A stretch of DNA of 64,000 nt, taken from NCBI GenBank assembly GCA_029256725.1, contig JAQSXJ010000010.1, forward strand, positions 1-64,000, in the 5' to 3' direction. This document shows, in pieces, positions 1 to 64,000 of the stretch. A program made the translations under genes and the position numbers. Positions within the stretch are counted from its first letter, which is position 1. Each line of letters starts with the position of its first letter. The notes beneath the pieces are model-generated. The model was given only the letters and a program-made list of their open reading frames with translations. It searched no databases and was not told the origin of the DNA. Origin of the DNA: Anaerocolumna sp. (GTDB taxonomy: Bacteria > Bacillota > Clostridia > Lachnospirales > Lachnospiraceae).

Positions 1-903
1 GGAATAGAGAAACCGGACACAGGAAGAATTGTCTTAAATGACAAAGTTCTGTTTGATTCAGATAAGAAGATTAACCTGATTCCCCAGAAACGTAAAGTTG
101 GTTATCTTTTTCAGAATTACGCACTCTTTCCAAACATGACAGTGGCTCAGAATATAGGTGCCGGTATTAAAGCTACCTGGAAGGTAAAGCAACCAAAGGT
201 TATGGAAATGCTTGAAATGTTTCATTTATCAGGACTTGAAAACAGGTATCCTCCTCAGTTGTCAGGAGGACAGCAGCAGCGAGTTGCGCTGGCAAGGATT
301 TTTGCATATGAACCGGATGTACTAATGCTTGATGAACCTTTTTCGGCATTGGATGCATTCTTAAAGGAAAGTCTTTTAGAAGAACTTTTAGAAACCTTAA
401 AAATGTATAAAGGTGATATTATCATTGTTTCACATAACAGAGATGAAATATACAGCCTGTGCGAGAAACTTGCAATAATAGATAGTGGTGAATTAGTTCT
501 GGCAGGAGACACAGAGAAGATATTCAGTAATCCTGAAAGACTTGCAGCAGCCAGGCTTACTGGCTGTAAGAATATATCACCGATTAGAAAAATCGATGAT
601 TATACAGTGGAAGCAATTGACTGGGGAATTATACTTCATACTGCCAAAGCGGTTACGCAGGATTTTGGTTATATCGGAATTCGTGCTCATGACTTACAAC
701 CGGCAGTTGAAAATAGTGAGAATTCATTTGCTGTTCGAAATTACAAGATAGTGGACAGCCCCTTTGAAAGAAACTTATTATGCAGAAGCGGTCAGGGAGA
801 AATCTGGTGGAAAGTAAATGTAAATAAAATCAACAATCAGCTCCAGATGCAGATACCGGAGTTTTTAACACTTCCCAAAGAAGCGTTGTTAATGTTACAA
901 TAA
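1..903 (+). CDS. modC: Molybdate-type ABC transporter ATP-binding protein (5' end outside window)
   Basis: The reading frame is already open at base 1, so the N-terminus with Walker A lies upstream of the window. Visible are the Q-loop segment FQNYALFPNMTV, the ABC signature LSGGQQQRVALARI, Walker B VLMLDEPFSALD and the H-loop SHNRDE. The remaining ~110 residues form a short C-terminal regulatory region (GIRAHDL segment) of the kind found in anion/oxyanion importers. The wording of the Q-loop region (FDSDKKINLIPQKRKVGYLFQNYALFPNMTV) is typical of clostridial ModC. The protein would energise a ModA/ModB molybdate or tungstate importer at the inner face of the membrane; those partners must lie upstream. 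A sulfate or iron importer ATPase cannot be excluded without the rest of the operon. A strong terminator follows directly, so this is the last gene of its operon. Confidence 0.75.
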   Translation, partial: GIEKPDTGRIVLNDKVLFDSDKKINLIPQKRKVGYLFQNYALFPNMTVAQNIGAGIKATWKVKQPKVMEMLEMFHLSGLENRYPPQLSGGQQQRVALARIFAYEPDVLMLDEPFSALDAFLKESLLEELLETLKMYKGDIIIVSHNRDEIYSLCEKLAIIDSGELVLAGDTEKIFSNPERLAAARLTGCKNISPIRKIDDYTVEAIDWGIILHTAKAVTQDFGYIGIRAHDLQPAVENSENSFAVRNYKIVDSPFERNLLCRSGQGEIWWKVNVNKINNQLQMQIPEFLTLPKEALLMLQ

Positions 904-906
904 TTC

Positions 907-950
907 AGGTTATTCTTAAATGTCGTTGGACATTAAGATAACCTTTTTTA
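907..950 (+). terminator. Rho-independent terminator after modC
   Basis: The arms AGGTTATTCTTAAATGTC and GACATTAAGATAACCT pair with two single-base bulges around a GTTG loop, and a T-rich tail follows. It sits 3 bp after the modC stop codon. Confidence 0.85.
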
Positions 951-1143
951 TTTAGAAGGAAATTTCTTCCTATTAGAAAAAAACATTGCCGGACAGTATA
1001 CACAGGACACAATCAGGGAAGAGTGTCACTACCGTGACAGTGCTAGATTCTGATAAGACAGACTATTTGTCCATAATGAATAAAACAATTATATTCGCAT
1101 TTATGTCAATTATTCCTATAAATAAATTAGATTTTACTTAATA
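951..1143. other. Intergenic, AT-rich, no gene seen
   Basis: Between the modC terminator and the promoter of the radical SAM gene there is no ribosome binding site with an adjoining frame and no obvious repeat. The stretch probably contains only upstream promoter DNA. Confidence 0.5.
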
Positions 1144-1175
1144 GTCATATTCAGGTCATACTACTGTCATATAAT
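1144..1175 (+). promoter_or_regulatory. Activator-type promoter: three 11-bp-spaced direct repeats abutting a perfect -10
   Basis: The heptamers GTCATAT, GTCATAC and GTCATAT begin at 1144, 1155 and 1166, an exact 11-bp period. The last one overlaps a consensus TATAAT at 1170-1175. The place where a -35 should lie (about 1147-1152) holds no TTGACA-like hexamer. Direct repeats on one DNA face at 11-bp spacing next to a -10 are the usual binding pattern of OmpR/PhoB-family response regulators. The regulator is not encoded in the window. Confidence 0.55.
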
Positions 1176-1235
1176 AAATTGAATACAATATTAAGATTGA
1201 AATAATTAAATTAATATAAGACAGGTGAGGCGGAG

Positions 1236-2324
1236 ATGAATCAGAACTTTAATTTGGAAGAGTATCTAAGCGGAGGAGTAGAAAGGTTAGTAAAGGATGC
1301 AATCAAAGGGACATTTAAAAATCCTAGAGAAAGTATGTTTTTAGCCGGATATGCCATAAATGCTGCCAAAGCGGCAAAATTAAGACACGTATATGAGCAA
1401 AAAGGTGAACATATCCCACCTTTTCTTATTGCCAGTATTACCAGTGTATGTAATCTGCAATGTGCAGGCTGTTATGCCAGAGCGAATAATAACTGTTCAG
1501 ACAGAGAAGATAGCGGGTCACTATCTGCAGAAGAATGGGGAAATATATTTAAGGAAGCCAGAGAGCTTGGAATTTCTTTTATACTTTTGGCAGGGGGAGA
1601 ACCGTTGGTAAGAAAAGATATTATACAGCAAGCTGCTCTATATAAGGAAATTATATTTCCGGTTTTCACCAACGGTACCATTATAGATGAAGAGTATCTT
1701 GAATTAATAGATCGTCATAGGAACCTGATCCCTGTATTAAGTATGGAAGGTGAAGAAAAAACTACTGACAGCAGAAGGGGAAAAGGGGTATATCAAAAAG
1801 TTACTCATACCATGACGGCTATGAAGAAGAGAGGTATACTGTTTGGAACTTCTATCACCGTGACCAAGGAAAATATAACAGAAGTAACAGAAGCTGATTT
1901 TCTGGGTAAGTTATATCAGAAAGGGTGCAGACTTATATTCTATGTGGAATATGTTCCTGTATCAGATAATACTGAAATTTTGGCCTTAGAGCAATATGAC
2001 AGAGTATTCCTTGATGACAGGCTGAACAGTTTAAGAGAGTGCTTTCAGGATATGATATACATTTCCTTTCCGGGAGATGAGGAAGCTGCCGGTGGCTGTC
2101 TGGCTGCAGGAAGAGGGTTCTTTCATATTAATGCCAGAGGTGGTGCTGAGCCTTGTCCATTTTCACCTTACTCAGACTGTAATGTGAAAGTGGTTGGATT
2201 AAGAGAAACTTTAAAATCACCGTTGTTTAAGAAGCTTAAAGATAATCATGCTCTGCTGACAGAGCATACCGGTGGCTGCGCATTGTTTGAACAAAAGTAT
2301 TTCGTTGAATCCCTTATTAAATAG
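1236..2324 (+). CDS. Radical SAM protein with C-terminal extra Cys cluster
   Basis: This 362-residue protein has the radical SAM motif C72-x3-C76-x2-C79 (SVCNLQCAGCYA), which binds a [4Fe-4S] cluster that cleaves S-adenosylmethionine. The downstream segments LLAGGEPL and SMEGE match the SAM-binding strands. The C-terminal third has further cysteines (GGCLAAGRG, AEPCPFSPYSDC, GGCALF), suggesting a SPASM/twitch-like auxiliary cluster region. The N-terminal ~60 residues are helical and not part of the core. The substrate is unknown; no peptide substrate gene or partner enzyme adjoins it, so maturase and cofactor roles are both open. The start has AGGTGAGGCGG just upstream. It is a single-gene unit preceded by a regulator-type promoter with 11-bp repeats, so expression is probably conditional. 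Confidence 0.85.
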   Translation: MNQNFNLEEYLSGGVERLVKDAIKGTFKNPRESMFLAGYAINAAKAAKLRHVYEQKGEHIPPFLIASITSVCNLQCAGCYARANNNCSDREDSGSLSAEEWGNIFKEARELGISFILLAGGEPLVRKDIIQQAALYKEIIFPVFTNGTIIDEEYLELIDRHRNLIPVLSMEGEEKTTDSRRGKGVYQKVTHTMTAMKKRGILFGTSITVTKENITEVTEADFLGKLYQKGCRLIFYVEYVPVSDNTEILALEQYDRVFLDDRLNSLRECFQDMIYISFPGDEEAAGGCLAAGRGFFHINARGGAEPCPFSPYSDCNVKVVGLRETLKSPLFKKLKDNHALLTEHTGGCALFEQKYFVESLIK

Positions 2325-2512
2325 GAAGAAAATATGCCCAGTTTCAATCGCTAACCCACTGTGGAAAAATTGAACCTCTACTGTTCAGATATTGAATTAA
2401 AAGATTACGATATTTTATTATACAAGTAAAAATAATGTCCTTGCTTTGTATTACAGATAATGGTACTATAATGGAAAAGAACGGTTGTTCGGAAACTGAC
2501 TGGAGGAATGCC
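2325..2512. other. Intergenic before the DNA glycosylase gene
   Basis: No terminator or clear promoter is visible here. An ATG-initiated extension of the next frame reaches back to 2435, but it lacks a ribosome binding site and I do not include it in the gene. Confidence 0.4.
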
Positions 2513-3700
2513 ATGAAAGAATACCATTTATCAAAGAAACAGGCAAGGACTTTGCTTTTGCGTAAGCAAGGGTTAATTGGGGATTATCGGTTTGCAGGAG
2601 AACAAGGGGTATATGATTATATTAAGCAGGCCGGCTGCATCCAGTTTGATCCGGTTGATGTATGCGGTAAGAATCCGGAACTGGTCCTCCAGTCCAGAGT
2701 AGCTGATTTTAAGAAAGACATGCTTTATAAACTGTTATACGAAGACCGGTCTCTAATAGATTATTTTGATAAGAATCTTTCCATCTTTCTAACAGAAGAC
2801 TTTCGCTATTTTGAACGTACCAGAAACCGATTGAAGGACAATGCATGGTTTCAGAGTCAGGTAGCTGAAGTCCTACCAGCAATTTTTGATAAAATCAAAG
2901 AAAAAGGAATGGTCAGCTCCAAGGATATTAAGACCGGCAGTAAAGTTGACTGGTATTGGGGAATTGACACCAGCCTGACACGAGTGGCACTGGAGAATTT
3001 GTATTTTGCTGGTGAGCTTATTATTCACCATAAGAATGGAACGAATAAATACTATGCTCTAGCGAAAGATTACCTTGGAAAGGAGTATAAAAGAAAAGAC
3101 CCCTTAAGAGACGATTATGAACACTTTAAATGGAGAGTCCTTAGACGGATTGCAGGGGTTGGACTTTTGTGGAACCGTCCCTCCGATGCATGGCTGGGAA
3201 TCAGATATCTAAAGGCAGGCGATAGAAATCATATATTTAGCGAATTATTGGAAAAAGGCAAGATTACCAGAATTCATGTTGAAGATATTAAAGATCCTCT
3301 ATATTGTCTGAAAGAAGATGTTAAGCTTATGAAAGAAGTAGACACCGATTATTTGAGCAGAACAGAATTTCTGGCACCCCTTGATAATATGCTATGGGAT
3401 AGAAAACTGATATCGGAGTTGTTTCATTTTGACTATAAATGGGAAATATATACGCCTGAAGGTAAGAGGAAATATGGTTATTATGTACTTCCGATTCTAT
3501 CTGGAAATGAAATAATTGGAAGAGGAGAACTTGCTGTTAACAGAAAAAATAAAATTCTGGAAGTGAAAAATATCTGGCTGGAAGAGGGAAAAGAATGGGA
3601 GAAATACCAGAAACCCGTACAGGAAGCGGCTCGTCGCTTTGCTGATTTTAATTCAGCCGAGGAAATTAATTATCATAAGGATTTTATAAAAATGTCATAG
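2513..3700 (+). CDS. YcaQ/AlkX-family DNA glycosylase (HTH_42 protein)
   Basis: The protein has 395 residues when begun at the ATG at 2513, which has GGAGG 6 bp upstream; the in-frame ATGs at 2435 and 2471 have no such site. The family (E. coli YcaQ/AlkX, Streptomyces AlkZ) excises bulky or crosslinked alkylpurines from DNA using tandem winged helices. Its catalytic motif Q-hydrophobic-Q/D is present as QFD at residues 44-46 (GCIQFDPVDV). The Asp in the third position is the AlkX/YcaQ version rather than the QxQ of AlkZ. The KKQARTLLLRKQGL opening and the C-terminal LAPLDNMLWDRK segment are also family hallmarks. The gene stands alone. A role in self-protection against a genotoxin, as for AlkZ, has no support from the neighbours, so general crosslink repair is more likely. 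Confidence 0.85.
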   Translation: MKEYHLSKKQARTLLLRKQGLIGDYRFAGEQGVYDYIKQAGCIQFDPVDVCGKNPELVLQSRVADFKKDMLYKLLYEDRSLIDYFDKNLSIFLTEDFRYFERTRNRLKDNAWFQSQVAEVLPAIFDKIKEKGMVSSKDIKTGSKVDWYWGIDTSLTRVALENLYFAGELIIHHKNGTNKYYALAKDYLGKEYKRKDPLRDDYEHFKWRVLRRIAGVGLLWNRPSDAWLGIRYLKAGDRNHIFSELLEKGKITRIHVEDIKDPLYCLKEDVKLMKEVDTDYLSRTEFLAPLDNMLWDRKLISELFHFDYKWEIYTPEGKRKYGYYVLPILSGNEIIGRGELAVNRKNKILEVKNIWLEEGKEWEKYQKPVQEAARRFADFNSAEEINYHKDFIKMS

Positions 3701-3832
3701 TGGTAATGATATTGGATAGTTATGGCATTACAAATAATGTAAATAAGCTGTCGCTTCCTATTATTCGCTGTTGTATAATAACTATAATGATGATACAATT
3801 AAATTTATTGATTATCAGAAAGGTTGAAGTGA
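3701..3832 (+). promoter_or_regulatory. Likely promoter of the M16 peptidase gene
   Basis: A consensus -10 TATAAT is at 3774-3779, about 50 bp before the start of the peptidase gene. No convincing -35 is visible. A short frame here is not credible as a gene. Confidence 0.35.
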
Positions 3833-5089
3833 ATGGTAAATACCAGGAAATTATCCAATGGAATAACAGTTGTAATGGAGAAAATGCCTTATCTTAGAAG
3901 CGCTGCTCTTGGAATATGGGTTAAGGTAGGTTCCTCCAATGAAAATGAAAAAAATAACGGAATTTCACATATAATTGAACATATGCTCTTTAAAGGAACA
4001 ACAACAAGAAATGCCAAGCAGATTGCAGATGAAATGGCTAGGATAGGTGGAGATATTAACGCTTATACCAGCAAGGAGTGCACCTCTTTCTATGCGGTGA
4101 CCCTGGACGAGCATTTGTCTGTTGCTATTGAAATTTTAGGTGATATGCTAAATAATTCTCTGATAGATGAAAAAGCCTTAAAGAAAGAAAAGGGAGTTAT
4201 AATAGAAGAAATTGATATGTATGATGATTCACCGGAGGATCTGGTACATGAGATGCTTCAATTGAAGGTCTGGGACAACCATCCCCTGGGTTATCAGATT
4301 TCAGGTTCAAAAGAAACTGTGAGAAATACCACAAGGGATGAAGTATTGGCATTTATGTCTAAACATTATGTAAGCCAGAATATGGTTATTTCTGTGTCCG
4401 GAAATTTTAAGGAAGACGAAATTGCTGAACTTTTAGAAGAGAACTTTGGCAAGATTCCTGAAGGTGAGAGAACAGAATCAACTACTGCGCCCGGTTATGT
4501 GCCTACTGTCTATGTAAAAGAAAAAGATGTAGAGCAGCTGCATTTAAATATAGCTTATGAATCCATTGTATCCGATGGTGACGAGAAATATATTCTGACA
4601 GTACTCAATTCTGTTTTTGGAGGAAGCATCAATTCCAGATTATTTCAAGAGATACGTGAGAATCTGGGACTTACTTATACCATTTACTCCTATGGGAGCT
4701 CCTATTCCAAAGCAGGGCTTTTCCAGGTATACGGAGCTATGAATCCTTCACAGTTAAAGCCGGTCATTGATAATGTCTTTCAGATTGTTGAAGATATTAA
4801 AGAAAAGGGTATAACAGAAGAAGAGCTTTCCATGTGTAAGGAACAAATTAAGACTGAGCTGATTATGGGTGATGAAACCGCCAAAAACAGAATGAATAGC
4901 AATGGTAAAGCAATGCTGTTTCGAGGTTATATAATACCGCTGGAAGAAATTATTGAAAAAGTTAATGATGTAACTATTGACCAAGTAAGGGATTTTGCGG
5001 TAAAGTATTTAAAGAAAGAAAATGTCAGCATTTCACTTGTAGGTAATCTGGAAGGGGTTGACCTTAAGGGATTAACTGCAAAACAGTAA
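3833..5089 (+). CDS. M16-family zinc peptidase (YmxG/MlpA-like)
   Basis: This 418-residue protein carries the inverted zinc motif HxxEH at residues 46-50 (GISHIIEHMLFKG) and the downstream glutamates in VIIEEIDMYDDSPEDL that complete the zinc site. The second half has the inactive-domain hallmarks of processing peptidases (GGSINSRLFQEIRENLGLTYTIYS). It is therefore a complete two-domain subunit like the mitochondrial processing peptidase homologue of Bacillus, which normally works as a dimer cleaving short peptides in the cytoplasm. In Bacillus the ymf/ymx peptidases lie in the same chromosomal neighbourhood as tepA-ylzJ-spoIIIE; here about 2 kb separates them. AAAGG lies upstream of the ATG. 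It is probably monocistronic. Confidence 0.88.
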   Translation: MVNTRKLSNGITVVMEKMPYLRSAALGIWVKVGSSNENEKNNGISHIIEHMLFKGTTTRNAKQIADEMARIGGDINAYTSKECTSFYAVTLDEHLSVAIEILGDMLNNSLIDEKALKKEKGVIIEEIDMYDDSPEDLVHEMLQLKVWDNHPLGYQISGSKETVRNTTRDEVLAFMSKHYVSQNMVISVSGNFKEDEIAELLEENFGKIPEGERTESTTAPGYVPTVYVKEKDVEQLHLNIAYESIVSDGDEKYILTVLNSVFGGSINSRLFQEIRENLGLTYTIYSYGSSYSKAGLFQVYGAMNPSQLKPVIDNVFQIVEDIKEKGITEEELSMCKEQIKTELIMGDETAKNRMNSNGKAMLFRGYIIPLEEIIEKVNDVTIDQVRDFAVKYLKKENVSISLVGNLEGVDLKGLTAKQ

Positions 5090-5130
5090 TAAGAAATAGT
5101 ATTTACATTTATAATAGTTATAAGCAATAG

Positions 5131-5177
5131 CCCCTTTTGAATAAATATACCGTAAGTATATATTTATTCAAAAGGGG
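5131..5177. repeat. Long perfect inverted repeat (stem-loop) after the M16 gene
   Basis: CCCCTTTTGAATAAATATA (5131-5149) is the exact complement of the arm ending at 5177, giving a 19-bp stem with a short CCGTAAG-type loop. Neither strand has a T-run right after the stem. It is therefore not a standard terminator, although it could still stop transcription or protect an mRNA end. Confidence 0.6.
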
Positions 5178-5344
5178 TAAAGCTTGATATATACCTATTT
5201 TAATACATCTTTAAAAGGGATATAAGTGATTTAAATGTAAATAACACTGTAATATTGTATTTTATAGGAACAGGTTTTATGATTCCTAATATAATAAAAA
5301 CAGAAGTGCTGTTATACCAGCTTGGATTTAAAGGAGGATTTGTT

Positions 5345-6643
5345 GTGCAAATAGATGTCAGTAACTTTCATGGTGCCTGCAGCTGTGGCAGAAGTCATGA
5401 AATATTCGTGAAAGAAATTCTGGTAGAAGAAAATGCGTTGAAGAAACTTCCCGAGAAATTAAAAAAGATTTATACAGGGTCATATTCAGACATATCCGTA
5501 ATCTGTGACACTAATACATATCAGGCAGCAGGAGAAGCTGTTGAGAAGCTGCTAACTGGCTGTAATCTTATTATATTACCGGCAAAGGATCTTCATGCTG
5601 ACAATCACGGTGTAGCACTGGCAGAGAAAGGGCTTAAGATTTCCCCAAATACAAAGTTAATCATAGCAGTAGGGTCCGGTACAATACACGATATCAGCAG
5701 ATATCTGTCAAAGGATTACGGCTTAAACTTTGTATCAGTTCCAACTGCTGCCAGCGTGGATGGTTTTGTATCCACCGTATCAGCAATGACCTGGAATGGC
5801 TTGAAGAAAACTATGCCCGGTGTATCACCGGAGTTAGTAATTGCAGATACCAAAATATTTTCAAAAGCACCTTACCGTCTGACTGCTTCCGGAATATCCG
5901 ATTTATTGGGTAAATATACTGCTCTTACTGACTGGGAAATATCCCATATGGTAACAGGTGAATATATCTGCCATCGTGTGTGTGAACTTGAAATGACTGC
6001 TTTAAAAGAGGTATGCAGCTGTATTGAGGATCTAAGAGGAAGCCTTGAGGAAGAAAAGACCTTGAAAGCTTATGAACAGCTTATGTATGCCTTGTTATTA
6101 TCCGGTATTGCCATGCAGATGATTGGTAATTCAAGGCCGGCCTCCGGAGCAGAACACCATATTTCTCATCTTTGGGAGATGGAAGTAATAAATGGACCCT
6201 TAGATGCCTATCACGGAGAAAAAGTCTCCATTGGTCTGATGATCGTTGTACATACCTATCATAAAATTAAGAATGCAATTAAAAATGGCATATGTAAAGT
6301 GATTCCTTACAAAGGAATGGAGCTTGATGTGCTGCAGGAGACCTTTGGGAAAAAGGATCTTTATGAAGGAATCCTGGAAGAAAATACGCCTGATCCCCTT
6401 GCATTGGTTGACAGCGATAGGTTAAACAGTCAATTACCCTCAATTGCCGGTGTTTTAGATAAGCTGCCTTCAGAGTCGGAACTTTTAAAACTTCTATCTG
6501 CTGCAGGCTGCAAAAAAGAAATGAAGGAAATTTCACTTGAGGAGAAATTGTTGCCGATTACTATTCGTTTAGCACCATATGTCAGAAACCGGCTGACTTT
6601 CTTAAGGTTATCAAAGCTATTTAAGATAAAAAATGAAACCTGA
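5345..6643 (+). CDS. egsA: sn-Glycerol-1-phosphate dehydrogenase (AraM/EgsA family)
   Basis: The enzyme reduces dihydroxyacetone phosphate to sn-glycerol-1-phosphate with NAD(P)H, and Bacillus AraM feeds a prenylated glycerophosphate pathway. It belongs to the iron-alcohol-dehydrogenase superfamily. Visible motifs are the nucleotide-binding VGSGTIHDISRYL, the VPTAASVDGFVS block, the ASGISDLLGKYTALTDW segment and the metal-binding AEHHISHLWE. I start it at GTG 5345 because AAGGAGG lies at 5331-5337; the longer frame from 5255 has no ribosome binding site. This gives 432 residues, slightly longer than AraM (about 394). No arabinose genes or PcrB partner adjoin, so its physiological product here is uncertain. 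A good terminator follows at 6711. Confidence 0.85.
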   Translation: MQIDVSNFHGACSCGRSHEIFVKEILVEENALKKLPEKLKKIYTGSYSDISVICDTNTYQAAGEAVEKLLTGCNLIILPAKDLHADNHGVALAEKGLKISPNTKLIIAVGSGTIHDISRYLSKDYGLNFVSVPTAASVDGFVSTVSAMTWNGLKKTMPGVSPELVIADTKIFSKAPYRLTASGISDLLGKYTALTDWEISHMVTGEYICHRVCELEMTALKEVCSCIEDLRGSLEEEKTLKAYEQLMYALLLSGIAMQMIGNSRPASGAEHHISHLWEMEVINGPLDAYHGEKVSIGLMIVVHTYHKIKNAIKNGICKVIPYKGMELDVLQETFGKKDLYEGILEENTPDPLALVDSDRLNSQLPSIAGVLDKLPSESELLKLLSAAGCKKEMKEISLEEKLLPITIRLAPYVRNRLTFLRLSKLFKIKNET

Positions 6644-6710
6644 TATTTTTTTATAGAATTTTTATAGCATAAAAAAAATAATTAGCGTTAAAATAAAAAG
6701 TAAGCACAAG

Positions 6711-6745
6711 GATTAACCGTTATGAATAGCGGTTAATCTTTTTTT
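6711..6745 (+). terminator. Rho-independent terminator after egsA
   Basis: GATTAACCGTTAT pairs with ATAGCGGTTAATC around a short GA loop and is followed by seven T residues. Confidence 0.9.
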
Positions 6746-6859
6746 GTTGTGTTAGAGATATTATATTTCTTAATAGATTTGGGAATATTAGATATATCGT
6801 GATTTTATCACTTAATTAAGTTCATTAATATGAATTAATACAATTGTAAGGAGATGCCA

Positions 6860-7576
6860 ATGGAGAAGAATGAATCTAAAATAGAGAAAGAAAAGGAACA
6901 GAAAGAGAAAGAGGAATTAGATGATGGTAAGATTAAAGAATTCGGGCAGACAACCCTCGTTAATGAAGTAAGAAAATCTAAGATTCATCTACTCTCTGTA
7001 ATTGGAGAGATAGAAGGGCATGAGTGCCTGCCTCAGCATAACAAAACAACAAAGTATGAACATGTATTGCCTCAGCTGGCAGCTATAGAAGACAGTGCTG
7101 ATATAGATGGACTACTGATTCTGATTAATACAGTAGGCGGCGATGTAGAGGCAGGACTTGCTATTGCAGAAATGATAGCTTCCTTAAGTAAACCAACAGT
7201 GTCCCTGGTACTGGGAGGAAGCCATTCCATAGGTGTACCCCTTGCTGTTTCAGCCAAATATAGTTTTATAGTACCGACAGCAACCATGATCATCCACCCT
7301 GTTCGTATGAATGGTACAGTAATTGGGGTGTCTCAGACCTATGACTATTTTGAAAAGATTCAGGACAGAATACTGAATTTTGTATCAACTCATTCTAAAA
7401 TTGACAAAGAAGATCTAAAACAACTGATGCATAATACAAGCCAATTAGCAAAAGATGTGGGATCAATTTTAATAGGACCAGAGACTGTGGAAAAAGGAAT
7501 TATCAATGAAGTAGGAGGAATTAAGGAAGCCTTAAAGAAATTATATGAAATGGCAGGAAGAGGTGAGGAAAAATGA
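6860..7576 (+). CDS. tepA: TepA, ClpP-like serine protease
   Basis: This 238-residue protein has the ClpP/SppA crotonase-type fold. The catalytic serine lies in the segment LVLGGSHSIGVP (Ser121/Ser123) and the histidine in MIIHPVRM (His146). Bacillus TepA (YmfB) was named translocation-enhancing protein and was later implicated in spore-protein degradation. The N-terminal 30 residues are a highly charged Lys/Glu stretch. I use the ATG at 6860, which has TAAGGAG 6 bp upstream; the ATG at 6854 would directly abut the Shine-Dalgarno sequence. The stop codon overlaps the start of ylzJ (ATGA), and the order tepA-ylzJ-spoIIIE matches Bacillus and many Clostridia, which supports the assignment. Confidence 0.88.
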   Translation: MEKNESKIEKEKEQKEKEELDDGKIKEFGQTTLVNEVRKSKIHLLSVIGEIEGHECLPQHNKTTKYEHVLPQLAAIEDSADIDGLLILINTVGGDVEAGLAIAEMIASLSKPTVSLVLGGSHSIGVPLAVSAKYSFIVPTATMIIHPVRMNGTVIGVSQTYDYFEKIQDRILNFVSTHSKIDKEDLKQLMHNTSQLAKDVGSILIGPETVEKGIINEVGGIKEALKKLYEMAGRGEEK

Positions 7577-7836
7577 TATATTCGACAACTCCCCTGGAAA
7601 GAATCTACACCAGTAGAACTCAGTCTTTATTAAATACTGGCAATCGGGATATTAAGAGCGAGAATGAGTCGACTGCTGTAGAAAAGACTAATTTTGCTGT
7701 AGAACACGGTAAAGTCTATACCAGAAAAGAAGGCGACAGCTATATCATAGAAGGGATTCAGTCTACTGATATGCAGGATTATCTAAAGACGGACTACGCT
7801 CCGGGTAATAATTTTCCTTGCAACAAAGGGTGTTAA
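7573..7836 (+). CDS. ylzJ: YlzJ-like small protein
   Basis: This 87-residue protein is translationally coupled to tepA by an ATGA overlap. The opening MIYSTTPLERIYT and the later YIIEGIQSTDMQDYL resemble the YlzJ-like family, which is defined by position between tepA and spoIIIE. The function is unknown, and the C-terminus ends in a CNKGC pair of cysteines. The call rests mainly on synteny plus the N-terminal resemblance. Confidence 0.7.
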   Translation: MIYSTTPLERIYTSRTQSLLNTGNRDIKSENESTAVEKTNFAVEHGKVYTRKEGDSYIIEGIQSTDMQDYLKTDYAPGNNFPCNKGC

Positions 7837-7995
7837 AGGGTATAATAATTTTATGAATTTTCCTGAATGGGCATTTATTGGATAATCTAAGTATTATCTG
7901 AATTTGTCCTTCAGGTAGGCTGTCAAAGGCTCAGGAAGAGCAGTTTAACACTTAAGTCTTCCGGGTCTATTTTTTGAGTTTAGGGAGGGGTAGTT
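7837..7995 (+). other. Intergenic stem-loops between ylzJ and spoIIIE
   Basis: CCTGAA and TTCAGG (about 7859-7917) enclose an inner hairpin GATAATC/GTATTATC. There is no T-tract, so readthrough into spoIIIE is expected. GGGAGGGG at 7983-7990 is the spoIIIE ribosome binding site. Confidence 0.35.
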
Positions 7996-10738
7996 TTGGC
8001 TGCCGAAAAAAATACTAGAAAAAGTTCAACAAGTCAAAGAACCGGGAACAGGTCGAAAAGTTCCGGAACCAGGAAGAAGACTGCAAACAGCAGAAATGTA
8101 CATAAAAGTAAAAGAAAAGATCCTGTAAAGGATATGTATAAAGATGAAATAGCACTGGTATCAAGCCTTGTATTGTCACTGCTTCTGATATTAAGTAATT
8201 TTGATCTGAGTGGAATAGTTGGTAAATGGATTAACAGCTTTACCTTTGGTATGTTTGGTTTCCTGGCATATTTACTGCCATTCTTTTTGTTCTTCTCCGT
8301 TGCTTTCGGTATAGCGAACAGAGGAAACCGGACTGCCAGTGTAAAGCTTGTTACAAGTATATCCATAACGGTGGTGCTTGCAGCGATTCTGCAATTATTA
8401 AAGTTAACCACCGGTAATGGGGAGAAAATGACATTAACTGAAATCTATCAGATATCCTACCATGAGAAAAATGGTGGTGGTCTGATTGGTGGATTACTGT
8501 TAAACCTATTCTATCCGTTGTTTGGGGCAGTCGGGTCCTATGTAGTCCTTTTTGGAATTATGGTGGTTCTGATCGTAATATTTACAGGTAAGTCTATATT
8601 TAAACCATTAGGTGCAAGAAGCGAAGCAGCACTTATGCAGATGAAGGAAATGAAACGATTAAGGCAGGAAGCAGCTTTAGAAGTGGACGAAGCTCCTGAA
8701 CCCAAAAGAAAAGCAAGAATTATTTCCTTTTCAAAAGATAAGGCTCAGAATGAGGGTAATGAAGAGATAGTCCAAGGAACAAAAGAAAATGAAGCGCCTT
8801 CTGTGACGAAACAAAAACAGAGTCGAAAGAAAAAGAATGCAGAGCAGAATCAAGAAGAAGTTGAAATGCAGGAGATTACGCCGGTTACTGTTAATGATTT
8901 TCCCATTCAACAGGCAGATATGGGCTTTATCCTGAAAGAAGAGAAAAATGATTTTACCATTAGCGGAATGACTTCATCAGATACCAATAAAGAACCAGAA
9001 GAGGCTGGACGAGCGCAAGAACCAGATTATTTGGATACCTTTGATATAAGTGCGTTTATGGAGGATAGTACCACTGATATAGCAGAAGAAGAAAAAGAAC
9101 CAGTGATTGAACCGGTGGTAAACGTTCAAAGTGCGAACGAGGATTTCAATTCGGAAACCTTTACAGCAGATACAACAGAAGCTCTCACTGATAATATAAC
9201 ACAAGCTGAGCCTGTAAAACCTGCTAAAGAAAAACAAGCTTTGCAGGGAGAAGAAGATCTTTCCGGTTTATCTGATGAGATGAGCAGAAATCAACAGGCA
9301 CCAGAGAAAGCATATGTGTTTCCTCCTTTAGATCTGAAAAGATCTGAAGGAAACTGCTGCGAAGCTGCAAAGCACCTTAGAGAGTTTTGGTGTAGGTGTT
9401 AAGGTTACCAACGTTAGCTGCGGACCATCTGTTACCAGATATGAGCTTCTTCCGGAGCAGGGAGTTAAGGTAAGCCGTATAACCGGTCTGGCAGATGATA
9501 TCAAGTTAAACCTTGCAGCAGCGGATATTCGTATTGAGGCACCTATTCCCGGGAAGGCAGCGGTTGGTATTGAAGTACCTAACAAAGATAATTCAACAGT
9601 TTTATTCAGAGAATTATTAGACACAAAAGACTTTAAAGAGCATCCTTCGGATATTGCTTTTGCAGTAGGGAAGGACATAGGCGGGCAGACCGTAGTAACT
9701 GACATCGGAAAGATGCCTCACTTATTAATTGCAGGCGCAACTGGTTCCGGTAAATCAGTTTGTATAAATACCCTTATTATGAGTATTTTATATAAAGCAA
9801 AACCCTCAGATGTTAAGATGATCATGGTTGATCCTAAGGTTGTAGAATTAAGTGTCTACAATGGTATACCGCATCTGCTTATACCGGTTGTTACTGATCC
9901 AAAGAAAGCATCGGCTGCACTTAATTGGGCAGTAATGGAGATGACGGAACGTTATAAGAAATTTGCTGATCTGGGTGTCAGAGATGTTAAGGGATATAAT
10001 GAAAAAGTTGCTCAGGTAGAAGAGTATCAGGATGAAAAATATCAGAAGCTTCCTCAGATCGTCATTATAGTGGACGAGCTTGCAGACCTTATGATGGTAG
10101 CACCTGGTGAAGTAGAAGATGCAATCTGCCGTTTGGCTCAGATGGCGCGTGCTGCGGGACTCCATCTGATTATTGCGACCCAGAGACCTTCCGTTAATGT
10201 CATTACAGGATTAATTAAGGCTAATATCCCTTCTAGAATAGCATTTTCCGTATCCTCAGCCATCGATTCCAGGACTATTATTGATGGTTCCGGTGCTGAA
10301 AAGCTTCTTGGTAAAGGTGATATGTTATTCTTCCCTTCCGGTTATCCGAAGCCTGTCCGAGTACAGGGAGCCTTCATCTCTGATAAAGAGGTAAGTGAAG
10401 TTGTCCGTTTCCTCACAGAGGAAAATAGTGGAGCTGTATATAACGAAGATGTGGTAGATAAGATTGCAAACGCTCAGATAACTGAAACAACCGGTGGTGC
10501 TGGCGGCGGCAGTGAACGGGATGACTATTTCATTGAAGCTGGTAAATTTATAATAGATAAAGATAAAGCCTCTATCGGAATGCTACAGAGAGTCTATAAG
10601 ATAGGCTTTAACAGGGCGGCAAGAATCATGGATCAGCTGGCAGAAGCTGGTGTGGTGGGACCTGAAGAAGGCACCAAACCCAGAAAGATTCTAATGTCTC
10701 TGGAGGAATTTGAACAATATGTGGACGAATATTACTAA
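7996..10738 (+). pseudogene. spoIIIE: SpoIIIE/FtsK DNA translocase, disrupted by internal deletion and frameshift
   Basis: The gene begins at TTG 7996 behind GGGAGGGG and encodes a basic N-terminus, about four membrane segments (near residues 55-200), an acidic linker and the start of the motor domain (FPPLDL). At 9331-9348 the frame changes: the upstream frame runs to a stop at 9400-9402, while the true motor sequence continues in the next frame from about 9338 (LKETAAKLQ, then [22 protein letters not shown]). Walker A (GATGSGKS), Walker B ([11 protein letters not shown]) and the gamma winged helix (to 10738) are intact. Relative to the family about a dozen codons are missing at the junction, where GATCTGAA occurs twice 10 bp apart. 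SpoIIIE pumps the chromosome into the forespore, so a real lesion would impair sporulation. An assembly error is the main alternative. Confidence 0.8.
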
Positions 10739-11639
10739 AAGTAGTTCTTTAAAGGGCTGTCTGATAACCAATGAGTATCTTAATAATTCCAAATTCTCCG
10801 TAATCCATGAATGGTTTACGGAGAGTGCCAGGAAATACTTAATCGATCTTAAAATCAAGACAAATGCAGAAATTCCTATACTTCTTGGCGGTGATTCTGC
10901 AATAGGTGATCTTGAGGGAATGGATTTTATATTATTCTGGGATAAGGATATCAGGCTTGGCAGATATCTTGAAGGCAAAGGCTTCTCTCTATTTAACTCA
11001 GCCGATGCCATTGCTTTAAGTGATGATAAGAGCCTAACGCATATGGCGTTGGAAAGAGTTGGTATTCCTATGCCCAAAACTCTGATAGCCCCAATGACCT
11101 TTGAAAATATAGGTTATACTAATCTGGAGTTCCTTAAAGAGGCAGAAGCTGTTCTTGGATATCCTTGTGTAGTAAAAGAATGCTTCGGCTCCTTTGGACA
11201 ACAGGTGTATCTTGCCGGTAACAGAGAAGAATTAATTGAAATAACGAAGAAAATTGGTGTTAAGCCTATGTTATTTCAGGAGTTTATTGAGAGCAGCAGA
11301 GGTAGAGATTTAAGACTTCAGGTAGTAGGGGATAATGTCATTGCTTCTATGTACCGGTATTCTGATCAAGGAGATTTTCGTGCGAATATATCAGCAGGCG
11401 GCAAAATGAAACCCTATACCCCTATAAAGGAACAGGAAGAACTTGCGCTTTTATGTTGTAAGACAATGGGACTTGACTTTGCAGGCGTGGATCTCTTATT
11501 TGGAGATAATGGTGAGACTCTTGTTTGTGAAGTAAATTCCAACGCACATTTTAAGAATATATATGAATGCACCGGAGTAAATGCTGCCGATGCTATTCTG
11601 GAACATATAATTCTAAAAAAAGGTACACCTGGAAGTTGA
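10719..11639 (+). CDS. RimK-like ATP-grasp ligase, copy 1
   Basis: This 306-residue protein belongs to the ATP-grasp superfamily, related to RimK/LysX enzymes that ligate amino acids to an acyl-phosphate-activated carboxylate. Landmarks are the preATP segment [19 protein letters not shown], the Lys-bearing strand [17 protein letters not shown], the adenine-binding [18 protein letters not shown], the R-ANIS-GGK segment and the Mg-binding FAGVDLLF...[10 protein letters not shown]. It starts inside the end of spoIIIE; ATG 10719 is 12 bp after GGAGG, and TTG 10710 is the alternative. A second ligase follows 66 bp downstream. The substrate is unknown and nothing nearby identifies an acceptor. Confidence 0.8.
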
Positions 11640-11705
11640 ATTAAGAAATAGTAGGTGCTTTATTCATCAAAATTCATGTAATAGAGGCAATAGAAAGAGG
11701 TTATT

Positions 11706-12611
11706 ATGACTGGATGGCTAATCTATGGAAAAAAGGATGCGGAAAAGAATAAGGGATACATAGACTTTTACATGACAGAAGGTAAAATCTTGGGGATTGA
11801 CATAGTACTTTTACATCGTGAGAAGATTGAAGTAGGTATAAAAAATGATTCCTGGTTTATACGATATGACGGCAAGGATTGTACGAAACCTGACTTTGTT
11901 ATTGTAAGAACTATTTATCCACTATTGAGTAAACAACTTGAAGGTCTTTCTATTCCGGTCTTTAATTCATCAGAAATTGCCCGTATCTGCAATAATAAAG
12001 CCATTACGTATCAGAGCGTAGCTAACCTTTCAATTCCAATTATTGATACTACGTTTGTAGAAAATGCTGCAGTTAGTCAAAAGCTAAAGGTAATCATAGA
12101 GCCAACTGTTATCAAAACTGTCAGCGGACACGGAGGCAGTCAGGTTTATCTTTCCCTTCCAAAGTGTTCTTCTGCACTGCCTGATCCATATAAGGAGATA
12201 AGATCCTCAGAAACTACCAAAGAAGAGATTCTTGCTGGTATCGGATATGAGGATTGTGTTATGCAGCCATTTATATCCGGCAGACATCAGGACTTACGGG
12301 TTTATGTTATTGGAAAAGAAATAATCGCCGCTATTCTACGCACGTCGAATGACGGGTTTAGAGCTAATTTTTCGCTTGGTGGCAATGTGAGAGAATATGA
12401 ACTATCAGAGGATGAATTAATTACGATTCGTAAGATTATTAAACATTTTGATTTTGGTATGGTAGGTATAGATTTTCTTATTGGCGATAAAGGGGAATTA
12501 ATATTCAATGAAATCGAAGATGTAGTGGGGGCCAGAATGTTATATCATTGTACGGATATAAACCTGGTAAAAAAATATCTTTTGTTTATTATGGATAATC
12601 TTTCAAATTAA
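11706..12611 (+). CDS. RimK-like ATP-grasp ligase, copy 2
   Basis: A 301-residue paralogue of the preceding gene with the same layout: ICNNKAITYQSVANLSIPI, the VIKTVSGHGGSQVYL strand and glycine-rich loop, CVMQPFISGRHQDLRVYVIG, R-ANFSLGGN, and GMVGIDFLIGDKGELIFNEIEDVVGARM. The N-terminal ~90 residues differ strongly from copy 1, so the acceptor sites probably differ. GAAAGAGG precedes the ATG. The pair presumably forms a two-step or heteromeric ligase system for a small molecule or peptide. This is inference from pairing alone. Confidence 0.8.
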   Translation: MTGWLIYGKKDAEKNKGYIDFYMTEGKILGIDIVLLHREKIEVGIKNDSWFIRYDGKDCTKPDFVIVRTIYPLLSKQLEGLSIPVFNSSEIARICNNKAITYQSVANLSIPIIDTTFVENAAVSQKLKVIIEPTVIKTVSGHGGSQVYLSLPKCSSALPDPYKEIRSSETTKEEILAGIGYEDCVMQPFISGRHQDLRVYVIGKEIIAAILRTSNDGFRANFSLGGNVREYELSEDELITIRKIIKHFDFGMVGIDFLIGDKGELIFNEIEDVVGARMLYHCTDINLVKKYLLFIMDNLSN

Positions 12612-12646
12612 CTAAAGGGTTTAAAATTGGAAATCAAGATCAGTTT

Positions 12647-12881
12647 TCAGTTTTTCACAAGGGGACGGCAAATTGCACAAACCAGAAAAACGCATGCTTC
12701 AATTCCAAGGTATAAGAAGTCCTAATTCTCTGAATATTTTATGCTTGGCATGTTATGAAACAGATAACTCGCTACGCTCAGACAATCTGTTTCATAACAT
12801 AGCATAAAATATTCAGAGAAAAGGACATCTAATACCTTTCCATAGGCGCATTCGTTCTTTCTGGTTTGTGTAATTTGCCTG
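12647..12881 (+). repeat. MITE-like palindromic element, long copy with nested hairpin
   Basis: The ends are imperfect inverted repeats (GGCAAATTGCACAAACCAG at the left, the complement of GGCAAATTACACAAACCAG at the right). The same element occurs in reverse orientation at 61760-61879 as a 120-bp form and truncated at 26741-26789. This copy carries an extra ~111-bp block (about 12724-12834) that is itself an almost perfect hairpin with arms near 12728-12764 and 12786-12818. It contains no coding sequence, so movement would need a transposase in trans. Confidence 0.75.
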
Positions 12882-12914
12882 AACTATTATGGAAGCTTGA
12901 ACTATGATACTTTA

Positions 12915-13131
12915 ATTAGATTTAAAACTAAGGCTTTAAATCTAAGGCTTTAAATCTAAAGCTTTAAAACTAAGACTTTAAAACTAAGACTTTAAAACTC
13001 CAAAAACTACTCTAAAAACAAAACTCTAAAAACAAAAAAAACTAAAACTAAAACTAAAACTAAAACTAAAACCTAAAACCTAAAACCTAAAACCTAAAAG
13101 TCAAAACCTAAAACTTAAAACAAAAACTAAA
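12915..13131 (+). repeat. Three-phase low-complexity tandem repeat tract
   Basis: The tract starts with about five copies of a 14-bp unit like CTAAGGCTTTAAAT. It drifts through AAAACTCC/CTCTAAAAAC, then has about six hexamers CTAAAA, then about six heptamers CCTAAAA (telomere-like). The plus strand is nearly devoid of G beyond 12990. No gene lies within it. Replication slippage is the likely origin. Confidence 0.85.
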
Positions 13132-13315
13132 AAAATTGAAGAATTTGACAAATATATTACTGCTTTGCGTAAATTCACTAAATGTAAATAATGGGTGCTG
13201 AAGTAAATGAAATTTAAGCAAGGTTGTACTTGGTATAGTTAGTAATATTTCAGATGTTTATTGGCTTTGGTAGTTTATACAGACTTATAGCCGAGTTATA
13301 CTTAAAAATAATTAC

Positions 13316-13344
13316 TTGACATTGTAAATATCCTGTGTTAATAT
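13316..13344 (+). promoter_or_regulatory. Strong sigma-A promoter for a non-coding RNA
   Basis: TTGACA at 13316-13321, a 17-bp spacer and TAATAT at 13339-13344. No start codon with a ribosome binding site follows within 500 bp, so the product is likely RNA. Confidence 0.75.
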
Positions 13345-13350
13345 TTCAGC

Positions 13351-13572
13351 AATTTATAACACTTATGACAGGAGTAAATTGTACGGGTTTTATCCGATAC
13401 AACTGTGAATGAATATGAATCCTTTAATGCTTACCTTACTGAATAGGGACGATGATATGCAGCGCTTATAGCTATGGTTATGAAACCGTGGGTATAAGCG
13501 CTTGTTTCGCTTGTACCCACGGTAGCAGGATTCATTTATGATATCTTTATAAATGCCACCCGGGTATTTTTA
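13351..13572 (+). ncRNA. Candidate ~220-nt structured RNA with pseudoknot and own terminator
   Basis: From the predicted start near 13351 the transcript could close its ends (ATTTATA at 13352 with TATAAAT near 13548). It has a long helix ATGAATCCT/AGGATTCAT and ends in a terminator-like hairpin (AAATGCC/GGTATTT, then TTTTATTT) at about 13551-13572. Inside, GCGCTTATA (13462-13470) pairs with TATAAGCGC (13493-13501), and ACCGTGGGTA (13485-13494) pairs with TACCCACGGT (13514-13523). The arm order is that of an H-type pseudoknot. Size and autonomy would suit a 6S-like or raiA-motif-like RNA, but I do not recognise the consensus. I looked for a T-box signature because aspS follows, and found none. 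Confidence 0.5.
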
Positions 13573-13817
13573 TTTCATATAGATTATGCTGTAGGAGATT
13601 ACACAGGAATTAAGGCAGTAGAATTATTAACCTGTGTTTTAAGTTCCTTATAGAACAATGACAGAGTTTATAGTTAGAATTATGCGCTAGGAAAAAAAGC
13701 ATTAGAATAAGCTTTATTCACTTATATTGTTAAATTTTTTAAAGGTAGTTGACCATTAAATAAAACAAATAGAAAACGCTAAAAGAGTAAGATATGTTGA
13801 TAATAATATTTGTTTTA
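13573..13817. other. Intergenic between ncRNA candidate and aspS
   Basis: A possible hairpin ACACAGGAATTAAGG...TTAACCTGTGT lies near 13600-13637. Otherwise it is AT-rich with no credible reading frame. Confidence 0.35.
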
Positions 13818-13875
13818 AGCTATGGATTCTGGAATATAATCGAAGATTTAATTTATATTTACGAAAGGGGTTATT
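13818..13875 (+). repeat. Leader repeat, copy 1 (upstream of aspS)
   Basis: The sequence reads GATTCTGGAATATAATCG...GATTT...TATTTACGAAAGGGGTTATT and ends directly at the aspS ATG. It matches copies at 24571-24628 and 46450-46507, with a 4-5 bp insertion before TATTTACG. The repeat supplies the Shine-Dalgarno sequence AAAGGGG. Confidence 0.6.
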
Positions 13876-15192
13876 ATGATTAATATAAACGGTAAAATAA
13901 ATCAATTAATAGAAGAAAAAGAATTGCAGAAAAGAATAGGAGAGACTGTAAGTTTTACAGGTTCTGTCTATAAAATTCGTAAAATGAGCGGTTTTTCATT
14001 TGTTATTATCCGTACAGCCAGAAACCTGATTCAGGGAATTATGGAGACGAAGGAAGGACTTTACATGGATTTATGTGAGAATGCCTGTGTAAGAGTTTCA
14101 GGACTGGTGAGAGCGGAAGAAAGAGCTCATGCAGGCTTTGAGATTGATATCTTAGATATTGAAATATTGTCAGTGCCTGCTGCTGAACCTCCGGTTGTAA
14201 TTAATAACAAAGAACTGAAAGCGTCGCTTGAAACTAAGCTGGATTATCGTCCTTTTACTCTGAGAAATCAGAAGGAGAGAGCTGTGTTTAAGCTTCAGGA
14301 AGGATTTTTAGCAGGAGCAAGAGAATTCTTAATGGCGCAGAAGTTTACAGAGATACACAGCCCTAAGATTGTTTATTCTGGTGTTGAAGGCGGAGCTAAC
14401 ATGTTTAAACTGGATTATTTCGGTAAAGATGCTTATCTGGCACAAAGTCCCCAAGCTTATAAGCAGATGATGGTGGGTGTCTATGACAGAGTATTTGAAA
14501 TCGGAGCAGTTTACAGAGCTGAGAAGCATGATACTGCAAGACATTTAAACGAGTACATGGGACTTGACCTGGAAATGGGATATATTAATGACTTTAAGGA
14601 AATCATGGAAACAGAAACTGCCATGCTGCAAAGTATCATGAATTATCTTGCGATAAACTACAAAGAGGAACTGGAACTTCATAAGGTGGAACTCCCTGTA
14701 ATTGAGACCATACCTTCTATTACCTTCCATGAAGCAAAGGATTGGATTAAGAAAGCGTATGGAAGAGATACTATGGATTATTATGATTTCGAACCGGAGG
14801 AAGAAAGGCTTCTATGCCGGCTGGTTAAAGAAAATTATACCAGTGAATTTGTATTTGTAACTCATTATCCTACGGCAAAGAGACCTTTTTATGCCATGGA
14901 GGAGGAGGGTGCACCAGAAGTAACCAAGAGTTTTGACTTACTATTTCGCGGTATTGAGGTAACTACAGGTGGACAACGTATACATGACTACAATGCGCAG
15001 ATTGAGAAACTTAAGAAAAGAGAGATGAATCCGGAAGCTTTTGAAGGTTATTTGATGCTTCATAAATATGGAATTCCTCCTCACGGAGGTTTAGGAATGG
15101 GAGTAGAACGATTTACTATGAGTCTCTTAAATAAGACAAATGTAAGAGAAGCAGCCCTGTTCCCCAGAGATATGAATCGTCTGAATCCTTAA
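13876..15192 (+). CDS. aspS: Aspartate--tRNA(Asn) ligase, archaeal-type (class IIb)
   Basis: This 438-residue synthetase has an N-terminal OB-fold anticodon-binding domain (about residues 15-105) and a class II catalytic core. The core includes FRSxx-like motif 2 (EIGAVYRAEKHDTARHLNEYMGLDLEMGY) and motif 3 (GGLGMGVERFTMSLL). Lacking the large bacterial insertion, it is the short archaeal/eukaryotic form, which in Clostridia is usually non-discriminating and charges tRNA(Asn) for GatCAB amidation; which tRNAs it uses here is inference. It begins at the end of a leader repeat shared with two unrelated genes. A hairpin follows the stop codon. Confidence 0.9.
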   Translation: MININGKINQLIEEKELQKRIGETVSFTGSVYKIRKMSGFSFVIIRTARNLIQGIMETKEGLYMDLCENACVRVSGLVRAEERAHAGFEIDILDIEILSVPAAEPPVVINNKELKASLETKLDYRPFTLRNQKERAVFKLQEGFLAGAREFLMAQKFTEIHSPKIVYSGVEGGANMFKLDYFGKDAYLAQSPQAYKQMMVGVYDRVFEIGAVYRAEKHDTARHLNEYMGLDLEMGYINDFKEIMETETAMLQSIMNYLAINYKEELELHKVELPVIETIPSITFHEAKDWIKKAYGRDTMDYYDFEPEEERLLCRLVKENYTSEFVFVTHYPTAKRPFYAMEEEGAPEVTKSFDLLFRGIEVTTGGQRIHDYNAQIEKLKKREMNPEAFEGYLMLHKYGIPPHGGLGMGVERFTMSLLNKTNVREAALFPRDMNRLNP

Positions 15193-15197
15193 ATTTG

Positions 15198-15249
15198 TGT
15201 AAAACTACTTTTGCTTTATTATAAATCAACCAGCTAAAGTAGTTTTACA
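15198..15249. terminator. Convergent-gene hairpin after aspS
   Basis: TGTAAAACTACTTT pairs with AAAGTAGTTTTACA around a loop closed by GCT/AGC. It lies between aspS (+) and the HAD gene (-) and can serve both. The T-tract is weak on either strand. Confidence 0.6.
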
Positions 15250-15274
15250 TGTAAGTACATGGTGTAATAGAATT

Positions 15275-15854
15275 TTAATTAAGGCTTTTAAGGGCAGAAA
15301 GAAATTCTTTCGGATGGTCGATAACTATATCTGCACCTTCCTTTTCAAGGATCAGAGTCCCCTACAAAAACTGCCTGTTCCAATGTGCAACCTAATTCCT
15401 CTAGTGCTGTATATACACAGTCAGGAGCAGGCTTTGTTGGTACACCTGCACGGTTACCGACAGCAACGGTGATATAATCAGAAAAATACAGTTTGCATAA
15501 GTCTTTTACAGCACTGTCATATTTATTTGAAATAACTGCTACTTTATAACCCTTTTCTTTTAAAGCTTTTAATAAAGGCATGATACCTTCATATGGCTGT
15601 GTCCTTAAATTGACATGTGCGGAATAATACTCCTTATTAAGAGCCAGACAAGCTGCTTTATCTTCCTCTGTGGTACCGGAAGGGACTGCTCTGTCGATGA
15701 GCTTTACAACACCATTTCCTATAAAATATTTTATTTCATCCAATGATCTTTCTGGGAAATTTAATTTCCTTAAAGCATAGTTAACGCCGTCAGCAATATC
15801 CTCTAAGGTATTTAACAGGGTTCCGTCCAGATCAAATAATATAGTATCTGTCAT
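15275..15854 (-). pseudogene. Phosphoglycolate-phosphatase-like HAD hydrolase, broken by deletion/frameshift
   Basis: The N-terminal 169 residues are a normal HAD phosphatase of the Gph/PpaX type: DxDGT nucleophile motif (LFDLDGTLLNT), motif II in AVISNK, the motif III lysine in GVPTKPAPD, and the start of motif IV (FVGDSD). Immediately after GDSD the frame stops (DP*). The expected C-terminal tail continues in another frame as ILEKEGADIVIDHPKEF... to a stop at 15275. About two dozen codons, including the last catalytic Asp region and the following helix, are absent at the junction near 15345. The product is probably inactive unless the lesion is an assembly error. This is the second such lesion within 6 kb, the other being spoIIIE. 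Confidence 0.75.
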
Positions 15855-15980
15855 TACCTTTGCCTCCTTGGTAAATAATTAAATATTATAACCTTTTTTA
15901 AGAGTATGGTCAAAACAAATATATTAATAAAAGGACTTTGGAATTATAATGAATTAACCTCTTTCATTTAGTTACGAATT

Positions 15981-15989
15981 TGTTATAAT
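15981..15989 (+). promoter_or_regulatory. Extended -10 promoter of fhs
   Basis: TGTTATAAT is an extended -10 (TG-N-TATAAT) 58 bp before the fhs start codon. Confidence 0.6.
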
Positions 15990-16047
15990 AGAAGCATTGA
16001 GATTAGTTAATGAAATGGCGGTTAGGGGTATAAGAAATGGAGGATTT

Positions 16048-17718
16048 ATGTTAACAGATATTGAAATAGCACAACAGGCGCAGCTAAAGCACATAAGAGA
16101 AGTGGCAGGCTTATTGGATATAGCAGATGAGGAACTGGATTACTATGGTAAATACAAAGCGAAATTTTCCGATGAGCTGTGGGAAAAGATCAAGGATAAG
16201 AAAGATGGTAAACTCGTACTTGTTACTGCAATTAACCCTACACCTGCAGGTGAAGGAAAAACAACAACTTCCGTAGGATTAGGACAAGCCCTGGTTAAAA
16301 GAAATCAAAAGGCTGTAATAGCCTTAAGAGAGCCTTCTCTTGGACCCTGTTTCGGAGTAAAAGGTGGAGCTGCCGGCGGCGGTTATGCGCAGGTAGTACC
16401 CATGGAGGACTTAAATCTTCATTTCACAGGAGATTTTCATGCCATAACCTCTGCCAATAATCTGCTGGCAGCTATGATGGATAACCATATTCATCAGGGG
16501 AATACATTGAATATCGACCCAGGTCAGATAGTATGGAAGAGATGCCTTGATGTTAATGACCGTGTACTGCGTAATATTGTTGTTGGACTTGGAAAGAAGA
16601 CGGATGGTGTCGTAAGAGAGGATCACTTTGTTATTACGGTAGCATCAGAAATCATGGCTATTTTATGTCTGGCTGATGATATGGACGACTTAAAGGCAAG
16701 ACTTTCCAGGATTATTGTTGGTTACACATTCGAAGGACAGCCTGTTACTGCAGGGGAATTAAAGGCTGTAGGTGCTATGGCAGCTCTTCTCAAGGATGCC
16801 ATAAAACCTAATTTGATTCAGACTCTTGAGAATACGCCGGCTATTGTTCATGGGGGACCTTTCGCCAATATTGCTCATGGCTGTAACAGTGTAAGGGCTA
16901 CAAAAACTGCCTTAAAACTGGCTGATATAGTTGTAACGGAGGCAGGTTTTGGAGCAGATCTTGGAGCAGAGAAATTCTTTGATATCAAATGTGTCAGTGC
17001 AGGCCTTAAACCGGATGCAGCAGTTCTGGTTGCAACCATTCGTGCTTTAAAATATAATGGTGGTGTTGATAAGAAGAATCTCAGTCAGCCTGATTTAGGA
17101 GCACTTAAAAACGGTATCGTAAATCTTGAAAAACATATGGAGAATCTAAAGAAATTCGGAGTTCCTGTAGTGGTGACCTTAAACAGGTTCTCTTCTGATT
17201 CTGACGAAGAACTTAAATATGTTAAGGACTTCTGCTTAGAAAGAGGCTGTGATTTTGCACTTTCAGAAGTATGGGAAAAGGGAGGAGAAGGCGGACTTGC
17301 TCTTGCAGATAAAGTAATAGAAATATTGAATACCAAGGATAGTGATTTTAAACCTTTATATACTCTTGAACAGCCATTAAAGGGTAAAATTGAAGCAATA
17401 GCTAAGAATATCTACGGTGCAGGCTCAGTTACTTATGATCCTCAGGCAGAAAAGATGCTTAAGAAAATTGAAGAAATGGGTTATGGACAGGTTCCTGTCT
17501 GTATGGCTAAGAATCAGTATTCCTTATCCGATGATGCCACAAAGCTTGGAAGACCGGAAGGGTTTAACATTAATATCCGTGAAGTATATTTATCAGCCGG
17601 TGCAGGATTTGTAGTTGCTATAACCGGAACAGTTATGACAATGCCAGGATTACCGTTTGTACCTGCTGCTGAAGGAATCGATGTAAATGAGGAGGGGGTT
17701 ATTACCGGTTTGTTCTAG
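16048..17718 (+). CDS. fhs: Formate--tetrahydrofolate ligase
   Basis: The enzyme makes 10-formyl-tetrahydrofolate from formate, ATP and THF, feeding purine synthesis, fMet-tRNA and, in acetogens, the methyl branch of acetyl-CoA synthesis. The protein has 556 residues from ATG 16048, which has TGGAGG just upstream; the frame could extend to 15997 but without a ribosome binding site. It shows the P-loop [18 protein letters not shown], the [28 protein letters not shown] signature, and [21 protein letters not shown]. The length matches the family. It is a single-gene unit. Confidence 0.97.
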
Positions 17719-17810
17719 TAGCAAACGATATTAATGCCATGCTTCACAGTAATCACCAGGAATTGCAGTAAGAGATTTAAAGTCGTTATTGTAATCTGAT
17801 TTTTATTGTA

Positions 17811-17869
17811 ACTTCACCAGGTAGCTGTATACAAGTCTGACATGACGGTGTTTAAGTGCCTGGTGAAGT
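17811..17869 (+). terminator. Long hairpin downstream of fhs
   Basis: ACTTCACCAGG pairs with CCTGGTGAAGT around a 37-nt loop. The following ATTAAGATTTTATA is only weakly T-rich, so terminator function is plausible but not certain. The rest of 17719-18059 shows nothing else of note. Confidence 0.45.
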
Positions 17870-18059
17870 ATTAAGATTTTATATAGTTTCATTCAATAAG
17901 ATTTGATTTAGACCATTTCTAGGATTAATAGAATGTGTGCAATTTTATACAGATGTTAAGCGATATTTACGTAAGACAGAATTAGTAAGCAATAATTTGG
18001 GAAAAACACTACATGCCCATCAATTTCTTCTTAATAGTAATTTAAGCTTTATATTAAGT

Positions 18060-18725
18060 TTATGCATATTTTTTCGCAGCATTATAGGATATAATAATAC
18101 TCATAATCAGATCGATACCTATTAAGATCATTGAAAAAATGAAACTTGAAAAGTTCGTAAAAAAAAGTAGATTTCCAACAGTCATAATAATACCCGTAAT
18201 AATAAATGAAATACCCCCAAGTCTCTGAGATTCTTTCCAGGTCTTCTCGTTCTTCATACTCCAAACGGTTCTTAATCCCACCACACTGTTCATTTTGCAT
18301 TTTGGCATATAATTACCAATTACAACAAAGATTAAGCCGAAAGCTGCAAACAATAGTTTAAAAAGATCAATAGACAGTTCATTTAAATTCTCAACTGAGT
18401 GGAATGCACTAAAAAGCATGTAAATATTTATGATATGAAAGATTACAAGTGAACATATTCCTGTAATTACAGTAACTCTTTCGTTGTTGTTATTATCTTT
18501 TTCCTCTTTTTTGCTGGAAGACTTTCCAAGTATCAGCATAAAGTAACCAAAAGGTATAATAGTTAATGGAATTATGAGAATTTCAAATTTACTGCCCATA
18601 CGGTCGACTTCATTGGCACCGTTATAATGTACGGGTATGATATCAGGTAGAAAGAATAGGCAAATTATTGTATAGACAAGGGGTAGAAACATTAATAGAT
18701 AATATAGTTTTCTCAGTTTATTCAT
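18060..18725 (-). CDS. sdpI: SdpI-family membrane protein (DUF1648 plus SdpI domain)
   Basis: This 221-residue protein has about six transmembrane helices. The N-terminal DUF1648 signature is present (DIIPVHYNGANEVDRMGSK), and the C-terminal SdpI domain carries the hallmark VGLRTVWSMKNEKTWKESQRLGG. In Bacillus SdpI gives immunity to the SdpC cannibalism toxin and senses it to sequester the repressor SdpR. The repressor gene lies 1 bp upstream in the same operon, but no sdpC-like toxin gene is present. This may be an orphan immunity/signalling pair that answers toxins of neighbours, or a generic envelope-stress module. Confidence 0.85.
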   Translation of the reverse strand: MNKLRKLYYLLMFLPLVYTIICLFFLPDIIPVHYNGANEVDRMGSKFEILIIPLTIIPFGYFMLILGKSSSKKEEKDNNNNERVTVITGICSLVIFHIINIYMLFSAFHSVENLNELSIDLFKLLFAAFGLIFVVIGNYMPKCKMNSVVGLRTVWSMKNEKTWKESQRLGGISFIITGIIMTVGNLLFFTNFSSFIFSMILIGIDLIMSIIISYNAAKKYA

Positions 18726-18726
18726 A

Positions 18727-18990
18727 TCATTCCTCCTTTAAGTCAGTAAACCACATAATGATCTCATCTAATATGGTGGCATCCAGTTCATAGTAAATAA
18801 AATTCTTGTATTTTGTCTCATAGATTAAGCCGGCTTCCTTCAATTTTTTCAAATGGTAGGAGAGTGCAGCAGGTGTCATGTTCAAATTCTCAGCAATCTC
18901 ACCGGCCGATAATTTTTCTTTCTTAAGCAGCTTTAAGATATCTCTTCTGAAAGGTTCTGACAGAGCGCTGAAAATATCATGTAGACCCAA
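18727..18990 (-). CDS. sdpR: SdpR-like ArsR-family repressor
   Basis: This 87-residue winged-helix protein has the recognition region LSAGEIAENLNMTPAALSYHLKKLKEAGLIY. It has no cysteines, so it is unlikely to sense metals; this is the SdpR type, controlled by capture at the membrane by SdpI. It is cotranscribed with sdpI, most likely autorepressed. Confidence 0.85.
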   Translation of the reverse strand: MGLHDIFSALSEPFRRDILKLLKKEKLSAGEIAENLNMTPAALSYHLKKLKEAGLIYETKYKNFIYYELDATILDEIIMWFTDLKEE

Positions 18991-19288
18991 TAAATCACCT
19001 CATTCTTTGCTTTGAAACAATTCAAGCTATTTAAAAATTATTTTAATTAGATTATATTCCTTTTTCTTTTTTTTGTCACTTACTTTATTGATAATTTATT
19101 AACGTATAAATTTTTATTTGATTTTTATCCTCGGGTAAAGGATTAAGTATAATTATTTATTCAAGGATAGAAGCAAAAACTTAATGAATCATAAAAGAGT
19201 CATTGATTTTTATACTATTTATATAATCTCAGCGTATATTTAATAATAAAGCGATTATTGAGTTTATTTATGAGGCAGGAGGTTCAAA
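18991..19288. other. Divergent promoter region sdpR / SOD gene
   Basis: Very AT-rich DNA between divergent genes. Promoters for both directions must lie here, but no single TTGACA/TATAAT pair stands out. The only clear element is GAGGCAGGAGG just before the SOD start. Confidence 0.35.
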
Positions 19289-19876
19289 ATGGAAATTGAA
19301 AAAGTGAATTTTGAGTATTCCGATGATGTAACTGTGATAAACAGGGAACAGTTTGACGTACATATGAGACTTTATGAAGGTTATATCAAAAAAATTAATG
19401 AGATAGACGCACTATTGCAGGCGGATACCGGCATTGATGAAGCGAATTCTACTTACAGCGAATTCAGAGGTATAAAGAGAGGGGAAGTATTTGCATTAAA
19501 TGGTGTAATTCTTCATGAACTTTATTTTGAAAATATCGGTTCTTTTAATAATACACCCAGTGAGCAGGTAAGACGTATACTATCCAGAGATTATGGTAGC
19601 TTTGATAACTGGATGGCACAATTTGTAGCTACAGCGAAATCAAGCAGAGGCTGGGTTATCCTGTGCTATGACCCTAGGTCAGATTCCTTTCGAAATGACA
19701 GCCTGGATGCACATGATTACGGCAATATGTCAATGTCCATTCCTTTACTGGTATTAGATATGTACGAACATGCTTATTTTCTTCAGTATGCAGACAATAA
19801 GGTTGAATATATCAACCGATTTATGGAGAATATCGACTGGCAGGTAGTAGGTGAGAGAATGGACTTACTGCAATAG
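19289..19876 (+). CDS. Iron/manganese superoxide dismutase family protein
   Basis: This 195-residue protein has the four metal ligands of Fe/Mn-SOD in order: His25 (VHMRLYE), His76 (GVILHELYFENIG), Asp157 and His161 (VLDMYEHAYFLQY). It also has the SRGWVILCYD segment that precedes the second-sphere region. The usual DVWEHAYY is DMYEHAYF, and the second-sphere His of the classical enzyme is not obvious after His25. The family is clear, but true dismutase activity is only likely. It is a single gene. Confidence 0.8.
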   Translation: MEIEKVNFEYSDDVTVINREQFDVHMRLYEGYIKKINEIDALLQADTGIDEANSTYSEFRGIKRGEVFALNGVILHELYFENIGSFNNTPSEQVRRILSRDYGSFDNWMAQFVATAKSSRGWVILCYDPRSDSFRNDSLDAHDYGNMSMSIPLLVLDMYEHAYFLQYADNKVEYINRFMENIDWQVVGERMDLLQ

Positions 19877-19957
19877 ATGGTAGAAATGATGTGAAAATAA
19901 TGATATACTATAAATAAATAGTTGTATAAAAAACGAAAAGAGAAGGTAGAGGAGAAA

Positions 19958-20572
19958 ATGGGTTTTGGAAGAGAAATTTTCGGACCGGGCAGAAAGGAAG
20001 TCTGGAGTGAGTTAAGCCGTTTGATCGGTGCGGATTATATAGATGAAGGTTTTTTTGGGAAGAACAAAGTGATGGCTCGTGTTAAGGAATGGACCATCAC
20101 TTTGGATACCTACACTGTTTCCACCGGAAAAGCCACAGTTACATATACACGTATGAGAGCACCCTATGTGAACAAAGACGGTATATGGTTTAAGATTTAT
20201 AAATCAGGTTTCTTCAGTGAATTGGGTAAACGGTTGGGCATGCAGGATATAGAAACCGGATTTCCTGAATTTGATACAGAATATATTATCAAAGGGAACC
20301 ATGAAGATAAAGTAAGAGAGCTTTTTTCTAAGACCAGTATACAAAAGCTCATTGAATTACAGCCAAGATTCTGCCTGGAAGTAAAGGATGATGAAGGCTG
20401 GTTTGGTGAAGAGTTTCCGGAGGGGGTTGATGAGTTATATTTCAGTGTAGCTGGAGAAATTAAGAAAATTGAACTTTTGAAAGCATTATTCGAGCTGTTT
20501 GCTGATGTCCTGGAGTATATGTGTGAGATTGGTTCGGCATATGAAAGCAATCCTAATTTGGAACTTGAATGA
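19958..20572 (+). CDS. Conserved hypothetical protein, about 204 aa
   Basis: Starts at ATG 19958 behind GAGGAG; the frame extends to 19922 without a ribosome binding site. It opens GREIFGPGRKEVWSELSRLIGADYIDEGFFGKNKV and is a soluble alpha/beta protein with no signal peptide, membrane segment or cysteine motif. I do not recognise a functional family. It has a weak flavour of immunity or DUF3137-like proteins, which I would not rely on. It is convergent with the GMC oxidoreductase gene, 14 bp apart. Confidence 0.7.
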   Translation: MGFGREIFGPGRKEVWSELSRLIGADYIDEGFFGKNKVMARVKEWTITLDTYTVSTGKATVTYTRMRAPYVNKDGIWFKIYKSGFFSELGKRLGMQDIETGFPEFDTEYIIKGNHEDKVRELFSKTSIQKLIELQPRFCLEVKDDEGWFGEEFPEGVDELYFSVAGEIKKIELLKALFELFADVLEYMCEIGSAYESNPNLELE

Positions 20573-20586
20573 GATAGATTAACCAT

Positions 20587-22299
20587 TTATTCCAGTTCAA
20601 ATTCATCATCTGAAAATACATAAGTTGATTCCGATTGAAGAAAGCGTGCTGCATTTAAAGCAATCATCTGTGAAGGCACTGCGGTATTCCCATCCGGCAG
20701 TATAGGTGAAACCGAAAGGTCAGCTACCTTTAAATTAGCAGTCCCAAATACATTAAGGTATCCGTCGGTTACACCTTCCGTGCTGTCACCTGCCATTTTG
20801 CACTGTCCGCCGTAATGATAGGCAGCAGAATAACTGGCTAATACATAGGAAGACAGAATCCGGCGCTTCTCTTCCAAATCGGCTATGGAGAAAATATTTT
20901 CTGGGGGATAGACAATACGATAAACGCCTTCCGGATCTATTTCTTTGGCAATATCAAATATTTTACTTACCTTTATATACTGATCCACCATGAATTCCAG
21001 ATCTTCTGAAGCTGTTAATGGATTCAGGCTTACAGTGGGATAAGCTGTGGGATCACTGGTATTAATAGTCATAAACCCTCTGCTTAAAGCATTTAAGTCT
21101 ATTAATAGCAGACTCATAATATTCGACGATTTTTCACTGTCAAACTGCCAGTGATTTGTCAGAACCTCTTGTATTGGCAAAAAGGTGGAGGTCGCAACGC
21201 CGATAAGCTGTAAGCGGCGTGATCCCTCTATATCTTCTGCAAATGCACCTAATGATATCGGCATATCTGGATCTGCGTCCATAATGGATAAAAGTCGAGC
21301 TGTCTCAATTTCAATTCCCATACTCGCGTCAAAGTGTGACATAAAGTTATGCCCTACGTTAGGGTTATCAACAATGACTGTAACACCTGCAGCTTCCAAT
21401 TCTTCTCTGGCTCCGATACCGGAACGCTGTAGTATAACAGAAGAGAAGATACCAGCACTTAGTATAACACCCTTTCTTGCATAAGCTCTCTGGGTTATCC
21501 CATTTCTTATAAATTCCACACCACAAGCAGTTGGTTTCTTAAACTTATTCTGAAACAGTATCCGATTGACTGTAGTTCTGGTGAATATGACAAGCCGTCT
21601 GGAATACATTCCATATTCATCCGGCAATACAAGGTCTCCCTGAGTTACAACTGTATCATTTAAATACCCAGTAGCTGTAGAAGAACGATGATATTCATGG
21701 CTTGTCACGCTTTGTGTAAATTGTGTTTTGTAAAAGGCGCAGCCCCCAATTCCGGTATTGTAATCTTCAACAACCGGCACTTCGAAGACGGTTGAGACTG
21801 CTTGTGCCAATATCTGATTTATACCTTCTTCAGGTATATTCTGCTGTCTGATTTGTATAGGTCCGTCATAACCTCTTAGTTCAGGTGTCTGGCTTAATCC
21901 GATATAGGTTTCGTTCTCCATAAAAAGCTGATATACATCCTTGTAACCCCAAGGAGCACCTGTTAATGCCGCCCATCTGTTATAAAGACCCTGGCTGCCG
22001 CGAACTGCAAACATGGAGTTGGTTTCAGAACTACCGCCTATAACCCTGCCTCCGGAAATAAACAGAGAACGGTTTAATTCCTCTTCTGAACTGGTTAGCA
22101 TTTGAAAGGAAAACCTGTTATTAGATGAATTAAGGGATGCATCGGCGATGGAAGCACTGCTTAACTCATCGCTGCGATTCTGCCCGGCTTCTAGAACTAA
22201 TACCGAATCAGTATAACTATCTGTTAATTTCTTTGCAAGGACACCTCCGGCTGTTCCGCCACCAATAATTATATAATCAAAAATCAGCTTTTCTGCCAT
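20587..22299 (-). CDS. GMC-family FAD-dependent oxidoreductase
   Basis: This 570-residue protein has the N-terminal FAD-binding motif DYIIIGGGTAGGVLAKKL, the GMC signature 1 region (SGGRVIGGSSETNSMFAVRG), signature 2 (GVILSAGIFSSVILQRSGIG), and a C-terminal active-site region YHYGGQCKMAG...VADLSVSPILPDGNTAVPSQMIALNAARFL. Family members oxidise alcohols or sugars and pass electrons to O2 or an acceptor. The start is ATG 22299 behind GGAGGAGG; the frame to 22344 lacks a ribosome binding site. No signal peptide is present. GMC enzymes are uncommon in strict anaerobes, so the acceptor is an open question. It stands alone. Confidence 0.85.
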   Translation of the reverse strand: MAEKLIFDYIIIGGGTAGGVLAKKLTDSYTDSVLVLEAGQNRSDELSSASIADASLNSSNNRFSFQMLTSSEEELNRSLFISGGRVIGGSSETNSMFAVRGSQGLYNRWAALTGAPWGYKDVYQLFMENETYIGLSQTPELRGYDGPIQIRQQNIPEEGINQILAQAVSTVFEVPVVEDYNTGIGGCAFYKTQFTQSVTSHEYHRSSTATGYLNDTVVTQGDLVLPDEYGMYSRRLVIFTRTTVNRILFQNKFKKPTACGVEFIRNGITQRAYARKGVILSAGIFSSVILQRSGIGAREELEAAGVTVIVDNPNVGHNFMSHFDASMGIEIETARLLSIMDADPDMPISLGAFAEDIEGSRRLQLIGVATSTFLPIQEVLTNHWQFDSEKSSNIMSLLLIDLNALSRGFMTINTSDPTAYPTVSLNPLTASEDLEFMVDQYIKVSKIFDIAKEIDPEGVYRIVYPPENIFSIADLEEKRRILSSYVLASYSAAYHYGGQCKMAGDSTEGVTDGYLNVFGTANLKVADLSVSPILPDGNTAVPSQMIALNAARFLQSESTYVFSDDEFELE

Positions 22300-22490
22300 A
22301 CTGTTCCTCCTCCGAAAACTGCAGGCTATTATATATAATAGCAAAAGATATATATAATAGGTCTAGGTTACCGGATTATAATAATTATTAGTTATTTTAT
22401 GCTCTTATCAGACTTTGGTTATAGGAGATGGAGCGGTATTGAAAGCTTTACAAATAAATTATTAAAATAACTGAAATAACTCAGAAATTA

Positions 22491-22519
22491 TTGACAAAGC
22501 AAAAATATTACAGCATAAT
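22491..22519 (+). promoter_or_regulatory. Sigma-A promoter of nrtR-pncA
   Basis: TTGACA at 22491-22496, a 17-bp spacer and CATAAT at 22514-22519. The 14-bp repeat array starts immediately downstream and would form most of the 5' untranslated region. Confidence 0.65.
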
Positions 22520-22647
22520 GATAATATCAAAAAGATAATAACAAAAAGATAATAGTAAAAAGATAATATCAAAAAGATAATAACAAAAAGATAATAGTAA
22601 AAAGATAATATCAAAAAGATAATAGTAAAAAGATAATAATAAAAACA
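22520..22647 (+). repeat. Nine-unit 14-bp tandem repeat in the nrtR leader
   Basis: The unit is NNAAAAAGATAATA. The two variable bases run TC, AC, GT, TC, AC, GT, TC, GT, AT, so a 42-bp super-repeat is also visible. The array lies between the promoter and the start codon and contains no G other than in GATAATA and GT. Confidence 0.85.
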
Positions 22648-22736
22648 CTAATAAAATAAGACTTCAAAAATGAAAGAAAGCTTTCTGTGCAGTGAAATAC
22701 TTCGATTCAGAAGAAAATACAAGGATGGTAATAGTC

Positions 22737-23645
22737 ATGAAAAATCAAAGTTTAAACCCTGAATTGCCCAGAGATAAAAGCGGATTAACGGAAGAAGAAT
22801 TTCTGGCAGGATATAACCCGGCAAAATATGAAAGACCTTCTGTTACAGTCGATATGCTTATTTTTACCGTGAGGGAGCAGGAAGAGAACAATTACAGGAA
22901 ACTTCCGGAGAAGACCCTAAGTCTGTTACTGATTCAACGGGGCGAGCATCCTCATCTTGGTAAATGGGCATTACCAGGAGGTTTTGTAGGTATGGAGGAG
23001 AACCTTGAAGATGCTGCCTTGCGAGAGCTGGAGGAAGAGACTGGCTTAAAAGATATTTACCTCGAACAGCTCTATACCTGGGGAGATGTAGGCAGAGATG
23101 CAAGAACCAGAGTAATCAGCACTTCTTATATGGCTTTAACAGACAGTAAATCCCTGGCACCTAAGGCCTCGGATGACGCTGTAAAAGCAGCTTGGTTTAG
23201 TGTAGAGCTTAAGCTTATGGAAGAAAAGAAAGAGAAACATGAAAACGGATATATTCTAAAGCAAACCTATAAACTTATTCTTACAGGTGAGCAGGTAGTC
23301 CTGTCTGCCGGTTATGAGATTACGAAAACTGTTGGTAAAGGTACCATCCGTACAGAAAGAAGATTGACGGATTCCGAAGGTGTGGCATTTGACCATGGTA
23401 AGATAATTGCTTATGCTATTGAAAGGCTGCGCAGTAAGGTTACATATACAGACATCGCTTTTCATTTAATGCCGGATTATTTTACACTGACGGAGCTGCA
23501 GCAGGTTTATGAAATATTATTGGATAAAGAATTATTAAAAGCTAATTTTCGAAGAAAGATAGCAGATCTGGTACTGGAAACAGAAGAATACCGGACAGAT
23601 GCAGGCCATAGACCCTCAAAACTTTATCAGTTTAACAGGTATTAA
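22737..23645 (+). CDS. nrtR: NrtR-type NUDIX transcriptional regulator of NAD metabolism
   Basis: This 302-residue protein has an N-terminal NUDIX domain with an intact Nudix box (GGFVGMEENLEDAALRELEEETGL pattern, about residues 78-101). A C-terminal winged-helix region follows (DIAFHLMPDYFTLTELQQVYEILLDKEL, about 235-265), ending in FRRKIADLVLETEE and the RPSKLYQFN tail typical of NrtR. NrtR represses NAD-salvage genes and is released by ADP-ribose. The next gene is a nicotinamidase, which supports the assignment. The start ATG 22737 follows AAGG; upstream in-frame ATG 22725 and GTG 22692 are alternatives. Because the Nudix box is intact, ADP-ribose hydrolysis is also possible. Confidence 0.85.
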   Translation: MKNQSLNPELPRDKSGLTEEEFLAGYNPAKYERPSVTVDMLIFTVREQEENNYRKLPEKTLSLLLIQRGEHPHLGKWALPGGFVGMEENLEDAALRELEEETGLKDIYLEQLYTWGDVGRDARTRVISTSYMALTDSKSLAPKASDDAVKAAWFSVELKLMEEKKEKHENGYILKQTYKLILTGEQVVLSAGYEITKTVGKGTIRTERRLTDSEGVAFDHGKIIAYAIERLRSKVTYTDIAFHLMPDYFTLTELQQVYEILLDKELLKANFRRKIADLVLETEEYRTDAGHRPSKLYQFNRY

Positions 23646-23688
23646 TTGATTCACAAGCGCAGACCACAGCGCAGAAAGGCAGGAAATT

Positions 23689-24366
23689 ATGAAACGGGTA
23701 GCAAAGGAAAAATTTCTGACAGACAGTCAAAAGGCTTTAAATGAAATCTATGATATGCTGCATTCTGTTAAAAGCATATCATTGCAGGAATTACCAGCGG
23801 AAAAGACAGCACTGATAATGGTTGATCTTATTAATGGTTTTACACGAGAAGGTGCCCTGCAAAGTGCCAAAGTAGAAGGGATTTTGAATGAGGTGGTGAA
23901 ACTTCAGCAGGCAAGCATAGATAAGGGGATTGAAATTTTGGCATTTGCCGATAGTCATAATGAGGCTTCGCCGGAATTTGAATCCTATCCACCCCATTGT
24001 TTAATAGGAACCAGTGAAGAGGAAATCGTAAGTGAATTACAACAGGTAGGCGGATATCAATTGATCCGTAAGAACTCTACCAATGGTTTTTTGGAAGAGG
24101 AATTTCAAAAATGGTTATCTGAAAAGCAAGATATTGATTCTTTTATTATAGTCGGAGATTGTACAGATATCTGCATTCAGCAATTTGCCGTAACCTTAAA
24201 GTGCTGGTTTAACAAAGAGAATAAAAAAGCAAGAGTGATAGTTCCCATAGATCTTGTAGAAACCTATGATCTTGGAAGTCATAATGGAGATCTGGTTCAA
24301 TTGATGGCATTATACAACATGACGATAAATGGAGTAGAAGTAGTCCAGACAATAGAATTAACATAA
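23689..24366 (+). CDS. pncA: Nicotinamidase (isochorismatase-fold hydrolase)
   Basis: This 225-residue cysteine hydrolase has all catalytic and metal residues in place: Asp in MVDLINGFTREGAL, the metal-binding DSHNEASPEFESYPPHC, Lys in LIRKNSTNGF, and Cys in VGDCTDICIQQFA. It converts nicotinamide to nicotinic acid for NAD salvage. It lies 43 bp after nrtR and is likely cotranscribed and controlled by it. AGGCAGGAAATT precedes the ATG. Confidence 0.9.
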   Translation: MKRVAKEKFLTDSQKALNEIYDMLHSVKSISLQELPAEKTALIMVDLINGFTREGALQSAKVEGILNEVVKLQQASIDKGIEILAFADSHNEASPEFESYPPHCLIGTSEEEIVSELQQVGGYQLIRKNSTNGFLEEEFQKWLSEKQDIDSFIIVGDCTDICIQQFAVTLKCWFNKENKKARVIVPIDLVETYDLGSHNGDLVQLMALYNMTINGVEVVQTIELT

Positions 24367-24429
24367 AAACTGAATACAACGATAGCTTGGATATTGAGGA
24401 AAAGGTTTGTATGAATTAAAGGACGTTTC

Positions 24430-24560
24430 ATACTTCTTATTTGGGCGGCACAATAAGCAAGCTTGCGGTATGCATGGGGTGAACTGTTGAAAAGTTCAAA
24501 TTATACCCTGATTTATAGCAGCGCCACATCTGAAAGCAGATGAGGCAATGCCATGGGAAG
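24430..24560 (+). promoter_or_regulatory. Structured leader related to the tandem RNA modules at 41.5 kb
   Basis: Two hairpin-plus-tail segments are seen. The first is GGCGGCACAATAAGCAAGCTTGCGGTATGCATGGGGTGAAC. The second is GCGCCA, then the stem CATCTG/CAGATG, then GGCAATGCCATGGG. Both follow the pattern GGCA/GCCA, hairpin, GCAATG-like, GGGG seen at 41609-41651 and 41715-41757. A third stem (TATGAA/TTCATA) is just upstream at about 24410-24432. No gene fits in 24367-24628. Confidence 0.4.
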
Positions 24561-24570
24561 ACGGTTATCG

Positions 24571-24628
24571 TCAACTACAGATTCAGGAGTGTCAAATTGA
24601 AGATTTGATATTTACGAAAGGGGTTATT
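24571..24628 (+). repeat. Leader repeat, copy 2 (upstream of methyltransferase gene)
   Basis: TCAACTACAGATTCAGGAG...GAAGATTTGATATTTACGAAAGGGGTTATT ends at the ATG. It is nearly collinear with 46450-46507 over 58 nt, including the AAAGGGG ribosome binding site, although the downstream genes are unrelated. Confidence 0.65.
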
Positions 24629-26710
24629 ATGAAAGACAAAGGAAAAAAGCTGCAATCCCTTGAATTAATTGAGAGGCTGAAAAGCGGTGAAAGACAAGTT
24701 CTGAGGGAAGCCAGATGGCTGATGTATCTGGCAGTAACCGCTCAGGAGAATATTAATCTGGAAAGGCTGCATTCCATGGAGGAAAAAAGCAGCAGTTATA
24801 TTTGCGATTATGTAGAACGTACGCTTCACATATTGAATGATCTTAATGTTCCGGAGCATATATCTACTCTGGTAGAAGAGGTTCTTATCTGGTCTGAAGT
24901 TGCAAAGGGAGGCACAGATTACTTTCGCAGACGCTGGCTGAAACAGGGTATAAACCTTTTTGTCCACAACAAAGGCTCAGCAGAAATTTATCTAAAAGAT
25001 GGTAAAGCAGAAGACTCAAAAAAACATATAATCTATACGCTTATCAGCACCCATGGGTTGATTGGACAGTATATCAGGGGAGAGGTTTCTCTTAATGAAA
25101 ATAAATCTTTGGCAGAGTTAATTGCTAAGAGGTTTGTTACAAAAGAGGAATTAACGCTTATTCTAGTAACCCTAAACCACTGCATCATATCGGCAGTTGA
25201 TAACGGCTTATGGGAGGAGATTGAAGCAGAGGCAATTGTTGCTATAAATCGTATAGTTGCAGGTGATCTTAATGATGCTTATAATATACAAGAACGATTA
25301 AAACGTCTTAGAAAGACCTCAGTCTTAAATGGTGAGGACTTTGCAGCAGCCTATGATAAGCTAACGAGAGAGAAAAAGGTATTTACTGTTCTTGAGAAAT
25401 TACTAAAGGACAGGGATTTATGGTTTGTCGAAAGTGCGTTGTATGACTTTACCCTGGAGGAATTCATTAAAATCTTCCTCCTTACCGGTAAACACCTAAA
25501 GGACTCAGTTAAACATATCAGCTTTGAACCGCTTATGAAAGATATCTATTATCAGCATGAAGGCAAGAAGCGCATTAATATATACAAAAAACGTATACTG
25601 GAGCATTATCTGTCCGGTATGACTTTTGAAGAAATTCTACTAAAAGAATACCGGGGCAGCCCTCATGTATCCCATAGTGTAAACCTTTATAAAGAACTGG
25701 ATGATACCCTTTTCTTTACATTTGAATATTCTCCGGCAGGAGAAAAGCTGATTGAATTCTGTGTGGAGGCGGAGAAAGCTGATGTCCTTTATGAAAGTGC
25801 AATAATACTTCTCTTTGATCTCTTTGGGTTGAGAAAAGATAAATATGACAGATTCTATGAAGAAGAAACCTATTTAAATACAATGAACCAGAGTATTGAT
25901 TATAAGAAAATCATTTTAGACTATCTGACAGGTGATAAAATTATTGATATCGGTCCTGGTGGTGGTGCCCTAATGGATCTGATTGAGGAGAATGCTCCTG
26001 ACAAGCAGGTGATCGGTATTGATATTGCCCAAAATGTCCTGGATAATCTCAAACGTAAGAAGCAGTTAGAAGGTAAGAAGTGGGAGGTTATGTTTGGAGA
26101 TGCACTGAATCTAAGCGAGTATATGGATAAGAACAGTGTAGATACCATAATATTCTGTTCTATACTCCATGAACTATTCTCATATATTGAATATGAGGGA
26201 AAGAAATTTAATTACGATACCCTTGCAGCGGCTTTTGTAAGCGCCTTTGAGGTGCTAAAACCTGGTGGAAGAATTATAATACGTGATGGAATTATGACGG
26301 AAGACGCAGAGGAACAGCGAATTATACGCTTTTTATCACAGGACGGGATGGAATTCTTAAAACGTTATGCCGAGGACTTTAAGGGCAGAGAAATAAGGTA
26401 TAAAGTCATCGGACATAATGAAGTGGTACTTGCCGTAAATGATGCTATGGAGTTTCTGTATACCTATACCTGGGGAGAAAAATCATATGTTCATGAAGTG
26501 AATGAACAGTTTGGTTATTTTACACCCTTAGGTTTTGAAAATTTCATTACAAAGGTCTTAGGTGATAAAGCGAAAATAATTGTTCTAAAACACTTTCTAC
26601 AAGAGGGATATACCATAGCACTGTCTCAGAAAATTGAATTTTTTGATATGAGTAGAAAGGTTGTAAAACTTCCTGACAGTACCTGTCTGGTGGTAATTGA
26701 AAAGGTGTAA
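24629..26710 (+). CDS. Large protein with C-terminal class I SAM methyltransferase domain
   Basis: A 693-residue cytosolic protein from ATG 24629, behind AAAGGGG; the frame continues upstream into the leader repeat, which I exclude. The N-terminal ~430 residues are helical and unrecognised. Residues about 440-600 form a Rossmann methyltransferase with motif I KIIDIGPGGGALMDLI, the acidic loop VIGIDIAQNVLD, motif II/III DALNLSEY...VDTIIFCSILHEL and LKPGGRIIIRDG. The substrate is unknown. The C-terminal ~100 residues (YTYTWGEKSYVHEVNEQFGYF) form an extra domain. Possible roles include RNA or protein modification; nothing in the neighbourhood decides. The leader is structured, so expression is probably regulated after initiation. 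Confidence 0.75.
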   Translation: MKDKGKKLQSLELIERLKSGERQVLREARWLMYLAVTAQENINLERLHSMEEKSSSYICDYVERTLHILNDLNVPEHISTLVEEVLIWSEVAKGGTDYFRRRWLKQGINLFVHNKGSAEIYLKDGKAEDSKKHIIYTLISTHGLIGQYIRGEVSLNENKSLAELIAKRFVTKEELTLILVTLNHCIISAVDNGLWEEIEAEAIVAINRIVAGDLNDAYNIQERLKRLRKTSVLNGEDFAAAYDKLTREKKVFTVLEKLLKDRDLWFVESALYDFTLEEFIKIFLLTGKHLKDSVKHISFEPLMKDIYYQHEGKKRINIYKKRILEHYLSGMTFEEILLKEYRGSPHVSHSVNLYKELDDTLFFTFEYSPAGEKLIEFCVEAEKADVLYESAIILLFDLFGLRKDKYDRFYEEETYLNTMNQSIDYKKIILDYLTGDKIIDIGPGGGALMDLIEENAPDKQVIGIDIAQNVLDNLKRKKQLEGKKWEVMFGDALNLSEYMDKNSVDTIIFCSILHELFSYIEYEGKKFNYDTLAAAFVSAFEVLKPGGRIIIRDGIMTEDAEEQRIIRFLSQDGMEFLKRYAEDFKGREIRYKVIGHNEVVLAVNDAMEFLYTYTWGEKSYVHEVNEQFGYFTPLGFENFITKVLGDKAKIIVLKHFLQEGYTIALSQKIEFFDMSRKVVKLPDSTCLVVIEKV

Positions 26711-26740
26711 TTAGGTATTATGCTTAAAGGGTCAGTAGGT

Positions 26741-26789
26741 GGTTTTTCATAAGAAGACGGCAATTTGCACAAACCGGAAAAACTCATGC
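26741..26789 (+). repeat. Truncated copy of the MITE-like palindromic element
   Basis: GGTTTTTCATAAGAAGACGGCAATTTGCACAAACCGGAAAAACTCATGC corresponds to the left end of the element at 12647-12881, with small indels. The rest is missing and unrelated sequence follows at once. Confidence 0.65.
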
Positions 26790-26790
26790 G

Positions 26791-26883
26791 AAGGAAGCAC
26801 TTAAGGACGATGCAATTATCGATGGCTTTGAACTTGCGATGAAGATGTTTTCAGATAATTCTATATTTGGAAATGTATTATAG
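26791..26883 (+). pseudogene. Possible 3' remnant of a lost gene
   Basis: Directly after the truncated repeat the frame KEALKDDAIIDGFELAMKMF... runs 30 codons to a TAG. It has protein-like composition but no start codon or ribosome binding site. I do not recognise the family. It looks like the tail of a gene cut by the repeat insertion or deletion. Confidence 0.3.
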
Positions 26884-26936
26884 TAAAAAGATAACGAGTG
26901 GAGCTTAAAGCTTTTATAGTAATTACGGGAGGATAA

Positions 26937-29243
26937 ATGAATCAAGAAACAGATAATTTAGAACAGGCTAGAGAAATACTAAAAAAATATTTTGGATACA
27001 ATAGTTTCAGACGTGGACAGGAAAGGCTGGTGGGCAGCCTTCTTAAAGGACAAGATGTATTAGGGGTAATGCCTACAGGGGCTGGTAAATCGATATGTTA
27101 TCAGGTTCCGGGTATCCTATTTAAAGGTGTGTCACTGGTAATCTCACCTTTAATCTCCCTTATGAAGGATCAGGTAGCAGCACTAAATGAAGCAGGTATT
27201 CATGCAGCTTATATCAACAGTTCCCTCTCAGCCAGACAGGTAAGCCTTGCTCTCCAGTATGCCAGAGAAGGTAAATATCAGATGATATATGTGGCACCGG
27301 AGAGACTGGAGACACAGGAATTTCTTAATTTTGCATTAAATATTGAAATTGCTATGGTGGCTGTAGATGAAGCCCATTGTATCTCCCAGTGGGGACAGGA
27401 TTTCAGACCAAGTTATCTTAAGATAATCCAATTTATCGAATTACTGCCCAAACGGCCAATTCTCTGTGCTTTTACAGCTACGGCTACGAAAGAGGTTATG
27501 GAGGATATCAGCTGTATCTTAAAGCTTCAAACTCCGGAAGTGGTTGTAACGGGTTTTGACAGAGAGAATCTGTTTTATGAAGTAAGAACTCCGAAAGATA
27601 AAACAGCAGCTGTACTTAAATACCTTGAAAGTCATAGGAATCAATGCGGAATAATTTACTGCAATACCAGAAATAACGTAGAGGAATTGTGGGAACTGAT
27701 GAATAGAGAAGGTGTCCCGACTGCTAAATACCATGCCGGATTGCCGGATGGGGAAAGAAATCAGAACCAGGAGGATTTTATTTACGACCGGAAACCCTTA
27801 ATGATTGCTACCAATGCTTTTGGTATGGGAATTGATAAGTCAAATGTTCGGTTTGTCATTCATTACAATATGCCAAAAAATATGGAGAGCTATTATCAGG
27901 AGGCAGGTAGAGCGGGGCGTGATGGTGAACCTTCTGAATGCCTGCTGTTATACAGCGGTAAAGATGTAGAAATCAATAAGTTCCTTATCGAAAAGGGCAA
28001 TGACAATCAGGAGATAGATCCTTTTGCCAAAGATCTTATCAAAGAGCGTGATATGGATCGGCTTAAGAAAATGACTTATTATTGCTTCACGAAAGACTGT
28101 TTGCGAGAGTATATTCTGAATTACTTTGGTCAATATGGTGACAATGCTTGTGGTAACTGCTCAAATTGTCTAACAGAATATGAAGAAACCGATGTAACGG
28201 AACTTAGCAGGGATATTGCAGGCTGTATTAAAGAGAGCGGACAAAGATATGGAATTAATGTTATTATATCAACTTTGCTTGGAAGCCGCGCTGCCAAATT
28301 AACGGCTAATAACATGGTCAACTCCAGTTACTATGGTAAACAGTCCCATCATCAGGAAAGCTTCATAAAACAAGTGTTCAATAAATTGATAATAGATGAA
28401 TACCTATTTGCAACAAGTGATAAGTACTCTGTGGTGAAGTTAAACCGTAAATCCTTAAGTCTTATAGAAGGAGAAGCATCAATTGCCATAAAGACTTCTA
28501 AAGCCAATACCAGTGATAGTGAAGCCCCTGATAAGAAATCCGCTAAAACCAGAGGTCTTAGACGTTCAGAGGTTTTAAACTCTAAAGGACTGGATTTATT
28601 TGATCACTTAAGACAGGTACGAACTGCCATAGCAAGAGAAGAAGGTATGCCGCCTTACATTATCTTCTCAGATAAGACGCTGACAGACATGTGTGTGAAA
28701 TTACCTTTTAACAAAGAAGAAATTCTTAATGTAACAGGGGTTGGTGAGAACAAATACCAAAGATTCGGAGAAGAATTCATAAAGGCTATTCTTGAATATA
28801 CCGGTGGCAGAAAAGAAACCTATGCTTACGAGCAACCGGTAGAACCAACAACCGTAACAGAGCATGCTGTACGTACCAGAAAAACAAAAGAAGAGTTCTA
28901 TCTGACTGATGAGATGAAAACTATCTTTATACCGGAAGAAAATCTGTCAATCAGCCAGTTTACAGATAAGTTAAATGATATGCGGGATGAAACTGTAATG
29001 AAGAGACTTACTTCTGTCAGTATAACAGCTTTACTAAAAGAAGAGGGGTATCTGGAGGAAAGGTATAATAATCTTCTTGGAAGAAATGAAACCTTTCCTA
29101 CAGACAAAGGCAGGAATGCCGGGATCATAACCGAAAGCCGATTAAGTCAGAAGGGAAATGAATATGAGGTTATTGTATATAATACAGAAGGGCAGAACCT
29201 TCTTCTAACATTAGTGGATGAACAAAAAATTAGGAGACTATAA
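26937..29243 (+). CDS. recQ: ATP-dependent DNA helicase RecQ
   Basis: This 768-residue protein has superfamily 2 helicase motifs: Q-motif region FRRGQERLVGSLL, Walker A MPTGAGKSICYQ, DEAH VDEAHCISQWG, SAT-like AFTATAT, and motif VI QEAGRAGRDG. The RecQ zinc cluster (YCFTKDCLREYIL...CGNCSNC) follows, then an RQC winged helix, an HRDC domain (about 545-625), and an additional ~110-residue C-terminal winged-helix-like region. It unwinds recombination intermediates in the 3'-5' direction. Longer than E. coli RecQ because of the last domain, as in many Clostridia. GGGAGG precedes the ATG. The next gene follows after 4 bp. Confidence 0.95.
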   Translation: MNQETDNLEQAREILKKYFGYNSFRRGQERLVGSLLKGQDVLGVMPTGAGKSICYQVPGILFKGVSLVISPLISLMKDQVAALNEAGIHAAYINSSLSARQVSLALQYAREGKYQMIYVAPERLETQEFLNFALNIEIAMVAVDEAHCISQWGQDFRPSYLKIIQFIELLPKRPILCAFTATATKEVMEDISCILKLQTPEVVVTGFDRENLFYEVRTPKDKTAAVLKYLESHRNQCGIIYCNTRNNVEELWELMNREGVPTAKYHAGLPDGERNQNQEDFIYDRKPLMIATNAFGMGIDKSNVRFVIHYNMPKNMESYYQEAGRAGRDGEPSECLLLYSGKDVEINKFLIEKGNDNQEIDPFAKDLIKERDMDRLKKMTYYCFTKDCLREYILNYFGQYGDNACGNCSNCLTEYEETDVTELSRDIAGCIKESGQRYGINVIISTLLGSRAAKLTANNMVNSSYYGKQSHHQESFIKQVFNKLIIDEYLFATSDKYSVVKLNRKSLSLIEGEASIAIKTSKANTSDSEAPDKKSAKTRGLRRSEVLNSKGLDLFDHLRQVRTAIAREEGMPPYIIFSDKTLTDMCVKLPFNKEEILNVTGVGENKYQRFGEEFIKAILEYTGGRKETYAYEQPVEPTTVTEHAVRTRKTKEEFYLTDEMKTIFIPEENLSISQFTDKLNDMRDETVMKRLTSVSITALLKEEGYLEERYNNLLGRNETFPTDKGRNAGIITESRLSQKGNEYEVIVYNTEGQNLLLTLVDEQKIRRL

Positions 29244-29247
29244 ATAA

Positions 29248-29772
29248 ATGTTTATACAAAACAAAAATCTGATAATCAGAGATGCTGTCTTAAAGGATGC
29301 TGAAATCCTGTGTCATTGGTGGAATGATGGCAGGGTAATGGCACATGCGGGATTTCCTAATGGTGTAGGTATATCAATAGAGAACTTGCAGAAGCAGCTT
29401 GCAGCTTCTGAAAATAGCAAGGTTAACCGCCTGATTATAGAGGCGGATAATAAAGCGATAGGTGAAATGAGTTATAGCAGTACAGAAGATGGCGGTGCAG
29501 AAATAGGTATAAAAATATGCGATGATACCCAACAGGAAAAGGGTTATGGACGAATATTATTATCGATGCTAATCAAAGAACTGTTTCGTACAGGGTATAC
29601 CAAGATTTTGCTGGATACGAACCTTAATAATACGAGAGCCCAGCATGTATATGAAAAACTGGGTTTTATAAAGAGGCGGGTTAATAAGGATGTTTGGAAA
29701 GATCAGTCAGGAAGATTGCAAACCTCGATTGATTATGAGCTGACCCAGACAGATTTTATAGATTTTACCTAG
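29248..29772 (+). CDS. GNAT-family N-acetyltransferase
   Basis: This 174-residue protein opens IRDAVLKDAEILCHWWNDGRVMAHAGFPNG, a RimJ/RimL-like start. It has the acetyl-CoA pyrophosphate-binding segment QQEKGYGRILLSML and the C-terminal NTRAQHVYEKLGF. It is probably cotranscribed with recQ (AGGAG upstream, 4-bp gap). The acceptor is unknown. Confidence 0.85.
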   Translation: MFIQNKNLIIRDAVLKDAEILCHWWNDGRVMAHAGFPNGVGISIENLQKQLAASENSKVNRLIIEADNKAIGEMSYSSTEDGGAEIGIKICDDTQQEKGYGRILLSMLIKELFRTGYTKILLDTNLNNTRAQHVYEKLGFIKRRVNKDVWKDQSGRLQTSIDYELTQTDFIDFT

Positions 29773-29883
29773 GGGTATAATTATGGTAAACACTTTGTGT
29801 GATGTTACTTATGATGCACAGTTGTGAAATATATTATTGCACTATTGCAAATAATAAATCTTACATAGAAAGGGTGATGTTTT

Positions 29884-29937
29884 ATGACAAAAAGTAGATT
29901 TTTACTTAGGTGTGTAAGGAGGGTTCGCCCACAATAA
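29884..29937 (+). CDS. Candidate leader peptide MTKSRFLLRCVRRVRPQ
   Basis: A 17-codon frame with a good ribosome binding site (AGAAAGGGTGATGTTTT before ATG) lies 30 bp upstream of the next GNAT gene. Its last codons form one arm of a hairpin whose other arm can instead cover the GNAT ribosome binding site. It is Arg-rich, as several stalling leader peptides are. There is no evidence of expression. Confidence 0.45.
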   Translation: MTKSRFLLRCVRRVRPQ

Positions 29938-29960
29938 ACCCTCCTAATTATTGCTGGAGG
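29917..29960 (+). promoter_or_regulatory. Translational attenuator candidate
   Basis: AGGAGGGTT (29917-29925) pairs perfectly with AACCCTCCT (29937-29945). The CCTCC of the second arm can alternatively pair with the TGGAGG ribosome binding site of the GNAT gene at 29955-29960. The two pairings exclude each other, as in attenuation leaders. Confidence 0.5.
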
Positions 29961-29966
29961 TAAGTT

Positions 29967-30443
29967 ATGCAAATAGAAAGAGTTGAAATACGTCCGTTTA
30001 GTTATGAGGATGCATACAGATTTAATGAAATGTTCTCTACTTACTTTAGAGATGATTTTAAGATTGAAATATCTGATACTAAAATGGAAGTCATATGCAG
30101 TGAAATAGCAGACAGGGTGACTTCAGAGAATGCATGGATGGATATGCTTTTAGTTGACAGTGACTTGGCTGGCTTTATTTACTATCAAATTGATAATCCT
30201 AAAAGTGATTGGTGTGAGCGAGAAGGTTGGGGATTTATAAGAGAAATCTACATTAAATATGATTTACGAGGAAAAGGTTTGGGAACAAAATTAGTCGCTC
30301 ATGTTGAAAATGAACTCTATAATAAAGGAGCCCAGGATATTTACCTAACCTCAGATGAAATGGGGCAATTTTGGAATTTCTGCGGTTACAAGAAAACTGA
30401 GAAACTCAGTGATATTAATCATGACCCAATATACGAAAAATAA
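29967..30443 (+). CDS. GNAT-family N-acetyltransferase with attenuator-like leader
   Basis: This 158-residue single-domain acetyltransferase has the segments WGFIREIYIKYDLRGKGLGTKLVAHVENEL (acetyl-CoA binding, R-G-K-G-L-G) and FWNFCGYKKTEKLSD. Its short leader peptide and alternative hairpins suggest induction by a translation-affecting condition, which would fit a resistance-type acetyltransferase. That is inference; the substrate is unknown. TGGAGG precedes the ATG at the right distance. Confidence 0.8.
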   Translation: MQIERVEIRPFSYEDAYRFNEMFSTYFRDDFKIEISDTKMEVICSEIADRVTSENAWMDMLLVDSDLAGFIYYQIDNPKSDWCEREGWGFIREIYIKYDLRGKGLGTKLVAHVENELYNKGAQDIYLTSDEMGQFWNFCGYKKTEKLSDINHDPIYEK

Positions 30444-30502
30444 AGTAACAGCAATTAAAAAATGGTATGTATATTTACGTAATAAATCTTAAACTTTCTA
30501 GT

Positions 30503-30547
30503 AATAAAAACACTATGAGTATTTCAATCTCTCATAGTGTTTTTATT
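30503..30547. terminator. Bidirectional terminator
   Basis: AATAAAAACACTATGAG pairs perfectly with CTCATAGTGTTTTTATT, giving U-rich tails in both directions. It lies between the convergent GNAT and pyrI genes. Confidence 0.9.
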
Positions 30548-30571
30548 GTCTAAAGACTTATTTCTATTATT

Positions 30572-30997
30572 TTAGGATCTCTTAAAAGCTTGTTCGCAAT
30601 AAACGCAGCGGTAAACTCCTTTTCCCGTATCAGTTAGCTTAAAGATATGCGGTAGATCCTGCTCTATAGAGGTTATGCATCTTGGATTCTTACATTTTAT
30701 AATATTGGTTACCTTATCCGGCAGGTTCAAATTTCTCTTTCTCTTAATCTCGCCGTTTTCAATAATGTTTATAGTGATATTTCTGTCCAGAACACCTAGT
30801 ATATCCAGGTCCATATCCAGATTTCCATCTATTTTTATGATATCCTTCTTGCCCATTTTATTACTTTTGGCATTCTTAATAATTGCAACACTGCAGTCAA
30901 GCTTCTCAAGATTAAGATAGGAATATATCTTCATCGCTCCGCCTGCTTCAATATGATCAATTACAACTCCCTGATTTAATCCGCCGATATTAAGCAT
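30572..30997 (-). CDS. pyrI: Aspartate carbamoyltransferase regulatory subunit
   Basis: This 141-residue protein has the nucleotide-binding N-terminal domain ([19 protein letters not shown]) and the C-terminal zinc domain with four cysteines (CKNPRC ... CVYCEQAF). It carries CTP/ATP allosteric control to PyrB. Its start overlaps the pyrB stop codon by one base (TAATG), which indicates tight coupling in a pyrBI operon. Confidence 0.95.
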   Translation of the reverse strand: MLNIGGLNQGVVIDHIEAGGAMKIYSYLNLEKLDCSVAIIKNAKSNKMGKKDIIKIDGNLDMDLDILGVLDRNITINIIENGEIKRKRNLNLPDKVTNIIKCKNPRCITSIEQDLPHIFKLTDTGKGVYRCVYCEQAFKRS

Positions 30998-31911
30998 TAA
31001 GCCACCTCCAATAATTTCATGATCAAGGCCATTCTGACATAAACACCAAATTCAGCCTGTTTGAAATAAACTGCACGCTTATCGTTGTCCACTTCCGTTG
31101 CGATTTCATTGACTCTTGGCAGGGGATGAAGTACCAGCATGTCTTCCTTTGCAAGAGTCATTTTCTTGCTATCCAGAATAAAAGAGTCCTTTAACCTTAT
31201 ATAATCTTCTTCATTAAAAAAGCGTTCCTTCTGCACCCTTGTCATATACAAAAGATCAAGGTTTGGTAGGACAGCTTCCAGGTTTCTTACCTCTTCATAA
31301 GTATTATCAGAAGTATCTAATACTTCTTCTCTTAGATAGGCAGGTATTTTCAGTTCATCAGGTGAAATCAAAACAAAATGGATATTTTCATATCGCACAA
31401 GAGCATTAATGAGAGAGTGTACCGTTCTTCCGAATTTTAAATCACCACAGAAACCAACAGTTAAATTGTTAAGTCTGCCTTTCAATTTGGAAATAGTAAA
31501 TAAATCCGTTAAAGTCTGGGTGGGATGATTGTGACCGCCGTCACCGGCATTGATTACTGGAATAGAAGAATAGGTAGAAGCAACTAAGGGAGCGCCTTCT
31601 TTGGGATGACGCATAGCACAGATATCAGCATAACTGGAGATAACACGGATGGTATCGGCAACGCTTTCACCTTTTGCTGCAGATGAAGAATCAGCAGATG
31701 AAAAACCTAAAACATTGCCGCCTAAGTTAAGCATTGCGGCTTCAAAACTTAATCTTGTTCTCGTACTTGGCTCATAGAAGAGAGTTGCCATTTTCTTACC
31801 ATGGCAGATATCCGAATAATTCTTTGGAGTATTAATAATGTTATCGGCTAATTCAAGGATATCCTCTAATTCTGTTACAGATAAGTCGAGGGGACTAATA
31901 AGATGTTTCAT
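30997..31911 (-). CDS. pyrB: Aspartate carbamoyltransferase catalytic subunit
   Basis: This 304-residue enzyme forms N-carbamoyl-aspartate in pyrimidine synthesis. It has the carbamoyl-phosphate motif [16 protein letters not shown], the [19 protein letters not shown] loop, [11 protein letters not shown] and the C-terminal [11 protein letters not shown] choose the inner start MKHLIS because GGAGG lies between it and the outer ATG at 31923. No PyrR-type leader or long attenuator is evident between the promoter and the start. Confidence 0.96.
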
Positions 31912-31951
31912 GACTACCTCCATAGACTGTTATATTTTCATTCAACTGCAT

Positions 31952-31980
31952 ATTATACTATATTACCTCTAATATTACAA
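31952..31980 (-). promoter_or_regulatory. pyrBI promoter
   Basis: On the minus strand TTGTAA (31980-31975), a 17-bp spacer and TATAAT (31957-31952), about 40 bp upstream of the pyrB start. Confidence 0.65.
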
Positions 31981-32115
31981 CTTCAAAATTTTTAATCCGA
32001 ACTTTTTACTATAAAAGTACGAGTTTCCATAAAAAGGAATGAGTAAATTGTATGATTGTATGGTAAAAATACTAAGTGTTTCATTAAATATATATAAAAA
32101 AATTAAAATATCCAA

Positions 32116-32144
32116 TTGACAAATAGGAAATGGTGCTATATTAT
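32116..32144 (+). promoter_or_regulatory. Promoter of the sugar-uptake operon
   Basis: TTGACA at 32116-32121, a 17-bp spacer and TATTAT at 32139-32144. A LacI-type operator begins 8 bp downstream, over the expected start site. Confidence 0.7.
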
Positions 32145-32151
32145 AGTTATA

Positions 32152-32165
32152 TGAAATCGGTTACA
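32152..32165 (+). promoter_or_regulatory. LacI-family operator O1
   Basis: TGAAATCGGTTACA matches TGNAATCGGTTNCA, shared with 32214-32227 and 49338-49351. Its position at the start site implies repression. Confidence 0.65.
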
Positions 32166-32213
32166 CACATTGTTACATTGTACAATATGATGAAGGCGAA
32201 TTTTATCAAAATG

Positions 32214-32227
32214 TGTAATCGGTTGCA
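32214..32227 (+). promoter_or_regulatory. LacI-family operator O2
   Basis: TGTAATCGGTTGCA lies 62 bp downstream of O1, close to six helical turns, which would allow looping by a tetramer or cooperative dimers. It ends 25 bp before the start codon. Confidence 0.65.
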
Positions 32228-32252
32228 TATTTATCAATAAGGAGGAAGGTTT

Positions 32253-34337
32253 ATGATTAAAAAAGTAATGAAAAGATCAGTAGCGGTAATAGCCATCTTT
32301 TCAATGCTGGCAGCAGCAATGACTGGCTGTTCCAAAAAAGGTACGGAAGAAACAGTTAAGCCAACAGGAGAAGCTGTCACTGCCGAACCTACAGAAACAG
32401 ATACAACTACACCTGCGGGAGAAGCAAAAGTCCTGCGTTGGGGAACACACTGGCAGGCAGGTCTGGATCCCAATTATCAGGATCCTACTACAGGGGAATA
32501 CACAATGGACGAAGCTTCCAGACAGGCTTCATTAGCCGCATTACAGGCAGCGAAAGAACAGCTTAATGTAGATGTGGAATTTGTACAATACGCAACAGAT
32601 ACAAGAAGCGAATTGATTACAAGTGTACTGGCTAATAACCCTGTTTGCGATATCGCAGTCCTTTGGGGTGGTTCAGAAAATACAATTTTATCACAGAATA
32701 TTTTACAGCCTCTTGATGACTATTCAGATATGTTCTCAGATTCTGAATATTCCTGGATGTTTTATGACAAGTTATATGGTCACAATTACTTCCTGACCTC
32801 CAAGCAGGCTTTCATCCCTAGATGGCCATTAGTATATAATGCAACCATGATAGAAAAAGTGGATTCCTTAAAAGACAGTGAAGGAAAAACAATCTATCCT
32901 ACCGATCTCTTCCAGGATGGTAAATGGACTTGGAGTACCTTCAAAGATTACCTTTCAAAAATCCAGAGTTTTTACGCCAATACAAAAGCTCCTGACGGTA
33001 CTGAATTCGATACCGTTAAAGCATATGAAACAGATCATCGTTTTGCCGGACTTTCAGCTACCTTTGCTGCTGGTGGAGAGATATACGGTGCCAACGGTTT
33101 ATCAGCTGATTCAAAAGAATCCTTAAAAGCAGTTGCATATGTGAAGGAACTTATTGATGCAGGCGTGTTAACAGAATGCGGTCTTTATGATGACGGCTAC
33201 ACACCTAAATGGTTACAGGGTTCCAATGATTTCGGTGCTGGTGCAACAGTATTTACAGACAGTGCTGACTGGATTATTGCCGGAGCAGCTTCATCTGCAG
33301 CAGACAGAGGTGAATCTATAGGTATTGTTCCCTGGCCCAGACCCGATGATATGGCAGCAGATGACCCTAACTACAAACAGGTATTAACAGTTGGTGACAG
33401 TATGGGTATCTTAAAGGGTGTTGATGCTGAAACAACAAAACTTGCACTTGAATTCTTAAAGGTATATTACAGTACATATTACAAAACCCTTGGTGGTGTT
33501 GACAGTGTTTCTGCCTATAAAGACAGTGCAGCAACAGCCCAGGCAACTAATTTAGGTTTTGATATCTTCAATGAAACTTATGGCGATGACCTGTTAAAGA
33601 CTTTCCAGTATATTGCTAATCAGACAGTACCAAATGATTATTCTGATCTTCTTGGTTTCCGTGTGGTTTGGGATGATATTTTTGGTAAATCCCTTTATGG
33701 TGTTGATGGATATGCCTCCTATGATGTATCTATCGCTGCCAATAAGAACCTCTTTACTGAGAAAGCAGCTAATATGGAAGCAATCCTTTCCAGTGATGAA
33801 ATCAGAGATAACATTGCACCTACAATATCAGCTTCCACAGCTCTTGTATTCCCTGTAGGGACTGATCCTAAGAGCGTTGCCTTCTCCGATTATGTATCCA
33901 TCGAAGATGCAATTGATGGCGTACTTGATGCAACAACTGCAACTTATGACTACTCCGTAACTGACTTTTCAAAGGTTGGCAGCTATGGAGATGGACTTAA
34001 GGTAAAGATGGCTGATAAATCCGGAAACGAAGGAAGTATGAATACAACAGTAATCGTATTTAATCCTGATAATAAAACCGCTCCTGTAGTTACACCTGTT
34101 GAGGGTTATCGTCAGATTAAACTGGATGAGGATGTTTCCAAAATCTCCTGGAAAGGTGATTTTATAGCAAGTGCAGTGGATGCAGACGGTCTTGATGTTT
34201 CTGCTAATATTGCAGCGGATATTTCAAGTCTTGATACCTCTACACCAGGAGATTATGATGTTGTGATTACTGTAACAGATTTTGCAAGAAATAGCAGCGA
34301 AGTAACCTTAACTGTAACAGTTGGTGAAGCAGAGTAA
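32253..34337 (+). CDS. Extracellular solute-binding lipoprotein of a carbohydrate ABC importer
   Basis: A 694-residue lipoprotein: signal peptide with lipobox AMTGC (Cys at about residue 26), Thr/Glu-rich linker, then a family 1 solute-binding fold (RWGTHWQAGLDPNYQDP, ILSQNILQPLDDYSD, WPLVYNATMIEKV). It is longer than the usual 420-450 residues. The last ~150 residues (VFPVGTDPKSVAFSDYVS..., PVVTPVEGYRQIKLDEDVS, YDVVITVTDFARNSSEVTLTV) form Ig-like domains, which may hold the protein at the cell wall or widen the ligand surface. It is the first gene of the operon behind O1/O2. A strong hairpin follows, so it is probably made in excess over the permeases. Confidence 0.88.
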   Translation: MIKKVMKRSVAVIAIFSMLAAAMTGCSKKGTEETVKPTGEAVTAEPTETDTTTPAGEAKVLRWGTHWQAGLDPNYQDPTTGEYTMDEASRQASLAALQAAKEQLNVDVEFVQYATDTRSELITSVLANNPVCDIAVLWGGSENTILSQNILQPLDDYSDMFSDSEYSWMFYDKLYGHNYFLTSKQAFIPRWPLVYNATMIEKVDSLKDSEGKTIYPTDLFQDGKWTWSTFKDYLSKIQSFYANTKAPDGTEFDTVKAYETDHRFAGLSATFAAGGEIYGANGLSADSKESLKAVAYVKELIDAGVLTECGLYDDGYTPKWLQGSNDFGAGATVFTDSADWIIAGAASSAADRGESIGIVPWPRPDDMAADDPNYKQVLTVGDSMGILKGVDAETTKLALEFLKVYYSTYYKTLGGVDSVSAYKDSAATAQATNLGFDIFNETYGDDLLKTFQYIANQTVPNDYSDLLGFRVVWDDIFGKSLYGVDGYASYDVSIAANKNLFTEKAANMEAILSSDEIRDNIAPTISASTALVFPVGTDPKSVAFSDYVSIEDAIDGVLDATTATYDYSVTDFSKVGSYGDGLKVKMADKSGNEGSMNTTVIVFNPDNKTAPVVTPVEGYRQIKLDEDVSKISWKGDFIASAVDADGLDVSANIAADISSLDTSTPGDYDVVITVTDFARNSSEVTLTVTVGEAE

Positions 34338-34377
34338 TTATACATATTAAAAACACAGTAATTTAAAATTAAAATCT

Positions 34378-34436
34378 GGTTGCTGTAAACTGGCCCGTAA
34401 GATACTGCTGCAGTATTAGGCTGGTTTACAGCAACC
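34378..34436 (+). terminator. Intraoperonic hairpin after the first binding-protein gene
   Basis: GGTTGCTGTAAAC pairs with GTTTACAGCAACC, and a smaller hairpin (ATACTGC/GCAGTAT) lies inside. There is no T-tract. It likely acts as a partial terminator or 3' protective stem that raises binding-protein mRNA over the rest of the operon. Confidence 0.65.
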
Positions 34437-34504
34437 GATTTATAGTGGAAGAGAGTGATTTATATTTATTTGCTAAATTTATCTGGAAAGGCACAGGTAT
34501 CAGT

Positions 34505-37414
34505 ATGAAATCGAAGAAGTCCTTGATAGTTCTCATAGTAGCCGTTCTTGTAGTTGTTGCAGCGGTTATTGCCATGATTTTGAATAAGGATCATTCTAAG
34601 GGAATGAATGCAGTTCCAGCTTCAAATACCGTTGTTTATGACACCTCTTATAAGAATTATCTTGATCAGAATGGTTATAATGGAACTACTTTGGAAGCCA
34701 GTCTGCAAATAGATCTTAAGGATTTTCAGACAACTGATGGAATGACGGCAGAAACACAGGAGCGCAGCCTTGTAACAGGCGACAGCGGTTCAATTACCTG
34801 GACTTTTACAGCCCAGGAGGAAGGTTTTTATAACCTCGAGATCGGATATATCCCGCAGCCGGGTACTACTTCAGACATTCAGAGAAGGCTGCTGCTCAAT
34901 GGTGAAGTCTGCTATGACGGACTGGAGCAGGTAGTTTTTAAGCGCTTTTGGGCTGATGAAACTATTAAGAGCAAAGCTGGAAATGAAATAAGACCTAATA
35001 CCAATGAAGTTTATAAAGAAAGCAAAGTTTATGTGGAGGATTCCAAGAGAAGAATAGGAGAACCTTATGTTTTCTATTTGAAGAAAGGTACTAACACATT
35101 AACCTTTGAAGCAATCAAGGAGCCTGTTATATATACCTCCATTGAATTCAAAAAAGCGGATAAAGCACCAGATTATGCATCGGTGATTGACTCCTTAAAG
35201 AACCAGTATCAGGTATATGCAGGAGAGAATATCGTAGGTCAGGCGGAACGCTCTGAAGGCGGTACTTCTTATATAGAAAAAAATTCGTCTTCTATTAATA
35301 TTCAGAAGAATTACTCAGATCCTTTATTATATCCATATCACCCTTATAAGATCAAATATAATACGATAGGAGCAAATAACTGGAAACAACCCGGTAACTC
35401 CATATCCTGGGATATGGTTGTTCCGAAAGAAGGGCTTTATGAAATAACCTTTAAAGGAAGACAGAGTCTGAAGCGAGGAGTAACCTCCGTTAGAAGATTA
35501 TACATAAATGGAACCGTTCCTTATGCGGGGATGAATGCTGTTAACTTTGACTACAGCAGTGATATGGTTAACTATACGGTATCACAGACAGATGGTACAC
35601 CTTATCTTTTCTATCTGAAAGAGGGAACCAATACCATTACTCTCGAATGCGTAATGGGTGATTTCGGAAGCGTTATCAATGACGTGGAAGAAAGTATGTA
35701 TGCTTTAAATCAGTTATATCTAAAAGTTACGCAGATTACCGGACAGACCCCGGATAAATTCATAGATTATCAGATTGCAAAGAAAATCCCTGAGTTTCAG
35801 GAAATTATGAGTGCGGAAGAAGTAAGACTGAATCAGATAATTGAGAAGCTGGTAGCTATCACCGGCGAGAAAGGTGAAAACACCAGTCTCCTTGAAAAGA
35901 TGGCAGTGGAAGCCAAAGGTCTTGCCAAAAATCCTGAAAGCGTAATCGTTGAGGTTACACAGCTTAAGGAAAACATCTCAGCCTTAGCAACCTGGTTGGT
36001 TAACATCTCAGAAATGCCCCTTGAGCTTGACAGTTTAATCCTGTCAGCCCCGGAAGCAAAGTTGCCTAAAGCAAAGAGTAACTTTATAGAGGGAGCTTAT
36101 TACGGTACAATCCGCTTCTTCTCCACTTTCTTTGCTAAGAGCAGCCAGATAAGCCAGTCTGAGAGCAGTTCCGATTCCAATACCATTAAGGTATGGATGG
36201 TAAATGGAGGAGCGGCGACCAACGTGCAATCTATCGGCCGCGAACAGGCACAGATTATTCAAAATCTCATTGATGAGAAATTTACACCGGAAACCAATAT
36301 TAATATTGACCTTCAGTTAATCCCTGTTGATGTTGTATTAAGAGCTGCTCTCGCAGGAAATAGCCCTGATGCAGTAATTGGTCTTAATCAGGCAACGTTA
36401 CAGGATTTTGCAATGCGTGGAGCAGTAGTTGACCTGTCAAAGCTTGAGGGCTTTAAAGAAGCCACTGATAAATATTATCAGAGCGAGTTAGACGCTGCTA
36501 AGTATCTGGATGGAATCTATGGTATTCCTGAGCAGGCAGATTTTATGATGCTCTTTACCAGGGATGATATCTTAAAAGCCGTTGGTGCCAAGGTACCAAA
36601 GACCTGGCAGGACGTGAAAGATATTCTTCCGGCCTTAAAGAAAAATAATTATGAGTTCTTCCTTCCCAATGCTTCGGGAGCACCAAATTTCTACCCTTCC
36701 CTGGTATATCAGTTTGGCGGAGACTTATTTAAAGGTACCGGTAGTGATTATGGTATCGCAAGTGATCTTGGAACAGATGCTGCAATGGAAGCTTTTAAGA
36801 CTTACACAGAGTTCTTCACTAATTATGGCTTTAACCCTAATGTGGATTTCCCTACCAGGTTCCGTACCGGTGAAATGCCGATTGGTGTGGTTAAATATAC
36901 TACTTACTGCCAGCTGGAAGTATTTGCACCGGAAATCAAAGGTCTTTGGTCTTTTACTACGTTACCAGGTGTAACGGATGAAAGTGGACAGATAAATAAT
37001 TCTTACGTGTTAGAGACCATTAATAGTGCAATTCTTAATACCTCTGAAAGAAAAGAGGATACCTGGGAATTTATTAAATGGTGGACGGATACAGAAACAC
37101 AGCTTCAATATGCCAATACAGTAGAATCTGTTATGGGAACCTCCGCTCGTTATCCTGCTGCGGACCCGGAAGTTATTAAGCGATTACCCTGGAGTAACGC
37201 AGAACTTACTCAGATACTGGCACAGTTTGAAGCTACGGAAGGGGTACCTGCAGTTCCCGGTAACTATATGCTTACCAGAATGGTACTGTATTCCTTCAAT
37301 AATGTTGTAGCAGAGGGTGCTAACCCAAGAGAGACCCTGTATCTTAACCTTAAGACCATTGATAAGGAGATTACCAACAAAAGGCGGGAATTCCATCTGT
37401 CTGTTGAAGAGTAA
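34505..37414 (+). CDS. Membrane-anchored solute-binding protein fused to beta-sandwich domains
   Basis: A 969-residue protein from ATG 34505. Residues 8-28 are one hydrophobic helix (LIVLIVAVLVVVAAVIAMIL) without a lipobox or clear cleavage site, so it is probably an uncleaved anchor. Two repeated domains follow (about 60-235 and 265-430). Each has a W-x-F/M-x-V...EGxYxI/L pattern and a FYLKxGTNTxTxE strand, like carbohydrate-binding beta sandwiches. A helical linker (about 430-540) leads to a family 1 solute-binding domain (KVWMVNGGAATN, VIGLNQATLQDFAMRGAVVDLS, GIPEQADFMMLFTRDDIL, EFIKWWTDTETQLQYA). Such a fusion could capture a long glycan at the surface and hand it to the importer. It is followed by its probable permease pair. 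Confidence 0.85.
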   Translation: MKSKKSLIVLIVAVLVVVAAVIAMILNKDHSKGMNAVPASNTVVYDTSYKNYLDQNGYNGTTLEASLQIDLKDFQTTDGMTAETQERSLVTGDSGSITWTFTAQEEGFYNLEIGYIPQPGTTSDIQRRLLLNGEVCYDGLEQVVFKRFWADETIKSKAGNEIRPNTNEVYKESKVYVEDSKRRIGEPYVFYLKKGTNTLTFEAIKEPVIYTSIEFKKADKAPDYASVIDSLKNQYQVYAGENIVGQAERSEGGTSYIEKNSSSINIQKNYSDPLLYPYHPYKIKYNTIGANNWKQPGNSISWDMVVPKEGLYEITFKGRQSLKRGVTSVRRLYINGTVPYAGMNAVNFDYSSDMVNYTVSQTDGTPYLFYLKEGTNTITLECVMGDFGSVINDVEESMYALNQLYLKVTQITGQTPDKFIDYQIAKKIPEFQEIMSAEEVRLNQIIEKLVAITGEKGENTSLLEKMAVEAKGLAKNPESVIVEVTQLKENISALATWLVNISEMPLELDSLILSAPEAKLPKAKSNFIEGAYYGTIRFFSTFFAKSSQISQSESSSDSNTIKVWMVNGGAATNVQSIGREQAQIIQNLIDEKFTPETNINIDLQLIPVDVVLRAALAGNSPDAVIGLNQATLQDFAMRGAVVDLSKLEGFKEATDKYYQSELDAAKYLDGIYGIPEQADFMMLFTRDDILKAVGAKVPKTWQDVKDILPALKKNNYEFFLPNASGAPNFYPSLVYQFGGDLFKGTGSDYGIASDLGTDAAMEAFKTYTEFFTNYGFNPNVDFPTRFRTGEMPIGVVKYTTYCQLEVFAPEIKGLWSFTTLPGVTDESGQINNSYVLETINSAILNTSERKEDTWEFIKWWTDTETQLQYANTVESVMGTSARYPAADPEVIKRLPWSNAELTQILAQFEATEGVPAVPGNYMLTRMVLYSFNNVVAEGANPRETLYLNLKTIDKEITNKRREFHLSVEE

Positions 37415-37470
37415 CAGACGACTTATCATTACGGTTTTTCAGCTATAAAAATTATAAAGGAGGAATTTCC

Positions 37471-38373
37471 TTGAAAAAGAATAAAGAACCGTTTTCACTG
37501 GTTTGGAAGCATCATAAATACAAGTATTTGCTGATTGCACCTTTTGCTGTTGTTTTCTTGGTATTTACTTTGATTCCTGTTGTTGTATCTATCGTACTCA
37601 GTTTTACATCCTTTAATATGGTAGAAGCGCCTAGTTTTAACGGACTGTCCAATTACATAAATCTGCTGGTACGGGATGATGTATTCCTTATTGCGATAAA
37701 GAATACACTGTTATTTGCATTGATTACCGGACCTATCAGTTATATCATGTGCTTTCTCTTTGCCTGGATGATCAATGAGCTGCCTCCGGTGCCAAGATCT
37801 ATTATAACACTGGTATTTTATGCACCGTCTATCTCCGGTAATGCCTATATGATCTGGAAACTGATATTTTCCTCAGATACTTACGGATGGGCAAATGCCT
37901 GGCTGTTAAAATTAGGATTTATCCAGAGCCGTATCCTGTGGTTTGAAACTGCCAAATATGTCATGCCGATTCTGATTGTCGTACAGCTGTGGTTAAGCCT
38001 TGGAGTCAGCTTCCTGGCCTTCATTGCAGGTCTTCAGAATGTGGATAAATCCTGGTATGAAGCGGCTGCTGTAGAAGGTGTTAAGAATCGCTGGCAGGAG
38101 CTTTGGTATATCACCCTTCCTTCTATGAAACCTCAGCTGATGTTCGGTGCCGTTATGCAGATTACGGGCTCCTTATCGGTTTCCCAGATATCTATCGATC
38201 TGGCAGGATTCCCTTCTGTCAGCTATGCAGGCCATACCATACTGACACATTTACATGATTATGGTAATGTCAGATATGAGCTTGGCTACGCATGTACGAT
38301 TGCAGTAGTTCTGTTTTTTATTATGCTTCTGTGCAATATCATTGTTCAGAAACTGCTTCGTAAATTAGGCTAA
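37471..38373 (+). CDS. Carbohydrate ABC transporter permease (MalF/UgpA type), pair 1
   Basis: This 300-residue protein has six membrane helices and the EAA loop for ATPase docking (YEAAAVEGVKNRWQELWYITLPSMKP). Translation starts at TTG 37471 behind AAAGGAGG. It pairs with the next gene to form the channel. No ATPase gene is in the operon. Confidence 0.92.
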   Translation: MKKNKEPFSLVWKHHKYKYLLIAPFAVVFLVFTLIPVVVSIVLSFTSFNMVEAPSFNGLSNYINLLVRDDVFLIAIKNTLLFALITGPISYIMCFLFAWMINELPPVPRSIITLVFYAPSISGNAYMIWKLIFSSDTYGWANAWLLKLGFIQSRILWFETAKYVMPILIVVQLWLSLGVSFLAFIAGLQNVDKSWYEAAAVEGVKNRWQELWYITLPSMKPQLMFGAVMQITGSLSVSQISIDLAGFPSVSYAGHTILTHLHDYGNVRYELGYACTIAVVLFFIMLLCNIIVQKLLRKLG

Positions 38374-38409
38374 TACGTGCGCTGTGGCGTGCAGATGGGA
38401 GTTAATAGA

Positions 38410-39300
38410 ATGAAAAAATTATATAAATTTCTTGTGTCAAAGCTGCGTGCAAGAAAATTAAGAAGAAGAAACCGAAGCCTTATGGGAGATATGGGTCTTA
38501 CGATGGTGCTTGCTTTCTTTGGTTTATTCAGCCTTTTCCCACTTATATTTACTGTGGTAAATGCCTTTAAACCATTAAGTGAGATATTCATAATACCTCC
38601 TAAGATGACAGTAGAGAATCCTACCCTGAATAACTTTTTTGATCTGGCTACGATTGTTGAGAGCTTTAATGTACCTCTATCCAGATATATATTTAATACA
38701 GGTATGATAACCTTTCTTGGTACTTTCGGAACGGTGCTTTTAGGTTCTATGGCGGCCTTTCCCCTGGCGAAATATACCTTTCCCGGTTCCAAGGCAATGA
38801 GCAATATTATCGTATATGCACTTATGTTCAATGCTTCCGTAACAGCTATTCCTAATTACCTGATTATGAGCAGGCTCGGAATGATTGATACCTATTGGGC
38901 AGTAATTCTTCCGGCTGTCGGTTCTACCTTAGGACTCTACCTGATGAAGAACTTTATGGTACAGATACCTGATGAAATGCTTGAAGCAGCGAAAATTGAC
39001 GGTGCGGGTGAATTTAAGACCTACTGGAGTGTTGTTATGCCCTTGTGTAAACCTGCCTGGATAACACTGGTTATCCTGTCCTTTCAGCAGATGTGGGGTA
39101 CTACAGGCGGTGTATTTATCTATACCGAAGAATTAAAGCCGGTAACTTACGTGCTCCAGCAGCTGGTTAGCGGCGGTATATCCCGAACAGGCGTATCCTC
39201 AGCCATTTCCTTTATCATGCTGTTGGTTCCTGTTTCGGTATTCGTGCTATCCCAGAGCAATGTTATTGAAACTATGGCAACTTCCGGTGTGAAGGGTTAG
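38410..39300 (+). CDS. Carbohydrate ABC transporter permease (MalG type), pair 1
   Basis: This 296-residue protein has a basic N-terminus (KLRARKLRRRNRS), six helices and the EAA loop EMLEAAKIDGAGEFKTYWSVVMPLCKP. I place the start at ATG 38410, preceded by GGGAG; the frame begins at 38377. It is the partner of the preceding permease. Confidence 0.92.
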   Translation: MKKLYKFLVSKLRARKLRRRNRSLMGDMGLTMVLAFFGLFSLFPLIFTVVNAFKPLSEIFIIPPKMTVENPTLNNFFDLATIVESFNVPLSRYIFNTGMITFLGTFGTVLLGSMAAFPLAKYTFPGSKAMSNIIVYALMFNASVTAIPNYLIMSRLGMIDTYWAVILPAVGSTLGLYLMKNFMVQIPDEMLEAAKIDGAGEFKTYWSVVMPLCKPAWITLVILSFQQMWGTTGGVFIYTEELKPVTYVLQQLVSGGISRTGVSSAISFIMLLVPVSVFVLSQSNVIETMATSGVKG

Positions 39301-39314
39301 GAGGAAATGTTACG

Positions 39315-40784
39315 ATGAAGAAAAAAAGTTTACTAATCCTGCTTGTATTCCTGTTGGTGTTCCTTCCGACCAGAGTTTATGCTGCCGATGGTAAAAGTTA
39401 TGATTATGACGGTTATACCTATAATTACTGGGGAAATGCTGTAGAAAGCCCTGCGGCCTTCCAGCTTGATACTGTAATTGATGAAGCTGATATGGGTGGA
39501 ATCAAAGTGCAGGGGCTGAATGATGTTGCTACCAGCGAAGATGGTCACATATTCCTTGTTGATACCCTTGAAAGCAGAGTTAATATAGTAGATCAGAACG
39601 GAAACTTTGTTAAATCCCTAAAGGTTATCAGGGATGCTGATAATAAAATTGTTATCGATGAGAGTGGTGCTCAGCTGGTTCTTAGTACTCCAGAAGGCGT
39701 ATTTTATCAGGAGAAGAATAAAGAACTCTATATTGCAGATACGGGCGCAGAGAGAATTATTGTATTGGATGGTTCTGACTTTACCTTAAAGAGGGTAATT
39801 AAAAAGCCTGCGAATATGGCAGGAGTTTCAGAATTCAGACCCTCTAAAATAGTAGTGGATAGTGCGGACAGAATCTATGTGGTAGTTCAGTCAAGTTATG
39901 AAGGAATCATTGAGCTGAATCCGGATGGTACTTTCTCCAGGTATTTTGGTGTTAATTCTCCTTCTGTTAATTTTCTGGATTATTTCTGGAAATCCATCTC
40001 CTCTGACAGACAGAAGGAACAGATGAAGAAAACCTTTGCTCCAGCTTTTAATAATGTGGCTCTGGATTCTGACGGTTTTGTTTATGCGGTTACCTTTGAT
40101 GCAGCAGCTGAACATATGGTATTCCGTTTGAATTCCGGTGGCAAGAATGTCTTAAGAGAAAAGGGAAATACCTTTGTTATGGGAGATATTCATAATATGA
40201 ACATGAATGAGCAGAGTCAGTTTGTAGATGTAGCTGTAAAAGATTATGGTACATATGCGGTATTAGATAAATTCAAAGGAAGAATCTTTCTCTATGACTT
40301 TGACGGTCAGTTGCTGAATGCTTTTGGTTCTATCGGAAAAACAAAAGGCTCTTATTCAATTCCAACAGGTATTACCTGGTTAGGAGATAATCTGGTGGTA
40401 ACAGACAGTGCACTGAAATGCGCTTATATATTGAAACCTACAGACTTTGGAAAAGCAGCCTTACAGGCCAGTAAGAACTATTACTATGGTGATTGGGATG
40501 AAGCACTGGTACAGTTTGATAATATCCTTAAGTTAAACGCTAATTATGAAGTGGCATATGTAGGTATCGGTAAGAACTATCTGATGAAAGATGAATACGA
40601 AAAAGCCATGTATTACTTCAAACTTGGCAATAACCGTGAATTCTATTCCAAGGCCTATAACGGGCACAGAGGTGAAGTGTTACAGGATAACTTCGGAATC
40701 ATTGCTGTAATCTTCTTAGCTTTTATATCCCTCGTTCTATATACGGAAGTAAGATATCATAAAAAGGAGAGTGGACATAAATGA
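39315..40784 (+). CDS. Exported NHL beta-propeller/TPR protein with C-terminal membrane anchor
   Basis: This 489-residue protein has a signal peptide (LLILLVFLLVFLPTRVYAADG). NHL-type propeller blades follow (VQGLNDVATSEDGHIFLVDTLESRVNIVD, NKELYIADTGAERIIVLDGS, FRPSKIVVDSADRIYVVVQ, NVALDSDGFVYAVTF, SIPTGITWLGDNLVVTDS). Then come one or two TPR units (YYYGDWDEALVQFDNILKLNANYEVAYVGIGKNYLMKDEYEKAMYYFKLG) and a final membrane helix. The domain layout suggests an extracytoplasmic scaffold or sensor for the transporter. The function is not known. It overlaps the next gene by ATGA. Confidence 0.85.
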   Translation: MKKKSLLILLVFLLVFLPTRVYAADGKSYDYDGYTYNYWGNAVESPAAFQLDTVIDEADMGGIKVQGLNDVATSEDGHIFLVDTLESRVNIVDQNGNFVKSLKVIRDADNKIVIDESGAQLVLSTPEGVFYQEKNKELYIADTGAERIIVLDGSDFTLKRVIKKPANMAGVSEFRPSKIVVDSADRIYVVVQSSYEGIIELNPDGTFSRYFGVNSPSVNFLDYFWKSISSDRQKEQMKKTFAPAFNNVALDSDGFVYAVTFDAAAEHMVFRLNSGGKNVLREKGNTFVMGDIHNMNMNEQSQFVDVAVKDYGTYAVLDKFKGRIFLYDFDGQLLNAFGSIGKTKGSYSIPTGITWLGDNLVVTDSALKCAYILKPTDFGKAALQASKNYYYGDWDEALVQFDNILKLNANYEVAYVGIGKNYLMKDEYEKAMYYFKLGNNREFYSKAYNGHRGEVLQDNFGIIAVIFLAFISLVLYTEVRYHKKESGHK

Positions 40785-41416
40785 AAAATAAGGTCTTAAA
40801 AGAACAATTACATTATTTAAAATATGCCATGTTCCACCCTTTTGACAGCTTTTATGAAATTAAATACAGAGGGAAAGGCAGTGCTCTTATTGCCTCTGTT
40901 ATTCTGGTGCTTTACGGAATCATGCAGTGTATTTCCTATCAGTATACGGGTTTTGTCATGAATATGAATGCCATATTTCAAATGAACAGCATATCTATTT
41001 TTATTTCTGCTTTGTCCGTATTCCTGCTCTTTACAGTGAGCAACTGGACGATTACAACATTGTTTAATGGGAAAGGCAATATGAGAGATATCTATATTGT
41101 CTTAGGATATTCTGTTATTCCGATGCTGCTGCTTAACGGAGTTAGTGTATTTATCAGTAATTTTGTAATTATAGAAGAAGTTATTATATTAAGGTCCCTG
41201 CAGGGAATCGGAGTAGTGTGGTTTGTATTTATCCTGTTGGCAGGCTTATGCATTATTCATGAATATTCCTTTGCTGTTAATATTAAGACGCTGCTGGCAA
41301 CAGCGGTAGCTGCCTTTATTATTGTATTTTTAGGTATACTGTTCTTCTCGTTGATGGAGCGTATGTATTACTTTGTAATGACAGTTGCGAGTGAGCTGGT
41401 AAGAAGGATTAACTGA
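40781..41416 (+). CDS. Yip1-family integral membrane protein
   Basis: This 211-residue protein has five predicted membrane helices and the N-terminal segment LKYAMFHPFDSFYEIKYRGKGSALIAS typical of bacterial Yip1 domain proteins. It is translationally coupled to the NHL gene by ATGA. The biochemical role is unknown; repeated association with sugar ABC operons suggests an assembly or membrane-organising partner (inference). Confidence 0.8.
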   Translation: MKNKVLKEQLHYLKYAMFHPFDSFYEIKYRGKGSALIASVILVLYGIMQCISYQYTGFVMNMNAIFQMNSISIFISALSVFLLFTVSNWTITTLFNGKGNMRDIYIVLGYSVIPMLLLNGVSVFISNFVIIEEVIILRSLQGIGVVWFVFILLAGLCIIHEYSFAVNIKTLLATAVAAFIIVFLGILFFSLMERMYYFVMTVASELVRRIN

Positions 41417-41545
41417 CAGTGCATAGTTTGCGATGCCGCATAACTGGCATCATGTCGCTGGGGATGTGTTTGATAACAGCTTGTGCCATGCTGGGGTTCC
41501 GCTTTGTGGAAAACAAGGAGTGGTGTAGTTTCTCAAACACGACCT
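41417..41545 (+). other. Structured region upstream of the tandem RNA modules
   Basis: GATGCC/GGCATC (41432-41451) is a hairpin followed by the tail CTGGGGATGT, resembling the end of the modules described next. Then GTGTTTGA (41466-41473) and TCAAACAC (41533-41540) close a larger stem containing TTCC/GGAA. It may be a degenerate third module. No reading frame of interest is present. Confidence 0.4.
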
Positions 41546-41651
41546 AAGAGTGAAAGAAAATTTTAAAGGAAAGGCTGCCACAATGAGCTTCTTTCACTCT
41601 TTCATAGTTGTGGCAATATCACAGATCAGCCTGTGATATGCAAGGGGTGTA
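41546..41651 (+). ncRNA. Tandem structured RNA module 1 (cis-regulatory candidate)
   Basis: Stem P1 is AAGAGTGAAAGAA (41546-41558) with TTCTTTCACTCTT (41589-41601). Its loop holds TGCCACAA (41576-41583), which pairs with TTGTGGCA (41608-41615) downstream as a pseudoknot. Stem P2 is TATCACAG (41617-41624) with CTGTGATA (41631-41638), followed by the tail TGCAAGGGGTGT. Module 2 repeats this layout with compensatory changes. Confidence 0.6.
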
Positions 41652-41757
41652 AGGTTGAAAGAAAATATAATTATTGGAAGGATGCCACACAAGGATTCTT
41701 TCAACCTATTTATTTGTGGCAGTACCGCAAGCCGGCTTGCGGTAGGCAATGGGTGTA
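41652..41757 (+). ncRNA. Tandem structured RNA module 2, directly before the DUF5696 start codon
   Basis: P1 is AGGTTGAAAGAA (41652-41663) with TTCTTTCAACCT (41696-41707). The pseudoknot is TGCCACA (41683-41689) with TGTGGCA (41715-41721). P2 is TACCGCAAG (41723-41731) with CTTGCGGTA (41736-41744), tail GGCAATGGGTGTAAAC, then ATG 41761. Compared with module 1, base pairs in P1 and most of P2 differ on both sides in a compensating way, while the pseudoknot and tail are kept. The GGGTG tail overlaps the expected ribosome binding site. Confidence 0.6.
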
Positions 41758-41760
41758 AAC

Positions 41761-44409
41761 ATGAAAGGATTAAGTGAGATTGCGGACTTTTTAAAACCTT
41801 TATCAGATAAGCTCCGTAAGATATATGCCAGACATTTTGCCCGTAAGATGATTGCAACGGTTCTGATTCTGTGTTTTATTATCGGGCTGTTGCGCTATAT
41901 ACCGGTACTTGGCGTCAAGGCTAATAGTTTGCCTCAGGCAGAAAAGGCAGAACTTGCAGTACCAGGAGAGGAAATACCTCATACGGCAGGAGAGGTTCTG
42001 GTTGCAGAGAGCGACTCAAAACAGCTCTATATCAATGCAGAAACCATGAATCTGAAGGTAAAGGATAAGAATACCGGTAAGACCTGGTATACAGCCGTTA
42101 ACGGCAGCAGTCAGGCAGCAGAACTTGCACTTCTGACTCTTTCCTATCTGGGCGAGGATAACAATCTCTATGAATGGGATTCTTATACCTACTGTACGCA
42201 GCTGGGAAGTTATGTATTAAATAAAATCGAAAACGGTGTTCAGATTACCATGGACATCAATGAAGGCGAGTCAGAACGTTTTACCGAATATTACCCGCAG
42301 AAAATGTCCGTTGACAGATTCGAGAATTTCTTTCTGGGTGGTATAAAGACTCTTGTAGATTCCGGTAAGACTGACCAGGCAACCGCTGATAAGTATAAAA
42401 TGACTTTGGAACTGTTATACAAAAAAAGCATTACAGAAGAGGCTTATGCTGTTTCCTATAATGGAACACCTCCAAGGAGTGCGGTTAAACAGCTGATTAA
42501 ACTGGCTGAATTATTAGGTTATACCAGAGATATGCTCATTGAAGACAGTACTGAGATGGGTCTTAGTGTAACTTTTGCAGAACCGGCTCAGTTTAAGGTA
42601 GTTGCAGAAGCAGTACTTGACGGAGATGATTTTGTATTCAGAGTTCCAACCCAGGAGATGGTAAGCGGAAATTCTTTCTATACCATCCAGAACGTAAAGG
42701 TACTTCCGAATTTTGGAGCAGCAGCTTCAAAGGATTATGAAGAAGGATATATACTTGTTCCCGATGGGGCAGGAGCTTTGTTTCAGTTTAATACCTTCAA
42801 TGCAGCAGTACCGGATTATATCAGACCGGTGTATGACAATGATTACTTAACAGATTATTATTTTGCTCCTGAATTCGGAGAAGAGCTTATGATGCCGGTA
42901 TTTGGTATGACTTATGGACCAATGGAGAATGCTTCCCATGGATTTTTAGGAATCATTGAAAAAGGTGCTGAAACCTCATACATAAATGTTAAGCTTGGTT
43001 CCACCTCAAAAGACAGTGCCTCCTCTTATAACAAGGCCTATGTTTCTTTTGATGCTGCACAGTACAGCAGCGTTAAGATCTATGGACCATACAGTGATAA
43101 CAAGGCTTCCTACCTGGTGGATACTGGCGTTTTGGACGTGGATTATATCATTCGTTACAAGTTATTTCCCGGTAAAGTTACCTATTATGATATGGCAAAA
43201 ACTTATCAGGAATATCTGATGCAGCAGTGGGATAGGAAAGAGACAGCTTATCCGGAAAAAGCAAAATTATATCTTAACTTCCTCGGTGGAATTTCCTTAA
43301 CCGAGCGTTTCCTTGGTATACCTTATCAATCTAGTTATTCCATGACTTCCTATGAGGAAATGACAGATATTCTTAACGATCTGCCGGGAGTTAATCTGGC
43401 ACTTAAGTATACAGGTTTCTTTAACGGAGGTTTTGAAAATAAGTTAAACAATAAGGCAGAACAGGTAGCTGCAAATGGTTCTGAGAAAGAGTTTAACAAA
43501 CTGAAAGCTTTAACCCAGGAACGTAATGCTGATTTATTCCTGGAAGTTAATCTGGCAAAGGTATATGACAAGGGGAACGGTTTCAGTGCGAAGAAACATG
43601 CTGTATATGATTACTCTAACACACCTGCTACCATGTACCGTTATCTGCTTTCCTTAGGAATATTAGATGGTTATACCGGTTTTGATGTAAATTATTTCTA
43701 TCTCCTTTCACCCAGGTATTTAAACGGTGTAGTGGAGGATTTCTTAAAAAGTGCATCAGAATATGATAAACTCTCCATTTCTGACCTTGCACATTATAAT
43801 CTTGCAGATTATAGATTCAAGAAGAATGTATCAGTATATGAAGCTGGGAGAATCGTAGACAGCAATTTAGAGAAAATCTCTGAAAGTCATGAGCTGTCTT
43901 TGGAAAATCCTATGATGAAGAATCTGGTATATGGTTCTTATGCAGAAGATATCTCAAGAGAGAGCAGTAATTATGCGACCTTTTATACCACAATACCTTT
44001 CAGACAACTGGTTATGAATGGTCTGGCACAGGTTACCACAGAAAATGTCAATATGTCTTCCAATAATCCGGCTTATTATGTGTTACAGGCAGTGGAACTG
44101 GGAGTATATCCAAAGTTCACCTTAACGGCTAAGAGTGATGATATCTTACAGGAAAGCGCTTATTCCTATTATTATGCAACAGAGTATGAGAAGCAGAAGG
44201 ATACTATTAATCAGGTATACGAAGCGTGTAAGACAGCCTGGGAGGAAATCGGCGACATGGAGATAACAGGTCATAAAATCCTTGGGGACAATGTATTTAG
44301 TACGGAATATGCTTCCGGAGTTAAGGTTATTACCAACTATAACCTTCATTCTGTTAACGTAAACGGTAGTGAGATACCTGCACTCGGATATATTATTTCA
44401 AGAAATTAG
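41761..44409 (+). CDS. DUF5696 protein, membrane-anchored TIM-barrel-like
   Basis: An 882-residue protein with one N-terminal membrane helix (about residues 32-50, MIATVLILCFIIGLLRYIPVLG). Beta-rich domains follow up to about residue 480 (SKQLYINAETMNLKVKDKNTGKTWYT, DYEEGYILVPDGAGALFQFN). Then comes a region like a glycosidase (beta/alpha)8 barrel (KLYLNFLGGISLTERFLGIPYQ, LALKYTGFFNGGFENKL, DLFLEVNLAKVYDKGNGFS, DGYTGFDVNYFYLLSPRYL). It sits outside the membrane in the middle of a sugar-import operon, so glycan processing or binding is plausible; catalytic acids cannot be fixed by eye. I use ATG 41761; ATG 41749 would lie in the RNA module tail. AGGAGG for the next gene overlaps its stop codon. 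Confidence 0.8.
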   Translation: MKGLSEIADFLKPLSDKLRKIYARHFARKMIATVLILCFIIGLLRYIPVLGVKANSLPQAEKAELAVPGEEIPHTAGEVLVAESDSKQLYINAETMNLKVKDKNTGKTWYTAVNGSSQAAELALLTLSYLGEDNNLYEWDSYTYCTQLGSYVLNKIENGVQITMDINEGESERFTEYYPQKMSVDRFENFFLGGIKTLVDSGKTDQATADKYKMTLELLYKKSITEEAYAVSYNGTPPRSAVKQLIKLAELLGYTRDMLIEDSTEMGLSVTFAEPAQFKVVAEAVLDGDDFVFRVPTQEMVSGNSFYTIQNVKVLPNFGAAASKDYEEGYILVPDGAGALFQFNTFNAAVPDYIRPVYDNDYLTDYYFAPEFGEELMMPVFGMTYGPMENASHGFLGIIEKGAETSYINVKLGSTSKDSASSYNKAYVSFDAAQYSSVKIYGPYSDNKASYLVDTGVLDVDYIIRYKLFPGKVTYYDMAKTYQEYLMQQWDRKETAYPEKAKLYLNFLGGISLTERFLGIPYQSSYSMTSYEEMTDILNDLPGVNLALKYTGFFNGGFENKLNNKAEQVAANGSEKEFNKLKALTQERNADLFLEVNLAKVYDKGNGFSAKKHAVYDYSNTPATMYRYLLSLGILDGYTGFDVNYFYLLSPRYLNGVVEDFLKSASEYDKLSISDLAHYNLADYRFKKNVSVYEAGRIVDSNLEKISESHELSLENPMMKNLVYGSYAEDISRESSNYATFYTTIPFRQLVMNGLAQVTTENVNMSSNNPAYYVLQAVELGVYPKFTLTAKSDDILQESAYSYYYATEYEKQKDTINQVYEACKTAWEEIGDMEITGHKILGDNVFSTEYASGVKVITNYNLHSVNVNGSEIPALGYIISRN

Positions 44410-44420
44410 GAGGGAAGAGG

Positions 44421-45326
44421 ATGCGAAATATTTTTCCGCTAAAATACAAAACCAAAAGAAAGCTCAACGGCTTCCTCTATGTCCTGCCGTTTCTCATCGG
44501 TTTTTTATTATGTTTTGCCATACCGTTAATCAATACGGTAATGTATTCCTTTCATACAGTAAGTGTAAATGATACCGGCGGTATGAAATTTGCCTACAGC
44601 GGCTTTAAAAATTATATTGATTTGTTCCAGAATGAAGTAACGACTACAGCGCAGCCAATGATAAGGCTTTTTGCAGATCAGAATCTTTCCATACTCACAA
44701 ATGTGCCTCTAATTGTAATCTTCAGTTTATTTATGGCACTTTTAGCGAATTTAAAATTCAAAGGAAGAGGGATTGTAAGAGTTATCTACTTCCTGCCCAT
44801 TATTTTCGGTCTTGAGGTTGTAACGGATATGCTTGCAATAACTACCGGCGGTGAATGGGTAAAAGAAAGTTCCGGACTGTTCAGTGAAAGTTATATCAGT
44901 TCCTTATTGATGCATTATACGAATATACCTAACAGCATTTTACTGCCGGTAATCTCATATGTAGATAAGATTTTTGATGTACTTTCCCAATCCGGTGTAC
45001 AGACTTTGATCTATCTGGCAGGACTGCAATCCATCAGTCCCAGTCTGTATGAAGTTGCTAAAATTGAAGGTGCAACCGGTTATGAGACCTTCTGGAAGGT
45101 TACCATACCCTCTATCATGCATATAACCTTATTTGTTACCGTGTACACTGTTGTAGATATGTTCTTAAAATCCCCTATTTCAGAAGAGGCCTACAGCTTT
45201 GCTTTTGAACAGAGTAAGATTGGAACGGGTTCTGCTCTATCCGTAATTTACATATTGAATGTGCTCCTGGTTCTGGGAATTGTATTGTTAGTATTAAGAA
45301 AGGTGGTAAAGAAATATGAAAAATAA
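44421..45326 (+). CDS. Carbohydrate ABC transporter permease (MalF type), pair 2
   Basis: This 301-residue protein has the opening KRKLNGFLYVLPFLIGFLLCFAIPLINTVMYSF, six helices, and the EAA loop YEVAKIEGATGYETFWKVTIPSI. It is the partner of the next gene, whose start overlaps its end by 11 bp. It differs substantially from pair 1, so the operon encodes two separate channels. Confidence 0.9.
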   Translation: MRNIFPLKYKTKRKLNGFLYVLPFLIGFLLCFAIPLINTVMYSFHTVSVNDTGGMKFAYSGFKNYIDLFQNEVTTTAQPMIRLFADQNLSILTNVPLIVIFSLFMALLANLKFKGRGIVRVIYFLPIIFGLEVVTDMLAITTGGEWVKESSGLFSESYISSLLMHYTNIPNSILLPVISYVDKIFDVLSQSGVQTLIYLAGLQSISPSLYEVAKIEGATGYETFWKVTIPSIMHITLFVTVYTVVDMFLKSPISEEAYSFAFEQSKIGTGSALSVIYILNVLLVLGIVLLVLRKVVKKYEK

Positions 45327-46317
45327 GACTGAGAATGCCTCCTTTGGGCTTAAGGTATATCTGTTTCGTAAGAAATCAAAGAATATACTGCAATCCGCCT
45401 TCCTTTTCTGTATTATTATAGGCTTATGCTTTACGATTCTTTATCCTATCATACAGCTGATTCCTTCCATATTTTCTAATATTGAAGATCTGGGTAACCC
45501 GAATGTTATCTGGCTTCCCATGGAGTTTTCCATGACCAGCTTTAAGGCTGCCATAAGATTTAGTATGCCGGAAGGATTTATGACAATAGTAAAATCCGTA
45601 CTATATGCAGGTTTGATAATGGGGATTCAGGTGTTTGTTTCAGCCATGGCAGGTTATTCCCTGGCAAGAGTGAAGTTCTTCGGACATAAATTCGTATTCT
45701 TTCTGGTTATCCTTGTGTTCCTGGTTCCCAGACAGTCACTGTTGTTGGCGCAGTATATCTACTATTCACATTTCAATGCGTTTGGTTTACTGAAGTTTTT
45801 TACAGAGTCAGGTGAAATCAATCTGATTAATCAACCGGCAACGCTGTTTATGATTGCAATACTAGGTTTTGGTGTTCAGCAGAGTTTATTTGTATTCATC
45901 TTCAGTCAGTTCTTTAAGAATATACCGAAAGAACTCGAAGAGGCTTCTCTTATTGACGGATGCGGTTTTCATAAGACTTATTTTAAGATTATGATACCAA
46001 ATGCTTTGCCTGCCATATCAACAGTAGCCGTATTATCCTTTGTGTGGAATTACGGAGATACATATTTTACCAGCTACTTTAATAAAGATGGCCCTTATTT
46101 GAGTTCAAGCCTTGCAAGGGTATTCTCACCGGCAAATAAACAGTTTGTACTGGGGGCGGTAAAAGTATGGTTTGATGTACCGCTGGCAACGGATTTTGCT
46201 TTCGATGCCATTAAGCAGGCAGCTGTTCTTATATTCCTTATTCCTTTGCTGCTGGTGTATTTTGGTGCACAGAAGTGGCTGGTGGAAAATCTCGAGAATT
46301 CCGGACTTGTTGGATAA
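45316..46317 (+). CDS. Carbohydrate ABC transporter permease (MalG type), pair 2
   Basis: This 333-residue protein has six helices and the EAA loop ELEEASLIDGCGFHKTYFKIMIPNALP. AAAGGTGG lies inside the preceding gene. It is the last gene of the operon. Confidence 0.9.
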   Translation: MKNKTENASFGLKVYLFRKKSKNILQSAFLFCIIIGLCFTILYPIIQLIPSIFSNIEDLGNPNVIWLPMEFSMTSFKAAIRFSMPEGFMTIVKSVLYAGLIMGIQVFVSAMAGYSLARVKFFGHKFVFFLVILVFLVPRQSLLLAQYIYYSHFNAFGLLKFFTESGEINLINQPATLFMIAILGFGVQQSLFVFIFSQFFKNIPKELEEASLIDGCGFHKTYFKIMIPNALPAISTVAVLSFVWNYGDTYFTSYFNKDGPYLSSSLARVFSPANKQFVLGAVKVWFDVPLATDFAFDAIKQAAVLIFLIPLLLVYFGAQKWLVENLENSGLVG

Positions 46318-46326
46318 GGGTATGTG

Positions 46327-46404
46327 TAAGTTGAATTAGTTTTAAACTCTTCCGGATATAAAACGTAGATAGCAATCATTTGATATCTTTATTCCTGGAA
46401 GAGT
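46327..46404 (+). repeat. Shared 24-nt sequence and hairpin after the permease operon
   Basis: TAAGTTGAATTAGTTTTAAA...CTCT (46327-46350) matches 51217-51240 at 21 of 24 positions. It leads into a hairpin ACTCTTCC (46346-46353) with GGAAGAGT (46397-46404) around a 43-nt loop. There is no T-tract, so this is not a clear terminator. Confidence 0.45.
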
Positions 46405-46449
46405 AATAACGTAAAATGACTTATAGATGGGCATCCAAAGACTGTTCTT

Positions 46450-46507
46450 TCAACTTACGGATCCAGGAATATAAAATCGCTGATTTCATATTCACGAAAG
46501 GGGTATT
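46450..46507 (+). repeat. Leader repeat, copy 3 (upstream of GH30 gene)
   Basis: TCAACTTACGGATCCAGGAA...GATTTCATATTCACGAAAGGGGTATT ends at the ATG and matches the leaders of the methyltransferase gene and aspS. The conserved part includes the ribosome binding site. Confidence 0.65.
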
Positions 46508-48061
46508 ATGAGAAAAAGATGGGGTGTGGCAGTAATCTGCCTGCTTGTTCTGTTAACTGGCTGCGGGAGAGGAGCGAATTCCCAAAGAACAGATGCTCCT
46601 ACAGATGATAAGGTGGCACAAGAGGGGACGGCAGTTTCTGAGACCAACAAAGAAAACAATGATACAACAGGGGGAGCAATTGAAGTGAAAATTAACTTAT
46701 CAGAGAAACATCAGATAATTGAAAGCTTCGGAACCAGCGGCTGCTGGTGGTCGCAATACGTCGGTGGCTGGGACAATGAATATAAGGATACCGGACGCTC
46801 CGTAAGAGATGAGATTGCCATGCTTTTATTTGACCGGGAGTATGGCATTGGACTTAGCAGTTACCGTTATAATATCGGAGCAGGTTCTGCTGATAGTGGT
46901 AAAGGTAAATACAATGACCCTCATAGAAGAGCACAGAGTTTTGAAACTGCCCCTTTTACCTATAACTGGAATAAGGATGCGAATGCTGTGTGGTTTATGA
47001 AAAAGGCTGTAGAACTGGGAGTAGAGGAAATTATCATGTTTAGTAACAGCCCCCTGGAACGTTTGACTATTAACGGAACTGCCCAGGTGACAAAGGGCAG
47101 TAAGGAGAATATTCTTCCTGAGAATTATGATGATTTTGCCAGATATGTAATGGATGTGACAGAGCATTTTGTAGAAGAAGGGATTCCTGTCAAATATATT
47201 TCTCCCATCAATGAACCACAATGGGAGTGGACAGAAGGCCAGGAAGGCTGTCATTATGAACCTGCTAGAACACCCAAGTTATATCGTGCATTTCTAACGG
47301 AACTAAGTAACAGGCCAGCACTAAAAGGCGTAGCTCTTTCCGGACCCGAAAGCGGGGAATGGAAGGGGGATGCTACTTTATATACCAGCGCACTCTTAAA
47401 TGACTCTGTTCTTGGCAGTTATTTTGATACTATTGATAACCATTCCTACTGGTCTGATACCGCCTCAAAGGTTGCCTTTAAGAGATGGATGGACGCTAAT
47501 TATCCTGCTGTGAAGCTGCGTACTAGTGAATGGTGTGAAATGGTAAATGGCTCTGATGTTACCATGGATTCCGCATTTGAACTTGCAAGGGTACTACAGG
47601 AGGACCTTACGGTACTTGATGTTGTATCCTGGCAGAACTGGGTGGGTGTAGCTCCCGGCGGTTATCATGACGGACTTATCTATGTGAATGAAGGAAAGAA
47701 GACCCTGAATCCGTTAAAACGGTTATGGGGTTATGGCAATTACTCCAAATTTATACGACCCAGTTATCAAAGGGTGGAAGTCTCTGATAGTACTCTGAAA
47801 GAGTTTAAACCCGTTGCCTTTACCGGTACGAATGATGATGGGAAGAAGGAATTGGTGCTGGTAGTTATGAACCAGTCCGATGTAAATAAAAAACTTTTGC
47901 TTGATATTCAAGGGGCAGTAGAATATACTGATATAAGTGTATACGAAACCTCAGAAAGCAGTAATTTAGACAGAATAACGAATGAAAAATACGGCGTGGG
48001 AGATGCAGTTGAGGTCGGAAAGCAATCTATTACTACAATTATTTTGTCAGAGGGCTGGTGA
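46508..48061 (+). CDS. Glycoside hydrolase family 30 lipoprotein (endo-beta-1,6-galactanase-like)
   Basis: This 517-residue protein has a lipoprotein signal (VICLLVLLTGCGRG). The (beta/alpha)8 barrel of GH30 starts at QIIESFGTSGCWWSQYVGGWD. The acid/base Glu is in PINEPQWEW and the nucleophile Glu in LRTSEWCEMV. A C-terminal beta domain follows (PVAFTGTNDDGKKELVLVVMNQS). The GTSGCWWSQ opening is of the galactanase-like subgroup rather than xylanases or glucocerebrosidases; that subfamily call is from memory. A cell-surface enzyme that releases galacto-oligosaccharides would fit the importer before it and the GH35 enzyme after it. The lacI start lies at or just past its stop codon. Confidence 0.82.
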   Translation: MRKRWGVAVICLLVLLTGCGRGANSQRTDAPTDDKVAQEGTAVSETNKENNDTTGGAIEVKINLSEKHQIIESFGTSGCWWSQYVGGWDNEYKDTGRSVRDEIAMLLFDREYGIGLSSYRYNIGAGSADSGKGKYNDPHRRAQSFETAPFTYNWNKDANAVWFMKKAVELGVEEIIMFSNSPLERLTINGTAQVTKGSKENILPENYDDFARYVMDVTEHFVEEGIPVKYISPINEPQWEWTEGQEGCHYEPARTPKLYRAFLTELSNRPALKGVALSGPESGEWKGDATLYTSALLNDSVLGSYFDTIDNHSYWSDTASKVAFKRWMDANYPAVKLRTSEWCEMVNGSDVTMDSAFELARVLQEDLTVLDVVSWQNWVGVAPGGYHDGLIYVNEGKKTLNPLKRLWGYGNYSKFIRPSYQRVEVSDSTLKEFKPVAFTGTNDDGKKELVLVVMNQSDVNKKLLLDIQGAVEYTDISVYETSESSNLDRITNEKYGVGDAVEVGKQSITTIILSEGW

Positions 48062-48084
48062 TTTCTATTTTAGATGGCAACGAC

Positions 48085-49116
48085 ATGCCGAAGCAATTAA
48101 CAATTTACGATATTGCAAAGGAAGTAGGGGTCTCCGCAGCAACGGTTTCAAGAGCAATATCTGGAAGAGGTTACGTATCAGAAGCAAATAAAGTGAAAAT
48201 TATGGAACTGGTACAGAAATATAATTTCAGACCAAATACCTTTGCCCAGAATTTACAGGCTGGGTTTACGAAAACCATCGGTTATATTGTTCCCCACATT
48301 GGAAATATGTATTTCGCAAATGTTTATTACGAATTTGAAAAATGGGCTTCAAGCCATGGATATATGACCATTCTGTTAAACGCTAAAGGTGATTACAATC
48401 TGGAGTCCAAATTCTTAAATTCCCTGAAAGAAAAGCATGTAGACGGAATCGTAATGATGGGAGGCCGGATGGATGAGAGGAATCTCTCGGAAAATCATAT
48501 CAGGGAGATACAGGAGATGCGAAATATCGTCCCGGTTGTTTCCTGTGGTCCGGAAGCAGAACGTTTTGGATGTAATGGCATTTATACCGATGATGTAAAA
48601 GGTGTGGAAGAATTACTTCTGTTCTTAAAATCCAGAGGTTATAAAAGAGTCTGTTTTATCGGAGGAGGAGATCAGTATTATCCTTCTTATATCAAAAAAA
48701 AGACTGCTTATGCAGTGGGAGAGAAATTGGGACTTGAAGTATCTGTAAGATGGCTTACAGGAAATGATGTATTCAGCTTCAGTGCCGGTTATGACAGTCT
48801 GAAAATACTGATAGAGGAAGCCAATCCTTTACCGGAAGTTATCTGCGGCATCAACGATTATGTTGCGCTGGGAGCAGTTAACTGCGCTCTGGAGAGAGGA
48901 CTGAAAATACCGGAGGATATCGCTATCACCGGTTTTGATGATGTCAGTATAACAACAATGACACCGGTGCATATCACATCGATCAGTCCACGGTATGAGT
49001 ATTTTGGCAAGAAGGTATTTAACAGTCTTCATAAGCTGATGCAAGCCAAAACTTTAACTACGGGGAAGACTTCACTAATAAAACCAGAGATTATTATCAG
49101 AGGCAGTACGAGATAA
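48085..49116 (+). CDS. LacI-family regulator of the galactoside-uptake locus
   Basis: This 343-residue protein has the helix-turn-helix LTIYDIAKEVGVSAATVSRAIS and hinge (NTFAQNLQAGFTKTIGYIVP), then a periplasmic-binding-protein-like effector domain ending TGFDDVSITTMTPVHITSISP. I start at ATG 48085 for a family-typical N-terminus; GTG 48058, overlapping the GH30 stop, is the alternative. Three operators with core AATCGGTT at 32152, 32214 and 49338 are the natural targets. The ligand is presumably a galactose-containing oligosaccharide (inference). Confidence 0.88.
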   Translation: MPKQLTIYDIAKEVGVSAATVSRAISGRGYVSEANKVKIMELVQKYNFRPNTFAQNLQAGFTKTIGYIVPHIGNMYFANVYYEFEKWASSHGYMTILLNAKGDYNLESKFLNSLKEKHVDGIVMMGGRMDERNLSENHIREIQEMRNIVPVVSCGPEAERFGCNGIYTDDVKGVEELLLFLKSRGYKRVCFIGGGDQYYPSYIKKKTAYAVGEKLGLEVSVRWLTGNDVFSFSAGYDSLKILIEEANPLPEVICGINDYVALGAVNCALERGLKIPEDIAITGFDDVSITTMTPVHITSISPRYEYFGKKVFNSLHKLMQAKTLTTGKTSLIKPEIIIRGSTR

Positions 49117-49141
49117 AGGATTAGCCCTGTTTACGAATTGG

Positions 49142-49147
49142 TATAAT
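49142..49147 (+). promoter_or_regulatory. Possible -10 for a GH35 leader transcript
   Basis: TATAAT at 49142-49147, with no good -35. If used, it would produce a ~180-nt leader with two stem-loops ending in the terminator at 49293-49328. Confidence 0.3.
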
Positions 49148-49182
49148 AATTACCCCTTTTAATTGAGCAAATGCAATTTACG

Positions 49183-49226
49183 CTTTTCCAAGTATAAGTA
49201 TTTCCAATATGTTATACTTGGAAAAG
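49183..49226 (+). other. Perfect 15-bp stem-loop in the GH35 upstream region
   Basis: CTTTTCCAAGTATAA (49183-49197) pairs exactly with TTATACTTGGAAAAG (49212-49226). A second hairpin AGAGT/ACTCT follows near 49253-49273. Confidence 0.55.
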
Positions 49227-49292
49227 TAAATAGAAGTATTGGTTTATACCAGAGTGTGTTTGCAAAATACTCTAGGGTGAGGTTGGGTAATG

Positions 49293-49328
49293 ATAGCCAG
49301 CTTGCAAGAAACAGGGCTATTTTTTTTA
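49293..49328 (+). terminator. Terminator before the GH35 gene
   Basis: ATAGCC pairs with GGCTAT around a loop that itself contains CTTGCAAG; seven T residues follow. It ends the GH30-lacI transcript or attenuates a GH35 leader. Confidence 0.75.
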
Positions 49329-49337
49329 TAAATTATA

Positions 49338-49351
49338 TGCAATCGGTTGCA
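49338..49351 (+). promoter_or_regulatory. LacI-family operator O3
   Basis: TGCAATCGGTTGCA is the most symmetric of the three operators. It lies 28 bp before the GH35 start codon and just after TATAAA at 49327-49332. A TTGCAA -35-like hexamer sits within the terminator. Confidence 0.7.
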
Positions 49352-49379
49352 TAGTATTTTGACAAAAAAGGAGACAAAA

Positions 49380-51131
49380 ATGGTATCTAACACAATAGAA
49401 ATCAAAGATAAGTTTTATGTAAATGGTAAACCTGTGCAGATTATATCAGGTGCCATCCATTATTTCAGAATAGTACCGGAGTACTGGCGGGATCGCCTGG
49501 AGAAATTAAAAGCTATGGGCTGTAATACTGTAGAAACCTATGTACCCTGGAATCTGCATGAGCCCCAAAAAGGGACCTATTGTTTTGAGGGAATTCTGGA
49601 TATTAAGAAATTCCTAGAGATTGCAGCAGAGCTGGAATTATGGGTAATCTTTAGACCTTCCCCTTACATCTGTGCAGAATGGGAATTTGGCGGACTTCCG
49701 GCCTGGCTCCTGGCAGAAGACGGCATGCGTTTTAGAAGCAGTTATCCAAGCTTTATACAGCATACTGCTGACTATTATAAGAAACTTTTTGAGATTACAG
49801 CGCCTTTACAGCTTCCTTTGGGAGGCCCAATCATATTGATTCAGGTTGAAAATGAATATGGTTATTATGCTGATGATACAAGTTACCTGGAACAGATGAA
49901 ACAGCTAATGGTAGATAACGGAGCTTGTGTCCCTTTTGTTACCTCTGACGGTCCATGGGGAGATGCCTTAGAGTGCGGCAAGTTAGAAGGTGTATTACCC
50001 ACAGGTAATTTCGGTTCCAAGATGAAAGCACAGTTTGATGTATTAAAAGAGCATACCAATGGCGGTCCCCTCATGTGTATGGAATTCTGGGTAGGCTGGT
50101 TCGACCATTGGGGGAATGGAGGGCATAAAACCTCTAATATGGAAGAGAACTGCAAGGATTTAGACGAAGCCTTACAGTATGGTAATATTAACATCTATAT
50201 GTTCATCGGTGGAACGAACTTCGGCTTTATGAACGGTTCTAACTATTACGATGAGCTTACTCCGGATGTAACTTCCTATGACTATGATGCGGTACTGACG
50301 GAGTGCGGAGATATTACTCCTAAATACGAAGCTTTTAAAGAAATCATTGGTAAGTACGTACAGCTTCCCGTAGTAGAGTTTACCACAAAGATTGAGAAAA
50401 AAGCCTATGGAAAGCTAATTTGCAAAGAAAAAGTAGGATTATTTGAAAGCCTTGAGGTTATCTCAACACCTGTTACTGATTTATTTCCCAAATCCATGGA
50501 AAAGCTTGGACAAAGCTATGGCTACACTTTATACCGATCTTCTCTTGTAAAAGAGAAAAAACTGGATAAAATACGTTTATATAATGCCAATGACAGAGCG
50601 AAGATATATATTTCACAAGAACCAGTTGCCACACTATACGACAGAGAGCTGCTTTACGAACACGCGATATCCTATGAATATGAAAAAGGCAGCACCATTG
50701 ATATTCTTATGGAGAATATGGGAAGAGTAAATTTCGGACCATATCTTGATAAACAGAGAAAAGGAATAGACGGAAGTGTGGTAATCAACGGTCATCAGCA
50801 TATGAACTGGGAACACTATACACTGCCCTTAGATAATCTTCATAAATTAGATTTTACCAAAGGTTTTAGAGAGCAGAAACCCGCTTTTTACCGCTTTGAA
50901 TTACTGGTAGAAGAAAAAGGAGACACTTTTATTGATATGGAAGGCTGGGGAAAAGGCTGTGTCTTTATAAACGGCTTTAACCTGGGGCGTTTCTGGGAAA
51001 TTGGACCTCAGAAGAGATTGTACCTGCCAGCACCATTGTTAAAAGAGGGTATCAATGAGATTATTGTATTTGAGACAGAAGGAAAAGCATCAGAGCAATT
51101 AGTTCTTTGTGATAAACCTGATCTGGGTTAA
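49380..51131 (+). CDS. Glycoside hydrolase family 35 beta-galactosidase
   Basis: A 583-residue intracellular enzyme (no signal peptide) from ATG 49380, behind AAGGAG. The GH35 signature segments are IISGAIHYFRIVPEYWRDRLEKLKAMGCNTVETYVPWNLHEP, the acid/base region LIQVENEYGYYADD, and the nucleophile region MCMEFWVGWFDHWG. The C-terminal beta-sandwich domains end with INGFNLGRFWEIGPQKRLYLP. It removes terminal beta-galactose from imported oligosaccharides. It is controlled by O3 and hence probably coregulated with the transporter operon. Confidence 0.93.
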   Translation: MVSNTIEIKDKFYVNGKPVQIISGAIHYFRIVPEYWRDRLEKLKAMGCNTVETYVPWNLHEPQKGTYCFEGILDIKKFLEIAAELELWVIFRPSPYICAEWEFGGLPAWLLAEDGMRFRSSYPSFIQHTADYYKKLFEITAPLQLPLGGPIILIQVENEYGYYADDTSYLEQMKQLMVDNGACVPFVTSDGPWGDALECGKLEGVLPTGNFGSKMKAQFDVLKEHTNGGPLMCMEFWVGWFDHWGNGGHKTSNMEENCKDLDEALQYGNINIYMFIGGTNFGFMNGSNYYDELTPDVTSYDYDAVLTECGDITPKYEAFKEIIGKYVQLPVVEFTTKIEKKAYGKLICKEKVGLFESLEVISTPVTDLFPKSMEKLGQSYGYTLYRSSLVKEKKLDKIRLYNANDRAKIYISQEPVATLYDRELLYEHAISYEYEKGSTIDILMENMGRVNFGPYLDKQRKGIDGSVVINGHQHMNWEHYTLPLDNLHKLDFTKGFREQKPAFYRFELLVEEKGDTFIDMEGWGKGCVFINGFNLGRFWEIGPQKRLYLPAPLLKEGINEIIVFETEGKASEQLVLCDKPDLG

Positions 51132-51137
51132 TTAGAT

Positions 51138-51196
51138 AAAAGCAAGCACTTCCTTAAATAAGGCTTAGGCCAAATTAATGGAAGCTGCTTGCTTTC
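51138..51196 (+). terminator. Terminator after the GH35 gene
   Basis: AAAGCAAGCACTTCC pairs with GGAAGCTGCTTGCTTT (one mismatch) around a 26-nt loop, followed by TTCCTTT. Confidence 0.75.
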
Positions 51197-51216
51197 CTTT
51201 CGTTTGCAGGACTATA

Positions 51217-51240
51217 TAAGTTGAATTCGTTTTTTACTCT
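51217..51240 (+). repeat. Second copy of the 24-nt sequence found at 46327
   Basis: TAAGTTGAATTCGTTTTTTA...CTCT differs from 46327-46350 at three positions. Both copies lie downstream of sugar genes, which suggests a shared mobile or recombinational origin. Confidence 0.45.
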
Positions 51241-51253
51241 ATACAGGTAAAAA

Positions 51254-51520
51254 TTGCAATTTGTTCAAGCTTCAGAATGCACTGATGAGGTTAAGAACTT
51301 CAGCAAACAGATTACAACAGGTATTGAAAATACCAGCAGAGATATTAACGGTACAGCCAAAGGAGTTCATTCCATTGTAAGTCTTATCAGTTCTTTTGGA
51401 GACAAGCTGGCTAACTTAAATATCAAGATGAGTAAGAAGTCTATTATTATCTGTGTGATTATAGATTTCCTTCAGCAGCTGGAAAATATGTTAAAAGATG
51501 CTATGAAAGAAGAAAAATAG
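51254..51520 (+). CDS. Small hypothetical protein, possibly a truncated gene
   Basis: An 88-codon frame with a TTG start and no proper ribosome binding site, beginning right after the 24-nt repeat. Its sequence (KNFSKQITTGIENTSRDINGTAKGVHSIVSLISSFGDKLANLN, then a hydrophobic IIICVIIDFLQQLENML) is protein-like. I do not recognise a family. The lack of start signals suggests a 5'-truncated remnant. Confidence 0.4.
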   Translation: MQFVQASECTDEVKNFSKQITTGIENTSRDINGTAKGVHSIVSLISSFGDKLANLNIKMSKKSIIICVIIDFLQQLENMLKDAMKEEK

Positions 51521-51683
51521 CTTAAAGTAATTGGATTATTTTACCGATAATATTCCTATAGGCATCCGTGCCTGGTAGTCAGTTATAAAGTATTCGTTGT
51601 ACTATTATGTTAGCTTTACAAACATAAGTATAAATTACAGCTCTATTAGTAGCAGAAGCTTGTAATGGGAATGAGAGGTAAAT
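51521..51683. other. Intergenic, no feature beyond a ribosome binding site
   Basis: Only GAGAGG before the next start codon can be pointed out. Confidence 0.4.
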
Positions 51684-52241
51684 ATGAATATTAACTTAAA
51701 AAACAATAATGGACTTACCAATACAAATACAAAAAGCCAAAATGCCAGAAGCAGTCTGAAAGCAGCCTTGGATCAGCATAGAGAGGACTTAAGGGTATCT
51801 CGTGCGGGCGATGAAGAAGCAGAGAAAAGAAAGGCAGAAAAGATTAGCCAGAAGCTAAATGCGGGTAAAAAACTGACAGCCAATGAGATGGATTTTCTTA
51901 GAAGAACCAATCCTGAGATGTATATGAAAGCCTTACGTATTCAAATGAAACGGGAGATGGTAGAAAACAGTCTTAAGAATTGTAAATCTAAAAAGGAAGT
52001 TGAAGAAGTAACAGGCTTTCAATTAGGTATGATCAATGAAAAGGATCCTGACCGAGAAGCTTTGATAAACGCAGTCAATGATGCAGTGAAAGAATTTAAG
52101 AAAACTGATAAATATAAGAGCCTTCCACAGGACAGTGAAGAAAAGATAGACGAAAGATACGAAAATCTCACCTCGGAAGAGTATAACCATAAAGGTGTAT
52201 TGAGAAAAGAAGATACAGCAGGTTTTGATATAAAACTATAA
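51684..52241 (+). CDS. Hypothetical charged protein, 185 aa
   Basis: Starts MNINLKNNNGLTNTNTKSQNARSS, an Asn/Ser-rich unstructured head, followed by Lys/Glu-rich helices (EEAEKRKAEKISQKLNAGKKLTANEMDFLRRTNPEMYMKALRIQMKREM). No signal peptide, membrane segment or known motif. GAGAGG precedes the ATG. The segment ANEMDFLRRTNPEMYMKALR may be a conserved core; I cannot assign a function. Confidence 0.65.
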   Translation: MNINLKNNNGLTNTNTKSQNARSSLKAALDQHREDLRVSRAGDEEAEKRKAEKISQKLNAGKKLTANEMDFLRRTNPEMYMKALRIQMKREMVENSLKNCKSKKEVEEVTGFQLGMINEKDPDREALINAVNDAVKEFKKTDKYKSLPQDSEEKIDERYENLTSEEYNHKGVLRKEDTAGFDIKL

Positions 52242-52349
52242 GATATTCTATGACATTTTTCTTCTTTCAATCCATACAATAGTAAATATAGGATTGTATT
52301 GATAAACTTCGGTTATCACAAATAGCCAAAGACAGAGAAAGAGGTGGAT

Positions 52350-53516
52350 ATGGAATATAATAATTCCCGTAAGATTAAGAGCATGGCAAACTGGTTTAAA
52401 AAGAAAGAAGGTATGTATCCCTTTATTTCTCACCATGTTGATAAATTACAGGCAGAGTGGTCAAGAATATTGAAAACTGAGGTGGGAGACCAAAGTGAAT
52501 TTCCATATACTGAAGAGATAATAAGTGAAGGGTTAACGGTACCTTGGGCGATAGATATTACAAAGGACGGAAGAATCTTTGTAACAGAGCGAATCGGTAA
52601 TATACGTTTGATTAATAAGGATAACAAAGGAGCTGAAACGGTATATACCTTTACAGCTCCTTTTTCTGCGCAAGGTGAGGGAGGATTACTGGGTTTGGTA
52701 TTAAACCCTGAATTTGATGAAAATGGGTATTTCTATGTCATGTATACCTTTCAGGCAGAAAATATATTCTATAACCGGGTAGTGCGTATGCAATATGAAG
52801 AAGGAAATATAAGAGAAGACCGAATACTGCTTGATAATATACCGGGTGGAAGGGTTCATAACGGCGGCAGAATAAAGATTGGACCCGATGGTTTACTTTA
52901 TATAACAACCGGTGATACTGGTCAGCCAGATTCATCACAGAATCCTGACCTTCTAGCGGGAAAGATCCTACGAATAAATTTGGACGGCAGTATACCATCA
53001 AATAACCCATTTCCCGGATCACCTGTATATGCCCTGGGCTTTCGAAATCCACAGGGAATTGCCTGGAATGAGGAGGGAACCTTATATGCTTCTGATCATG
53101 GAGATTATGGAAGAGACAAAATTAATCTTATTGTACCCGGCGGAAATTATGGATGGCCTTTAGCGGAAGCAGTGAAAGATTTAACAGAACTGGGTTATCA
53201 AGTGCCTGTTATTAGTAGTGAGACTGAGACCTGGGCACCAGCGGGAATCACCTTTATAGAAGAAGGACCTTTAAAAGGCAGGTTGCTGGTCTCTGCGCTA
53301 AGAGGGATGGAAGTATTAGAAATGATGTTATCAGAAGATGGTAAGCAAGTAGTACAAGTGATATCAAGGCTGCAAAACCAGTATAGTAGATTGAGAGAAG
53401 CCTTTAGAGCTGCTGACGATTCTGTGTATATAACTACCAGTAACCGGGACGGCAGGGGGCAGCCTCGTGAAGGGGATGATAAGATTATACGACTTGTACC
53501 TATAAGTAAGGAATAG
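52350..53516 (+). CDS. PQQ-type glucose/sorbosone dehydrogenase-fold protein without signal peptide
   Basis: This 388-residue protein is a six-bladed propeller of the GSDH family. Motifs are GLTVPWAIDITKDGRIFVTERIGNIRLI, GEGGLLGLVLNPEFDENGYFYVMYTF, GGRVHNGGRIKIGPDGLLYITTGD, GFRNPQGIAWNEEGTLYASDHG and GGNYGWPLAE. The catalytic His of the VHNGG motif is present. Family members oxidise aldose sugars with PQQ outside the membrane, yet this protein has a 60-residue charged N-terminus and no export signal. It probably uses no PQQ or acts in the cytosol. ATG 52350 follows AGAGGTGG. Confidence 0.82.
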   Translation: MEYNNSRKIKSMANWFKKKEGMYPFISHHVDKLQAEWSRILKTEVGDQSEFPYTEEIISEGLTVPWAIDITKDGRIFVTERIGNIRLINKDNKGAETVYTFTAPFSAQGEGGLLGLVLNPEFDENGYFYVMYTFQAENIFYNRVVRMQYEEGNIREDRILLDNIPGGRVHNGGRIKIGPDGLLYITTGDTGQPDSSQNPDLLAGKILRINLDGSIPSNNPFPGSPVYALGFRNPQGIAWNEEGTLYASDHGDYGRDKINLIVPGGNYGWPLAEAVKDLTELGYQVPVISSETETWAPAGITFIEEGPLKGRLLVSALRGMEVLEMMLSEDGKQVVQVISRLQNQYSRLREAFRAADDSVYITTSNRDGRGQPREGDDKIIRLVPISKE

Positions 53517-53714
53517 CAGTAGCAGGAAAATCATAAGAAAAAATTAGAAAATATTTAACATAATGTATTATGTTCTGTCTTCTGTCAGGATTTCACTCAG
53601 CCAGGTATCGTATTAATTTTTAAATGAGTAAAAAAATGATAATTAGAAAGAATATAAAGGTGACTTACTAAATGTAACTTTTAATATACTAATTTAGAAT
53701 GTGAGGTTCCTCAT
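53517..53714. other. Intergenic with small inverted repeat
   Basis: AACATAAT/ATTATGTT near 53558-53575 is a short hairpin followed by a pyrimidine-rich stretch. It could end the GSDH transcript weakly. Confidence 0.35.
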
Positions 53715-54035
53715 ATGGAGAATATGAATACAAATCAAACAGATTTATCTTCAGTGCTACCTATGATGGCATTAAGCGATATACCAGAGAGCAAACCGGA
53801 TGCAAAGGAAATTGTCGCACTGGTAAAGGACAGCGGTAAAGTAACCGGTTATCAGCTTTCAGATGGTCAAGTACTGAATAAAGAAGAAGGTGTGGAGGCT
53901 GCCAGACAGGGTGAGATTAAAGGTGTAGGAATTGCAACCAGAAAAGGAAACGAATATCTGAAATCTCTACCCGATGGCAGAGAGGAAAATAACCTTTCAA
54001 ATCTGCCTTCTATTACAGATGAAAAATTATCATAA
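53715..54035 (+). CDS. DUF3892 domain protein
   Basis: This 106-residue protein has a core EIVALVKDSGKVTGYQLSDGQVLNKEEGVEAARQGEIKGVGIATRKGNEYLKSLPDG that matches the DUF3892 pattern of small clostridial proteins. The function is unknown. GTGAGG lies upstream of ATG 53715. Confidence 0.7.
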   Translation: MENMNTNQTDLSSVLPMMALSDIPESKPDAKEIVALVKDSGKVTGYQLSDGQVLNKEEGVEAARQGEIKGVGIATRKGNEYLKSLPDGREENNLSNLPSITDEKLS

Positions 54036-54173
54036 TAGTTGTAACCGGAAAAAGATAAGGATTCTTAACAAAATATGTATAAAAATCCTTTATCTAACAA
54101 TAATAAATATGTCAGAGTATTATTATTGAAAGAAAGGAACCATTGCTATGTAATGGTAATAAGGTAGTCTAAA

Positions 54174-54362
54174 ATGAAAGCTAGTGTTAATCCAGATCTT
54201 TGCATAAGCTGTGAGTTATGCACAAACCTATGTCCAGATGTTTTTAGCATGGGTGATGACGGGTTTGCCCATGGTATAGACGATGCTATTCCGGCAGACA
54301 AGGAATCCGAAGCTGAAGATGCCAGAGACAGCTGTCCAACCAGTGCGATCGATATTGATTAA
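54174..54362 (+). CDS. fdx: Monocluster [4Fe-4S] ferredoxin
   Basis: This 62-residue acidic protein has the cluster motif CISCELCTNLCPDVF and a distal CPTSAI. It is the Thermotoga/Bacillus-type single-cluster ferredoxin, with the second cluster lost. It carries low-potential electrons; partners are not indicated. A terminator follows at once, so it is monocistronic. Confidence 0.92.
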   Translation: MKASVNPDLCISCELCTNLCPDVFSMGDDGFAHGIDDAIPADKESEAEDARDSCPTSAIDID

Positions 54363-54376
54363 TAAAAGAATAAAAG

Positions 54377-54422
54377 CAGCTGTCAGGTTTATTATAGGTA
54401 ACCTGGACAGCTGTTTCTTTTC
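54377..54422 (+). terminator. Terminator after ferredoxin gene
   Basis: CAGCTGTC...GGTT pairs with AACC...GACAGCTG, followed by TTTCTTTTCCT. Confidence 0.8.
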
Positions 54423-54464
54423 CTGTGAAAATATTATTATATAGATTTAGTTTAAATAATTTTT

Positions 54465-55682
54465 TTATTCCCGAACAATGGATTCTGCTACAATTTCATT
54501 AGCATCATTTTTTTCGATAAGGGATTTTCGTCCGGTTAAGAGTATACTGCTGGTAAATGCAGTAAATGGTGCCACCAGCACCAGACCGATGCTTCCAATA
54601 AAGGTATCAAGAATCTCGGCAGATACATATTTGTAATTCAATATATTATATATTGGTGTTCCTTGAGCCATAAATACCATTAACAATGCAATATAACCAC
54701 CGGAATAAGCAAGCAGGAGAGTGGTAGTCATAGTTCCCATGGCGGCACGTCCGACATTCATACCGGAGATAAAAGCTTCTTTCCATTTCATTTCGGGTTT
54801 TTTAGAAATTACTTCTGTAATAGCTGAGGTAATATCAACAGCCAGATCCATAACAGCGCCGGAAGAGCCGATAAAGATACTTGCCATAAATATTTTTGTA
54901 AGGTTCAGTCCCTCATAGCCACTGTAAAGCAGACTCTCTGAATTAGGCATGATAGCACCGTGTATCTTATAACTGGTAGTAAACAGCATTCCAAGAATAC
55001 AAGTTACAAGTATGCCGAGAGATGCACCAGAGATGGCAGCAAGGGCTTTTCGGTTAAAACCAAATACCAGAGAAAGAATCAGTATTGTAAGAAAAACTGT
55101 AATAAGGAGTCCAAAGTAAATCGGGTTATGACCGTTTAAATAGAACGGGACTAAGACTTTCCAGATCATTAAGATACTTGTAGCAAAGGAAATCAAAGCT
55201 CTAAAGCCTGTTCCTCCGGCTACGACAATTAACAATACTGCAAATATTGCCGCAAGGAAAACTTCTTTACCGATTCTGTAATGATCAATGAGATTTACGG
55301 AAAGGATTTCTGAGTCGTTATAATTGATAACCACCAGAACTTTATCGCCGGTGGAAAAGATCTTATCAGTTTCCAGGGAGCCATTCAAGAGATTGAAACC
55401 TTCTACCTGCTGCCCCTTAAATTTACCTCCTAATAATTCTACTACACAGGTCTGTTCACCGGAACGAATTAATCCGGTATCAATGATATTTTTGTTATCT
55501 ACAGATATAACTCTGGCAGAGCTGCGGTCAGTACCCTGATAGATAATGGCACCTTCATAACCAGTGGGTAAGAGAATTAGGAAAATCAATACAATAATAG
55601 AAATGAGAACCGGCAGATGATAGGATAAGTTGTTGTGATAGCTGTTTATGTACAGTTTTAATTTATTATAAAAAGGCTTCAT
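54465..55682 (-). CDS. YibE/F family membrane protein
   Basis: This 405-residue protein has one N-terminal helix, an extracytoplasmic OB-like domain (YQGTDRSSARVISVD...GKFKGQQVEGFNLLNG) and about seven further helices containing GSSGAVMDLAVDITSAITEV and NVGRAAMGTMTTTLLLAYSGGY, the family hallmark. YibE/F proteins are widespread in Firmicutes. Transport or envelope roles have been suggested, but the function is unproven. It appears to be a single gene. Confidence 0.85.
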   Translation of the reverse strand: MKPFYNKLKLYINSYHNNLSYHLPVLISIIVLIFLILLPTGYEGAIIYQGTDRSSARVISVDNKNIIDTGLIRSGEQTCVVELLGGKFKGQQVEGFNLLNGSLETDKIFSTGDKVLVVINYNDSEILSVNLIDHYRIGKEVFLAAIFAVLLIVVAGGTGFRALISFATSILMIWKVLVPFYLNGHNPIYFGLLITVFLTILILSLVFGFNRKALAAISGASLGILVTCILGMLFTTSYKIHGAIMPNSESLLYSGYEGLNLTKIFMASIFIGSSGAVMDLAVDITSAITEVISKKPEMKWKEAFISGMNVGRAAMGTMTTTLLLAYSGGYIALLMVFMAQGTPIYNILNYKYVSAEILDTFIGSIGLVLVAPFTAFTSSILLTGRKSLIEKNDANEIVAESIVRE

Positions 55683-56173
55683 GCGAATTCCTTTCTCTAT
55701 TCATATTTAGTTATTTTTACCTTAGAAATTAAAATATGGTCGGATAAATCTTTATGTGGTCTGATTAATTAATGCAATCTGATTATTAATCTGATAAAAT
55801 CCATTTTTATGACAACTATATAACTATATAAACATAAACTAAATAAGTTGAAGTTCTTAAGTGCTACCTCCAGATATTAATAGATTTGGTTATAGGAGTT
55901 ATGATATTATTAAGAAATAATATATCTTAAATTAAATTTATATAGTATGGCATAAACGATTATAGATAACTTTTCAGATTTATCACAGACAAGTTTCAAT
56001 AGAAACGGAGTACTGCTTGCAGGAATCATTCCCTGCAGGAGTTTTCCTTTCAGGAGTTATTCCTGCTATCCTACATTTACGCATTTAAATGCGAGTAAAA
56101 TTTATAACGCAGCAATCAGCAGTAATCCATTTCCGTATTAACTGGCAGATGATATCAGAATTTGAAGCAGGTA
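55683..56173. other. Intergenic between phoA and the YibE/F gene
   Basis: AT-rich. A cluster of CAGGAAT/ATTCCTG repeats at 56017-56069 (TGCAGGAATCATTCCCTGCA, then CAGGAGTTATTCCTG) can form small hairpins and may be the 3' end of the phoA transcript. No gene is seen. Confidence 0.35.
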
Positions 56174-57712
56174 CTATTTCACTTTCAGGAGACTTTCAAG
56201 ATTAAAATAAATCTGCGTATTATCATAGTATCCAGAGAAAAGGTCAGCACCCTGACCTTGTGCAAAAACACCTACAGGAAGCCCTGTATGAGCATAGGAG
56301 GAGAAATTAATACCGGATTTGTTATTTAGTATATGGGTGATTGTAACAGTTAGGGGCTCATATGAACCATAAAGGAGATACTCTTCACTGTTTTCTGCAC
56401 GTTTTCCGCTAATTGTTTTTATGTAAGCATCTTTTAGCTTCTCATACTCATAAGAGGTGAGTACCAGATCAGGATTGGTTTTTGCATTGGAATCTTTGTC
56501 TGTTATCAGACCAAAGTTCTTTTTGATATCCTGAAGAACTGTTTCAAAAGCAGTTCCGCTTTCTTTGTATTTCTTCACATAATCCGAATCAAATTTGGCA
56601 TAGGAGAGCTTCTGATTGGAGAGATTGTCAAGGAAAGTATCATAATCAGTTCCTGCATAACCAATTGTCAGACCTCCGGTCTCATGATCTCCGGTTACGA
56701 TGATTAAAGTATCATTCGGATATTTTTTGTAGAAAGCAATTGCTTCTGATACTGCATCATCAAGTGCAACGGTATCTGCAATAGTAGAACCGGCATCATT
56801 TGCATGACAGGCCCAGTCAATCTTACCGCCTTCCACCATCATAAAGAATCCTTTTTCGTTATAAAGTACATCAATACCTTTCTTAACGTAATCCTTTAAT
56901 TTCCATTCGCTGGATTTGGCATCATTTGCATAGGAAAGTGAATTGCTGTCAGCCAGTGTCTCACCAATAATAATTGTCTTTCCGTCTGAGGCTTTTACAT
57001 TTACTGCATCCTTCTGGGTAGTTACTACCTTATAGCCTTTATCTTTAGCTACTTGATAAAGGTTGGTCTGAGGAGCATTCTTATTATCTCCGTCAGGATT
57101 GATTAAGGCACCGCCTGCGAAATATTCAAAGCCGCTGTTAATCATTTCCAGACCGATGGCATAATAGTTATTTCTGGAGGCCTGGTGAGCATAGTATGCA
57201 GCAGGAGTTGCATGATTTAAGTTAACGGAGGAGATGACACCAACCTTGTAGCCTAACTGTTCTTTCACTTTTTCGGAGATGGTTTCATAGGCTATTTTTT
57301 TGTTTTCGTCCATATTAATGGTTCCGCTGTAAGTCTTATGACCTGTTGAAAGGGAGGTGGCAGTAGAAGCAGAGTCGGGACAAAAAGATGTGGAATCATA
57401 GGTAACCGCTGAACCTGCTACAGGGAATTTCATGAAATTCAGATAATTGTTACCGGTAAGGACTTTGGAATCCTTTTGCTGGTTAATGGCACCGAGGTAA
57501 TCACTGGCTGCCTGAATCTGGGGATAGCTCATACCATCACCGATAAACATAAATACGTACTTGGGAGCCTTAAGATTGGTTGCCTGTGTTTCTTTCTTGC
57601 TTCCGGCAGCTGTACTTTTTGCACTGTTAAAATCATTGGTGAATGCAAAGGATAAGAGAAGGACACCTGCCAGGGCACAGGCAGATATTCTCTTAAAGGT
57701 TTTATTCATCAT
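56174..57712 (-). CDS. phoA: Exported alkaline phosphatase
   Basis: This 512-residue protein has a signal peptide (ISACALAGVLLLSFAFTNDFNSA). The metal-binding VFMFIGDGMSYPQIQAA, the nucleophile serine in CPDSASTATSLSTGHKT, and the zinc ligands in GGKIDWACHANDAGS and VTGDHETGGLTIGY complete the alkaline phosphatase active site. A PhoB/PhoP-type repeat lies about 170 bp upstream. I start at 57712 because AAGGAG lies upstream; the frame extends to 57748. It scavenges phosphate outside the membrane. Confidence 0.92.
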   Translation of the reverse strand: MMNKTFKRISACALAGVLLLSFAFTNDFNSAKSTAAGSKKETQATNLKAPKYVFMFIGDGMSYPQIQAASDYLGAINQQKDSKVLTGNNYLNFMKFPVAGSAVTYDSTSFCPDSASTATSLSTGHKTYSGTINMDENKKIAYETISEKVKEQLGYKVGVISSVNLNHATPAAYYAHQASRNNYYAIGLEMINSGFEYFAGGALINPDGDNKNAPQTNLYQVAKDKGYKVVTTQKDAVNVKASDGKTIIIGETLADSNSLSYANDAKSSEWKLKDYVKKGIDVLYNEKGFFMMVEGGKIDWACHANDAGSTIADTVALDDAVSEAIAFYKKYPNDTLIIVTGDHETGGLTIGYAGTDYDTFLDNLSNQKLSYAKFDSDYVKKYKESGTAFETVLQDIKKNFGLITDKDSNAKTNPDLVLTSYEYEKLKDAYIKTISGKRAENSEEYLLYGSYEPLTVTITHILNNKSGINFSSYAHTGLPVGVFAQGQGADLFSGYYDNTQIYFNLESLLKVK

Positions 57713-57882
57713 ACTTTCATACTCCTTCTGGGTTTTCATAAAACCCATTTCCTATTTTATAAGTAACAGAACAAATCCTGTCCTAACATTAGCCTGCATG
57801 CATTTCCGGAGCCAATCTAAGAAGAACTGTTAATTCATAAATAACATAAGAAAATAAAAAACACAATAGAGTATGGTAATAT

Positions 57883-57910
57883 TTAACATTATGTTTACAG
57901 AGAGATTAAA
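57883..57910. promoter_or_regulatory. Pho-box-like direct repeats upstream of phoA
   Basis: TTAACA (57883), TTTACA (57894) and ATTAAA (57905) lie at exact 11-bp steps on the plus strand, matching the Bacillus PhoP box TTNACA-N5-TTNACA. Another TTAACA is at 57913. The site would link phoA to phosphate starvation. Confidence 0.5.
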
Positions 57911-58121
57911 ATTTAACAATATCTGCATATTAACTACTATTTATGATCTACTAATCTAGAATCAAGAGGATGTACAGAGATTTAGGTGTCACATAATAAT
58001 AGTTCACATAAAGATATCATAAACTTACCTCTGTTAAAATATAAAATAAAAAATGCAATATGATTAGATTAAAGTTAAAGTTATTTTTATATCTTAGGTA
58101 TAAAATGGCCCGAATATCTAA

Positions 58122-58301
58122 TGGGTTTTACACCTGGAAGAGGTAAAAAAATCCTTCGATGTATCTGTGATTGACAACAAACAGATAATCAAAGGAGATA
58201 GTTGGTTTAGAAATCAAGCGTTGCTTAGTCTTTTAAAAAAAAACAAATTTTTAAAGTTAGTGGATGTGTTATTAAGACCGCAGGTTCGTAGTTTCCCGTA
58301 G
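58122..58301 (+). pseudogene. Possible gene remnant
   Basis: An open frame without a start codon (LEEVKKSFDVSVIDNKQIIKG, then WFRNQALLSLLKKNKFLKL) runs to a TAG that overlaps the 3' end of the LacI gene on the other strand. The composition is protein-like. I do not recognise it, and a chance frame is possible. Confidence 0.2.
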
Positions 58302-59276
58302 TACTAAATCCGCAGAAAAGACTGTTCTGCCGGCAACATTTTCGTTGTTAAAAATACGCATTAAGGTCAGAACAGTTTGGATACATATAGTCTCCAATTT
58401 ATTATCAATGGAGGTCAATTCCGGCTCACAACATTTCGCCAGTTTGGAATTGTTGTGTCCAACAATGGAAAGGTTTTTAGGAACAGATAATTTCATGGCT
58501 TTGGCAAATTTGACCGCACCGATTGCAATTTCATCATCCGATGCTATAATTCCATTAAAGTGCCGGCCGCTTTTATAAAGGGATATAAGATAATTCTTAA
58601 TATCTGTCACATCTCCGGAGCATTCATATACCCGGTTTTCATTTTCTATATTATTCTCCTGAATTGCCTGAAGAAATCCGTCTTTTTTCTGAATACCGCT
58701 AAAGGATAGTAATCGGTATAAGAAAATAGGGTCAGAATAACCGTTCTTAATCAATTTATCTGTAATATCATAAACCGCCTGATGCTCATCACACAAGATG
58801 CAATAAATATTGGGAGCTTTCAAATAACCGTTAATCAGCATTATTGGCACCTGATTGGCTGCTTCCAAAATATAATTATTGTCAGTAGCTGTTTTTTCTA
58901 CAAAGTTTGAACCTACTAAGATAAGTGCATCCACTTTCTTTGATAAAAGCAGTTTCAGGCAATTTTCTTTGTCCTTCGGTTCATAGCCTGTACAGCACAA
59001 AATGGAGTTATAACCGTTGTTTTTTAATTCCCGTTCTAAATAAAACACTGCATTTGCAAGATAGATATCGGAAGAATCAGCACAAAGAATACCAATGGTA
59101 TTCATGGAGTTAAGTCCTAATCCCCGTGCATATGCATTGGGCATATAACCGCTTTCTTCTATTATGGATAATATTTTATTTCTGGTTTTTGTACTGACAC
59201 TGGGACTGTTATTTAATACCCGGGATACAGTTGCGATTGAAACACCTGCTTTTTTTGATATATCATATATATTCAT
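58272..59276 (-). CDS. LacI-family regulator of the uronate genes
   Basis: This 334-residue protein has the helix-turn-helix MNIYDISKKAGVSIATVSRVLNNSPSVS and a ligand domain (NTIGILCADSSDIYLANAVFYLERELKNNGYNSILCCTGYEP). Four palindromes of the form TGTAAG-N2-CTTACA are found: upstream of this gene, before uxaB, before uxaC and before uxaA. That makes it the likely local repressor, functionally like ExuR/KdgR of Firmicutes. I start at MNIYDIS because AAGGGG lies upstream. Confidence 0.88.
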   Translation of the reverse strand: MNIYDISKKAGVSIATVSRVLNNSPSVSTKTRNKILSIIEESGYMPNAYARGLGLNSMNTIGILCADSSDIYLANAVFYLERELKNNGYNSILCCTGYEPKDKENCLKLLLSKKVDALILVGSNFVEKTATDNNYILEAANQVPIMLINGYLKAPNIYCILCDEHQAVYDITDKLIKNGYSDPIFLYRLLSFSGIQKKDGFLQAIQENNIENENRVYECSGDVTDIKNYLISLYKSGRHFNGIIASDDEIAIGAVKFAKAMKLSVPKNLSIVGHNNSKLAKCCEPELTSIDNKLETICIQTVLTLMRIFNNENVAGRTVFSADLVLRETTNLRS

Positions 59277-59319
59277 TCCCATACCCCTTTTCCTTTTCAA
59301 TCATTAGTCCTTAACTGAT

Positions 59320-59333
59320 TGTAAGAACTTACA
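59320..59333. promoter_or_regulatory. Uronate operator U1 (autoregulatory)
   Basis: TGTAAGAACTTACA lies 44 bp upstream of the regulator start codon. Confidence 0.6.
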
Positions 59334-59380
59334 TAGAATTGATTATACAGATATTCTTAAAATATGGCAAGTAGCAATTT

Positions 59381-59447
59381 TACTGTTACTAGTTCTTACT
59401 GTTGCTAGTTCATACTGTTGCTAGTTCTTATTGTTGTTATCTTCTTA
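59381..59447. repeat. 16-bp tandem repeat, about four units
   Basis: Units TACTGTTACTAGTTCT, TACTGTTGCTAGTTCA, TACTGTTGCTAGTTCT and a decayed TATTGTTGTTATCTTC lie between the lacI and uxaB promoters. No function is apparent. Confidence 0.75.
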
Positions 59448-59736
59448 CCATTGATAAATTATGAATTATTTGAGGGAAGTACATAAGCTATTAAATTTTA
59501 TTTTCCAGATTATAAGGGCAATATACAAGCTTTCTTAAATTGTAAGAGAAAAGAAAATAACTTATCTTAATATAATCAAGTTTTAATAACGGGATTGAAC
59601 TATGTATAGATAACTATGAGATATACAAGTTTGATTAAGATTTATATCATATCTGTCCTAAGGGAGAAACACCATATAAATAAGCAATCTTATACTTAAT
59701 AGGATGATGCTAAAATTCAGGTTATACAATTATTAC

Positions 59737-59784
59737 TTGACAAACGCATGTGTGAACGATAAAGTAATAATGTAAGCGCTTACA
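59737..59784 (+). promoter_or_regulatory. uxaB promoter with uronate operator U2
   Basis: TTGACA (59737-59742), a 17-bp spacer, TAAAGT (59760-59765), then the perfect palindrome TGTAAGCGCTTACA (59771-59784) over the start site. About 130 nt of untranslated leader follow. Confidence 0.75.
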
Positions 59785-59912
59785 TAAATGGAAACAAAAT
59801 TATTTACAGTAAGGTGCTAATGACCTGACATGACGGCGTGTTGTTATATCCATTAGGATGTTTTACTGAACACTGTCTGGAAAAAAGAAGAAAAAGATAA
59901 CGAGGTAGAGAG

Positions 59913-61373
59913 ATGGTATTATTGGATGACAGTATTTCAAAGGCCAAAGACAGACCTATTAAGGTCATTCAGTTTGGCGAAGGTAATTTTTTACGTGCAT
60001 TTGTGGATTACATGATTGACGTTGCCAATGAAAAGGAATTGTTTGACGGAAGCATAGTTATACTTAAGGCTATCGAATACGGTAATCTTGATATGTTCCA
60101 TGAACAGAAATACCAATATACACTGACACTGCGGGGTAAGCAGGAGGGTAAGGAGGTTATTGACAGCCGCATTATCACCTCTGTAAAAGATGCAGTCAGT
60201 GTGTATGATGAGTATGAGAAATTTATCGGACTTGCCAGAATAGACACACTTAGATTTGTGGTATCTAATACCACTGAGGCTGGAATTGCTTTTGATGAAA
60301 AGGATTCTTTTGAGGCGCTGCCACCCAAAACCTATCCGGCAAAATTAACAAAATTTTTATTTGAAAGATACAAGGCTTTTTCAGGAGACAGAGAGAAAGG
60401 ATTAATAATCCTGCCTGTAGAGCTTATTGATGATAATGGAATTATATTAAAAGAATATGTATTGAAATATGCTAAGACCTGGGGACTCGAAGAGGCCTTT
60501 GTTACATGGCTATTGGAAGCTTGTGTATTTTGCAGTACTCTGGTAGATCGGATTGTTACCGGTTATCCAAAAGATGAAGCAAAAGAAATTTGTGAGAAGC
60601 TTGGTTATCAGGATAATCTTCTTGTTACAGCAGAACCCTTTGGATTATGGGTAATTGAAAGTGAAAAAGATATCAGCCAGGAATTTCCTCTTGATAAAGC
60701 TGGACTCCCTGTTATTTTTACAGATAATCAGAAACCTTATAAGCAGAGAAAGGTGCGTATCTTAAATGGTGCTCATACCTCGTTTGTTCTGGCTTCTTAT
60801 CTGGCGGGTAACGATTATGTATTAGAGTCCATGAAGGATAAAACAATACGTAACTTTATGCAGAAGGTAATTTATGAAGAGGTTATTCCTACGCTGACAT
60901 TGCCGGAAGAGGAATTAAAGGCATTTGCGAATTCAGTAATCGAGAGGTTTGAGAATCCTTACATAAAGCATGCATTGCTGTCAATATCCCTGAATTCCGT
61001 ATCCAAATGGAGAGCCCGCTGTCTGCCAAGCCTTCTGGGATACGTAGAAAAATATCATACTCTGCCTGAGCATCTGGTATTTTCCATAGCAGCTTTACTT
61101 TCCTTCTATAGCAGCAGTGAGTGGAAGGACGGCAGTTTATTAGGAAGAAGAGATGGAGAAGAATATATTATTCAAGATGATAAGGAAGTGCTGGATTTCT
61201 TTTCAGACAATTCATCTAAGGATTCAAATGAATTAGTAAAGTTATACTTAAGCAACGCAGACTTCCATGGACAGGATTTATCCCTTATACCTTCATTGAG
61301 CGATAAAGTGACGGTATATCTGGAAAGTATTAAACAGAACGGAATGAGAAAGAGCCTTGAGATTCTGGGATGA
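59913..61373 (+). CDS. uxaB: Tagaturonate reductase
   Basis: This 486-residue member of the mannitol dehydrogenase/UxaB family converts D-tagaturonate to D-altronate with NADH in galacturonate breakdown. It has the nucleotide-binding opening PIKVIQFGEGNFLRAFVDYMID, the FVVSNTTEAGIAF segment, the catalytic Lys region RKVRILNGAHTSF and ISLNSVSKWRARCLPSLLGY. Length matches UxaB. ACGAGGTAGAG precedes the ATG. uxaC and uxaA lie downstream. Confidence 0.92.
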   Translation: MVLLDDSISKAKDRPIKVIQFGEGNFLRAFVDYMIDVANEKELFDGSIVILKAIEYGNLDMFHEQKYQYTLTLRGKQEGKEVIDSRIITSVKDAVSVYDEYEKFIGLARIDTLRFVVSNTTEAGIAFDEKDSFEALPPKTYPAKLTKFLFERYKAFSGDREKGLIILPVELIDDNGIILKEYVLKYAKTWGLEEAFVTWLLEACVFCSTLVDRIVTGYPKDEAKEICEKLGYQDNLLVTAEPFGLWVIESEKDISQEFPLDKAGLPVIFTDNQKPYKQRKVRILNGAHTSFVLASYLAGNDYVLESMKDKTIRNFMQKVIYEEVIPTLTLPEEELKAFANSVIERFENPYIKHALLSISLNSVSKWRARCLPSLLGYVEKYHTLPEHLVFSIAALLSFYSSSEWKDGSLLGRRDGEEYIIQDDKEVLDFFSDNSSKDSNELVKLYLSNADFHGQDLSLIPSLSDKVTVYLESIKQNGMRKSLEILG

Positions 61374-61611
61374 TTTCTAAATAAATTAATAGCCATCATA
61401 GTTGTACATAGAATTAACCAATATACCCATTTTGCATTGTAAATAGATAAATAGAATCAAATATGCAATAGAATTAAAATATAAACAATCAATACAACAG
61501 TATTCATTATAAAACAATCACTATGTAACATACCAATATAAAACTGTATCCATATAAACAAACAGTATAAGACCGTATCAAATATACAACAATCATTATA
61601 AAGCCGAATCA
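61374..61611. other. AT-rich decayed repeat tract
   Basis: Variants of TATAAAACAATCANTAT recur irregularly between 61470 and 61610. No gene or promoter is seen. Confidence 0.4.
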
Positions 61612-61659
61612 ATAAGAAAACAGCTGCCATCAAAAGAGAAACTTATGATGACAGCTGTT
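61612..61659 (-). terminator. Terminator for uxaC
   Basis: AACAGCTG...CATCA and TGATG...CAGCTGTT form a stem. On the minus strand it is followed by TTTTCTTATT. It lies beyond the palindromic element that follows uxaC. Confidence 0.6.
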
Positions 61660-61759
61660 ATAAATTGTAATCGTAATCATTATATAAGCAACCTTTATAT
61701 GTATTAATCTCTTATATAATTTATAATTTGAGTATCAAATTCTTGCTTCCAAATGAGTA

Positions 61760-61879
61760 CAGGCAAATTACACAAAACAGAAGAACGAATGCGCCTATGG
61801 AAAGGACTTCTTATGCCTTGAAATCGAAGCATGAGTTTTTCTGTTTTGTGCAATTTGCCGTCCCCTTGTGAAAAACTGA
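61760..61879 (-). repeat. MITE-like palindromic element, short copy
   Basis: Reverse-oriented relative to 12647-12881 and lacking the inner ~111-bp hairpin block. Where the long copy has the block, this copy reads straight through (AAGTCCTTTCC on the minus strand). The outer ends form an inverted repeat (GGCAAATTACACAAAACAG with CTGTTTTGTGCAATTTGCC). It lies within the uxaC 3' untranslated region. Confidence 0.75.
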
Positions 61880-61901
61880 TTTAAGCTCCTTTAAAGTAAC
61901 T

Positions 61902-63302
61902 TTAAAACTGAAAGTAATTCTTCGCATTGTAATAAGAGATATCTTCAACAATTCCTGCTAACTGAGGAAGATCATTGGGATATTCTCCTTTTTCCACCCA
62001 CTGTCCGAGAAGGTCACTAAGAATCCTGCGGAAGTACTCATGTCTGGGGTAGGAGAGAAAGCTTCTTGAATCGGTAAGCATACCAACAAAGGCAGAGAGC
62101 AGTCCGCTATTGGCCAGAGTAACCATCTGGTCAGTCATACCAGTTTTATGGTCATTAAACCACCAGGCAGAACCATGCTGGAGCTTACCTCTTGCACTGC
62201 CATCCTGGAAACAGCCAAGAACCGTTACAATCGCAGCATTATCATTGGGGTTTAAGGAATAAACAATGGTTTTTGGCAGTTCATCTGTCTCGTGAAGTGC
62301 ATTTAAGTAATCTGCTAATTGAGAAGAAAAGCTGACATTATTGATGCAGTCATAACCGGTGTCAGGACCCAGAGAACGGAAGCTTCTTTTATTGTTGTCT
62401 CTCTTGGTGCCGTAATGCAGCTGCATAACCCAGCCAGCCTCCTTGTAAGCCTTTCCTACGAATACCATGAAAGCAGTTTTATACTGCAGAATTTCCTGCT
62501 CAGTTAAGGTATCGCCGCTTAACTTCTTCTGAAAAATTTCTTCGATTTTCTCAGCCTCTGCAGGTATGTACATAACATATTCCAGAGCGTGGTCAGAAAT
62601 ACAGCATCCCAAAGATGAAAAGAAATTAATGCGGTTTTTCAAGGCATCTTTCAGTGTTGCAAAGCTGTTGATTACAATATGGCTTACATCAGCAAGCTTT
62701 TGTAGATAGTCTGAAAAGTCAGGCTTTTCGATATTTAAAGCTTTGTCCGGGCGAAAAGCAGGCAGAACTTTAATGGAGAAAGAAGAGTCTTCTTGAATCT
62801 GTTTATGCCATTCCAGAGAATCAATGGGGTCATCCGTCGTACATATAGTTTCAACATTGGAAAGCTTCATTAGATTTCTTGCGCTAAATTCAGGGGAAGC
62901 CAGCTTTTCGTTGCATAAATTCCATACTTCTTCTGCGGTGGACTCATTTAAAGCTCCGTAATAACCAAAGAACCTTTGGAGTTCCAGATGGCTCCAATGG
63001 TATACAGGATTTCCGATGGCTCTTTGTAAAGTCTTTGCCCAGCTTAAGAACTTCTCGTAATCCGGTGCATCTCCGGTAATATATGCTTCATCTATTCCGT
63101 TTGCACGCATAAGACGCCATTTATAATGGTCTCCGCCTAACCATACCTGTGTGATGTTACCGAACTGTTTGTCCTCAGCAATTTCTTTCGGACTGATATG
63201 GCAGTGGTAATCGATAATGGGCAGCTTTGCCGCATATTGGTGATATAAGATTTTAGCGGTTTCCGTGGTTAAAAGAAAATCCTGATCCATAAATTTTTGC
63301 AT
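61902..63302 (-). CDS. uxaC: Glucuronate/galacturonate isomerase
   Basis: This 466-residue amidohydrolase-fold isomerase converts D-glucuronate to fructuronate and galacturonate to tagaturonate. Family segments: LPIIDYHCHISPKEIAEDKQFGNI, WLGGDHYKWRLMRANGI, YHWSHLELQRFFGY, VETICTTDDPIDSLEWH, LHYGTKRDNNKRSFRSLGPDTGYD and WWFNDHKTGMTDQM. AGGAGG precedes ATG 63302. It is controlled by operator U3. Confidence 0.95.
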   Translation of the reverse strand: MQKFMDQDFLLTTETAKILYHQYAAKLPIIDYHCHISPKEIAEDKQFGNITQVWLGGDHYKWRLMRANGIDEAYITGDAPDYEKFLSWAKTLQRAIGNPVYHWSHLELQRFFGYYGALNESTAEEVWNLCNEKLASPEFSARNLMKLSNVETICTTDDPIDSLEWHKQIQEDSSFSIKVLPAFRPDKALNIEKPDFSDYLQKLADVSHIVINSFATLKDALKNRINFFSSLGCCISDHALEYVMYIPAEAEKIEEIFQKKLSGDTLTEQEILQYKTAFMVFVGKAYKEAGWVMQLHYGTKRDNNKRSFRSLGPDTGYDCINNVSFSSQLADYLNALHETDELPKTIVYSLNPNDNAAIVTVLGCFQDGSARGKLQHGSAWWFNDHKTGMTDQMVTLANSGLLSAFVGMLTDSRSFLSYPRHEYFRRILSDLLGQWVEKGEYPNDLPQLAGIVEDISYYNAKNYFQF

Positions 63303-63336
63303 GTTTATCCTCCTGCTTTGTTGTTTTGATATTAAT

Positions 63337-63350
63337 TGTAAGTGCTTACA
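63337..63350. promoter_or_regulatory. Uronate operator U3 (uxaC side)
   Basis: TGTAAGTGCTTACA, 35 bp upstream of the uxaC start. Confidence 0.7.
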
Positions 63351-63459
63351 TTTTGAATGAAAAACTTAAGGATTATTATAACATAGTTAAAAGATAGGTG
63401 CAAGGGATGAATCGCGAAAATACCTAATTGACTTTATATCAATCCTGTATTAAACTTAA

Positions 63460-63473
63460 TGTAAGTGCTTACA
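63460..63473. promoter_or_regulatory. Uronate operator U4 (uxaA side)
   Basis: TGTAAGTGCTTACA, identical to U3 and 110 bp away. It probably serves the divergent uxaA promoter (TTGACT at 63428 is a candidate -35). Confidence 0.7.
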
Positions 63474-63484
63474 TATAATTGTAT

Positions 63485-63694
63485 AACAGGGGGTGTGGGT
63501 ATCCGAATAAAGTCAGATGTAACAACCTTTATAGTTGGACGAAATGGAACAAAGAAGCTAAGGAAATTTATCGCAAATGTATCCCTTAAAGTGGAACGTC
63601 CAGCACAGCACAAGTAGTTTCAGACACACCCTAGGAAATGTAACTGGATTTAAAGGAACTGAGCAGGAAGCAAATTCCGGAAAAGAGGAGCCTT
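63485..63694 (+). other. Long uxaA leader with possible structure
   Basis: GGGTGTG (about 63490) can pair with CACACCC (about 63625), and TGGACG with CGTCCA inside. No reading frame is seen. AAGAGGAG near 63682-63690 is the uxaA ribosome binding site. Confidence 0.35.
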
Positions 63695-64000
63695 ATGAAG
63701 GAATATATCAAAATTAATGAACAGGATAATGTAATAGTAGCATTAAGAGATTTTATAGAAGGAGACAGAATACAGTCTGACACGATTGATCTAATCGTTA
63801 AAGAAAGCGTTCCCTCTGGTCATAAAATTGCCCTTCAGTCTATTAAAGAAGGAGAGAAGGTAATAAAATATGGAAATCCAATTGGTCTTGCCAAAGCGGA
63901 TATAGAAGCAGGAACCTGGATTCACACGCACAATGTCAAGACCGGACTGGGTGAGATCTGCACCTATGTATACAAAAAAGACTATCAAGAGTTAGAAAGA
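63695..64000 (+). CDS. uxaA: Altronate dehydratase, N-terminal part (cut by window end)
   Basis: The 102 visible residues form the SAF-type N-terminal domain of UxaA (VPSGHKIALQSIKEGEKVIKYGNPIGLAKADIEAGTWIHTHNVKTGL). The enzyme dehydrates altronate to 2-keto-3-deoxygluconate, the step after UxaB. AGAGGAG precedes the ATG. The catalytic domain is beyond the window. Confidence 0.9.
   Translation, partial: MKEYIKINEQDNVIVALRDFIEGDRIQSDTIDLIVKESVPSGHKIALQSIKEGEKVIKYGNPIGLAKADIEAGTWIHTHNVKTGLGEICTYVYKKDYQELER

Follow-up and report, generated by a model that had tools for sequence, protein, structure and literature searches.

The window, the whole 64,000-nt stretch of Anaerocolumna DNA that was analysed, contains two structured repeat units that abut directly head-to-tail and are followed by AC and then by the ATG at 41761 of a DUF5696 gene. 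Direct reading of the sequence bears out the two-unit layout given by the first-pass annotation, with the limits shifted slightly to 41548-41652 and 41653-41758. Its assignment of the downstream gene was also correct, with PF18952 matching at E 7.9e-131. The genes on either side of the units belong to one run of genes on the same strand, which includes ABC-transporter permease genes (PF00528 at 38377 and 45316). Bit scores below refer to R1, a covariance model built from 24 copies of the window's own genome that were picked by exact GCCACA/TGTGGC.

40781-41416, + strand: Yip1-domain protein gene, upstream of the units (PF04893, E 1.2e-14)
41548-41652, + strand: unit 1, subtype B, GAGTG; R1 match 112.4 bits
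41548-41558/41589-41599, + strand: unit 1 P1, arms GAGTGAAAGAA/TTCTTTCACTC
41569-41574, + strand: unit 1 GAAAGG
41577-41582/41609-41614, + strand: unit 1 pseudoknot, GCCACA/TGTGGC
41617-41624/41631-41638, + strand: unit 1 P2, arms TATCACAG/CTGTGATA
41644-41649, + strand: unit 1 tail resembling a Shine-Dalgarno (SD) sequence, GGGGTG, then TAA
41653-41758, + strand: unit 2, subtype A, GGTTG; R1 match 112.8 bits
41653-41663/41696-41706, + strand: unit 2 P1, arms GGTTGAAAGAA/TTCTTTCAACC
41676-41681, + strand: unit 2 GGAAGG, a variant of GAAAGG
41684-41689/41715-41720, + strand: unit 2 pseudoknot, GCCACA/TGTGGC
41723-41731/41736-41744, + strand: unit 2 P2, arms TACCGCAAG/CTTGCGGTA
41751-41755, + strand: unit 2 SD-like tail, GGGTG, then TAA
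41761-44409, + strand: DUF5696 gene (PF18952)
24420-24560, + strand: proposed third copy, 74% identity to L211:3048-3187; excluded from the members

Each unit consists of the 5′ strand of P1, a long loop with GAAAGG and GCCACA, the 3′ strand of P1, TGTGGC, P2, and a GGGTGTAA tail. The pattern GCCACA-N5..30-TGTGGC matches twice in the window against 0.01 matches expected, with none of 100 shuffles reaching two, and the fold z-scores of the two units are -3.46 and -2.62. The open reading frame list places the DUF5696 start at an in-frame ATG at 41749, within the tail of unit 2. We favor the ATG at 41761, because 205 of the 209 units having any start carry it at -2 to +2 nt of the unit end. The overlap of the unit 2 tail with the ribosome binding region of this gene, as first described, holds.

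A third copy had been suggested at 24430-24560, which is unsupported: its fold z-score is -0.53, it reaches only 16.8 bits (E 0.38) with R1 with filters off, and by reading its GGGGTG has no start codon directly behind it. At best, 24420-24560 is a decayed or composite relative of the unit. A degenerate unit-like end lies there beside another palindromic repeat (GCCACATCTG..CAGATG.GGC), an arrangement also seen in L014 and L211. The window further holds a long hairpin repeat with CGAATGGAATAAAGCAGAAAG in its arms (12649-12883 and 61735-61877), which recurs at L328:3483-3664 and in many copies in G012 and G014.

The window has no match to Rfam 15 at gathering score, in agreement with the first-pass annotation. 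At E<=10, positions 41400-41900 return two miRNA families and rivX alone, all far below their gathering scores. An ordinary known element, an FMN riboswitch (RF00050, 114 bits), was found at L323:13051-13182. Several simple identities were rejected. A terminator does not fit, as P2 has no T-tract after it and by reading the start codon directly follows; an upstream open reading frame does not fit either, since the ATG in GAAAGGATG and the in-frame tail ATG are both unconserved in the sequence logos. Phage or plasmid origin was rejected on 0 exact-pattern matches in viral contigs, and a BLAST search of the two window units against 72,556 plasmid and 50,697 phage records gave no match.

The units belong to an RNA family that has no Rfam match and is bigger than the two-unit observation. 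The covariance search that had been proposed returned many instances: at E<=1e-3, with 150 of 4674 candidates scored, the window's genome has at least 74 R1 matches, and the complete congener G009 has at least 118 (150 candidates scored). A search of 61 genomes found matches in 16, comprising all 15 of the genus Anaerocolumna and one of the 46 others. Up to 60 candidates were scored per genome here, and among the matches listed G003 and G004 have 3 each, G010 has 22, G013 has 24, and the remaining eleven members of the genus have at least 38. When 397 genomes were drawn from the family and 9 candidates were scored in each, 11 matched (three of the genus and eight others). Robinsoniella peoriensis WT (G216) carries at least 9 R1 matches, and seven other family members carry 1-5 each. 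An exact-pattern scan gave 99 stretches, 93 of them from Anaerocolumna records; the other six come from Robinsoniella (three), a Herbinix MAG, an uncultured Lachnospiraceae MAG, and a contig binned as Pelosinus. The last of these (L128) is probably misbinned, because its score equals that of a unit on an Anaerocolumna MAG contig (L120) from a similarly named sample. In G168, a sub-family (L362-L366) has the pseudoknot GCCCA/TGGGC and a longer gap from GAAAGG to the pseudoknot strand. In most of the Anaerocolumna genomes examined, the module of about 105 nt has reached dozens of genes.

We aligned 235 R1 matches, 229 of them distinct: 73 from the window's genome, 67 from 60 loci of G009 (about half of its matches), and 95 from 80 of 99 named loci, a set that was selected with a strict pattern and is therefore weighted towards copies close to the consensus. 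Among 205 cleanly parsed units, P1 arms pair with their own partners at -13.26 kcal/mol and with swapped arms at -10.44 kcal/mol, and the corresponding values for P2 are -9.74 and -6.15 kcal/mol. This advantage holds within the GGTTG (55) and GAGTG (82) subtypes, a comparison from which the mixed-subtype P2 swap value was left out, and 0 of 30 swaps reach the value of the own arms. G-U pairs exceed A-C mismatches in P1 (70:27), P2 (79:17), and the pseudoknot (43:13), a bias that selection on the sense RNA would produce; other mismatches are also frequent (96, 66, and 39, respectively).

The pseudoknot strands are near-invariant within the genus (133 of 224 identical), where swapping partners makes little difference (-9.91 own versus -9.83 swapped). 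Between genera the two strands change together, from TGCCACA/TGTGGCA to TACCACA/TGTGGTA (G032), CTGCCAT/ATGGCAG (G091), and TGCCCA/TGGGCA (G168). The full helix is present in 18 of 23 distinct outside copies; of the five in which the script found no full helix, three are from G168, with a helix that is partial or visible by reading alone. The selected RNA structure proposed from the two window units, whose P1 stems differ in both bases of two pairs and still pair there, holds across the family, with P1 and P2 covarying copy by copy. The pseudoknot also stands, its strands being complementary in both window units. The units are structured cis-acting RNAs whose helices are kept by covariation on the transcribed strand, and they form an H-type pseudoknot in which the P1 loop pairs 3′ of P1.

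The placement of the units relative to genes is equally specific. In 205 of the 229 distinct units, the start codon of an open reading frame of at least 60 codons (or open to the locus end) lies at -3 to +2 nt of the unit end. A start within +30 is found for 209 units, 98% of them ATG, and 20 units have no nearby start codon. Moving the anchor 60-200 nt upstream leaves 0-4 starts of 226-228, and moving it downstream into the open reading frame leaves 16-27 of 223-224. Some startless units lie directly before a terminator-like hairpin (GAGTGAAAG..CTTTCACTC; L328:1870-1964, L069, L225, and L017) and share its first letters.

The targets in the window's genome are diverse and include FAD synthetase, porphobilinogen deaminase, a class-III aminotransferase, GH115, GH3, an amidase, ABC components, ComEC, MgtC, ClpC, Ham1, LacI, and a response regulator. 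We scanned 30 of the 64 listed own-genome targets besides DUF5696 and found no pathway common to them. Judged from their first residues, target starts in other genera presumably belong to DnaA, ribosomal protein L18, DapB, and others. Between 67 own targets and 63 G009 targets, 3 genes are in common at >=70% identity. We rejected a conserved regulon on this count, which is weak evidence either way because 60 loci of at least 118 G009 matches were sampled without a chance level. The proposed tandem riboswitch is likewise unsupported, given downstream genes of unrelated function, the lack of the second unit in two close relatives, and the mobile-repeat behavior described below. Translation control by the units remains plausible.

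Once in place, the units are under purifying selection. Across 21 ortholog pairs covering 14 own units, none of the 126 GAAAGG positions changed, and in the pseudoknot 10 of 246 did, with the caveat that pairs had to match GAAAGG.TGCCACA with at most three changes, which favors conservation there. Changes numbered 26 of 401 in P1, 22 of 334 in P2, and 194 of 1246 at other unit positions. Outside the unit, they numbered 378 of 1248 (30%) in the upstream 60 nt, 65 of 1638 at codon positions 1-2, and 174 of 806 at position 3. The L047 pair was left out of these rates, as different units of the window tandem had been compared. Single changes in P1 and P2 kept the pair in 20 cases and broke it in 10, and in the pseudoknot 1 was kept and 3 were broken. 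Among double changes there is one true compensation (P2, L063), and two in P1 lost pairing; a pseudoknot change of GG to AT starts from a mismatch and was excluded from the compensations. In the hemC copy (L032), inspection showed the P2 register to be off and both arms to change (T-A to C-G), and the counts were left unaltered. These changes indicate that the fold is kept, with covariation among orthologs alone being thin.

The copies also show lineage-specific amplification. Of 204 units, 107 have their nearest neighbor within the genome that carries them, versus 49.4 +- 6.9 with shuffled labels; in G012 none of 11 units does, and in G008 1 of 13 does. Comparisons with G012 and G014 found the unit present in 21 cases (14 own units) and absent in 4 at 2 sites, a ratio biased towards presence because many loci were chosen for having matches. 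At the first site, C106:11320, both relatives lack the unit and have ordinary leaders that end GAGAGGAGCAAATATG and GAGAGGAGCAGGTATG. The window's genome reads TAGAGGGAA and then the unit here, and the left junction is not alignable with the relatives. This is the only unit before a gene that was found missing in close relatives, the other empty sites read being distant orthologs. At the second site, C127:6952, the unit precedes a hairpin rather than a gene, and the relatives carry about 70 nt of other sequence. For the young unit C127:17963, similarity to sister copies ends within a few nt of the unit edges.

The DUF5696 locus itself varies. G012, G014, and G011 carry a single unit, corresponding to unit 1, and by reading unit 2 is absent from G012 and G014. 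G009 has a near-identical unit 2 with a degenerate remnant of unit 1, and G010 has no unit. DNA identity of the DUF5696 gene to the window is 88% in G009, 90% in G012, and 89% in G014. Since unit 2 occurs in G009 yet not in the slightly nearer G012 and G014, loss or recombination also occurs. No transposition event and no enzyme for it were seen. Of the outcomes that the first-pass annotation had said would speak against its reading, an Rfam match and a lack of further instances were not found, and the mobile-repeat behavior comes close to the third, a match to transposon ends.

A further observation, new to our analysis, concerns the left flank. Of 229 units, 174 were parsed for this purpose, 10 of them tandem and 164 non-tandem. 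Directly left of the unit is a purine-rich stretch followed by AA; of the 174, 75% have A at -2 and 77% have A at -1. In the 164 non-tandem units, pairing energy with the anti-SD peaks at -11 to -3 left of the unit, at -3.76 versus -1.51 (sd 0.14) further upstream. We then ranked 148 non-tandem units from six genomes by age, using similarity to the nearest other copy as a proxy, which depends on the copies sampled. From young to old, the best left-flank SD weakens from -6.70 (n=50) through -6.04 (34) and -3.31 (40) to -2.10 (24), against -2.31 to -2.65 in same-size windows further upstream (Spearman rho -0.58, p 1.8e-14). The flanking AA is found in 41 of the 50 youngest and 10 of the 24 oldest copies, and 47 of the 50 young copies are already at start codons. 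Ordinary genes average -6.98 (n=98), which is only roughly comparable with the -6.70 of the youngest copies, as the search spanned 20 nt for ordinary genes and 15 nt for left flanks. A normal-looking SD at young copies and none at old ones is the trace expected if a copy inserts between SD and ATG and the old SD, no longer of use, then decays. Unit 1 of the window has no visible old SD; read in this way it would be old, and it occurs in G011 too.

Structure, position, purifying selection, and an SD-like left flank that fades with age are the computational observations on which our interpretation is built. We consider it likely that the unit is a small mobile RNA-acting element inserted between the SD and the ATG and bringing its own weak SD. 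A non-autonomous element would enter the spacer between a gene's SD and its start codon, in gene orientation. Its 3′ end (GGGTGTAA) would re-create an SD plus AA, so that the host gene would stay translatable and a further copy could insert behind, leading to head-to-tail arrays. Tandem copies do abut at the tail (L047 and L049), which the re-created SD and AA would explain. The displaced old SD would decay, and the gene would thereby come to depend on the unit. We infer from sequence comparison that the units transpose, contact the ribosome, and make translation depend on their fold.

In the mRNA, the unit would fold as a pseudoknot (P1 plus GCCACA:TGTGGC) followed by the hairpin P2. This fold would offer the ribosome two points of contact, ordered as in a normal SD: the P1-loop GAAAGG, complementary to CCUUUC at the 3′ end of 16S rRNA, and then, beside the start codon, the weak GGGUG tail. 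Many unrelated genes would thus rely on one RNA fold to start translation. The 16S 3′ end, which was found in G012, G014, and Robinsoniella G216 and not in the available sequence of G000 and G009, is GGCTGGATCACCTCCTTTCT. At or below -8 kcal/mol are 9% of 203 unit tails versus 47% of 98 ordinary genes, and at or below -6 the gap is small (54% versus 61%), so it is chiefly among the strongest sites that the tails fall behind. The GAAAGG site is strongly complementary to the 3′ end of 16S rRNA, reaching -8 kcal/mol or lower in 76% of 201 cases. GAAAGG and GGGTG each match one half of the 16S tail, and their order is the correct one; we therefore propose that the folded pseudoknot may present both to the 30S subunit.

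A bolder form of this proposal is possible, and we offer it tentatively. The SD itself may be split, its GGGUG part pairing with the 5′ half of the 16S tail and its loop GAAAGG with the 3′ half, the two being joined only in the folded pseudoknot. The units may belong to a mobile RNA class whose niche is the SD-to-ATG spacer, and each host gene would then initiate through such a split SD; in some species at least one other module family shares this niche. Conservation of GAAAGG could alternatively come from a tertiary contact or from pairing with the CUUUC in the 3′ strand of P1.

A second module (GGTTGAAAGAAAT..CAACC, TTTGTGCCTGCGAAATCCTCGGCACAAA, ..GGAATGGAGAAAAA) has 9 pattern matches in G000 and 45 in G010, where tandem arrays reach up to six copies (e.g., C1:1069884-1070308). 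Copies lying between GGAGG..AA, or a first-family tail, and ATG are L387, L389, L390, L395, L398, L403, L404, L410, L412, and L413. By reading, 11 of 11 copies from G000, G012, and G014 precede an ATG: 7 are behind GGAGG- or GGGG-type SDs, 2 are behind a first-family tail, and 2 have a weak SD or none. L393, the twelfth pattern match in these genomes, looks like chance. Automatic start calls succeed for 18 of 31 copies, some at ATGs within the module. In G006, 1 of 7 copies fits the niche, and most G010 copies that were read are not at start codons, so the shared niche between SD and ATG holds for part of the second family only.

The mobile-element reading has to be weighed against a global regulator owned by the host, which we consider unlikely. 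Here the units would be ordinary cis-regulatory leaders, either a riboswitch for a general signal or a site for an RNA-binding protein, serving a large regulon of fast turnover and switching between two states, the pseudoknot and a lengthened P2 that sequesters the SD by pairing UAUUUGUGGCA with UGCAAUGGGUG. Strong purifying selection, the conserved loop bases, and the tandem copies all suit such a leader, and RNAfold, which excludes pseudoknots, pairs the unit 2 tail with the TGTGGC-bearing strand. The SD-hiding helix is possible, but it lacks copy-specific covariation, as own and swapped partners give the same energy (-4.49 each), and it was rejected as a demonstrated feature. The 30 scanned targets are functionally unrelated, and just 3 genes are shared between the own targets and those drawn from about half of the G009 matches. 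A host regulator also does not predict an SD-like left flank that fades with age.

Still less probable is a purely DNA-level repeat of MITE or REP type, with hairpins that serve transposition only and a nearness to start codons that reflects what selection tolerates. High copy number, lineage-specific amplification, and patchy spread are what such a repeat would give; however, a same-strand start codon lies directly behind 205 of 229 units, young copies are already at start codons, G-U is favored over A-C, and the helices evolve slowly after insertion. The least probable of the readings is that homologous or illegitimate recombination copies a favorable 5′ leader between genes without any dedicated mobile element: the other sequence of about 70 nt at C127:6952 and the unalignable left junction at C106:11320 would suit it, but the abrupt end of similarity at the edges of C127:17963 and the fixed distance of SD plus AA from the left edge of the unit do not.

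Returning to the unit as a mobile element that acts as RNA, several known systems bear comparison. HEARO inserts next to ATGA/GTGA. Like the HEARO/OMEGA RNAs of IS200/IS605-type elements, the units would be structured RNAs of a mobile element, but they are about 105 nt long with no open reading frame and no Rfam match, and their 3′ edge is a translation start with the SD on the element. The SAM-II and preQ1 riboswitches resemble the units in having a pseudoknot immediately 5′ of the start codon, conserved purines in the loop, and an SD beside the fold. The units differ from these in their lack of an Rfam match, unrelated targets, match counts that reach at least 118 in one genome, mobile behavior, and an SD that is not a pseudoknot strand.

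MITEs (as defined in the available part of PMC3049150) are, like the units, short, AT-rich, non-coding, and strongly folded, with many copies, and the units also vary in presence among relatives. By reading, the units show no terminal inverted repeats, starting GRKTGAAAG and ending GGGTGTAA, and no clear target duplication beyond a possible AA at the left edge, which is very short and also ends the tails. The BOX, RUP, and SPRITE elements of Streptococcus pneumoniae are small interspersed modular repeats with strong RNA folds that may form parts of mRNAs and are likely mobile. In the part of that paper available, they are over-represented between convergent genes, whereas the units lie at start codons, and insertion between SD and ATG, an SD of their own, and a pseudoknot are not described there (PMC3049150). 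In a literature coverage that excluded most subscription papers, we found nothing on Anaerocolumna riboswitches or on split or discontinuous SD sequences. PMC3049150 was alone in combining SD, MITE, and repeats, the other titles and abstract openings held nothing of the unit's kind, and the available part of PMC8632094 contained nothing relevant to the units.

If our reading is correct, the unit would parasitize translation start sites, or distribute them. It would be a repeat that enters the one site at which an insertion ought to abolish expression, and that persists by bringing a folded substitute, which would explain how one RNA fold came to lie on dozens of unrelated genes in a genus. It would also mean that high copy number and good covariation alone do not make a riboswitch, and the units would offer a natural setting in which to test whether RNA folding can bring separated pieces together into an SD.
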